Shown: positions 1-36,368 of the stretch, one piece after another | Position numbering within the stretch: the stretch's first letter is position 1 | How the letters are laid out: each line of letters begins with the position of its first letter | Origin: a bacterium | Lineage (GTDB): Bacteria; Zhuqueibacterota; QNDG01; DTFT01 | Assembly: GCA_016933415.1 (NCBI GenBank) | Contig: JAFGAX010000156.1 | Location: 1-36,368 of the forward strand | Direction: 5' to 3' | DNA length: 36,368 nt | The notes under the pieces: model-generated | The model's database searches: none | Seen by the model: the letters and a program-made list of their open reading frames with translations, nothing else | Told to the model about the DNA's origin: nothing | Translations under genes and position numbers: made by a program

Positions 1-726
1 CGCGTGCGCGTCCAGTCCCTGTTCGACGAGGTCAAGCTCGGACAAACCGGACTGGTGGACGAATCACAGGCCGCCCGGTTCGGCCTCATGCTCAGCGCGG
101 GCCGCGTGGTGAGAGGCGGACTTGCAGTGGATGCGTCGCTGAAGATGCGAATGGAGGCGGTCACGCTCAAGACTTCGGTCGAGGACGCGGCCGCGACCCG
201 GCCGGTGACTCTCTCCGATGCGTTTAAAAATCTGCTGCGCGCGGAAAAGGACCTCGCGTTCAAGGTGCTCGACCGTCTCGGCGTGGATCCCACCCCGGCT
301 GAACGCCGGCGCATCCTGACCGTTCCCACGAAAAATCTGCAGGCCTTCATGGTGTATTGCAACGGCCTCGATCTCGAAGACAAGGGTCAGTTCCAGAAAG
401 CCGCCGCGCAATACCGGAAGGCCGTTCAATTGGATCCCCAGTACAGGTCCGCGCAGCAGAAGCTCCGTTCCGCTACCATTCTGGCACGCGCCGTGGAATC
501 GGGATGGCGGCCGTCCGAGAGCCGTCCGAGGACCGCGGACCGGCTGGTCCAGCCGCTGATCAGCCCGGAATCGCTGATGCATGACCGTCTGAACACGGTG
601 CAGACCAATATGGGCTCCAATTTCATTCTGGGCAAGGATGTCCGCAAGGCCGGCGAAGTTCCAACGGAGTCCTTCGTGGCGCCTGATCTTCCCGAGCCCC
701 CCCCTCTCCCGGACACCGTGCCGTGA
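1..726 (+). CDS. CsgG/FlgO-like lipoprotein-family protein with TPR, 3' part only
   Basis: The reading frame is open from the first base, so the true start lies upstream of the window. The visible N-terminal part (LFDEVKLGQTGLVDES, then ARFGLMLSAGRVVRGGL) resembles the nucleotide-binding-like fold of CsgG/FlgO/TolB-N type envelope proteins, where a label such as 'GLVDE' precedes a statement that the component is registered at a given location. A helical stretch follows, then one clear TPR motif (NGLDLEDKGQFQKAAAQYRKAVQLDPQY) around residues 120-147. The C-terminus is proline-rich and contains an 8-C run at 697-704. It is likely periplasmic or outer-membrane associated, and could help assemble the secreted proteins encoded just downstream; that role is inference from position. 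The family assignment is moderate because the N-terminus is missing. Confidence 0.6.
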   Translation, partial: RVRVQSLFDEVKLGQTGLVDESQAARFGLMLSAGRVVRGGLAVDASLKMRMEAVTLKTSVEDAAATRPVTLSDAFKNLLRAEKDLAFKVLDRLGVDPTPAERRRILTVPTKNLQAFMVYCNGLDLEDKGQFQKAAAQYRKAVQLDPQYRSAQQKLRSATILARAVESGWRPSESRPRTADRLVQPLISPESLMHDRLNTVQTNMGSNFILGKDVRKAGEVPTESFVAPDLPEPPPLPDTVP

Positions 727-777
727 ACCGGCCGGACGCAGTGGAGGAGGAGGGCATGCCATGAACAGGAGACGCGC

Positions 778-3700
778 ATGAATACCCGGAAAATACCAGC
801 CTGGATGATGCTCGCGGCCGTTTTTCTCGCAGGCCCGGCCCGCGCGCAATATGCGGATTGGGAACAATTTACCAACGGCAATCACATCACGGCACTGGCC
901 GAGGCGGACAATGACCTGTGGGTCGGCACCACAGGCGGGCTTGTCCAGATCGATAGAAATTCGCGGCAGGTCATCCAGTACTTCAACACAGCCAACTCGC
1001 CACTCCCCTCGAATCACATCACGGCTCTGGCGTTCGACACGCTGCGCAGCCAGCTCTGGGTCGGGACTTTCGGGAAAGGATTGGTGCGTTACGGCGGGTC
1101 CCCGGTTTTCCGGATCTACCGCAGGGATTCCGTGGGAAGCGACACGATCAATGCCTTGGCCCTCTTCAACGGCAACTTATATATCGGTACGGTCAAAGGA
1201 CTGGGCCGTCGGAATCTGACCTCCCAGGTCTGGCTCGCTCCGATCAGCGGCGTCAATTCGCTTCCTTCGGACACCGTAACCAGTCTGGCGCAGGGCGCGG
1301 GTTTTCTGTGGGCCGGCACGCAGAGGGGCATCGTGCGGTCTTCGGACGGGTCCCAATTCACCGATATGACGGAAAATCTGGCCGGTCAGGTGATCACCGG
1401 GATGACCGTTGACCGGGATGGTCTGGCGTGGGCGGCCACGGCCTCGGGCGGTGCGGCCCAGATGCAGATGACGGCAGGGTGGAGGATATTCGACACCGCC
1501 GCTACCGGAGGCGGTCTGCCTTCCACCGCGCTGGCGTGCATCGCTGCGGATACGGCCGCGGGGATAATCTGGATCGGCACCGCGGACAGCGGCCTTTCCC
1601 GTTATGACGGCGCGGCCTGGAACGCCTATCGGCAGTTGGATGCGGACAACATCATTACTTCGGTTCTGCCGGCCGGATCCGGCGCGGTCTGGGTCGGAAC
1701 CGCGACAGACGGCCTCGCTCAATTTTCAGGCGGAACGACATGGACGGATGTGGATCTATCGGACCTGGGCCTTGAAGAGGAAGGCCTCATCGCCGCGGCA
1801 GTGACAGCGAGCAGCTCGAGATGGGCCTGTTCCTCGGACCGCATATACTATTTCGACGGGGTTACGGGGATGGCATGGACCGCGGATTCGTTCGGTCTGC
1901 TTGAAGGAGAGTTTACTTCTCTGGCCCTGGATGCCGAGGGCCGGGCATGGGTGGGGACATACGGATATGGGGTGCTGCATTATAACGGTACGGACTGGAT
2001 ACGATACGCACTCGAGAACCCGGTCCCAACCACGGGATTTCCGGGAGATTATGTCTCATCCGTCGCGGTCTCGCCCGTGAACGGGGATGTCTGGATCGGC
2101 ACATTCAACGGCGTGGGCCGTTACAATGGGACGTCCTGGACGACGTACAACATCGATTCAGAACCCCCGCTTCCGGCGGGCGCCTATGAAATTCAGAATG
2201 TGTCCGTGGGCTTGGACGGTACGGTCTGGATCGCGGACATGCAGAGCACGGGGCCGATCAGATTTGACCCGGCCACGCCCGCATGGATCGAAGCGAGCCA
2301 GACAGGTCCAGGCGCCATACAGACCCTGTGGGCGGATGCGACAGGAGGCGTCTGGGCGGGCACGTACGGATCCGGCATCGCCAGGTACTCCGGTACAGCG
2401 TGGTCCGCTCCCCTGACAGCCGGCCTTCCTTCTCCGGATGTCCGCTCCATCGCATCCGACCTGGACGGGAATCTGTGGCTCGGCACATCCGGCGGCCTGG
2501 CGCGTGTGATTCCACCGACCGCGACGGCGGGCGCAACAGTATCCAACATTTATCGGGTCGGGAATTCCGGACTTCCGGCGAACTCCGTCCGGTCGGTTTC
2601 AGTGGGACCGGACAACCGGATCTATGCGGCCACGGACAGCGGAGGTGCGATTTATTCGGGTTTCATGCGCATCCCGGAGCCGCCGGAGCCGGAGGTGACG
2701 ATACGGAATCTGGCTCTGGGACAGACAGAATATTATTATTTTATGTTCGACACACTGGAGCAGTTCCAGGCGGACACACTTTCGGCCTACATTGTGAACA
2801 CCGGCACCGGCACACTGACCATCGATTCGCTCTATATCCGTCAGAACGGACCTTTGGCATACACGATTATCCCGCCTGCCCTGACCGCGCCTCCGGCCTT
2901 CACGGTCGCGCCCGGAGATTCCATCCCGGTCCTGGTACGTTTTTATCCGACTGAAGTGGCGTTTACCGGCGGTCAGGTGCGTATCGTTTCGAACAGCCCG
3001 AGTTCGCCGGACATCATCTATACAGGCGGATCAGTGCGGGCGCCTCTGCTGACATTCACAGGTGACGAAGTGCACGTTCATACGGGGATGTATGCTTTTT
3101 TCACCATCCCCTATGTACTCGCGGATGGACGGATCCCGACCGTTCTGGAAGGTCTGGGCGAATACGGGCCCAAGACCTGGCGGCTATTTTATTACATGAG
3201 CGGCCGTTACCGGGAATATCCGGAATTCACGGCTGCCGATAATCTGAATTTCAGGCCAGGCATCGCGTTCTGGCTCATATCGCGCGAGCCCCTGAATCTG
3301 GACCTCCGGAACGTGAGCGAGACCCCGGCCATACAGAGAACAGGGACCGGACCGACCGATTGGACGACGGTGAATTACCGTATCACGCTGCAGCCGGGCT
3401 GGAACATGATCGGAAACCCGTTCGCGTACAGCATCAACTGGAGCCGGATTCTTTCAGCCACGGGTGTCTCCGGCACTTCTTTGCAGGCGCCGGTTGTATT
3501 CTATCCGGGAACGGGTGAGTATGCCTATAATCAGACAGCACTCGAACCGTGGAGGGGATACTTCGTTTATAATCGGACGACGTCTCCCATTGTCCTTCAG
3601 GTGCCTCCCATGTCCGGGACGCCCAAGGCATCACCTCCCGGAACAATGGACCGGCAGGAATTCATCCTGGACCTGTCCGGCTCCGGTGTTGAATCCAGAC

Positions 3701-4398
3701 TGCGAAGCGGGAAAACGCGCGTCGGCATGCTCCGGACGGCCGAAGACGGCGCGGACCCGGAGGATTACCTCGAAGCTCCGCCCATAGGCGATCGTCTGAT
3801 TCTCAGCGTGACGGACGCGAAAGGCAACCGGTACGCGGGGAATTTCATGGCGGTTTCAGAACAGGGCGCCGCATGGGACATTGATTTGAGACCGGCCGCG
3901 AAGGACAAGCGCGTGGTGGTCCGGATCGACGGAATGGCGGATCTGCCGGCAGGATTCAAAACCTGGCTGCTCGACACGGACCGTGAATGCTGTCTTGACC
4001 TGAAGAACGGCGGGGCCGAAGCGGAAGTCCCGAAAGATGGAACCGGACTTCACCTGAAATTGATCGTCGGCACGGAGGAGTTCGCGGAATCGGCCGGCCG
4101 GGGCCTGCCGCTCGAGCCATACCGATTCGCGCTGAAACCGAATTTCCCGAATCCTTTCAACCCGGAAACCCGCATTGAATACAGCCTGGCGCATAAGGGC
4201 CGCGTGTCCGTCGACGTGTTCGACGGACTCGGCCGGAAGATCCGTACCCTGGAATCCGGCGTGCGGGGAGCCGGCGTTCACGAAGCCGTTTGGAACGGCC
4301 GCGATGATTCCGGCAGGCCCGTGCCGAGCGGTGTGTATGTCTGCCGTGTCCGGGCCGGCGAATTCGCGACCAGCCGCAAAATGGCATTGATACGATAG
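778..4398 (+). CDS. Large secreted two-component-regulator-type beta-propeller protein with FlgD/T9SS-like C-terminal domain
   Basis: This is a 1206-residue exported protein. A signal peptide covers residues 1-23 (cleavage after PARA). About ten Reg_prop blades follow to roughly residue 620, with motifs such as LWVGTTGGLVQ, IWIGTADSGLSRYDG, VWIGTFNGVGRYNG and LWLGTSGGLARV. Residues ~636-754 look like an ASH/choice-of-anchor-D immunoglobulin-like domain (NTGTGTLTIDSLYI, VAPGDSIPVLVRFYP). A middle domain carries LQPGWNMIGNPF near residue 870, a motif seen in many FCB surface proteins. The C-terminus (~1120-1206) has NFPNPFNPETRIEYSL and ends in a FlgD-like Ig fold (GRDDSGRPVPSGVYVCRV), the usual tail of T9SS-type cargo. 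The start follows an AGGAG motif. Unlike sensor kinases with Reg_prop domains, it has no membrane anchor, kinase or HTH domain, so a surface or secreted binding role is more likely. The ligand is unknown. Confidence 0.85.
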   Translation: MNTRKIPAWMMLAAVFLAGPARAQYADWEQFTNGNHITALAEADNDLWVGTTGGLVQIDRNSRQVIQYFNTANSPLPSNHITALAFDTLRSQLWVGTFGKGLVRYGGSPVFRIYRRDSVGSDTINALALFNGNLYIGTVKGLGRRNLTSQVWLAPISGVNSLPSDTVTSLAQGAGFLWAGTQRGIVRSSDGSQFTDMTENLAGQVITGMTVDRDGLAWAATASGGAAQMQMTAGWRIFDTAATGGGLPSTALACIAADTAAGIIWIGTADSGLSRYDGAAWNAYRQLDADNIITSVLPAGSGAVWVGTATDGLAQFSGGTTWTDVDLSDLGLEEEGLIAAAVTASSSRWACSSDRIYYFDGVTGMAWTADSFGLLEGEFTSLALDAEGRAWVGTYGYGVLHYNGTDWIRYALENPVPTTGFPGDYVSSVAVSPVNGDVWIGTFNGVGRYNGTSWTTYNIDSEPPLPAGAYEIQNVSVGLDGTVWIADMQSTGPIRFDPATPAWIEASQTGPGAIQTLWADATGGVWAGTYGSGIARYSGTAWSAPLTAGLPSPDVRSIASDLDGNLWLGTSGGLARVIPPTATAGATVSNIYRVGNSGLPANSVRSVSVGPDNRIYAATDSGGAIYSGFMRIPEPPEPEVTIRNLALGQTEYYYFMFDTLEQFQADTLSAYIVNTGTGTLTIDSLYIRQNGPLAYTIIPPALTAPPAFTVAPGDSIPVLVRFYPTEVAFTGGQVRIVSNSPSSPDIIYTGGSVRAPLLTFTGDEVHVHTGMYAFFTIPYVLADGRIPTVLEGLGEYGPKTWRLFYYMSGRYREYPEFTAADNLNFRPGIAFWLISREPLNLDLRNVSETPAIQRTGTGPTDWTTVNYRITLQPGWNMIGNPFAYSINWSRILSATGVSGTSLQAPVVFYPGTGEYAYNQTALEPWRGYFVYNRTTSPIVLQVPPMSGTPKASPPGTMDRQEFILDLSGSGVESRLRSGKTRVGMLRTAEDGADPEDYLEAPPIGDRLILSVTDAKGNRYAGNFMAVSEQGAAWDIDLRPAAKDKRVVVRIDGMADLPAGFKTWLLDTDRECCLDLKNGGAEAEVPKDGTGLHLKLIVGTEEFAESAGRGLPLEPYRFALKPNFPNPFNPETRIEYSLAHKGRVSVDVFDGLGRKIRTLESGVRGAGVHEAVWNGRDDSGRPVPSGVYVCRVRAGEFATSRKMALIR

Positions 4399-4412
4399 GC
4401 CCCGGAGGGACC

Positions 4413-5507
4413 ATGAAATCGTTCCGTTTTTTCTCCCTGATTCTGTGCGCTTCAGCGGCATTGGCCGCGGACGAAAGCCCGGACGTAATTTCCAGCCAGG
4501 GCCGGGTACGAATCGGGGGCGTTTACCAGTCCTGGTCCGTCACGGATACTTTACGCCTCTCCGAATCCAGCTTCCCGGTGGAAATTTATTATCCGTTGAA
4601 TCGGAACGCGGCGATGACCGTGAGCTTGGGAGCCGCTTCGGTGACCAGCGGGCAATTCAGCAGCCTCAGCGGGATTTCGGACGCCCAGGTCTCCGCGAAT
4701 TATTACATGGAGGACCGGAATCTCCTGCTGAACCTGGGCATCGGACTGCCGACCGGAAAACGGGAGCTGAAGGCCGAAGAATTTGCCACATCCATCGGCC
4801 TGAGCAGCAGTTTTTTCAATTACCGGGTTCCGGTTTTCGGCCAGGGATTTTCCATATCGCCGGGAATCACCTGGGCAAAACCCCTCAACGACCAGACCGT
4901 TCTCGGCCTCGGTGCCTCCTACCAGCATAAAGGCGGGTATGTGCCGATGGAAGGGATGAAAACATACAAGCAGGGCGCCGAACTCCTGCTCACGGGCGGC
5001 ATTGATTATCAGACATCGGATGTGTCCGCGGTATCCCTTGATCTCACGGTCACCGTATACGGAAAAGACGTGTACGATGACGCGGACATGATGAAATCGG
5101 GCGCCAAAGTCATGGCCGCGGGCCAGTACAAGCAGTACATGGGATATGATCTGCTCTGGCTGTTCGGCCGGTTCAGGAGCCGGAGCAAGAGCGTGATCTA
5201 CATGCCCGGCACGGACGCGGAATTCAAGATGCAGCGGGACGAATTCGAAACCATGGTCCGGTACCGCAGGCGGTTGAACCCGCAGACGGCTCTCAATTAT
5301 TCGGTGGAAGCGCGCTATTTTTTCAAAACAGACGAGATCACCCAGGGCTACCAGGCGGGAGTGGGATTCGGTCCGGAACGGCAGGTGAGCCCGGAGATGA
5401 AGCTGAAGGGGGAACTGAAGGTGTTCCGGGGCAGGGACTATTCCCTGCATGATACAAAATGGCTGACGGGTTTTGAAATCGGCGGAGGGCTGGAGTACAC
5501 GTTCTGA
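4413..5507 (+). CDS. Predicted outer-membrane beta-barrel protein
   Basis: This 364-residue protein has a signal peptide of about 18 residues (MKSFRFFSLILCASAALA, then ADESPD). Alternating-polarity strands run through the whole mature part, and it ends in a terminal aromatic residue (GGGLEYTF), the usual C-terminal signal for barrel insertion by BamA. Segments such as LLLNLGIGLPTGKRELK and FSISPGITWAKPL resemble the MetA/transporter-type barrels annotated as 'outer membrane beta-barrel' or DUF-type porins, but I do not recognise a specific family. It begins 14 nt after the propeller gene and has a GGAGG motif in that gap, so the two are almost certainly co-transcribed. It may be a channel or anchor for the upstream secreted protein; that is inference from operon position only. 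Confidence 0.7.
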   Translation: MKSFRFFSLILCASAALAADESPDVISSQGRVRIGGVYQSWSVTDTLRLSESSFPVEIYYPLNRNAAMTVSLGAASVTSGQFSSLSGISDAQVSANYYMEDRNLLLNLGIGLPTGKRELKAEEFATSIGLSSSFFNYRVPVFGQGFSISPGITWAKPLNDQTVLGLGASYQHKGGYVPMEGMKTYKQGAELLLTGGIDYQTSDVSAVSLDLTVTVYGKDVYDDADMMKSGAKVMAAGQYKQYMGYDLLWLFGRFRSRSKSVIYMPGTDAEFKMQRDEFETMVRYRRRLNPQTALNYSVEARYFFKTDEITQGYQAGVGFGPERQVSPEMKLKGELKVFRGRDYSLHDTKWLTGFEIGGGLEYTF

Positions 5508-5513
5508 GAGTCC

Positions 5514-5525
5514 GACCCCGGGGTC
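5514..5525. repeat. 12-bp perfect palindrome GACCCCGGGGTC
   Basis: The sequence is perfectly self-complementary and lies seven bases after the outer-membrane barrel stop codon. It could be a protein-binding site or the base of a larger fold with the next stem-loop. No function is assigned. Confidence 0.5.
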
Positions 5526-5530
5526 TGCGA

Positions 5531-5565
5531 CAAATGCGACGCATCTTCAAGGTGCGTCGCATTTG
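5531..5565. repeat. 13-bp perfect stem-loop
   Basis: The arms CAAATGCGACGCA (5531-5543) and TGCGTCGCATTTG (5553-5565) are perfectly complementary with a 9-nt loop. No U-tract follows directly, so this is either part of a compound terminator or a structural/binding element. Confidence 0.65.
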
Positions 5566-5571
5566 ACATTC

Positions 5572-5598
5572 AAAAGCGGGATATGTTTCCCGCTTTTT
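5572..5598 (+). terminator. Rho-independent terminator after the barrel gene
   Basis: The arms AAAAGCGGGA (5572-5581) and TCCCGCTTTT (5588-5597) pair over 10 bp around a 6-nt loop, and the right arm runs into a T-tract ending at 5598. This is the usual intrinsic terminator shape and would end the operon carrying the propeller and barrel genes. Confidence 0.75.
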
Positions 5599-5616
5599 GC
5601 ATGTGATGATAAGACC

Positions 5617-5662
5617 AACCTCCCGCGGGCTTGTAAAAACCCGCGGGAGGTTCTGCATTTTT
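5617..5662 (+). terminator. Second terminator-like hairpin with CCCGCGGG core
   Basis: The arms AACCTCCCGCGGG (5617-5629) and CCCGCGGGAGGTT (5640-5652) pair perfectly over 13 bp with a 10-nt loop, followed after a few bases by a T-run (5658-5662). The CCCGCGGG core recurs in the hairpin beyond the other end of the GH3 gene (8302-8353). Confidence 0.6.
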
Positions 5663-5663
5663 A

Positions 5664-5685
5664 AAGAAGGAAACCTTCTTCTTTT
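5664..5685 (+). other. Small hairpin with T-rich tail
   Basis: AAGAAGG (5664-5670) and CCTTCTT (5674-5680) pair around a 3-nt AAA loop and are followed by CTTTT. It is a third potential termination or pausing signal in the same gap. Confidence 0.4.
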
Positions 5686-5768
5686 ACATTCTTTTACTTG
5701 AGTGGCCGGATAAAAAAGCGCTACTTTAAAGGGTGTTCGAACTTCGATCCCAAACGGAGGCTCTTCAC

Positions 5769-8264
5769 ATGCGAAAAGTGAAAATTCCGATTCTGCCGGC
5801 TTTGCTCGCAGCCGCAGTCTGGACAGCCTGCTCCGGCCCCGCGGACGTCGATTCCAGGGCCGCGAAACTGCTGTCGCAGATGACCCTGGAGGAGAAAGCC
5901 GACATGCTGTCCGGCACCGGATTCGATTCCAGGCCGGTTCCCAGGCTCGGCATTCCTTCCATGAAAATGGCGGACGGCCCGCTGGGCGTGCGAAAGGGCC
6001 GGTCGACCGCTTTTCCGTCCGGCGTGGCCATGGCCGCGACCTGGGACCCGGTTCTTGTCGGAAAGGTGGGAAGCGCGATCGCGGTCGAGACACGGGGCAA
6101 GGGGCTGAATGTCCTGCTCGGGCCGTGCGTCAACATACACCGCGTGCCGCATGGCGGCCGCAACTTCGAGAGCTTCGGGGAAGATCCGTTCCTGGCGTCC
6201 CGCATGGCGGTTTCCTATATCCGGGGCATGCAGGCAAAGGGCGTCATCGCGACCGTGAAACACTTTGCCGTGAACAACCAGGAAAGCGAACGCTTCACGA
6301 TCAACGCGGCCGTGGATGAGCGGACGCTCAGGGAAATATACTTTCCGGCCTTCAAGGCCTCGGTTCAGGAGGCCGGCGTGTGGGCCGTGATGGGCGCGTA
6401 CAACCGGCTGAACGGACCGTATTGTTGCGCGCATCCCTGGCTTTTGACGGACGTTTTGAAAAACGAATGGGGCTTTAAGGGACTGGTCATGTCCGACTGG
6501 GGTGCGGTGCACGATGTTGATTCCACGCTGAACGGCGGGCTCGACCTGGAGATGCCTGGCGGCCAGTATCTCACGAAGGAGGCGGTTCTGGCCGCGATCC
6601 GCAAAGGCCGCGTCCCGGAAAAGACTCTGGACGACAAGGTTTTCCGGATGCTGCGCACCATGCTGGCGGCCGGACTTTTCGATTCAACCCGTGCCGGAGA
6701 GGCGGCCGTAGACACGCCTGTCCAGGCCGCCGTGGCCCTGCAGGCGGCCCGCGAGAGCGCGGTTCTTCTGAAAAATTCGGCTGGAATGCTGCCGCTGGAC
6801 CGCAAAAGGATACTGTCCATTGCCGTTATCGGTCCGCATGCGGAGAAAGCCGTGACCGGCGGCGGCGGAAGCTCGAAAGTCGACCCACTCATCGCTGTTT
6901 CTCCGCTGGAGTGCATTCAGCGGAAGCTGGGTGCGACAGTGGACATCCGCTCCGCGAGGGGAGTCCCGGAAGCCATGGATTTGACTCCGGTCGATTCCAT
7001 CAACCTGTCCCCGTCCGGTCATCGATCCGAACGCCGCGGCCTGGTCGGCGAATACTTCACGAATCCGGATCTCCAGGGATCGCCTACAGTCGTACGCACA
7101 GACTCCATGATCGCTTTCCACTGGGGCGACCAGTCGCCCCATCCGGCTCTTCCGGCGGACGGGTTTTCCGTGCGCTGGACCGGCAGCCTGGTGCCGACGG
7201 AATCCGGGACTTATTCCATCGGGATCGGTTCAGATGACGGATCGCGCCTCTGGCTCGACGGCAGACTGCTGGTCGACAACTGGGGCCAGCACGCACTGAC
7301 GTATAAAACCGGACGGGTGAACCTGAAGGCGGGGAGCGTCCATCCCATCCGGATCGAGATGTACGAAGGACCAGGAGGGGCGGACGCTGTGCTCGCGTGG
7401 AAAAACGAGTCTGCCGGCAAGCAGGACGAATTGTCGCTCGCGGTCGAGGCGGCGAGGGGAGCGGACGCGGCCGTCGTGTTCGCCGGTTCCACGGAACGCG
7501 AGGAGTCAGAGGGCTTCGACAGGCCGGACCTGAGGCTCGATCCGGCCCAGGAGGAGCTGATCCGCGCGGTTTCGGCGGTGAATCCAAACACCGCCGTGGT
7601 GCTCTACTCAGGCGCCATGATCGACATGAACGCGTGGGTTGATTCCGTCGAGGCGCTGGTACAGGTCTGGTTCCCGGGTCAGGAAGGCGGAACCGCGATC
7701 GCGGATATCCTGTTCGGCGACGCGAATCCATCCGGCAAACTGCCGACGACATTCGCCCGAAAATGGGAGGATTGCCCGGCATACGGCCGTTTCCCCGGAG
7801 AGAAGGGGAGAGTGGAATACTCGGAGGGTCTTTACGTCGGGTACCGATATTTTGATCGATATGGAATCGAACCGCTCTTTCCCTTCGGCCACGGGCTGAG
7901 CTATACGACCTTTGAATACGGCAAGCTCAAGGTGTCGCCGTCCCGTATCGGAGCGGACGGAAAAGTCAAGGTCCGGGTTTCGGTCCGGAACACGGGTCCG
8001 GTCGCGGGCGCGGAAGTGGTTCAGGTGTACGTGTCGGACACGGAATCGAGCGTGGACCGTCCGAAGAAAGAGCTCAAGGCTTTCCGCAAGGTCCGACTTG
8101 AACCGGGACAGAGCCGGACGGTCGATTTCAGCCTCGACCGGTCCGCCCTGTCCTTCTGGGATCCGGCGTCGAAGGACTGGAAGGCCGAACCCGGCCGGTT
8201 CAAGGTGCTGGTCGGGAGCTCGTCCAGGGACATCCGCCTGGAAGGGGGATTCGAGCTGGAGTAA
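5769..8264 (+). CDS. GH3 beta-glucosidase lipoprotein with PA14 insert
   Basis: This 831-residue glycoside hydrolase family 3 enzyme is expected to release terminal beta-linked sugars from oligosaccharides. The ATG at 5769 is chosen because GGAGG (5756-5760) lies 8 nt upstream; the in-frame ATG at 5733 has no such site. The N-terminus is a lipoprotein-like signal (ILPALLAAAVWTAC), with an imperfect lipobox. The barrel domain contains GPCVNIHR, FESFGEDP and KHFAVNNQE, and the VMSDWGA motif with predicted nucleophile Asp243. A PA14 domain lies at about residues 422-545 (LVGEYFTNPDL, GSDDGSRLWLDGRLL), inserted into the second domain, as in KmBglI-type enzymes. GSTEREESEGFDRPD probably supplies the acid/base Glu. 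A C-terminal fibronectin-III-like domain follows FPFGHGLSYTTFEYG. No other sugar-utilisation gene is adjacent, so the natural substrate is unknown. Confidence 0.93.
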   Translation: MRKVKIPILPALLAAAVWTACSGPADVDSRAAKLLSQMTLEEKADMLSGTGFDSRPVPRLGIPSMKMADGPLGVRKGRSTAFPSGVAMAATWDPVLVGKVGSAIAVETRGKGLNVLLGPCVNIHRVPHGGRNFESFGEDPFLASRMAVSYIRGMQAKGVIATVKHFAVNNQESERFTINAAVDERTLREIYFPAFKASVQEAGVWAVMGAYNRLNGPYCCAHPWLLTDVLKNEWGFKGLVMSDWGAVHDVDSTLNGGLDLEMPGGQYLTKEAVLAAIRKGRVPEKTLDDKVFRMLRTMLAAGLFDSTRAGEAAVDTPVQAAVALQAARESAVLLKNSAGMLPLDRKRILSIAVIGPHAEKAVTGGGGSSKVDPLIAVSPLECIQRKLGATVDIRSARGVPEAMDLTPVDSINLSPSGHRSERRGLVGEYFTNPDLQGSPTVVRTDSMIAFHWGDQSPHPALPADGFSVRWTGSLVPTESGTYSIGIGSDDGSRLWLDGRLLVDNWGQHALTYKTGRVNLKAGSVHPIRIEMYEGPGGADAVLAWKNESAGKQDELSLAVEAARGADAAVVFAGSTEREESEGFDRPDLRLDPAQEELIRAVSAVNPNTAVVLYSGAMIDMNAWVDSVEALVQVWFPGQEGGTAIADILFGDANPSGKLPTTFARKWEDCPAYGRFPGEKGRVEYSEGLYVGYRYFDRYGIEPLFPFGHGLSYTTFEYGKLKVSPSRIGADGKVKVRVSVRNTGPVAGAEVVQVYVSDTESSVDRPKKELKAFRKVRLEPGQSRTVDFSLDRSALSFWDPASKDWKAEPGRFKVLVGSSSRDIRLEGGFELE

Positions 8265-8271
8265 ACACTCG

Positions 8272-8299
8272 GTTCCGAGTTTCGAGTTTCGGGTTCCGG
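8272..8299. repeat. Tandem heptanucleotide repeat GTTYCGR x4
   Basis: Four consecutive 7-mers are present: GTTCCGA, GTTTCGA, GTTTCGG and GTTCCGG. They start 8 nt after the GH3 stop codon and end just before the long hairpin. Heptamer arrays of this kind are known in several bacterial groups; a function here is not evident. Confidence 0.7.
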
Positions 8300-8301
8300 G
8301 T

Positions 8302-8353
8302 CAAATAAAAACTTCCCGCGGGTTTTGAACAACCCGCGGGAAGTTTTTATTTG
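8302..8353. terminator. 23-bp perfect hairpin, probable bidirectional terminator
   Basis: The arms 8302-8324 and 8331-8353 are perfectly complementary over 23 bp around the 6-nt loop TTGAAC. The outer part is A/T-rich (AAATAAAAA / TTTTTATTT) and the inner part is GC-rich (CTTCCCGCGGG), so both strands give a GC stem followed by a U-tract. It lies between the convergent GH3 (+) and cdd (-) genes, exactly where a two-way terminator is expected. Confidence 0.85.
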
Positions 8354-8361
8354 AAAAGAAT

Positions 8362-8386
8362 CGCAGACCTTGGCCTGCGTTTTTTT
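8362..8386 (+). terminator. Second terminator after GH3
   Basis: A 5-bp stem CGCAG/CTGCG (8362-8366, 8375-8379) is followed by seven Ts (8380-8386). The T-run overlaps the cdd stop codon on the opposite strand. This is a weak stem and probably a back-up signal. Confidence 0.5.
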
Positions 8387-8789
8387 ACTTTTTCAGATTG
8401 AAGGCGTTGGGCAGCAGTTCGGAAAGAGAATAAACGATATTAGTCCCGGAGGGGGTGCAGCAGATCACGGTCATGGCGGGATTGAACTCCGCCAGCACCT
8501 GCCTGCAGGCGCCGCAGGGCGTGACCGGCTCGTCTGTGTCCGCGCACACCGCGACCGCATCGAATGACCGGGCCCCTTCCGATACGGCTTTGAGCACAGC
8601 CGTACGCTCGGCGCAAACCGTGAGACCGTAAGAGACGTTCTCGACGTTGCATCCCGTGATCATGCGTCCGTCCGGACACAGGAGCGCGGCGCCGACGCGG
8701 AATTTCGAATAGGGCGCATACGCAAAAGCGCGGGCCGCAGAAGCGGCCCGCACCAGCTGATCGATCGTTTTTTCAGGAAGGGTTTCCAT
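8385..8789 (-). CDS. cdd: Cytidine deaminase
   Basis: This 134-residue enzyme of pyrimidine salvage deaminates cytidine and deoxycytidine to uridine and deoxyuridine. It is the short, homotetrameric, three-cysteine type. Visible motifs are substrate loop AYAPYSKFRVGAALL, GCNVEN, the zinc ligand and catalytic glutamate in VCAERTAV (Cys59, Glu61), and PCGACRQVL (Cys92, Cys95). Length matches the family. It starts 9 nt after the ssb stop codon on the same strand, so it is probably the last gene of the glyS-ssb-cdd group. It ends at the terminator complex shared with the convergent GH3 gene. Confidence 0.96.
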   Translation of the reverse strand: METLPEKTIDQLVRAASAARAFAYAPYSKFRVGAALLCPDGRMITGCNVENVSYGLTVCAERTAVLKAVSEGARSFDAVAVCADTDEPVTPCGACRQVLAEFNPAMTVICCTPSGTNIVYSLSELLPNAFNLKK

Positions 8790-8798
8790 CCCCGGCCG

Positions 8799-9233
8799 TC
8801 AGAACGGAAGATCGGAAACGTCGGATGGATCCGGAACCCCTTCGCCCGCGGGAGGCGCTTCAGGCGCCCCCTCCGGGCTCTCGCCCCGCTTTCCGCCGCC
8901 CAGCATTTCCATTTCCTGGGCCACGACTTCGGTGATGAACTTCTTCACGCCGCTGGTGTCCTCGTACGACCGGGTCTGGAGGCGGCCCTCGATGTACACC
9001 AGACCGCCCTTTTTCAGGTACTCGCCCATGATTTCAGCGAGCTTGCCCCAGGCGACCACCCGGGACCAGTCCGTTTTCTCCTGCTGCTTCCCTTCCTGAT
9101 CCTTCCAGACCTGATTCGTCGCCAAGTTGAAGTTCACGGTTGCCCGTCCGGAAGGAGTGTACTTCAGCTGCGGGTCGGCCCCGAGTCGTCCCAACAGAAT
9201 GACTTTGTTCACGGTGCCTCTTCCCTGAGCCAT
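8799..9233 (-). CDS. ssb: Single-stranded DNA-binding protein
   Basis: This 144-residue SSB coats single-stranded DNA in replication, repair and recombination. An OB fold covers residues ~5-110 (NKVILLGRLGADPQLKYTPSG, FNLATNQVWKD, WGKLAEIMGEYLKKGGLVYIEGRLQTRSYED). It is followed by a glycine/proline-rich linker and the acidic C-terminal tip DPSDVSDLPF that recruits partner proteins. The ATG is preceded by GAGGAGG at good spacing. It lies between glyS and cdd on the same strand, an uncommon company for ssb (more often next to rpsF/rpsR), which suggests local rearrangement or a lineage-specific order. Confidence 0.96.
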   Translation of the reverse strand: MAQGRGTVNKVILLGRLGADPQLKYTPSGRATVNFNLATNQVWKDQEGKQQEKTDWSRVVAWGKLAEIMGEYLKKGGLVYIEGRLQTRSYEDTSGVKKFITEVVAQEMEMLGGGKRGESPEGAPEAPPAGEGVPDPSDVSDLPF

Positions 9234-9316
9234 GGGTACCTCCTCTCGAATAAATTGGGTTTATGTGAAACGCATCCCGGCATCCTCCTGCTGAAGCGGG
9301 AGGAATGACCGGTTAT

Positions 9317-10642
9317 TCATTTTCCCCAAATCCGCTTCCTCAGTTCCGGAACCAGGCCGCGTATGGCCACCCGGTCCTGGTTCATGGAGTCCCGGTCGCG
9401 GACCGTGACGGTTTCGTCCTGCAATGTCTGTGAGTCCACAGTGACGCAGAAGGGCGTTCCGGCCTCGTCCTGGCGGCGATACCGCCGTCCCACTGCGCCG
9501 GAGTCGTCGTAAAAGGCGATGAACTCGCCCCGCAGATCGTCCATGATTTTGCGCGCGAGTTCCGGCATTCCGTCCCGGTTCACCAGCGGGAACACGGCGG
9601 CCTTCACCGGCGCGAGCTTGGGGTCGAAGTGCAGAACCGTGCGCGTGTCGTTCTCCAGCTTCTGCTCCTCGTAGGCGTCGATGAGGCAGGTCAGAACGGT
9701 GCGGTCGCACCCGGCCGATGTCTCGATGATGTACGGGATGAAGCGCTCGCGGGTGGCGTCGTCGAAATACGACAGGTCCTTGCCCGAGAACTGCTGGTGC
9801 CGGGACAGGTCGAAATCCGTGCGGTTGTGAATTCCCTCCAGCTCCTTCCAGCCGATCGGGTATTCGTACTCGACGTCCATGGCCGCTTTGGCGTAATGCG
9901 CGAGCTCGTCGGGCCCGTGCTGTCGGAACCGGAGTTTTTCCGGGTGAATGCCGATCCGCTTGTACCAGGCCATGCGCCTGTCCTTCCACTCCCGCCACAC
10001 TTCCTCGTCCGTTCCCGGCTTGACAAAATACTGCATTTCCATCTGTTCGAATTCGCGGGTGCGGAAAATGAAATTGCCGGGCGTGATCTCGTTCCGGAAC
10101 GCCTTGCCGATCTGGGCGATGCCGAACGGGATCTTCTTGCGCGAGGAGTCCATCACGTTTTTGTAATTGACATAAATGCCCTGCGCCGTCTCGGGCCGCA
10201 GGTAGACGACGGTGGCGTCCTCTTCAACGGGGCCCATGTGTGTTTTGAACATGAGGTTGAACTGGCGAGCGTCGGTCAGAACGTTCGCGTTGCCGCATGC
10301 GGGGCACTGCCGCTTTTCCCATTTTTTAGGATCGATCTCGTCCTGCCGGAAGCGCTGTTTGCACTGGCGGCAGTCGACCAGCGGATCCGTGAACCCGGCG
10401 ACGTGTCCCGACGCCTCCCAGACGCGCGGATGCATGAGAATGGCGGCGTCGAGACCCACGATGTCCTCGTTCTCGACCACCATGGCCCGCCACCACTGTT
10501 CCTTCACATTGCGCTTGAGTTCGACGCCGAGCGGGCCGTAATCATAGCAGGCGTTGATGCCGCCGTATATTTCGCTCGACTGAAATATGAATCCCCTTCT
10601 CTTGCACAGGGAAACGATTTTGTCCATGATTTCCACTGCCAA
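9317..10642 (-). CDS. glyS: Glycine--tRNA ligase, single-chain alpha2 type
   Basis: This 441-residue class II synthetase charges tRNA-Gly and is the homodimeric (eukaryote/archaea/Gram-positive-like) form rather than the alpha2beta2 enzyme. Signature segments include [19 protein letters not shown], a CxxC...CxxC zinc-like cluster (CRQCKQRF and CPACGNAN), motif 2 region [21 protein letters not shown], motif 3 region [16 protein letters not shown], and a C-terminal anticodon-binding domain ([13 protein letters not shown] onward). The TTG at 10642 is chosen because AGGAG (10649-10653) sits 6 nt upstream; the in-frame ATG at 10627 would be about 21 nt from it. An upstream terminator (10697-10734) separates it from the small basic gene. 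Confidence 0.95.
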
Positions 10643-10696
10643 AAACGACTCCTTTACCGTTCAATGACCATCGCTCCGGACGGAGCGGCGGGCTAT

Positions 10697-10734
10697 AAAA
10701 ATTGATCGTTGGCCGCGTCATCCGGCCAACGATC
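10697..10734 (-). terminator. Rho-independent terminator after the small lysine-rich gene
   Basis: A perfect 12-bp stem (10704-10715 with 10723-10734) and a 7-nt loop are followed on the minus strand by AATTTTT. It lies 35 nt past the stop of the 36-codon gene and upstream of glyS, which supports that small gene being a separate transcription unit. Confidence 0.85.
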
Positions 10735-10769
10735 TGGAATGCGGACGGAAATACGCGTGTGGTGCCGGA

Positions 10770-10880
10770 CTACATCGACTTGGACGCTTTTTTCGCCTTC
10801 TTCGCTTCGCGCTTTTCTTTCAGGGACTTGCCCGCTTTTTTCTTGGTTTCCTTGCTCTTGATATCCCGGTCCTTGCCCAT
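10770..10880 (-). CDS. Small lysine-rich protein, 36 residues
   Basis: This short open frame begins ATG at 10880 with GGAGG (10886-10890) 5 nt upstream, and ends TAG at 10770. The product is extremely basic and charged: it begins MGKDRDIKSKETKKKAGKS, continues LKEKREAKKAKKAS and ends in KSM, with 15 lysines and no aromatic residue. It is predicted to be a single helix or disordered. It is flanked by a plausible promoter (10942-10970) and a strong terminator (10697-10734), which is better support than most short frames have. Similar tiny KxK-rich proteins are annotated as hypothetical in many FCB genomes; binding to RNA, DNA or ribosomes is a guess from charge. It is not the ribosomal protein THX, whose sequence differs. 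Confidence 0.7.
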   Translation of the reverse strand: MGKDRDIKSKETKKKAGKSLKEKREAKKAKKASKSM

Positions 10881-10941
10881 ACCATCCTCCGATCAAGGGT
10901 GCGAGTGGCGACGGCTCGCCCGGCCGTCATCGAGTCTCTAA

Positions 10942-10970
10942 AAAATACTCATTTACGACTCATAAATCAA
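10942..10970 (-). promoter_or_regulatory. Predicted promoter of the small lysine-rich gene
   Basis: On the minus strand TTGATT (10970-10965), a 17-nt spacer and TATTTT (10947-10942) form a sigma70-like promoter, each box matching 4 of 6 consensus bases. The spacer region contains two ATGAGT words (10963-10958 and 10952-10947), 11 bp apart, or one helical turn. The leader to the ATG would be about 55 nt. Confidence 0.5.
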
Positions 10971-11081
10971 GGGGAAAATCGGATCCGGACGGCCCGGAAA
11001 ACAGGCGGATAAGGCCGGTTGACGGCGGTGCGCCTGCATCCGGCCTTCCGGCGCGGTTTTTCCGCTCCGGTCACTCCCGGG

Positions 11082-11978
11082 TCAGGCGGCTCCCTGCGGC
11101 GCAGGACCGTCCACCCTCCGGGATCGTATGGAATGAACGGACCTGAGGATCACGGTGGCGATGACGACCACGCCGCCGATGAAGGCCCAGTGTCCGGGTC
11201 TTTCGCCGATGAACAGGAACGCCCAGATCGGGTTGAGTATCGGTTCGATCACGGGAACCAGAATTCCCTCCAGGGCGGTGACGTGGCGTATGGCCCTGGC
11301 ATAGAACAGGTAGGAGAAGCCGATCTGGAAAACACCGAGCAGGAGGAGGCCCGTCCAACTCGACACGTCCCGGGGCGGATGGAGCATGAAGGGGATGCCG
11401 ACGATTCCGGTGATCAGGTTGCCCAGCACGACCGAGCCGAGGGGGGATCCGTGCTTCTGCCGGCGCATCAGCACCACGAGCCAGGCGAAGGCCACGCCGC
11501 TCAGCACCGCGACCCCGTTTCCGAGAACGTTCGCCGCGCTGAGCTTGTCCAGGAAGAAAAGCGACATACCGGCCAGCACGAGCACCACGGCCAGAGCGTC
11601 GGTGCGGTCCACGCGTTCACGCAGAAGAAAATGCCCGAGAATGGCGACGTACACGGGAGCCGTGTACTGGAGCAGGATGGCGTTCGCGGCCGTGGTCAGT
11701 TTGTTCGCGCTGACGAACAACAGCACGGTGCAGGCATATGCCACGGCTCCGGCCCACTGGGTTTTCGAATGGTCGATGTGGCCTTTGCCCGCGGCCAGAA
11801 ACAGCAGGGGAAGCGCGATCCAGCTGCGCGTGGCTGCGATGGCGATGGGGTTCCAATCCACCCATTTGATCAAAACCCCGCCGAAGCTCCACAGCGCGGC
11901 GGTCAGGGTGAGATATCCCACGGCCCTGAGGTGATGGCGATCGCGGGGCGGGTCCGGCCGGACCGGGGAAACGCTCAT
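11082..11978 (-). CDS. EamA/DMT-superfamily permease
   Basis: This 298-residue inner-membrane protein has two tandem EamA repeats and about ten hydrophobic helices, for example YLTLTAALWSFGGVLIKW, LLQYTAPVYVAILGHFLLRE at the end of the first repeat, and VIEPILNPIWAFLFIGERP at the end of the second. These pairs are the hallmark of drug/metabolite transporters. The ATG at 11978 overlaps the folE2 stop as ATGA, so translation is coupled to the queuosine operon. EamA proteins export or import many small metabolites, so the substrate is unknown. A link to preQ0, preQ1 or a pterin intermediate is suggested only by position; it is not in the YhhQ or QueT families known for queuosine-precursor uptake. 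Confidence 0.88.
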   Translation of the reverse strand: MSVSPVRPDPPRDRHHLRAVGYLTLTAALWSFGGVLIKWVDWNPIAIAATRSWIALPLLFLAAGKGHIDHSKTQWAGAVAYACTVLLFVSANKLTTAANAILLQYTAPVYVAILGHFLLRERVDRTDALAVVLVLAGMSLFFLDKLSAANVLGNGVAVLSGVAFAWLVVLMRRQKHGSPLGSVVLGNLITGIVGIPFMLHPPRDVSSWTGLLLLGVFQIGFSYLFYARAIRHVTALEGILVPVIEPILNPIWAFLFIGERPGHWAFIGGVVVIATVILRSVHSIRSRRVDGPAPQGAA

Positions 11979-12823
11979 CCGCGGCGTTTTCCGCGGGAAA
12001 CGGGGCGTTTTCGTTCCGCCGCTTTCCGCGGGGATGCGCCGGCCGGCTTCGCGGACGGCGGCCTGCGTTCGATCGAGGCGTATGCGTTGTGGTTGTGAAT
12101 GGATTCCATGTTTTCGGATTCGACCCGGTACCAGACGATGCGGGGGTCCCTGTCCAGCCGGAGCGCCACCTCGCGAACCACGTCCTCGACAAAGCGCGGG
12201 TGGTCGTAGGCCCGTTCCGTCACCGCCTTCTCGTCCGAGCGTTTCAGGAGCGGCCAGATCGGACAGGAGGCGGCCGCTTCCGCGGTTTCGACGAGTTCCT
12301 CGATCCAGACGAATTTGCGGAAGCGGGCCCGGATGGTCACGACGGACCGCTGGTTGTGCGCGCCGCGGTCCGAGATCTCCTTCGAGCACGGGCACACCGT
12401 GGTTACTGGAACCGAAACGCCGAGAATGAAGTCGCGACGCCGGCCCAGAGTGCCGACATAGGAGCACCCGTATTCCATGAGGCTGGCTGTTCCGGAGGCC
12501 GGGGCTTTCTTTTCGATGAAATACGGGAAAGCCACTTCCATGTGCGCTTCCTCCGCGTCCAGCCTGTCCTTCATTTTTTCGAGAATGTCGCTGATGGTGT
12601 CGATGTGGAGCGCGTCGCGGTGCTCGCTGAGGATTTCCACGAACCGGCTCATGTGCGTGCCCCTGAAGCGGTGGGGAAGGTTCACGAACATGTTGACCGA
12701 GGCTATGGTGTGCTGTTTCTTGCGGGCGCGGTCCAGAACCGTGATCGGGTAACGCAGGCCCTTCACTCCGACCCGGTCGATCGGTATGTTGCGGTCGTCC
12801 GCCTGGCTCTGCACGTCCTTCAC
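11975..12823 (-). CDS. folE2: GTP cyclohydrolase FolE2 (type IB)
   Basis: This 282-residue enzyme converts GTP to 7,8-dihydroneopterin triphosphate, the first step of both folate and queuosine synthesis. It belongs to the COG1469 family, which can use metals other than zinc. Recognisable segments are IPIDRVGVKGLRYPI at the N-terminus, TVCPCSKEISDRGAHNQRS with the conserved Cys and His, and YRVESENMESIHNHNAYA near the C-terminus. The GTG at 12823 is chosen because it overlaps the queF stop as GTGA and follows a GGAGGGGGAGG purine tract. The C-terminal tail after ~255 is rich in Arg, Lys, Pro and Ala. Its place directly after queF indicates that it feeds the queuosine branch. Confidence 0.94.
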   Translation of the reverse strand: MKDVQSQADDRNIPIDRVGVKGLRYPITVLDRARKKQHTIASVNMFVNLPHRFRGTHMSRFVEILSEHRDALHIDTISDILEKMKDRLDAEEAHMEVAFPYFIEKKAPASGTASLMEYGCSYVGTLGRRRDFILGVSVPVTTVCPCSKEISDRGAHNQRSVVTIRARFRKFVWIEELVETAEAAASCPIWPLLKRSDEKAVTERAYDHPRFVEDVVREVALRLDRDPRIVWYRVESENMESIHNHNAYASIERRPPSAKPAGASPRKAAERKRPVSRGKRRG

Positions 12824-13221
12824 GCCGTCCTCCCCCTCCGGTATTCCGCGTTGTGCTCGACGCGCACGACGGTCTTCACGTTCCCGCGCGGATTGAAGTC
12901 TCCGGTCACCTCCATCCATCTCGGGTGGACGCACGCAACCAGGTCGTCGAGAATCCGGTTCGTGACCGCCTCGTGAAAATGGCTCTGGTCCCGGAACCGG
13001 TTGATGTACAGCTTGAGGGATTTCAGTTCCACGATGGACCGGTCCGGAATGTAGTTCACGCGGATGGTCGCGAAGTCCGGGTACCCGGTGATGGGGCAGA
13101 GGCAGGTGAATTCCGGAAGAGTCACCGACACTTCCGTGTCGCGGTCCGGGTACTGATTCGGAACCGCGGTGAGCTTCGCGTTCCGGATCGCGGCAATGCC
13201 TTTTTTATTAGTCGATTTCAT
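12820..13221 (-). CDS. queF: NADPH-dependent 7-cyano-7-deazaguanine (preQ0) reductase
   Basis: This 133-residue unimodular (type I) QueF reduces the nitrile of preQ0 to the aminomethyl group of preQ1. The catalytic segment [16 protein letters not shown] places the thioimide-forming cysteine at Cys42 and the conserved aspartate at Asp49. The QueF family motif appears as ELKSLKLYI, and FHEAVTNRI contains the conserved glutamate. The ATG at 13221 overlaps the queC stop codon as ATGA and has GGAGGAAGGG just upstream. Presence of QueF shows that the pathway here goes on to queuosine rather than stopping at preQ0, as in archaeosine or toyocamycin-type routes. Confidence 0.96.
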
Positions 13222-14000
13222 CCCTTCCTCCTGGATCCGGACCGTTTTTCGGCTGTATGCCGGACGGCCGACGGATGCCGGATCGGCCGTGTTCCGACCT
13301 CGCCGTCCGCATACCGCGTCGGATCCGGAATGCCCGCCTCGCGGAATCCCTTGCGCCTCAGGATGCAACTGTCGCATCCGCCGCAGGCGCGGCCCTGCGA
13401 ATCCGGGTCATAACAGCTGTGCGTGAGTTCCAGCGGTACGCCGAGAGCGGCGGCTTTGCGGATGATGGCCGCCTTGGTGAGCCTGAGCAGGGGCGCACGG
13501 ACGTGGAATCGGCCGCCCTCGACGCCGGCCCTGGTCGCCAGATTGGCGGTCCGTTCAAAGGATCGGATGAAGGCCGGCCTGCAGTCCGGGTAACCGGAAT
13601 AGTCCACCGCGTTCACGCCGATGAAGATGTCCAGCGCTCCGAGAGTTTCCGCCCATCCCAGGGCGACGGACAGAAGCATGGTATTGCGTGCCGGAACATA
13701 AGTGACCGGTATGGCCGCTGCCATCCGATTCACCGGACGGCTCTTGGGAACGGAAATCTCCGATGTCAGGGCCGATCCGCCGATGGGAGACAGGTCCATC
13801 CTGAAAACCAGGTGGCGCTTGGCGCCGAGCGCGGCCGCGATCCGCCGGGCCGATGTCAGTTCCGTCCGATGGCGCTGGCCGTAATCCACGGTCAGGCAGA
13901 AAACCTCGAATCCTTCCCGCAACGCAACGGCCATGGCTGTCGCGGAATCGAGGCCTCCGCTGAGCAGGACCACGGCGCGGGGTTTCCGTTCAGCGGCCAC
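13218..14000 (-). CDS. queC: 7-cyano-7-deazaguanine synthase
   Basis: This 260-residue enzyme converts 7-carboxy-7-deazaguanine (CDG) to preQ0 using ATP and ammonia. The PP-loop SGGLDS is at residues 14-19. [28 protein letters not shown] and [18 protein letters not shown] are QueC signatures. The zinc site is [26 protein letters not shown]. The C-terminus extends about 28 residues beyond the usual end ([15 protein letters not shown]...RRKG), is basic and is not an evident domain. Its start overlaps the queE 3' end by 11 nt and its stop overlaps queF. Confidence 0.96.
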
Positions 14001-14628
14001 GATCCGCCTCCGGCCAGATGATTTTGTGAAGCGGAACCTGAAGCCGGACGTTCATCCTGTCGCCGAGTATCCATTCCGCGAGAAGAGCCCGGTCCATCCG
14101 TCCATGCGCAGGGGAGAGGAGAACCCGGGCACGCAATTCCAGGCCGTTTCCGCGTATCACTTCCTTCGCCCAGAGATAATCCGCAGTGTTGCTGATCACG
14201 AATTTCACCTCGTCTTCGGGCCCGAGCCGGTCCAGGTTCCGCAGGTCGTTTTTCGCGTTTTCGCCGCTTCCCGGGCACTTGACGTCCATGATCTTCACCG
14301 CGGCCGCGGGCAGGCGGCTGATGTCATACGTGCCGTTGGTCTCCACGAGCACCGTGTGCCCCGCGTCGAGCAGGCGGCGGGCCAGACCGGGCGTTTCGTC
14401 CTGTGCCAGGGGTTCGCCGCCCGTGATTTCCACGAGCGGGCATCCGAACGATGCCGCGTTTTCCACGATACGTTCCAGCGTCCAGTCGGACCCGCCGGTC
14501 CAGGCGTAGGCCGTGTCGCAGTAGGAACAGCGCAGGTTGCAGCCGGTGAGGCGGATGAACACGCAGGGAAGCCCGACCCGGGACGATTCGCCCTGAATCG
14601 AATGGAAGATTTCAGTCACGCGGAGCAT
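13990..14628 (-). CDS. queE: 7-carboxy-7-deazaguanine synthase (radical SAM)
   Basis: This 212-residue radical SAM enzyme contracts the ring of 6-carboxytetrahydropterin to CDG. The iron-sulfur cluster motif CNLRCSYC places ligands at Cys30, Cys34 and Cys37, with the family's [24 protein letters not shown] just before. ITGGEPLAQ is the SAM-binding GGEP motif. Length matches compact QueE proteins. It begins one base after the queD stop codon, and its 3' end overlaps queC by 11 nt, so all four que genes are tightly coupled. Confidence 0.96.
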
Positions 14629-14629
14629 G

Positions 14630-14998
14630 TCAGGGTTCGGAATACGAAACGCCGTATTTCTCGGACTCCCACACCGTGACCGAGGCGACGGATACGCCCC
14701 CGGGGAGGCGGTTTTTCACTTCGCGGTAAATGAACCGGGACAGGTTCTCGGCGGTCGGGTTTTCCGCGTCGAAAGGGGGAATTTCATTGATGTGGTAATG
14801 ATCCAGTTTTTCAAGCGGCGCGTCGACCAGGCTTTTCAGTTCCTTGAAATCCATGCTGATGCCGATGGCGTCCACCTGTCGGGATTCGACTTCGACCCGG
14901 ACCTTCCAGGTGTGGCCGTGCAGGCGGCCGCATTGGCCTTCATAGCCCCTGAGCCTGTGGGCCGCTGTGAAATGGGATTCGACGAATATGCGGTACAT
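14630..14998 (-). CDS. queD: 6-carboxy-5,6,7,8-tetrahydropterin synthase
   Basis: This 122-residue member of the 6-pyruvoyl-tetrahydropterin synthase family turns dihydroneopterin triphosphate into 6-carboxytetrahydropterin. Zinc ligands are His14, His27 and His29 (FTAAHRL and RLHGHTW), and the catalytic cysteine is Cys23. MDFKELKSLVDAPLEKLDHYHIN and NPTAENLSRFIY are typical, with WESEKYGVSYSE at the end. It heads the que operon. The start lies only about 8 nt past a predicted -10 box and has no Shine-Dalgarno sequence, so the mRNA may be leaderless. No room exists for a preQ1 riboswitch. Confidence 0.95.
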   Translation of the reverse strand: MYRIFVESHFTAAHRLRGYEGQCGRLHGHTWKVRVEVESRQVDAIGISMDFKELKSLVDAPLEKLDHYHINEIPPFDAENPTAENLSRFIYREVKNRLPGGVSVASVTVWESEKYGVSYSEP

Positions 14999-15006
14999 GT
15001 CACCGT

Positions 15007-15035
15007 AATATGGACAAATTTTAAGGGTTTGTCAA
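15007..15035 (-). promoter_or_regulatory. Predicted promoter of the queuosine operon
   Basis: On the minus strand TTGACA (15035-15030) is followed by a 17-nt spacer and CATATT (15012-15007). The -35 box matches 6 of 6 and the -10 box 4 of 6. The TGA stop codon of the upstream histidine kinase gene lies inside the -35 box. Transcription would start within a base or two of the queD ATG. Confidence 0.65.
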
Positions 15036-16624
15036 GCCTCGGCCACGGCCGGCGCGGCAGGGGGCAGGCGCAGAATCATGAATGTGCCGCGGCCCGGTTC
15101 GGAGCGGACGGAGACCGAGCCTCCGTGATCCACCACAATTTTCTCGACAATGGCCAGACCCAGACCCGTGCCGTTCTGCTTGGTCGTGTAATAGGGGGTG
15201 AAAAGACGCTTCAGCGTATCCGGGTCCATGCCCTTTCCCCTGTCCTCGATCTCGAAAAATACGGATCCGTCGCCGGACCGGTCCATGGCCGCCCGGATGG
15301 TCACGCTCCCCCCGTCCACGGACGCCTCGGCCGCGTTTTTCAGCACATTGTGAAGCGCGCGTTTGATCTGCTCGAAGTCCGCGGCCAGGGCCGGGAGTTG
15401 CGGTTCCGTCTCGAGCACAAACCGGATGCGCGGAAAGGCCGATTCCACCAGGCGGACCGCGGACGCAGCCGCGTCCTCCGGGCGCACGGGCGCCTGTTCC
15501 GGCCGCGGAAGGCTGGAAAACTCCGAGAACTCCGAGGCCATGCGCCGCAGGGATTCCATTTCCTCTTCCATGGTGCGGACCATCTCCGCTCCTTCCGGAG
15601 TCTCCCCAAGCCGCCGCCGGATGCGGCCCAGGGTGACGGACATGGGCGTAAGGCTGTTTCGTATCTCGTGCGAGATGCGCCTGGCCACTTCCCGCCAGGC
15701 CGTCATTTTTTCGGCGTGCACCAGGCGTTCCCGCGAGGACTTCAGGTCCGCGACCATGCGGTTGAACGAATCGACCAGAAAGCGGAATTCGTCCGTGGCT
15801 CTGGTGTCCACGGCTGTTTCGAAATCGCCCCCGGCCACGGCCTGCATGCCCCGCACCAGGGCGGCGACGGGTTCATTGATGCGGCCGGACAGACTGCGCG
15901 CCGCCCGGACCGCGACCAGGGACAGGGCCAGGACCAGGAGCACGGCCGAGGCCCAGATGAGGTTCCTGCGGAGAATGGATTCCTTGAGCAGGCTCAGCGC
16001 ATTGTACACATTCAGGGCGCGGTTGATGCGCTCCTTGGATTCGATGATGCGGCCGGGCACCGGATAGCACACGGTCACCCAGGTGTCGGAATCGGGCATT
16101 TGTCCGAGCGTCAGAACCGGTGTTCCGGCCAGCTCGTGCAGAAGAACTGCGGCGCCGGAAGAGTCGGCCGGGGGCAGTCCGGCGCCCGGAGAAGGCCAGG
16201 GTTTCGCAGCCGGGCAGTCCGGCGAGTCGATCCGGATTCCCGGCCGCCATCGGCCGCCGGCCTCGCGATACACAGCCGCGGAATACAGGCCTTCCCCGGC
16301 CAGAAGCGGAACTGTCCATTGCTTCGGATCGGGATGGGTTTCGAGAAAACGCCGGCCTTTGTCCTCGAGCTGAAGCCGGATGGTGGAAAGGGACGAATCG
16401 AGCGCTTCTCCGATGCCCGGCAGCAGGAGCATGTCCGCGCTCCGCGTGAGCAGGTTGGCCGTGAACAGGGTCAGGGGCACGGCCGGAACGAGAACGAAGA
16501 GAAGGAACAGAACGGTCAGCCTGCCCTGGAACCGCGATCCGAGCTGTTTCCGCTTCCAGAGCAGGAGGCTGTACGCGGTCAGACCCGCGGCGATCAGCGC
16601 CATCCATGCGAGGAACAGGCCCAT
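15032..16624 (-). CDS. NtrY-like membrane sensor histidine kinase
   Basis: This 530-residue protein has two N-terminal helices (~3-23 and ~36-58), a sensor region to ~220, a third helix (~222-240), a HAMP linker (~241-295), HisKA with ISHEIRNSLTPM (phospho-acceptor His319), and a HATPase domain with NVLKNAAEAS, DRGKGMD, LFTPYYTTKQNGTGLGLAIV and GRGTFMILRLP. Domain order and H-box resemble NtrY/AtoS-type kinases that usually drive sigma54-dependent response regulators, but no response regulator is in the window. It begins one base after the DUF58 stop, in the moxR-DUF58 operon, so it may sense envelope stress related to those genes; that is inference. It lacks an obvious PAS domain before HisKA. 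Confidence 0.9.
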   Translation of the reverse strand: MGLFLAWMALIAAGLTAYSLLLWKRKQLGSRFQGRLTVLFLLFVLVPAVPLTLFTANLLTRSADMLLLPGIGEALDSSLSTIRLQLEDKGRRFLETHPDPKQWTVPLLAGEGLYSAAVYREAGGRWRPGIRIDSPDCPAAKPWPSPGAGLPPADSSGAAVLLHELAGTPVLTLGQMPDSDTWVTVCYPVPGRIIESKERINRALNVYNALSLLKESILRRNLIWASAVLLVLALSLVAVRAARSLSGRINEPVAALVRGMQAVAGGDFETAVDTRATDEFRFLVDSFNRMVADLKSSRERLVHAEKMTAWREVARRISHEIRNSLTPMSVTLGRIRRRLGETPEGAEMVRTMEEEMESLRRMASEFSEFSSLPRPEQAPVRPEDAAASAVRLVESAFPRIRFVLETEPQLPALAADFEQIKRALHNVLKNAAEASVDGGSVTIRAAMDRSGDGSVFFEIEDRGKGMDPDTLKRLFTPYYTTKQNGTGLGLAIVEKIVVDHGGSVSVRSEPGRGTFMILRLPPAAPAVAEA

Positions 16625-16625
16625 G

Positions 16626-17531
16626 TCAGCCCCCCATCCGCTTGCGGCGGGTCAGGTACTGGAACAGCGCGGCGTCGAAGGGCTGGGATGTTTCGATGGC
16701 CGCGTAATCGATGTCCGCTGCGCGGCATTCCCGCCGGATCCGCTCCGAAAACCGGCGCATCGAATCGCGGTAGGTGTCGCCCAGGCTTCTCGGATCCGCA
16801 TGGAGCCGCTCGCCGGTTTCCGCATCCACGAAAAGCGTATCCGAACGGAAGTCCAGTGAGTTTTCGAGCGGATCGAGGATGTGGAACACGATCACTTCGT
16901 GTTTCTGGTGGCGGAAATGCTTCAGCGCCGCGAGAACCGCGTCCGGATCATCAAGCAGGTCTGAAAAAATGACGACCAGGCCCCGCCGCTTCAGGCGCTC
17001 GGCCAGGCGGTGGAACAGATCCGCGATTCCGGTTTCTCCGGACGGCGCTGTTTTTTCCATTTCCGCAAGAAGGACATGCAGGTAGGAGGGAACGGACCGC
17101 GGCGGCAGAAAGGCCCTGATCTTCTCGTCGAACGTGACAAGCCCCACGGCATCCCTCTGCCGCAGCATCAGAAAGGCCAGGCTGGCGGCCAGCACCTGGG
17201 CGTAATACAGCTTGGTGACGGACCCGGAGGAGAATCCCATTGAAGCGGAGGCGTCTAGCAGCAGGTAGGCCTTGAGATTGGTTTCCTCTTCGTAACGCTT
17301 CACGTAGTACCGGTCTGTGCGGCCCCAGAGTTTCCAGTCAATGTGCCGGGTCGCCTCTCCGGGCAGGTAAGGCCGGAGTTCCGAGAACTCGACGGAGAAT
17401 CCATGGTACGGGCTCCGGTGAAGGCCGGTGATGAATCCCTCGACCACCAGCCGCGCGACCAGGTCCATCCGGGAAATGCGGGAGACGATCTCGGGCCGCA
17501 GGAACCGGCGGCTGTCCCGCGGATTTTTCAT
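16626..17531 (-). CDS. DUF58 domain protein (MoxR-associated)
   Basis: This 301-residue protein has the DUF58 core: FSVEFSELRPYLPGEATRHIDWKLWGRTDRYYVK with the conserved R-x-Y-x-x-G-x-x-x-R-x-I-D-W pattern, then a von Willebrand A-like fold containing LLLDASASMGF (Asp93, Ser95, Ser97, the MIDAS-like D-x-S-x-S). It has no membrane helix. DUF58 proteins pair with MoxR ATPases, which are thought to act as chaperones inserting metals or maturing complexes and are linked to stress and aerotolerance (Bat) clusters. Its ATG overlaps the moxR stop codon as ATGA. No full Bat set (BatA, BatB) follows; the operon goes to a histidine kinase instead. Confidence 0.93.
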   Translation of the reverse strand: MKNPRDSRRFLRPEIVSRISRMDLVARLVVEGFITGLHRSPYHGFSVEFSELRPYLPGEATRHIDWKLWGRTDRYYVKRYEEETNLKAYLLLDASASMGFSSGSVTKLYYAQVLAASLAFLMLRQRDAVGLVTFDEKIRAFLPPRSVPSYLHVLLAEMEKTAPSGETGIADLFHRLAERLKRRGLVVIFSDLLDDPDAVLAALKHFRHQKHEVIVFHILDPLENSLDFRSDTLFVDAETGERLHADPRSLGDTYRDSMRRFSERIRRECRAADIDYAAIETSQPFDAALFQYLTRRKRMGG

Positions 17532-18529
17532 CCGTCCGACAGAAGGCGCTGGATGATTTCCAGCGAGGTGATGCCGTCCGCTTCCGCGTTGAAGTTGGTC
17601 ACGACCCGGTGGCGCAAAACCTGCCGGGCCACGGCCGCAACGTCGTTTCGGTCCGGCGTGGCCCGGCCGTCGAGCGCGGCTCTCGCCTTGGCGCCGAGCA
17701 CCAGATACTGCGACGCCCTCGGGCCCGCGCCCCAGCTCACCCAGTCCTTCACGTACTTCGGGGAGCGGTCCGAGCCCGGACGCGTGCGACGGACCAGATC
17801 CACGGCGTACTGCACAACCGCGTCCGAGACCGGAACACGGCGCACGAGATTCTGCAATTCCTGTATCTTCTTACCGTCCAGCACGGGTTTCAACCCGGGC
17901 TCCAGTCCGCCGGTCGTGAACCGGACGATATCGGTTTCCTCCTCGGCGGACGGATAGTCGATCCATAAATTGAACATGAAGCGGTCGAGCTGGGCCTCCG
18001 GAAGCGGATACGTGCCTTCCTGCTCGATGGGGTTCTGTGTGGCCAGAACGAAAAAGGGCTCCTCGAGACGGTATGTTGTTCCGCCGGCGCTGACTTCATG
18101 CTCCTGCATGGCCTGCAGAAGCGCGGCCTGCGTCTTCGGGGGCGTGCGATTGATTTCGTCCGCCAGCACGATGTTCGCGAACACCGGTCCCTTGACGAAA
18201 CGGAACACTTTTTTACCCGTGGTCCGGTCCTCTTCGAGAATTTCCGATCCGGTGATGTCCGAAGGCATGAGATCGGGCGTGAACTGTATGCGGCAGAAAC
18301 GCAGGTCCAGCACTTCGGACAGGGAGGCGATCAGCATGGTTTTCGCCAGGCCGGGCACGCCGATCAGAAGGCAATTCCCCCGGGAAAGAAGGGCCATGAT
18401 CAGTTCGTCCACGATCGAGCGCTGACCGACGATTTTTTTGCCGATTTCATCCCGGATGCGGATGTGGCAGTCGCGGAGTTCGCTCATGAGACGGATCGGG
18501 TCGGACTTTTTTCGTTCTGGAGTCGGCAT
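17528..18529 (-). CDS. MoxR-family AAA+ ATPase
   Basis: This 333-residue MoxR ATPase shows Walker A GVPGLAKT (57-64), Walker B VLADEINR (Asp124, Glu125), sensor 1 region FFVLATQNPIEQEGTYPLPEAQLDRFMF, and the lid domain with SPKYVKDWVSWGAGPRASQYL. The ATG at 18529 is chosen because GGAG lies about 9 nt upstream; an in-frame start at 18625 would extend it by a serine/proline-rich stretch that overlaps the promoter. It is the first gene of the minus-strand operon and is co-translated with the DUF58 protein. Partner client proteins are unknown. Confidence 0.95.
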   Translation of the reverse strand: MPTPERKKSDPIRLMSELRDCHIRIRDEIGKKIVGQRSIVDELIMALLSRGNCLLIGVPGLAKTMLIASLSEVLDLRFCRIQFTPDLMPSDITGSEILEEDRTTGKKVFRFVKGPVFANIVLADEINRTPPKTQAALLQAMQEHEVSAGGTTYRLEEPFFVLATQNPIEQEGTYPLPEAQLDRFMFNLWIDYPSAEEETDIVRFTTGGLEPGLKPVLDGKKIQELQNLVRRVPVSDAVVQYAVDLVRRTRPGSDRSPKYVKDWVSWGAGPRASQYLVLGAKARAALDGRATPDRNDVAAVARQVLRHRVVTNFNAEADGITSLEIIQRLLSDG

Positions 18530-18575
18530 GCCTTGCTCCGGATTGGAGGAGACCGGGGAACAGGTGTGATGCGGA

Positions 18576-18604
18576 AAAGTAAAACATTTTGAAGGGTTTG
18601 TCAA
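18576..18604 (-). promoter_or_regulatory. Predicted promoter of the moxR operon
   Basis: On the minus strand TTGACA (18604-18599), a 17-nt spacer and TACTTT (18581-18576) are visible; the -10 match is only 3 of 6. The first 13 bases, TTGACAAACCCTT, are identical to those at the queD promoter. It would give a leader of about 40 nt. Confidence 0.45.
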
Positions 18605-18618
18605 CCTAAAAGAACCGC

Positions 18619-18645
18619 TTGACATTCATGCCGTAAAATGATAAT
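18619..18645 (+). promoter_or_regulatory. Predicted promoter of uppS
   Basis: TTGACA (18619-18624) and GATAAT (18640-18645) are spaced by 15 nt, short but with good boxes. This promoter is divergent from that of moxR, in an AT-rich gap. The leader would be about 30 nt and carries CAGGAG before the uppS ATG. Confidence 0.5.
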
Positions 18646-18682
18646 TTGACATGTTCTTAGGTCGATTTCTCAGGAGCGCTTC

Positions 18683-19450
18683 ATGAACCGTTCGCGATCC
18701 GGCGGTACCGGACCGAAGGAAGGCAATCCCCGTCATATCGCGATTATCATGGACGGTAACGGCCGCTGGGCGAAAAAGCGGGGCCTGCCCAGGGTTATGG
18801 GGCATCGCGAGGGCATCCGTTCCGTGCGGGCGGTCGTGGAAGCCAGCGGCGAACTCGGCATCGAGGTCCTGACGCTGTACACATTCTCGACCGAGAACTG
18901 GCGGAGGCCCGCGGATGAGGTTTCCGCGCTCATGAAACTCCTGCTCAAAACGATTCAGAAGGAAATCGCGGATCTGGTGAAAAACAATGTCCGGCTGACC
19001 GTGATCGGGGATCTCGGCCGGCTTCCGGAAGCCGCGGCCGAGGGCATGGATAAGGCCATCGAAGCCACGCGGTCCAACACCGGCCTCAATCTGAATCTCG
19101 CGCTGAATTACGGCGGCCGCGAGGAGCTGGTCCGCGCAGTCCGGAGCATCGCCGTCCAGGTCAGGGAAGGCGGCCTCGATCCGGAAATGATCGGCGGCGG
19201 GACGGTTCAGGATCATCTGTACACGGCCGGGATGCCGGACCCCGACCTGCTGATCCGGACCAGCGGTGAGCTCAGGATTTCCAATTTTCTTCTATGGCAG
19301 CTGGCCTATACGGAAATTTACGTTACGGACGTGTTGTGGCCGGATTTCCGGAAAGCCGATCTGCTCGAAGCCATTGAGTGCTACCGCCGCAGAGAGAGAC
19401 GCTTCGGCAAGGTCAGCGAACAACTGCACGTCCCGCCCGGCCGCTTCTGA
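18683..19450 (+). CDS. uppS: Undecaprenyl diphosphate synthase
   Basis: This 255-residue cis-prenyltransferase makes the C55 lipid carrier for peptidoglycan and other envelope polymers. IAIIMDGNGRWAKKRGLPR contains the catalytic Asp24 and the diphosphate-binding region. TLYTFSTENWRRP, NLALNYGGREELV and LLIRTSGELRISNFLLWQLAYTE are family signatures. The start follows CAGGAG. In many bacteria uppS is followed by cdsA, dxr and rseP; here dxr and rseP lie about 12 kb downstream and cdsA is absent from the window, with tamB and the BAM/Lpx genes in between. Confidence 0.96.
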   Translation: MNRSRSGGTGPKEGNPRHIAIIMDGNGRWAKKRGLPRVMGHREGIRSVRAVVEASGELGIEVLTLYTFSTENWRRPADEVSALMKLLLKTIQKEIADLVKNNVRLTVIGDLGRLPEAAAEGMDKAIEATRSNTGLNLNLALNYGGREELVRAVRSIAVQVREGGLDPEMIGGGTVQDHLYTAGMPDPDLLIRTSGELRISNFLLWQLAYTEIYVTDVLWPDFRKADLLEAIECYRRRERRFGKVSEQLHVPPGRF

Positions 19451-19465
19451 TCCGGCGGCCGCCGT

Positions 19466-19488
19466 CCGGCCGCGACGCGGCCGGTTTT
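19466..19488 (+). terminator. GC-rich hairpin with short T-tail after uppS
   Basis: CCGGCCGCG (19466-19474) and CGCGGCCGG (19476-19484) pair with a minimal loop and are followed by TTTT (19485-19488). It probably terminates or attenuates uppS transcription before tamB. Confidence 0.5.
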
Positions 19489-19523
19489 ACGGGAACCAGC
19501 CGGTCTCGGCAACGTCTAATCAA

Positions 19524-19529
19524 TATAAT
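19524..19529 (+). promoter_or_regulatory. Perfect -10 box upstream of tamB
   Basis: TATAAT matches consensus exactly and lies in a small AT-rich island after the uppS hairpin, but no -35 box is visible 15-19 nt upstream. Transcription from it would give a leader of about 14 nt. Confidence 0.35.
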
Positions 19530-19549
19530 CCCCGGGGCCAGATCCTTTT

Positions 19550-22500
19550 ATGCGCAAGCGAAAATGGGTCCTCGTCCTGATGCTTCTGCTGCTCGTCGGC
19601 TACATCGGCGGTTACGGAGTGTGGAAGCTCAACAGGACCGATGATAAAATCAAGGGGCTGCTACTTGAAAAAGTGCGGCCTTTTTTGTCCGAAGGGTCGG
19701 ATGTCCGGCGCGTGAAAATCGGATGGGGACGGGTCTATCTCGAAGGCGTCACGCTCGTGCCCAGGGACCGCTCGTTCCTCCTGGAGATGGAGGAACTGCA
19801 GGTGGGCGTCAGTCTGCGGAACCTCATCCGCTACCGCCTGAATCCCGGCAAAGTGGCGCACGATGTCGTGTTTGTGCGGCCCATCCTCAAGCTGAAACCG
19901 CCGGAAGATGCGGCCCAGAACGGACCGAAAGGCAAGACCTGGTCCGATTACCGCGAGACCGTGGAATCGATCGGGTCCATACAGCGCGTCACCATCGCCG
20001 GCGCCGGAATTCAGATTCAGAACGCGTCGGGCGGGTGGACGCCGGTGGCCACTTCCATGGACGGCGTCCTGATTACGAGCCCGGCGGATTCGGCGGCCGT
20101 CCGGCTGTCCGGACACCTCTTCGATTCGAAGAGCCGCAATCTGGACATCAGCGGCCGGCTGGATATCTGGTCCGGCAGAGTCCGGCGGCTGGTTTTGCGG
20201 CTGGATGAATCGGATCCATCCTCGAATCTGACCTCGCTGATCCCCTCCTTTTCGGAAGTCCGGGGCGGTCATGTCAAATGCGAATGCCGGTACGACGAAC
20301 AGACCGGACTGAACGGTTTTCTCGACTATATCAACGGTGATTTTTCCCTGAAAGATTCGGCCCTGCGTTTCTCCGGCGTGAATCTGCACGGACGCTTCAG
20401 GGAGGACGGCCTTGCGGTGTCGGGAATCGTGGAAGGGTTCAACGGTTCGCGGCTGACCATTCAGGGGGAGATCCGCTCGATTCTCCAGCCGGAATGCAGT
20501 CTTCTCGTACGGTGTCCGGCCCTGGATGTGAAGCGTTTCTTTTCGGAAATGGGGTCCTCATCCGCGGTTCCTTCCGCGGAAAGCGCGTCCTTCACCGTGG
20601 CCGTGTCCGGAGCGGTCACCAATCCGGACATACGCGGAACGGTGCGGGCCACCGGGTTCAGGGAATTCGGGACATTTTTCCGGCAACTCCGCCTGACCGT
20701 TCTCCTGTCGGACAGTGTTCTGCAGATGTCCGGAAGCGCGGTGAATCCGGAGGGCCTGAACCTGAACGCGGAGGGCGGCATCCGCTTCGACTCGCCGGAC
20801 CGGCCGTCCGATTTCAGGCTCCGGCTGGAGGGGGACGGCCGCGGCTCCCTGCCGTCCGTTGCCGCGGGCAGACTCAGCGCCCTCGCGTGCGAGGCCGGCC
20901 TTCGCCTGACCGGCCCGCTCTCGAATCTTCACGGGAATCTGTCGGCCCGCCTGGTGTTCCGGCCCAGATCCGGCGATCCCATGACGGTGCAGACCGACGC
21001 CTATTACCGCGAGACCGCGGGCGTTCTGTTCATCCGCTCCGCGGAAGGGCTTCGAGTCACCGGCAGTTTCAACCGGCCTTTCGGCGCTGAATCGGAGTGG
21101 GACCTGCAGGCGGCCGGCCTGGAGTGGTTTGCTTCCCGTTTCTCGAAAAGCATCCGTCCGGACAGTGTCCGCCTCGACGGCGGAGCCGAGGCGAAAGCGG
21201 GCCGGTGGACGGCATCGGTGACCGGCGTCGAAAAGGACGGCCCGGCAGGCCGTCAGCGTTTTTTCAGCCAGGCGGAAGGCCGGCCGAAGGGGCGCGGCAG
21301 ACAGCAGGTGTCCGTCAGCGGCCGTTATGCCGGTCCCTCGGGGGAAGGGCTCCCTTTCGGAGGAGAATTTCTGCTGTCGTCCTCGGAAACACTTGTTCAG
21401 CGGCTGAACATCGGGGATTTCATTTCCGCAGCCATGCGCATACCGGGCGGGGATTCCGGCGGCTCCTGGGACGGCCGCATCCAGATACAGAATCTGAAGC
21501 TGGACAGGCTGCACGCGGCTTTTCCGCGGCTGAACCCCTTCTTCGGCAGGATGAACGGACGTCTGTCCATACGAGGGCCTGAAAAAGAACCGGAATACAA
21601 CCTCGACCTCTCTCTGCGGGAAGGCGTTTTTCACCGGGTCGGACGGCTCGACGGCGACGTTTCCGCGGGCTGGGGGAGAAACGGCCTGAACGCGTTCGAA
21701 GTGTCGCTGAACCGGGAGCGCATTCCCCTTCTGCTCGGATCGGTGAAACCCGCGGGCGGAGATTCTCTGAAGGGGGAAATCCAGAGCGGATCCCTGGATC
21801 TCGCGGAACTTTTTCAGGCCATAACGGGCCGGGAACGCATGGTCAACGGCCGGGCCTCGGTCAGGATGCGGGTTTCAGGAAGGCGGGAAACGCCCGTGAT
21901 TTCCGCCCGTCTTGAAACCGGCGAAGGCGCCATCCGTACGGTGGGGTTTAAAAAATTCAGCGTAACCCTCGAGGACACCCTTCTCCGGGACGGACGGTTC
22001 AGCGGCGGAAGCCTGTCCATACGGGACGGCCGCGTGGAACGGGAAGACGGACTCGCCGTACAGTTCGAGGGGACGGCGCCCCATGACGGGCCCCTGGATC
22101 TGATGATTTCAGGCAAGGGACCGATACTCGGATTTCTCCCGGAGACAGGTGATTTCTTCCGAAAGGTCCGCAGCAGCGGCGAATTCCGACTGGGGCTGGC
22201 CGGCCGTCCGGACCGCCCGGTTTTAAAATCAGGATGGGTACGGCTGGAAGACGCGGATATCGAGTTTTCCTCGGTGATCGAACGCATCCGGCGGCTCAGC
22301 CTGGAGGCTGTGACCGGAGAGGGCGACTCGCTTCTCCAAATCGTACGGTGCTCGGGCGAAATGCGGGGCGGCCGTTTTCAGATCAGCAACCGGAATCCGG
22401 ATCCGTCTCAGCCCGGCGAAGCGCCGCTTTGCTTCAAATTTCTGCGGCTGAACCTCGGCGTGCTGGGGCTGTCGACACGGGGCAAGGGCATCCCTTTGCA

Positions 22501-23614
22501 CATTCCCGGACTGATGGCCGACGGGGAACAGGGATGGCTCGCCTTCAGCGGTTATCAGGCCGGGCCCTTCCTGCTGGCCGGCCCGCCGGAATCCCCTCTT
22601 CTTCGCGGCGTGCTCCAGGTGAGTGAAAACCAGCTGACCTATCCGTTTCTGGAGGAGTCAGGCGGAAACGCGAATCCCGGCTTGAACCGGCTCCTGAAAA
22701 GCATTCGCTGGAACATCCGAATCGTCCCGAAAAAAGACGTTCACTACATCCGCGACATGGAAGGGCCGTTCGGCAATGTGTACGTGGATCTGCGGATACA
22801 GGATGGAACCGGAAGTTTTTCCCTTGAGGGATGCATCCGGGACGGCACGTTTCAGGTGTACGGCGGCCTGGTCTCGGACGAGGGCACCATCGAGGTTCTG
22901 GACCGGTATTTCAGGCCGGAACGGCTGACATTCGAATACCCCAGGGGGGGGTCGCCGATTTTCACGGGCCGCGCCAGCACAACGGTGGTCGATTCTCTCG
23001 GCATCGCTTCAACCGTCTGGATGAACCTGGTCTCGGTGGACGAGGAAACCGGCATCGAGGAGAAAGGGGGGCCTTGGAAAAAGGTCCAATTCAGGTTTTC
23101 CACGGACAATCCCAATCTGGGCCGCTCCGAAGCCGACCTTCTGGCGGCCATCGGTTATTCCGAAGGGAATATCCGGAACCGGGCCTATGATGCGATCGGC
23201 ATACAAGTCGAAAACAGGTTGTTCAGGCCCTTCATCAAGCCGATCGAAAGGGGTATGCGGCGTTATCTGGGTTTTGACATGGTCAAGTTTTCATCCATGT
23301 TCAGCAGGAACCTTCTGGACCTTCAGAGCATGGAAACGCCGGTGTTCGATCCGAGGCTTCTGCTCCGTAATTCGAAAGTGATGCTGGGCAAATCCTTTAC
23401 GCCCGGTTTCATGATCGTGTACACGGGGGAGGTGCAGAATGACCTGCGTTATGTGCTCCCCCAGCACGGAATCGGTCTGCGGCATGCATTGGCGCTTGAA
23501 TACATAGTTAAGCCTGAGTTAATGCTGGAGTTGGAGTATACGTACGATAATCTGCTTCTCTATGAGAGACGCGAGGATAAAAGGATATGGCTGAAACACG
23601 TTTTTCCGTTCTGA
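19550..23614 (+). CDS. tamB: TamB/AsmA-like translocation and assembly module protein
   Basis: This 1354-residue protein starts with one membrane anchor (~4-25, WVLVLMLLLLVGYIGGYGV) and continues as a long repetitive beta-rich region, ending in a TamB C-terminal (DUF490) domain at about 1010-1354. The end contains VYGGLVSDEGTIEVLDRYFRPERLTF, FRFSTDNPNLGRSEADLLAAIGY and LELEYTYDNLLLYERREDKRIWLKHVFPF. TamB-like proteins bridge the periplasm and are implicated in phospholipid transport and in outer-membrane protein assembly. It is directly upstream of bamA; no TamA is present, which agrees with the view that TamB works with BamA outside Proteobacteria. The start has no good Shine-Dalgarno sequence. 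A run of eight Gs lies in the frame at 22944-22951. Confidence 0.9.
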   Translation: MRKRKWVLVLMLLLLVGYIGGYGVWKLNRTDDKIKGLLLEKVRPFLSEGSDVRRVKIGWGRVYLEGVTLVPRDRSFLLEMEELQVGVSLRNLIRYRLNPGKVAHDVVFVRPILKLKPPEDAAQNGPKGKTWSDYRETVESIGSIQRVTIAGAGIQIQNASGGWTPVATSMDGVLITSPADSAAVRLSGHLFDSKSRNLDISGRLDIWSGRVRRLVLRLDESDPSSNLTSLIPSFSEVRGGHVKCECRYDEQTGLNGFLDYINGDFSLKDSALRFSGVNLHGRFREDGLAVSGIVEGFNGSRLTIQGEIRSILQPECSLLVRCPALDVKRFFSEMGSSSAVPSAESASFTVAVSGAVTNPDIRGTVRATGFREFGTFFRQLRLTVLLSDSVLQMSGSAVNPEGLNLNAEGGIRFDSPDRPSDFRLRLEGDGRGSLPSVAAGRLSALACEAGLRLTGPLSNLHGNLSARLVFRPRSGDPMTVQTDAYYRETAGVLFIRSAEGLRVTGSFNRPFGAESEWDLQAAGLEWFASRFSKSIRPDSVRLDGGAEAKAGRWTASVTGVEKDGPAGRQRFFSQAEGRPKGRGRQQVSVSGRYAGPSGEGLPFGGEFLLSSSETLVQRLNIGDFISAAMRIPGGDSGGSWDGRIQIQNLKLDRLHAAFPRLNPFFGRMNGRLSIRGPEKEPEYNLDLSLREGVFHRVGRLDGDVSAGWGRNGLNAFEVSLNRERIPLLLGSVKPAGGDSLKGEIQSGSLDLAELFQAITGRERMVNGRASVRMRVSGRRETPVISARLETGEGAIRTVGFKKFSVTLEDTLLRDGRFSGGSLSIRDGRVEREDGLAVQFEGTAPHDGPLDLMISGKGPILGFLPETGDFFRKVRSSGEFRLGLAGRPDRPVLKSGWVRLEDADIEFSSVIERIRRLSLEAVTGEGDSLLQIVRCSGEMRGGRFQISNRNPDPSQPGEAPLCFKFLRLNLGVLGLSTRGKGIPLHIPGLMADGEQGWLAFSGYQAGPFLLAGPPESPLLRGVLQVSENQLTYPFLEESGGNANPGLNRLLKSIRWNIRIVPKKDVHYIRDMEGPFGNVYVDLRIQDGTGSFSLEGCIRDGTFQVYGGLVSDEGTIEVLDRYFRPERLTFEYPRGGSPIFTGRASTTVVDSLGIASTVWMNLVSVDEETGIEEKGGPWKKVQFRFSTDNPNLGRSEADLLAAIGYSEGNIRNRAYDAIGIQVENRLFRPFIKPIERGMRRYLGFDMVKFSSMFSRNLLDLQSMETPVFDPRLLLRNSKVMLGKSFTPGFMIVYTGEVQNDLRYVLPQHGIGLRHALALEYIVKPELMLELEYTYDNLLLYERREDKRIWLKHVFPF

Positions 23615-23626
23615 ACGCTTTTTACT

Positions 23627-23655
23627 TTGCTATATATTGAAAAATTTTGTATAAT
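23627..23655 (+). promoter_or_regulatory. Predicted promoter of bamA
   Basis: TTGCTA (23627-23632), a 17-nt spacer and a perfect TATAAT (23650-23655) lie in a conspicuous AT-rich island just after the tamB stop codon. The leader would be about 17 nt and contains the GGAGG that serves the TTG start. Confidence 0.7.
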
Positions 23656-23678
23656 ATAAGATTGTATCTGGAGGAACA

Positions 23679-26021
23679 TTGTTTTTACTTCGATTAAAGC
23701 CGGCGGCGCTCATCCTCGCCGCGATTCTGATTTGCCGTCCGTCTCCGCTTTCCGGCCAGGAAACCGCGATCGGCAAGCTTCTCGGACTGAATGTCACAGG
23801 CAACAGGACATCTGAAGCCGGAGTGGTCAAGCTCAGTTCGGGCTTGACCGAAGGGTCATCGGTCACCATCGAGGACATACAGCGCGCAGTCAAACAACTC
23901 TGGGCCCTGGGGATTTTTTCGGATGTCCGGATCCTCCGCGATATCCGGACGCCGGACGGCGTGTTCCTGACCCTTGCGGTGGAGGAATATCCCCGGCTGG
24001 AAAGGCTGGAGATTTCGGGCAACCGGAAGCTGAAAAAAGACGACATCGAGAAGGAGCTTTCCCTTTTCCGCGGACAGGTCGTGAATCCCAGTCAAACGGC
24101 CAGGGCCCGGAAGCAGCTGATGAAGATGTATTCCGAGAAGGGATACACCCTGGCGCAGATCGAGGTGACCGAAGAACCCTCGGAGAAGGAAGGCCGGGTC
24201 GTTCTCAAGCTCAGTATCGACGAAGGCCGCAAGGTGCAGATCAAACGCATCCGATTCGCCGGCAACGAGGCCTTCACGGACAAGAAACTCCGCAAGCAGA
24301 TGAAGGATACGAAAGAGGACGGATGGCTGAAAGGCGGGGATTTCGACCGGGAGAAGTTCGAGACCGACAAGGACAAGGTGGTTGAATTCTACCGGAACCA
24401 TGGGTACCGCGACGCCGAACTGCTCGGCGACACCCTCTACTACGACGCGGAGAAGAAGGATCTTTTCATCGACATCACGGTATCCGAGGGGATTCGGTAT
24501 TATTTCGGCCGCATCACCTTCGAGGGCAATGCCCTGTTCGCGGAACATCAGCTCCGCGGGATGCTTGATTTTTCCGAAGGGGAACCGTTCAGCCAGGAAA
24601 AATTCGAAAAAACGATCGGCGAGAAGATCGGCGGGGGATATTCGGATCTCGGATACATCTCGGCACAGATCAATCCCATCGAGACCCTGCGGGGAGGGGA
24701 CACGCTCGATGTCCATTTCGCCATCCAGGAAGGCGACCCGTTCTCCATCCGCAAGATCCTCATTTCCGGGAACACGCGGACCAAGGAGAAGGTGATCCGC
24801 CGCGAGATCCGGATTCAGCCGGGAGACGTGTTCAGCAAGGAGCTGCTGGTCCGCAGTGCGCGGGAACTCATGATGCTCAACTATTTCGCGAACGTCATCC
24901 CGGACGGCACGCCGGTCGGCGAGAACCAGATGGATCTCTCCTTCAAGGTGGAGGAGAAGTCCACGGACACGGCGAACCTCTCGGCCGGGTACAGCGAGCT
25001 GTACAAGCTCATCGGCTCTGTCGGGCTCGGGATGAACAACCTGTTCGGAAACGGCCAGCGCCTCTCCCTGGACTGGAATTTCGGCAAATCGTACCGCTCC
25101 TTCAACATCGGCTTCACCGAGCCCTGGTTCCGGAACACGCCGACCCTGGTCGGATTCGACCTGTTCGACACACGGAGCGAAGCCTATTACATCCCCTACA
25201 GCCAGAGCAGCCGGGGGCTGTCACTGCGTTTCGGCAAGCGGCTCTCCTGGCCGGACAACTATTTCCGGGGAGACTGGATTTACCGCATCGACGAGATCTC
25301 CCTGGGGGATTTCGAGGATTACATCGTCGAATCGAATCCCAACGGAATCGTCACGGAGGATTATCCCCTCATTTCCAGCGGCATCACCCAGGTGATTTCG
25401 CGGAACAGCCTGGATCAGCCGGAGTTCCCCACGCGGGGCTCCCAGGTCAGTCTCACCTCCGAGATCGCGGGCGGCCCCTTCGGCGGGAATGTCGGGTACA
25501 TCAAGCAGGTTTTCAGCGCGGAATTCTTCATGCCCACTTTCGTGCCCAAGCTGATTTTGCTGGGCCGGGCCATGGGCGGGCACCTGTACCGGCTGAACAC
25601 GGACAGCCGCATCCCGTACACAGATTATTTCTACATGGGCGGCAGCGGACTCTCCAGGTCCACGCCCCTGCGCGGATACGAGGACCCGCTGTCCAGCAGT
25701 TCCTACTACAGCTATGGATATTACACGGAGACCGAAGGCGGCAAGGCCATGTTCAAGACAACCGCCGAGCTCCGGTTCCCCATCATCCCCAACCCCACGA
25801 TGTACGGCCTGCTCTTCGCGGAGGCCGGCAACACGTGGAGGGATCTCGGCCACACGGATCTGTTCGGCCTGCGACGGAGCGTGGGTGTGGGCGCGCGTAT
25901 TTATATGCCCATGGTGGGCATGATCGGCTTTGACTACGCCTACGGATTCGACAACCTGAATGCGTTGGGAGAAAAGACGGGCAAGTGGAAGCCCCATTTT
26001 GTGTTCGGCCGGAGTTTCTGA
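23679..26021 (+). CDS. bamA: Outer membrane protein assembly factor BamA
   Basis: This 780-residue Omp85 protein inserts beta-barrel proteins into the outer membrane. A signal peptide (LILAAILICRPSPLSGQ) precedes about five POTRA domains (roughly 30-420), and the C-terminal 16-strand barrel (roughly 430-780) ends in a terminal phenylalanine (VFGRSF). GFDYAYGFD and GGSGLSRSTPLRGYEDPL are Omp85 features. The start is TTG at 23679, supported by GGAGG at 23670-23674; no in-frame ATG lies upstream of the signal peptide. It is followed by the skp-like gene and then lpxD, the classic order of outer-membrane biogenesis clusters. Expression from its own promoter seems likely. Confidence 0.96.
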   Translation: MFLLRLKPAALILAAILICRPSPLSGQETAIGKLLGLNVTGNRTSEAGVVKLSSGLTEGSSVTIEDIQRAVKQLWALGIFSDVRILRDIRTPDGVFLTLAVEEYPRLERLEISGNRKLKKDDIEKELSLFRGQVVNPSQTARARKQLMKMYSEKGYTLAQIEVTEEPSEKEGRVVLKLSIDEGRKVQIKRIRFAGNEAFTDKKLRKQMKDTKEDGWLKGGDFDREKFETDKDKVVEFYRNHGYRDAELLGDTLYYDAEKKDLFIDITVSEGIRYYFGRITFEGNALFAEHQLRGMLDFSEGEPFSQEKFEKTIGEKIGGGYSDLGYISAQINPIETLRGGDTLDVHFAIQEGDPFSIRKILISGNTRTKEKVIRREIRIQPGDVFSKELLVRSARELMMLNYFANVIPDGTPVGENQMDLSFKVEEKSTDTANLSAGYSELYKLIGSVGLGMNNLFGNGQRLSLDWNFGKSYRSFNIGFTEPWFRNTPTLVGFDLFDTRSEAYYIPYSQSSRGLSLRFGKRLSWPDNYFRGDWIYRIDEISLGDFEDYIVESNPNGIVTEDYPLISSGITQVISRNSLDQPEFPTRGSQVSLTSEIAGGPFGGNVGYIKQVFSAEFFMPTFVPKLILLGRAMGGHLYRLNTDSRIPYTDYFYMGGSGLSRSTPLRGYEDPLSSSSYYSYGYYTETEGGKAMFKTTAELRFPIIPNPTMYGLLFAEAGNTWRDLGHTDLFGLRRSVGVGARIYMPMVGMIGFDYAYGFDNLNALGEKTGKWKPHFVFGRSF

Positions 26022-26024
26022 GCC

Positions 26025-26092
26025 GCCGGACGGGCCTTTCAGGAAACCGTTCCACGGCGCAGCAGCCCGGCCTGCCGGACGGGCCCGGAACG
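26025..26092. repeat. 12-nt direct repeats and GC-rich hairpin between bamA and skp
   Basis: GCCGGACGGGCC occurs at 26025-26036 and again at 26074-26085. CGTTCC (26048-26053) and GGAACG (26087-26092) can close a stem with an inner GCCCG/CGGGC pairing. There is no U-tract, so it is not a normal intrinsic terminator. Confidence 0.45.
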
Positions 26093-26130
26093 CGGCTGCA
26101 GGGGAGGCTGTCGCCCGGATCGCAGTTCCG

Positions 26131-26161
26131 TTGACAGCCGCACAGTCGCCTTGAACATATG
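26131..26161 (+). promoter_or_regulatory. Possible promoter of the skp-lpx genes
   Basis: TTGACA (26131-26136) is perfect, but the best -10 candidate is CATATG (26156-26161) at a long 19-nt spacing. It is plausible because it sits just upstream of the skp Shine-Dalgarno sequence, but it is weak. Confidence 0.3.
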
Positions 26162-26185
26162 AACACCCATATAGGAGGACTCATC

Positions 26186-26746
26186 GTGTCGCATTTTTCC
26201 AAGACCCAAACCCGCGTTCTCGCGATGCTTCTCGGAGCGGCCCTGGCCGGATCCGCCGCAGGACAGGCCAAGCTGGGTTACGTGGATTCGCCCAGGATTC
26301 TCGCCAGTTACGGCCCGGCCCTGGACGCGCAGAAGAAGCTGGACGGGGAAAACACGCAGTGGGTTCAGGAACTCCAGAAGATGCAGGAAGACCTGCAGAC
26401 CATGCAGCAGAAGCTGGAACAGCAGAGCCTTCTGCTTTCCGACGCCAAGAAGCGCGAAAGCGCCCAGGAACTGCAGAATCTTGCGCTCAAGGCCCAGCAG
26501 TTCCAGCAGGATCACTGGGGCGACCAGGGCAAGTTCTTTCAGCGCCGCGGCGAACTGCTCCAGCCGGTATTCGACAAGATCAACGAAGTCATCAACAAGG
26601 TCGGCGAGGAAGGCGGCTACGATTTCATCTTCGACACGCAGGCCGGAAATCTGCTCTACGCGAAATCGTCGCATGACCTGACCGCGGACATACTGGCCAG
26701 GCTGGAAAAGGAAAGCGCCTCCACCGCGGGCAAGGCCAAGAACTGA
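26186..26746 (+). CDS. skp: OmpH/Skp-family periplasmic chaperone
   Basis: This 186-residue protein binds unfolded outer-membrane proteins in the periplasm. The GTG at 26186 is preferred because AGGAGG (26173-26178) is 7 nt upstream; an ATG at 26159 would put that site inside the gene. The signal peptide (LAMLLGAALAGSAAGQ) is followed by KLGYVDSPRILASY, the start of the OmpH fold, then a long Gln/Lys/Glu-rich coiled coil (~45-115; LQKMQEDLQTMQQKLEQQS) and a conserved C-terminal return helix (YDFIFDTQAGNLLYA). It sits between bamA and lpxD, the standard place. Confidence 0.93.
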   Translation: MSHFSKTQTRVLAMLLGAALAGSAAGQAKLGYVDSPRILASYGPALDAQKKLDGENTQWVQELQKMQEDLQTMQQKLEQQSLLLSDAKKRESAQELQNLALKAQQFQQDHWGDQGKFFQRRGELLQPVFDKINEVINKVGEEGGYDFIFDTQAGNLLYAKSSHDLTADILARLEKESASTAGKAKN

Positions 26747-26752
26747 GCGGCC

Positions 26753-27796
26753 ATGACACGGACGCTCCGTGATTTGGCGGCTCTCTCCGGGGGGGAGCTG
26801 AGCGGGGACGGCGGTGTAATCATTACCGGACCCGCTAAAATCGAGGATGCGGGCCCGGGCCAGATCACCTTTGTCGCGAATTCCAAATACGCGCATTTTC
26901 TGGCTTCCACCAGGGCTTCAGCCGTTATTCTGCCCCGGGACATGGAAGCGCCCGGGAGCATGCCGGTTTTGCGTGCGGACAACCCCTATTTCTCGTTTCT
27001 CCTCATTGTACGGGCATTTTTCCCGGAAAAACCCTTTCTGGCCCCGGGTATTCACCCCACGGCCGTGGTCGGGGACGGCGTCCGCATGGGCGATGGCGCG
27101 GCCGTCGGACCCCGCGTGGTCATCGGAAACCGCTGCTCCGTCGGGGACGGCACCCAGTTGCTCGCGGGCGCCGTGCTCGGGGACGACGTCACCATCGGGA
27201 AAAACTGCGTCATTCACGCGAACGTGAGCCTTCGGGAAAGGGTTGTCGTGGGCGACCGCGTCATCATCCATGACGGCACCGTGGTCGGCAGCGACGGATT
27301 CGGTTTCGCGTTCGAAGGGGGCCGTTACCGGAAGATTCCCCAGGTCGGAACGGTTGTCATCGAGGATGACGTGGAAATCGGCGCGAACACGGCCATTGAC
27401 CGGGCGACGCTGGGTGAAACCCGCATCCGCGCGGGCGCCAAACTCGACAATCTGATTCAGATCGCGCACAACTGCGTGGTCGGCGAACACACGGCCATCG
27501 CCGCGCAGGCCGGGCTTTCCGGAAGCACGGTGATCGGCAGGGGCGTGCGCATCGGCGGGCAGGCCGGTTTCGCAGGGCACCTGCAGGTCGGCGACGGTGC
27601 GGCTGTCGGCGCCCAGGCGGGCGTGGACAAGTCCGTCCCCGAAGGGATCATGGTCTCCGGGGCTCCGGCCCGGCCGCACCGGGAGGAAATGCGCGCAGCG
27701 GCCGCGGTCCGGCAGCTGCCGAACTGGATGAAAGAGATCCGCAGGCACATCCGTCAGCTTCAATCGAAAGAAAAGGAATCTGAATCCACATGCTGA
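26753..27796 (+). CDS. lpxD: UDP-3-O-acyl-glucosamine N-acyltransferase
   Basis: This 347-residue enzyme adds the N-linked acyl chain in lipid A synthesis. It begins with an LpxD N-terminal domain (~1-100; GPAKIEDAGPGQITFVANSKY) and continues as a left-handed beta-helix of hexapeptide repeats. The catalytic His239 lies in DNLIQIAHNC, at the same number as in the Escherichia coli enzyme. A C-terminal helical segment (REEMRAAAAVRQLPNWMKEIRRHIRQLQ) forms the trimer tail. It starts 6 nt after skp and overlaps lpxC-fabZ by 7 nt. Confidence 0.96.
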   Translation: MTRTLRDLAALSGGELSGDGGVIITGPAKIEDAGPGQITFVANSKYAHFLASTRASAVILPRDMEAPGSMPVLRADNPYFSFLLIVRAFFPEKPFLAPGIHPTAVVGDGVRMGDGAAVGPRVVIGNRCSVGDGTQLLAGAVLGDDVTIGKNCVIHANVSLRERVVVGDRVIIHDGTVVGSDGFGFAFEGGRYRKIPQVGTVVIEDDVEIGANTAIDRATLGETRIRAGAKLDNLIQIAHNCVVGEHTAIAAQAGLSGSTVIGRGVRIGGQAGFAGHLQVGDGAAVGAQAGVDKSVPEGIMVSGAPARPHREEMRAAAAVRQLPNWMKEIRRHIRQLQSKEKESESTC

Positions 27797-29187
27797 AGAA
27801 CCAGCGCACCCTTGCCAAACCCTGTTCCCTGTCCGGCACCGGACTTCACACCGGGAACAGAACCACGGTCACGTTCAGGCCGTCCGCCGAGAATACGGGC
27901 ATCCGGTTCAGGCGCGTCGACCTGCCGGAGAAGCCCGAGATACCGGCCGACATCGATCACGTGGTCGACAATCTGAGGGACACCACCATCGGCCAGGGCG
28001 GCGTGCAGATCCGCCAGGTCGAGCACGTTCTCGCGGCAGTGTACGGGCTCGAAATCGACAACGTGGTCATCGAGCTCGATTCCAACGAACCGCCTGTCGG
28101 GGACGGAAGCGCGATGCCCTTCGTCGAGATTCTGCAGCGGGCCGGATTCGAGGAGCAGGATTCGCCGAAGGATTATCTCACCATCGAGGAGACCATCGCC
28201 TATTCCGACAAGGAGAAGGGCATCGACATGGTGGTCTTTCCATCGGACGATTTCCGCATCACGTTCATGGTCGACTACCAGAACCCGGCGCTCGGCACCC
28301 AGTACACGTCCATGTATTCCCTGACGGACGAATTCGTGAAGGAGTTCGCGTCGGCCCGGACCTTCTGCTTTCTCCACGAGGTCGAGGCGCTTCACGACAA
28401 GGGTCTGATCCAGGGCGGAAATCTGGGAAACGCCGTGGTCATCATCGACCGCAAGCTGGAAAACAACGAACTCCAGGCTCTCGCCAGGAAGTTCGGGCTG
28501 AAGGATGAAATCGTCCCCGGGTCGACCGGCATTCTGGGCGGAAAGGAACTGCGGTATCCCAACGAGCCCGTCCGGCACAAGACGCTCGACCTGATCGGGG
28601 ACCTCGCGCTGATCGGCCGGCCGCTCAAGGCCCACGTCATGGCCGCGCGGTCGGGCCATGCCGCGCATGTCGAGCTGGTCAAGCAGATCCGGAAGCTCTA
28701 CAAGAAACAGCAGATCACCCACAAGTACCAGACCCAGCCGGCCAAGAAGGGCGTTTTTCTGGACGCCCAGGCCATTCAGCGCATCCTTCCCCACCGCTAC
28801 CCGTTCCTGCTCGTCGACCGGATTGTGGACCTCATTCCGGGAGAGCGTGTGATCGGCATCAAGAACGTCTCCATGAACGAGCCGTTTTTCACCGGCCATT
28901 TCCCCTCGCATCCCATCATGCCGGGCGTGCTCATCGTGGAGGCCATGGCCCAGACGGGCGCCATCCTCATCCTCGACTCCATCGAGGAGCCGGAGAAGAA
29001 GCTCGCCTACTTCATGTCCATCGACCAGGTCAAGTTCCGAAAACCCGTCGTGCCCGGCGACCAGCTGCAGATCGAAGTGTCCCTGGTCCGCTCGCGGGCC
29101 AGTTCGTACAAGATGGCCGGCAAGGCCTATGTCTCCGGCGAACTGGTGTGCGAAGCGGAGCTCATGGCCGGCATCGTCAACCGCTGA
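27790..29187 (+). CDS. lpxC/fabZ: Bifunctional LpxC deacetylase / FabZ dehydratase fusion
   Basis: This 465-residue protein combines two enzymes. Residues ~1-300 are LpxC, the zinc deacetylase that commits to lipid A: His79 in RQVEHVLAAVYG, His263 and Asp267 in RHKTLDLIGDLALIG, and His290 in RSGHAAH. Residues ~320-465 are FabZ, 3-hydroxyacyl-ACP dehydratase: LPHRYPFLLVDRI and FFTGHFPSHPIMPGVLIVEAMAQ, with His370 and Glu384 as catalytic residues. There is no stop or frameshift between them. The linked reactions compete for the same 3-hydroxyacyl-ACP pool, so the fusion could set the balance between lipid A and fatty acids. This fusion is known in Bacteroidota, Chlorobi and related FCB groups. 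Confidence 0.97.
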   Translation: MLKNQRTLAKPCSLSGTGLHTGNRTTVTFRPSAENTGIRFRRVDLPEKPEIPADIDHVVDNLRDTTIGQGGVQIRQVEHVLAAVYGLEIDNVVIELDSNEPPVGDGSAMPFVEILQRAGFEEQDSPKDYLTIEETIAYSDKEKGIDMVVFPSDDFRITFMVDYQNPALGTQYTSMYSLTDEFVKEFASARTFCFLHEVEALHDKGLIQGGNLGNAVVIIDRKLENNELQALARKFGLKDEIVPGSTGILGGKELRYPNEPVRHKTLDLIGDLALIGRPLKAHVMAARSGHAAHVELVKQIRKLYKKQQITHKYQTQPAKKGVFLDAQAIQRILPHRYPFLLVDRIVDLIPGERVIGIKNVSMNEPFFTGHFPSHPIMPGVLIVEAMAQTGAILILDSIEEPEKKLAYFMSIDQVKFRKPVVPGDQLQIEVSLVRSRASSYKMAGKAYVSGELVCEAELMAGIVNR

Positions 29188-29209
29188 CCCACCCATTCCA
29201 GGAGGACCG

Positions 29210-29983
29210 TTGACCACGCTTCATCCCACCGCCATCGTCGATCCCGGCGCCCGGCTCGCGGACAATGTGTCCGTGGGGCCCTTTTCCATCGTGGAAAAGG
29301 ACGTGGAGATCGGCGAAGGGACCCGGATTCACGGGCACTGCTACATCGCCGACGGCGCCCGCATCGGACGCGACGTGCAGATCCACAACGGTTCCGTGGT
29401 GTCTTCCGTGCCGCAGGATCTCAAGTTCGCGGGCGAGGAAACCGTTCTCGAAATCGGCGACCGCACCGTGGTCCGGGAGTTCTGCGACCTGAACCGGGGC
29501 ACGCACGAGCGGGGGAGCAGCAGGATCGGGGAGGACTGCTTTCTCATGGCCTATGTGCACGTGGCGCATGACTGCTGGATCGGGAACAAGGTCATTCTGG
29601 CGAACGCCGTCCAGCTCGCGGGCCACGTCACCATCGAGGACCGCGTGTCGGTCGGCGGCATGTCGCCCGTGCATCAGTTCTGCAGAATCGGCCGGCACGC
29701 CTTCATCGGCGGCGGATTCCGCGTGGTGCAGGACGTGCCGCCGTACATCCTGGCCGCGGGCGAGCCCCTGACGTACAAGGGACTCAACATCGTCGGTCTC
29801 CGGAGGCGCGGTTTTTCCCAGGAATCCATCGCGGCCCTGCGCCGCTGCTACCGGTTCGTTTACCAGTCCAAGCTGAACACCAGCCAGGCGCTTGACCGCA
29901 TCCGGAACGAGATGGAGCTGACGCCTGAAGTTTCGGTCGTACTGGAATTTATCGACAAGAGCGAACGGGGCGTTATCCGTTGA
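29210..29983 (+). CDS. lpxA: UDP-N-acetylglucosamine acyltransferase
   Basis: This 257-residue enzyme performs the first step of lipid A synthesis. The beta-helix of hexapeptide repeats starts at once (HPTAIVDPGARLADNVSVGP) and contains QDLKFAGEETVLEIGDRTVVREFCDLNRGT. The catalytic histidine is His120 in HVAHDCWIGNKVILAN. The helical C-terminus includes GLNIVGLRRRGFSQESIAALRRCYRFVYQ. The TTG at 29210 is chosen because AGGAGG lies 4 nt upstream and the alignment to LpxA begins there; the upstream ATG at 29129 lies inside lpxC-fabZ without support. It is the last gene of the cluster; lpxB does not follow. Confidence 0.95.
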   Translation: MTTLHPTAIVDPGARLADNVSVGPFSIVEKDVEIGEGTRIHGHCYIADGARIGRDVQIHNGSVVSSVPQDLKFAGEETVLEIGDRTVVREFCDLNRGTHERGSSRIGEDCFLMAYVHVAHDCWIGNKVILANAVQLAGHVTIEDRVSVGGMSPVHQFCRIGRHAFIGGGFRVVQDVPPYILAAGEPLTYKGLNIVGLRRRGFSQESIAALRRCYRFVYQSKLNTSQALDRIRNEMELTPEVSVVLEFIDKSERGVIR

Positions 29984-30006
29984 AGAATCCCGCCGTCCCG
30001 TCCCGC

Positions 30007-30220
30007 TGCGCGGGATCAAGCAACAGATGCTGTTTTGATTGAAGACTGCGCGGGATCAAGCAACAGATGCTGTTTTGATTGAAGACTGCGCGGGATCAAG
30101 CTATTCTATTCACGAATTATTGAAGACAAGCGGTAGTGTATAACAGGAAACTTGGATGATGGACGCCGCCCGCTTCGCGGGATCAAGTTATTCTGTTTCC
30201 AAAGTATTGAAGACAAGCGG
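30007..30220. repeat. Family of four 40-41 nt repeats
   Basis: Two perfect 40-nt tandem copies lie at 30007-30046 and 30047-30086. A third 41-nt copy directly follows (30087-30127) with the same start (TGCGCGGGATCAAG) and end (ATTGAAGAC) but a different middle. After a 46-nt gap a fourth copy (30174-30214) matches the third at 12 of 18 middle positions, and both are followed by AAGCGG. In the identical pair the middle forms a hairpin (ATCAA-GC-AACAG-ATG-CTGTT-TTGAT). No cas gene is near and the repeats abut without spacers, so this is not a CRISPR array. Confidence 0.85.
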
Positions 30221-30240
30221 AGGGGGATTCGACTCGTGGA

Positions 30241-30307
30241 GCGGCCAGAAGCCCAATCTCCGATCATCCGGATAAATTGGGACCAGAATGAACAGGCTTC
30301 TGGCCGC
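30241..30307. repeat. Nested inverted repeat upstream of lipM
   Basis: Outer arms GCGGCCAGAAGCC (30241-30253) and GGCTTCTGGCCGC (30295-30307) are perfect 13-bp complements. Inside are CCAAT/ATTGG (30253-30257, 30276-30280) and TCCG/CGGA (30259-30262, 30269-30272). The element ends 15 nt before the lipM ATG. It lacks a U-tract, so a leader structure, a repeat relic or a protein-binding cruciform are all possible. Confidence 0.7.
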
Positions 30308-30322
30308 CCGAGTAACGCCGCC

Positions 30323-31114
30323 ATGCAGGCCTGGCGATGGATGGACGGGGGGGAGGCCGCGGGCGCGGTTCACATGGCCGTTGATTCGGTCCTGCTGGAA
30401 AACCCCTCCCGGCTGAACGTTCCCACCGTCCGGATGTACCGCTGGAAGCCCGTCTGCCTTTCCCTCGGAATCCATCAGCGGGACTGCCGTGTCGATTATC
30501 CCGCCTGCCGGCGGGACGGCGTGGATGTCGTCCGCAGGCCGACGGGCGGGCGCGCCGTTCTGCACTCGGATGAAATCACGTATGCGGTTGTCTTTCCGGT
30601 TGAAAGCGAAACGGGCGGCCTGCCGAAACAGGATCTGTATCGGAATGTCAGCGAAGCAATTGTCCGCGGCCTTTCCGGCCTGGGCCTTCCGGTGAGTTAC
30701 GAGAAGCGATCGGGCCGTCCGCCCTCCCCCCGCGATCCCTCGGCGGCCATGAGCTGTTTCAGTTCCGCGGCGCGCTGGGAAATTCTGCTCGACGGCCGCA
30801 AACTCGTGGGAAGCGCGCAGAAGATCGCGCCCGCCGGGGTGCTGCAGCACGGATCGATTCTCACGGGCGAGGGACACCGGCGGCTGGGGGATTACCTTTC
30901 CGGAGGACACGTCGCCGGGGACCCGGCGGTTTCCATCAAGGCGTTCATGGGTCGCGAGGTTCCATTTGAGGATATCGCATTCGCTGTCCGTTCCGGTTTC
31001 GAGTCCGTTTTCCGGATCCGTTTTGAAACCGCGGTTCTGACCGACGAGGAGGAGCGTCTGGCGCAAACAGCCGTTCCGGGTCACGCGCTCTCCGGAACCG
31101 GAGCCGCTGCATGA
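30323..31114 (+). CDS. lipM: LipM-like octanoyltransferase / lipoate-protein ligase family protein
   Basis: This 263-residue protein of the biotin/lipoate ligase fold is likely to move octanoyl groups from acyl-carrier protein to GcvH or other lipoyl domains. MQAWRWMDGGEAAGAVHMAVDSVLL at the N-terminus, VRRPTGGRAVLHSDEITYAV, and MSCFSSAARWEILLDGRKLVGSAQK fit LipM; Cys145 in SCF corresponds to the LipM active-site cysteine. LplA-type lipoate ligase is the alternative. The ATG at 30323 matches the family start but has no Shine-Dalgarno sequence; a further ATG at 30338 is possible. A run of seven Gs (30347-30353) near the start could allow slippage. It overlaps dxr by ATGA. Confidence 0.82.
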   Translation: MQAWRWMDGGEAAGAVHMAVDSVLLENPSRLNVPTVRMYRWKPVCLSLGIHQRDCRVDYPACRRDGVDVVRRPTGGRAVLHSDEITYAVVFPVESETGGLPKQDLYRNVSEAIVRGLSGLGLPVSYEKRSGRPPSPRDPSAAMSCFSSAARWEILLDGRKLVGSAQKIAPAGVLQHGSILTGEGHRRLGDYLSGGHVAGDPAVSIKAFMGREVPFEDIAFAVRSGFESVFRIRFETAVLTDEEERLAQTAVPGHALSGTGAAA

Positions 31115-32286
31115 CCGCGCGCACCGTATCCATCTGGGGTTCCACCGGATCCATCGGCACCCAGGCGGTGGATGTCATTCTGACCCATCCGGGCCGTTTT
31201 CGCGTCGTCACAATGACCGGACACGCCAACGGCCGACTGCTGTTGGAGCAGGCGAAGAAGCTCAGGCCCGCAACCGCGGTTCTGACCGGCCCGCTCGACG
31301 ATCCTTCCCGCTGGAAGGAATTTTTCCGCGACAACGGCACCGAGCTTTTGCTGGGTCGCGAAGGGCTTCTGGAAGCGGCCTCCCGCGGAGCCGAGCAGAT
31401 TGTGCTGAACGCGCTGGTCGGAGCCGTGGGCCTCGAAGCGACGCTGGCCGCGGTGCGGGCCGGGGTTTCCATCGCCCTGGCGAACAAGGAAGTGCTCGTC
31501 ATGGCGGGCGAACTGGTCATGCGGGAAATCCGCGGCCGGGGCCTTTCGATCATCCCCGTGGACAGCGAGCACAGCGCGGTTTTTCAGTGCCTGGAAGGGG
31601 AGAACCCCGCCTCCATCCGGCGCATTCTGCTCACGGCGTCCGGCGGGCCCTTTCTCCGCACCCCGGCATCGGAGCTGTCAGCAGTGACGCCGGAGCAGGC
31701 GCTGACCCATCCGAACTGGACCATGGGCCGCAAGGTCACGATCGATTCCGCCACTCTGGCCAACAAGGGGCTCGAGGTCATTGAGGCGAGATGGCTGTTC
31801 GCGGTTCCCCCGGAACGGATCGAGGTGGTTGTGCATCCGCAATCCATCATCCATTCCATGGTGGAATTCGCGGACGGCTCGGTCAAGGCCCAGCTCGGGG
31901 TACCGGACATGCGCATCCCCATCAGTCACGCCCTGTCCTATCCGGAACGGCTGGCGCATGATTTCGGCCGACTGGATTTCACGCGAAGCGCGCCCCTGGT
32001 CTTTCTTCCGCCGGACACGGAGCGTTTTCCGGCGCTGAAAATGGCCTATCAGGCGCTGGCCGCGGGGGGAACGGCCACGGCGGTTTATAACGCGGCGGAC
32101 GAGGAAGCGGTCGGCTTGTTCCTGTCCGGCGCGGTCGGTTTCACGGACATTCCAAGACTCCTGGAAGCGGCGCTCAACAGCCACAGAAACGCGGCGGATG
32201 CGGATTTGACCGGCATCCTCGGGGCCGACGAATGGGCCCGCGGTTTCGTCCGGCAGGAGGCGTCGAAGGTGAAGTCCGCATCCTGA
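31111..32286 (+). CDS. dxr: 1-deoxy-D-xylulose 5-phosphate reductoisomerase
   Basis: This 391-residue enzyme of the MEP pathway converts DXP to 2-C-methylerythritol 4-phosphate with NADPH. The nucleotide-binding GSTGSIG is at residues 10-16. ANKEVLVMAGELV, PVDSEHSAVFQCL (metal-binding Asp and Glu), LTASGGPF, THPNWTMGRKVTIDSATLANKGLEVIEA and VHPQSIIHSMVEF are family signatures. Its ATG overlaps the lipM stop codon, so both are translated from one message. It is followed by rseP, an order common in bacteria, and it supplies the prenyl precursors used by uppS. Confidence 0.97.
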   Translation: MTARTVSIWGSTGSIGTQAVDVILTHPGRFRVVTMTGHANGRLLLEQAKKLRPATAVLTGPLDDPSRWKEFFRDNGTELLLGREGLLEAASRGAEQIVLNALVGAVGLEATLAAVRAGVSIALANKEVLVMAGELVMREIRGRGLSIIPVDSEHSAVFQCLEGENPASIRRILLTASGGPFLRTPASELSAVTPEQALTHPNWTMGRKVTIDSATLANKGLEVIEARWLFAVPPERIEVVVHPQSIIHSMVEFADGSVKAQLGVPDMRIPISHALSYPERLAHDFGRLDFTRSAPLVFLPPDTERFPALKMAYQALAAGGTATAVYNAADEEAVGLFLSGAVGFTDIPRLLEAALNSHRNAADADLTGILGADEWARGFVRQEASKVKSAS

Positions 32287-32314
32287 ACCTGTTTTCACAT
32301 CCGTCGAGGAGATA

Positions 32315-33364
32315 ATGATCACTTTACTGGCCACGATTTTTGTTCTCAGCGTGCTCGTGTTCGTCCACGAGCTCGGGCATTTTCTGTCCGCGAAGGCATT
32401 CGGCATTCGCGTGGAACGGTTTTCCATGGGCTATCCGCCGAGGCTGTTCGGAAAGCGCAGGGGCGACACGGATTACTGCATATCGGCCATTCCCTTCGGC
32501 GGCTATGTCAAGATCGCCGGAATGGTCGACGAAAGCCTGGACGCCAAGGCCGTGCAGGGTCCGCCCCAGCCGTGGGAGTTCCGCTCCAAGCCCTGGCTCC
32601 AGCGGCTGATCGTGGTGCTGGCCGGTTCCCTTATGAATCTGCTTCTGGCTTATTTCATCATGACCGGGTTCGCGCGTTTCCAGGGCGTGGGCCGTATCAG
32701 CGGGACGACGATCGGTGTGGTAACCGAAGGCAGGCCTGCGGCAGCGGCCGGGCTGAAGCCGGGCGACCGCATCACGGCGGTGGACGGCGATTCCGTGGCC
32801 ACGTGGGAGGAGCTCACGAGCCTGATCCATTCCGCGCCAGGCCGGACGCTCAAGATCGAATGGATGTCGGGCGATTCGCTTCGCGCGGCCCTGATCACAC
32901 CGGCCCGGGACACGCTGGACGGCCGTCCCGTGGGGCTGATCGGCATACAGGCCAAGTCGGAAGTGGTTAAAATCGGATGGCCCGCGGCTTTCGTGGAATC
33001 GGCCAAGTACTGCTGGCACATCACCCGGCTCATCTCGGTTTCCCTGTTCCGCCTGATCACAGGACAGGATTCCCTGAAAACCCTCGGCGGACCGGTCAAA
33101 ATCGCCCAGCTCGCCGGAGACAGCGCCAGACAGGGCATGGGGTCGCTGTTCTACCTGATGGCTTTGCTCAGCCTCAATCTCGGCCTGTTGAATCTTCTGC
33201 CTTTTCCGGTTCTGGACGGAGGGCATATCCTGATCCTGTGCATCGAAGGAATCGTACGGAAGGAGATTCCGGTGCGCGCGAAAATGATCATTCAGCAGGC
33301 GGGAATGGTTCTGCTCATCGGGTTGATTCTGTTGGTCACGTACAACGATATTTTCAACCGCTAA
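32315..33364 (+). CDS. rseP: Site-2 protease RseP
   Basis: This 349-residue intramembrane metalloprotease has HELGH at residues 18-22 in the first helix and NLLPFPVLDGG near residue 295-305, which together bind zinc. Only one PDZ domain is visible (~118-205; IGVVTEGRPAAAAGLKPGDRITAVDG), unlike the two of Escherichia coli, and this is usual for many phyla. It cleaves anti-sigma factors or remnant signal peptides; no anti-sigma or DegS gene is in the window. GAGGAG precedes the ATG. It lies 28 nt after dxr. Confidence 0.95.
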   Translation: MITLLATIFVLSVLVFVHELGHFLSAKAFGIRVERFSMGYPPRLFGKRRGDTDYCISAIPFGGYVKIAGMVDESLDAKAVQGPPQPWEFRSKPWLQRLIVVLAGSLMNLLLAYFIMTGFARFQGVGRISGTTIGVVTEGRPAAAAGLKPGDRITAVDGDSVATWEELTSLIHSAPGRTLKIEWMSGDSLRAALITPARDTLDGRPVGLIGIQAKSEVVKIGWPAAFVESAKYCWHITRLISVSLFRLITGQDSLKTLGGPVKIAQLAGDSARQGMGSLFYLMALLSLNLGLLNLLPFPVLDGGHILILCIEGIVRKEIPVRAKMIIQQAGMVLLIGLILLVTYNDIFNR

Positions 33365-33419
33365 CCCGGGTCATGAGTGTTCGGTAAAAAAGCCAGCATG
33401 CTCCTACGCGAGAGAAAGT

Positions 33420-33500
33420 CATTGCGAGTCCCGCCTCCGATCAAGTCGGGGGCCCCGCATCGCGGGACGGAGTCCCTTGCGAAGACAGTCGTTTATTTTT
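33420..33500. repeat. Modular palindromic element between rseP and gcvT
   Basis: GTCCCGC (33428-33434) pairs with GCGGGAC (33462-33468), with CCGA/TCGG (33437-33440, 33446-33449) inside. Alternative pairings CCCGC/GCGGG (33454-33458, 33462-33466) and GGGAC/GTCCC (33464-33468, 33472-33476) are also possible. TTGCGA occurs on both sides (from 33422 and from 33477). A T-rich stretch (33491-33500) follows, so it may end rseP transcription. It resembles the CATTGCGAG-type dispersed repeats of many genomes and shares GATCAAG and GAAGAC words with the 30 kb repeats. Confidence 0.6.
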
Positions 33501-33536
33501 CTAGTCAATAATCACCATTTCCGGTTTAGAAATCAT

Positions 33537-33565
33537 TTGACAAAAACGGCCGTTTTGCGTAAATT
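33537..33565 (+). promoter_or_regulatory. Predicted promoter of gcvT
   Basis: TTGACA (33537-33542) is perfect, the spacer is 17 nt and TAAATT (33560-33565) matches 4 of 6. Transcription should start about 6 nt before the ATG, so the mRNA has almost no leader and no Shine-Dalgarno sequence. Confidence 0.65.
33543..33556. promoter_or_regulatory. 14-bp perfect palindrome in the gcvT promoter spacer
   Basis: AAAACGGCCGTTTT fills most of the spacer between the -35 and -10 boxes. Its position and perfect two-fold symmetry fit an operator for a dimeric repressor. The regulator is unknown. Confidence 0.6.
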
Positions 33566-33577
33566 TCAAATAATCAA

Positions 33578-34726
33578 ATGGAAACGACGGAAAAATCAGG
33601 TCAGCCTCTGAAAACCCCCCTGTATGCCCGTCATATCGCGGCAGGGGCCAGAATGGGGGATTTCGCGGGTTGGGTTCTGCCGCTCTGGTACCCGACGGGT
33701 CAGTCCGCGGAGCACATGGCGGTACGCAAGGCATGCGGGCTTTTCGACATCTGCCACATGGGCGAATTCCGCATTTCCGGCCCGGCCGCGGTACGGTTCC
33801 TGACCGGCCTGCTGACCAACCGGGTCGATCAGGCTGCGCACGGCCAGGCCATGTACCATTTCATGCTGAACGAATCGGGCGGCGTCATAGACGATTGCAT
33901 CCTGTACCGGTTCGGAGCGGATGATTTCATGCTCGTGGTGAATGCGGGCAATATCGATGCGGACCTGGCGTGGATACGAACCCGGGCCGCGGACTTCGAT
34001 TGCAGCGTCGAAGACCGGAGCCCGTTCCTGGCGAAACTCGACCTGCAGGGGCCGGCATCGCCGGCACTGATGTCCCGCTTCATCCCGAAATCCGCTTTGG
34101 CGGAACTCAAGTATTTCAGATTCCTGCCTTCCGTTTCTATCGGAGGCATTGACGTTTTGCTTTCCCGCACGGGTTACACCGGGGAAATCGGTTTTGAATT
34201 GTACGCGGAATCCTCACGGGCGGAAGCGCTCTGGGACCTTCTCCTTTCCGAGGGAAAACCGCATGGTATACTGGCATGCGGCCTCGGGAGCAGGGATACG
34301 CTCCGCGTGGAAGCCGGGCTTCCCCTGCACGGCCACGAGCTCAGGCCCGACCGGCCCGCAATCGGGCATCCCTGGGAATTCGCCATGCGGGCCGACAGGG
34401 ATTTTTTCGGCGGCCGGGCCCTGGCCGCGGGCCGTCCGACGGATCGGTGGATTCTGCCCTTTTCCATGAACGGCCGCCGAAAGGCAATGCCCGGCTGGGA
34501 AGTCCTTCAGGAAGGGGTGACAATCGGTTTCGTGCTCAGCGGCGTGATTTCGCCGTCCCTGAACAACATGCCCATCGGATTTCTGGAATCGACGCGGCCG
34601 CTGGACAACGGCGTCCCGCTCGGTTTCCGCCAGCCTGAAACCGGGACACTCCTCGAAGGCCGCATCGTTCCGATCCCGTTTGTCAGCCTGACGGCGAGGC
34701 GGAAGATGGCCGAATTCCTGACCTGA
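33578..34726 (+). CDS. gcvT: Aminomethyltransferase, glycine cleavage T protein
   Basis: This 382-residue protein releases ammonia from the aminomethyl group on lipoylated GcvH and passes the one-carbon unit to tetrahydrofolate. DFAGWVLPLWYP, GLFDICHMGEFRISGP, ESGGVIDDCILYR (conserved Asp105/Asp106), SRTGYTGEIGFELY and GLGSRDTLRVEAGLPLHGHEL are GcvT signatures. In GcvT the fifth motif normally reads TGYTGEDGFE; here the aspartate is isoleucine. Other glycine cleavage genes (gcvH, gcvP) are not in the window. A neighbouring LipM-like enzyme could lipoylate GcvH. YgfZ-type relatives are less likely given full length and the conserved Asp. Confidence 0.92.
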   Translation: METTEKSGQPLKTPLYARHIAAGARMGDFAGWVLPLWYPTGQSAEHMAVRKACGLFDICHMGEFRISGPAAVRFLTGLLTNRVDQAAHGQAMYHFMLNESGGVIDDCILYRFGADDFMLVVNAGNIDADLAWIRTRAADFDCSVEDRSPFLAKLDLQGPASPALMSRFIPKSALAELKYFRFLPSVSIGGIDVLLSRTGYTGEIGFELYAESSRAEALWDLLLSEGKPHGILACGLGSRDTLRVEAGLPLHGHELRPDRPAIGHPWEFAMRADRDFFGGRALAAGRPTDRWILPFSMNGRRKAMPGWEVLQEGVTIGFVLSGVISPSLNNMPIGFLESTRPLDNGVPLGFRQPETGTLLEGRIVPIPFVSLTARRKMAEFLT

Positions 34727-34734
34727 CACGGGCC

Positions 34735-35460
34735 ATGCGCATCGACGTCATGCTGACACCCGGAGACTGGCCGATCAAGGCCGGTCTTGCCGGCCGCGTC
34801 GCTGTCATCGACGTACTGCGGGCATCGACATCCATCATCACAGCCCTTTCCAACGGGGCCGAATCCGTGATTCCCGCGTCTTCTCCGGAAGAGGCTGTCG
34901 GCCTCAAGGCGAAATTTCCGGCCGGCCGCGCGCTTCTCTGCGGAGAGCGTGAGGGATTGATCATTCCGGGTTTTGATCTGGGCAATTCGCCTGCCGAGTA
35001 TTCGGCCGGCCGCGTGTCCGGCAAAACCCTTCTGTTCGCGAGCACCAACGGATCGCGAATGATCGCGCAGGCGGCCCGTAGCGGCAGGCCGGTCTGTGTC
35101 GCGGGATTCGTCAATGCAGGCGCGGTCAGCCGCCGGCTGGCGGACGGAGAGGAAGACATTCTGCTCGCATGTGCAGGCAGGGAAGGCGCGTTTTCCCTCG
35201 AAGACGCGACAGCCGCCGGCATGCTGGCCGGCGCGATCCGGAGGCTTTCGGGAAACGGTTGTTTTCTGTCCGATGAAGCCCGCGCCGCGGTTTTTCTGTA
35301 TCGTCATTTCGCGCACGACCTGGCAGGCATGGCCGCAGGATCGGCGCACGGCATTTATCTGACCGGACTCGGTCTCGGGGCGGATATACCGGCCTGCGTA
35401 TCCACAGACGCATTTCAGGCCGTGCCTGTTCTGTCTGACGGAGCGCTGGTCGCCACATGA
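34735..35460 (+). CDS. comB: ComB-family 2-phosphosulfolactate phosphatase
   Basis: This 241-residue protein matches the ComB family throughout (AVIDVLRASTSIITALSNGAESVIPA, LLCGEREG, FDLGNSPAEYS, LLFASTNGSRMI, GGMLAGAIRRL-like helix, SDEARAAVFLYRHF). Characterised archaeal ComB hydrolyses 2-phosphosulfolactate in coenzyme M synthesis. Bacteria that carry the family lack coenzyme M, so the substrate here may be sulfolactate-related or another phosphate ester. No sulfolactate genes are adjacent. It begins 8 nt after the gcvT stop and is followed by ftsK, with no evident functional link. Confidence 0.85.
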   Translation: MRIDVMLTPGDWPIKAGLAGRVAVIDVLRASTSIITALSNGAESVIPASSPEEAVGLKAKFPAGRALLCGEREGLIIPGFDLGNSPAEYSAGRVSGKTLLFASTNGSRMIAQAARSGRPVCVAGFVNAGAVSRRLADGEEDILLACAGREGAFSLEDATAAGMLAGAIRRLSGNGCFLSDEARAAVFLYRHFAHDLAGMAAGSAHGIYLTGLGLGADIPACVSTDAFQAVPVLSDGALVAT

Positions 35461-35475
35461 ACCAACGGCAAGCTT

Positions 35476-36368
35476 ATGGCTGAAAAAAGAAAATCCGCCA
35501 GGGACAGCAGGAAGAAACAGGAACTCCTGGGCGTTCTGATCATGGCCCTGGCCGTGCTCTTGCTGCTTGGTGTTGTCTCCTACCGGGCGTCCGATTTCCC
35601 CGCGGGCGGCGAAAGCGGACAGGTCCGGAACTGGCTGGGACTGGCAGGCGCCCTCATCAGCCATTATCTGTATGTTTACACCATCGGATACGCCTCCATA
35701 ATTTTCCCGCTGATCGTTTTTCTCCTCGGGTGGAATCTTTTCGCCGTGACGCCGCTTCGCTCATTTTTCCGAATCTGCGGCATTCTTGCCGGATTCGGAC
35801 TGCTTTTATCGACCGCGCTCGCGCTTCCGCAGGCGGTGTCCGAAACCGGAAGTTCCATCGGGTACCGGTTGAGCGGTCTTTTCGGAGGATTCATCGCCGA
35901 AACCCTGAGCCGCTGGCTCGGCACCGCCGGATCCGTGATCGTTCTGCTCACCGCGTTCATCGCCCTGTTCATGACCGCGACCTCCTGGAGTTTCAGGGAC
36001 ACGGTGCTGCGGATCCGGGAATCCGTACAGGCGCTGGCCGAAGAGTGGCGTCTCAGGCGCGGGGAAGAGGAGGAAGAGCCCGGGGACGAGCTGTCCGACG
36101 AAAAAACGGCTTTGCCGGCCCGGTCCCGGAGACCGCCCGTTCCCGAACCGCTTCCGGCCCAGCCGGCTTTTCAGAAACCCGAGATACGCACGGCCGACGA
36201 TCACCGGACTGCGGCCGCAGTCCAGAAGCCCCGGACACCCGAGCCGGCTCCCCGGGTGGAACAGGGCGAGTACTGTTTCCCGCCGGTTGATCTGCTCCGC
36301 CTGCCCCCGGCGGAGGAAAGAAAAATCGACAAGCCCGGGCTCGAGGCCAAGGCCCAATTTCTGGAGGA
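35476..36368 (+). CDS. ftsK: DNA translocase FtsK, N-terminal part
   Basis: The frame is open from ATG 35476 to the end of the window (297 codons and part of a next). The N-terminus is basic (MAEKRKSARDSRKKQ), followed by about four membrane helices to residue ~165 (e.g. LLGVLIMALAVLLLLGVVSY, IIFPLIVFLLGWNLFAV). Then comes a charged Glu/Pro-rich linker (~175-265), and YCFPPVDLLRLPP at ~275, which marks the start of the alpha domain of FtsK/SpoIIIE motors. The ATPase and gamma domains lie outside. FtsK pumps chromosome ends through the division septum. It starts 15 nt after comB, with only a weak ribosome-binding site. Confidence 0.92.
   Translation, partial: MAEKRKSARDSRKKQELLGVLIMALAVLLLLGVVSYRASDFPAGGESGQVRNWLGLAGALISHYLYVYTIGYASIIFPLIVFLLGWNLFAVTPLRSFFRICGILAGFGLLLSTALALPQAVSETGSSIGYRLSGLFGGFIAETLSRWLGTAGSVIVLLTAFIALFMTATSWSFRDTVLRIRESVQALAEEWRLRRGEEEEEPGDELSDEKTALPARSRRPPVPEPLPAQPAFQKPEIRTADDHRTAAAVQKPRTPEPAPRVEQGEYCFPPVDLLRLPPAEERKIDKPGLEAKAQFLE

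Follow-up and report, generated by a model that had tools for sequence, protein, structure and literature searches.

Nested hairpin repeats between lpxA and lplA as a probable non-autonomous mobile element of an order-restricted family

What are the short repeats that follow lpxA in the lipid A gene cluster of this bacterium, and how did they come to lie there? The window, i.e. the whole stretch of DNA analyzed (36,368 nucleotides), corresponds to contig C136 of a draft genome of 2.70 Mb, which consists of 227 contigs and is 76% complete. The original prediction described a family of four units of 40-41 nt with fixed ends and a variable middle at positions 29984-30220. All four units are indeed found at these places. 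The left fixed end CGCGGGATCAAG starts at 30009, 30049, 30089, and 30176 and the right fixed end ATTGAAGAC at 30038, 30078, 30119, and 30206, in all cases on the forward strand and with no other copies within the window; the numbers expected there by chance are 0.68 (one mismatch allowed) and 0.26. The four units span 30009-30214. The unit size and the limits of the feature have to be revised: the complete unit is 46 nt long, and the units are part of an inserted element that occupies positions 29980-30311 (Table 1). Folding into hairpins, also predicted, is weak for single or paired window units (RNA fold z from +0.5 to -1.5) but pronounced for the whole 332-bp element as DNA (z -3.4, with none of 100 shuffled sequences folding as well). 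No match above the gathering score was obtained in an Rfam scan of the window. Our reading is that the feature is probably a recently inserted, non-coding, non-autonomous element built of nested repeats that are transposed as single strands.

Table 1. Components of the inserted element and its borders in the window
Feature	Positions	Strand	Basis
Entire inserted element (332 bp, K-type composite) located between lpxA and lplA	29980-30311	+	Absent at the orthologous G001 junction (gap of 332)
lpxA TGA stop codon, which comes from the element's left end (TTGAAG...)	29981-29983	+	lpxA ORF 29129-29983; G001 empty site ends in TAA
First outer GC stem, 5' arm CCGCCG; partner GCGG at 30130-30133	29990-29995	+	Sequence, stem series
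Unit 1: hairpin CCCGCtgcGCGGG and short-type tail (ACAGATG); positions 15/45 = T/A	30002-30046	+	nhmmer, pattern
Unit 2: identical 40-mer, duplicated in tandem from unit 1; no first hairpin arm	30047-30086	+	100% identity, pattern
Unit 3: AT-type tail; first hairpin arm missing, hairpin interrupted by units 1-2	30087-30127	+	Pattern, nhmmer
K-type composite spacer AAGCGGTAGTG...GGATGATGGACGCCGC, includes 5' arm of second outer stem	30128-30168	+	Common to loci L015, L035, L027
Unit 4: complete 46-nt unit inside second outer stem; positions 15/45 = T/A	30169-30214	+	Pattern, nhmmer
K-type right-end hairpin; arms GCGGCCAGAAGCC at 30241-30253 and GGCTTCTGGCCGC at 30295-30307	30241-30307	+	Inverted pair 100%; conserved in other K copies
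Flank resumes, up to lplA ATG at 30323	30312-30322	+	Alignment to G001; LplA domain PF21948

The repeat is present throughout the source genome. The fixed-ends pattern with exact ends has 14 matches on 11 contigs, and a looser form (at most three mismatches) has 28, the reversed-pattern control giving none in either case. A profile search yielded 85 copies of the unit (E up to 0.5) among the loci fetched from the same genome. Aligned copies define the 46-nt unit as a CCCGC-NNN-GCGGG hairpin, A[T/C]CAAGC, a variable middle that is either AT-rich or of the ACAGATG type, and ATTGAAG[A/G]C; the part that follows the hairpin, A[T/C]CAAG...GAAG[A/G]C, is a 33-nt tail. The two types of middle, originally taken to suggest two subfamilies or gene conversion of recently duplicated units, correspond to two tail subtypes of a single unit, which has three or more such subtypes. 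Units occur in both orientations, and tandem units are present at further loci (C198, C126, and C134). The first two window units are 40-mers with 100% identity. The window 40-mers are devoid of the first hairpin arm because another unit sits within the hairpin, so that the nested order reads ...CCCG-[TCCCGCTGCGCGGG...GAAGAC]-TGCGCGGG..., and the same arrangement is observed on contig C101. The best explanation of the identical pair is local tandem duplication of a nested unit.

Units are not found by themselves but within the GC stems of composite elements, of which there are two kinds, S and K. The S composite has the structure TTGAAGCT-CCCCGCCGC-[units]-AAGCGGCGGGG-AATCTTCTATCTGTAG...CGCTTAC-CCCCGGGGC-[units]-AAGCCCCGGGG-AATGCGCTCGCTGTCAGATTCA. 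The K composite, represented by the window copy, ends in the long hairpin GCGGCCAGAAGCC...GGCTTCTGGCCGC. The outer stems hold zero, one, two, or three units. A unit-free stem, CCCCGCCGC-AA-GCGGCGGGG, is observed at locus L037 on contig C224, and hairpin tips in the source genus hold 46-48 nt, the length of one unit. The stem arms that flank a unit are still perfectly complementary, and this holds for several versions of the sequence (CCCCGCCGC, CCCCGCGGC, and CCCCGGGGC). In G011, a member of the order from another family with 390 first-look matches, the sampled elements are bare, consisting of two GC hairpins with short loops, and no units were found at up to three mismatches; this bare core is presumably the ancestral state. 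The small hairpin units appear to have been inserted inside one another, Russian-doll fashion. That units are inserted is inferred from comparing empty with filled stems of the family; the jump of a single unit by itself is not seen at any polymorphic site.

The insertion history of the elements can be followed by comparison with a congener, G001, in which we searched for the joined flanks of 36 element sites. Sixteen of these sites, including that in the window, match the congener across the join and are therefore empty there; the boundaries are clean at about eleven of these junctions and noisy at five. In the reciprocal test, the source genome is matched across the join by 6 of 12 sites from G001 (four or five clean, one or two noisy). 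At the window site, G001 reads CATCCGTTAAGGCCGCCATG and the source genome has 332 extra bases. The lplA start codon of G001 is only about 8 bases 3' of the lpxA stop. Since lplA directly adjoins lpxA in G001 as well as in eight of the nine other members of the order that were read, the window element is a gain and not a loss in G001. In the ninth (G007, contig C105, locus L111), lplA does not follow lpxA and dxr is found directly there. The view that the element interrupts the place where lpxB would follow lpxA has to be abandoned, as lplA follows lpxA across the order.

Clean junctions, read antisense with the boundary marked by ^, mostly have the form T[G/C]AA^TC...CTTCAA^flank; the window junction has TTAA, one of a few variants of this tetranucleotide. 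Each empty site carries one copy of the tetranucleotide, and no clear target duplication is seen at the readable junctions. For example, an empty site CATGCA^ATCCCG corresponds to a filled one CATGAA^TCTGTC...CTTCAA^ATCCCG (antisense). The element has no terminal inverted repeats, its left end being TTGAAGCTCCCC and the complement of its right end TGAATCTGACAGCG. Judging from these junctions, insertion without clear duplication beside a tetranucleotide would be an outcome of the IS200/IS605 type, although the tetranucleotide varies. With a simple codon model, none of the 41 element loci falls inside a predicted gene, and 26 of them lie between tandemly oriented genes. The family is dispersed, intergenic, recently inserted, and mobile.

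Two positions of the unit change together. Among 86 distinct units from two species, positions 15 and 45 form the combinations T-A (45 units), C-G (39), T-G (2), and C-A (0), and their mutual information is the highest among all column pairs compared. Fisher P values for this coupling, 1.5e-14 and 5.8e-8, ignore the relatedness of copies and are inflated, so they should not be taken literally. Both states are found in all three tail subtypes. In four tandem arrays with differing neighbor units, the pairing is within units rather than across junctions, and a pairing between position 45 and the following unit's position 15 was rejected on these grounds. The antisense layout of the unit is 5'-G[T/C]C-TTCAAT...-TG[A/G]T-hairpin, with TG[A/G]T directly 5' of the hairpin foot and complementary to a site at the opposite end of the tail. 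IS200/IS605 and TnpA-REP systems have a similar geometry, in which a guide pairs with the cleavage site, and the resemblance may be regarded as the best hint at a mechanism. The guides of IS200/IS605 elements lie 5' of the hairpin (PMC6006769), and in the Marinomonas REP system the change of GTAG to GTGG shifts TnpA-REP cleavage from CT to CC (PMC8266576). The putative guide pairing in our units comprises only 2-3 base pairs, the putative cleavage triplet of the unit would fall inside the element and not in the flank, and guide-site complementarity at the outer ends of the element is only partial. No compensatory change was observed in the 5-bp head stem among full-length units.

An extragenic palindromic family mobilized by a transposase had been suggested, and the dispersal, the intergenic location, and the empty sites in the sister species agree with this suggestion; no RAYT gene linked to these repeats was found. 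No transposase linked to the repeat family was found in a source draft of 76% completeness or in the other drafts, and no units lie beside the Y1 genes of the source genome, G001, G002, and G011 (drafts 76-96% complete). The sole Y1 transposase of the source genome is IS200-like (locus L072, C212, 82-612) and has another palindrome at its flanks. Several CCCACGGCTGAAGCCGTGGG-like palindromic repeats are observed at these flanks and also beside an element on contig C118. In G001, a RAYT gene (L242, C234, 1100-1960; NF047646, 135 bits) is flanked by its own GTAGGTCCGA-type repeats; this REP system of the sister species is separate from the family described here. G011 has a truncated Y1 gene with other repeats. 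The RAYT gene of G002 (L241, C66, 1052-2175) has 35-nt inverted ends, TGGGGTCGGACCAAGC..., which share GGACCAAGC with the units at E values of only 0.35-0.54. It was rejected as the cognate enzyme, the link being weak and its homologs retaining only the general TGGGGTCGGACC motif. Relatives of this RAYT in G051 and G064 have the motif GGGTCGGAC in common. Intervals of 1.2-1.4 kb that separate element ends in JAFGEX contigs were considered as an autonomous long copy and proved to be two separate elements around ordinary genes.

The GC-hairpin element family is restricted to the order. Among 84,980 species scanned, only two other genomes, apart from chance matches, carry the right end of the S core: JAFGEX01, a MAG from Zodletone Spring, and JAUCQC01, which is placed identically to G001. 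Three matches outside the lineage (L120, L125, and L182) are due to chance and have no hairpin context. Among the 82 genomes of the phylum, the unit is found in the source genus and once in G002. Viral contigs gave no matches to the repeat.

By its lifestyle the family is of the REP/BOX kind, although it fails the REP tag and the BOX end features. Like REP, BIME, and REPIN sequences with their RAYT (TnpA-REP), it consists of short intergenic hairpins, single or composite, that occur in tens to hundreds of copies (here 85 units at 41 loci, none in predicted genes), are inserted into one another, and have a guide-like tetranucleotide 5' of the hairpin. It differs from them in that the GTAG/CGTC tag is absent, the antisense sequence 5' of the hairpin being TG[A/G]T in the unit and GATT or CATT in the core hairpins. 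No linked RAYT was found in drafts of 76-96% completeness. Other differences from REP are the 46-nt unit with its 33-nt tail, the systematic multi-level nesting in stem tips, and covariation of the guide/site pair inside a single genome. Some REPs do sit inside other palindromes, as GTAG-23 of T. roseum and GTAG-15 of A. variabilis (PMC3733652), and REPINs inserted into REPINs have been reported in a study that also names the small dispersed repeats (SDR) of cyanobacteria (PMC3116915). The boxA-boxB(n)-boxC elements of Streptococcus are similar in that the outer parts persist and an internal module of about 45 nt is present in variable number (here 0 to 3), and in being mobile and intergenic (PMC3049150). 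BOX, however, has terminal inverted repeats and target duplications. Our family has no inverted ends and no clear duplication; its outer parts are GC stems, and the module is also found reversed and in a second composite type. Non-autonomous derivatives of IS200/IS605 resemble our family by sub-terminal hairpins, guides (here putative) directly 5' of hairpins (PMC6006769), and insertion 3' of a tetranucleotide (here T[G/C]AA^ antisense at most readable junctions, with a few variants) without target duplication. The elements described here differ from these derivatives in being only about 50-330 bp long, in the partial guide-site complementarity of their outer ends, and in that no autonomous partner with such ends was found. 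The SDR of cyanobacteria are very short mobile repeats located inside other repeats. They are unrelated to our family in sequence and host, and we know of no guide-type covariation described for them. Unusual features of the family are its regular nesting in two tiers, a relative with the bare core, and a guide-like site that covaries naturally.

How could such elements move? A Y1/HUH transposase of the IS200/IS605 or TnpA-REP-like kind may act in trans and move a single strand. The enzyme would bind the hairpin, and the antisense TG[A/G]T guide 5' of it would pair with G[T/C]C at the tail's distal end and thereby select the cleavage site. Nesting would follow if the exposed hairpin tips of existing copies are favored targets. 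A bolder version of this scenario, which we put forward only tentatively, is a two-tier system where the GC-hairpin elements spread and the 46-nt unit transposes specifically into the single-stranded tips of this first tier and of itself, its internal guide having co-evolved with the cleavage site into A/T and G/C forms in one genome. A less likely alternative is that only the outer elements are mobile and the units multiply locally by slippage, palindrome template switching, or gene conversion, the nesting being a by-product of hairpin-prone replication. The identical 40-mers in the window and the tandem units on C198, C126, and C134 do look like slippage, and no polymorphic single-unit insertion was seen. 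Local duplication, on the other hand, does not explain why the same unit is found in stems unrelated to each other, in either orientation, in both kinds of composite, and in a single case in another family of the order, and the stem arms outside the unit stay exactly complementary. An origin similar to that proposed for BOX and RUP, i.e. a MITE-like element moved by the DDE transposase of a resident IS, with the hairpins incidental, would account for a small, non-coding, dispersed, intergenic element with inserted sites and for its modularity, as the number of internal units also varies in BOX (PMC3049150). We consider it rather improbable, given that the ends do not form terminal inverted repeats, the readable junctions show no clear target duplication, the element is GC-rich and not AT-rich, and the coupling of positions 15 and 45 is not predicted.

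The same coupling, as a covariation of paired bases, could also be ascribed to a functional structured RNA or regulatory element, with the 15/45 pair closing an RNA structure and the copies serving as 3'-UTR stabilizers or attenuators. Many copies are located directly 3' of tandemly oriented genes (26 of 41 loci), which, like the good folding of the whole element as DNA, would fit such a role. The covarying helix, however, would have only 2-3 bp, bounded by mismatches, no compensatory change is seen in the head stem of 5 bp, no intrinsic terminator was found on the gene strand, nothing matches Rfam, and the copies adjoin unrelated genes and are absent at orthologous sites; we therefore give this explanation little credence. 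A degenerate CRISPR-like array, or the stripped-down spacer array of the original prediction, is suggested by the tandem fixed ends with variable middles. It has practically no probability and is contradicted by copies dispersed on many contigs, nested, and present in both orientations, and by middles that are a few related subtypes and not unrelated spacers; no cas gene is present among the gene families read around the feature. Transposition of a single strand, as outlined above, is the reading that we retain, and for the host the element is most likely a selfish one that is tolerated between genes.

Most of what is known about how guides recognize cleavage sites in the transposition of single strands comes from a small number of crystal structures and of mutants studied in vitro. 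In the present family, some 90 natural copies include guide and site in two matched forms, which makes the rule directly testable. The family offers bare, filled, and multiply filled hairpins together with reciprocal empty sites in two sister species, and thus bears on the spread and nesting of REP-like elements. It also accounts for a 332-bp structured insert in a lipid A operon of the source genus. The element replaces the lpxA stop codon and parts lpxA from lplA, so that translational coupling may have been lost in the source genome (30128-30322 region). The surrounding cluster comprises lpxD, lpxC-fabZ, lpxA, lplA, and dxr, and its lpxC-fabZ gene (27790-29187) encodes a fused LpxC-FabZ protein of 465 aa.
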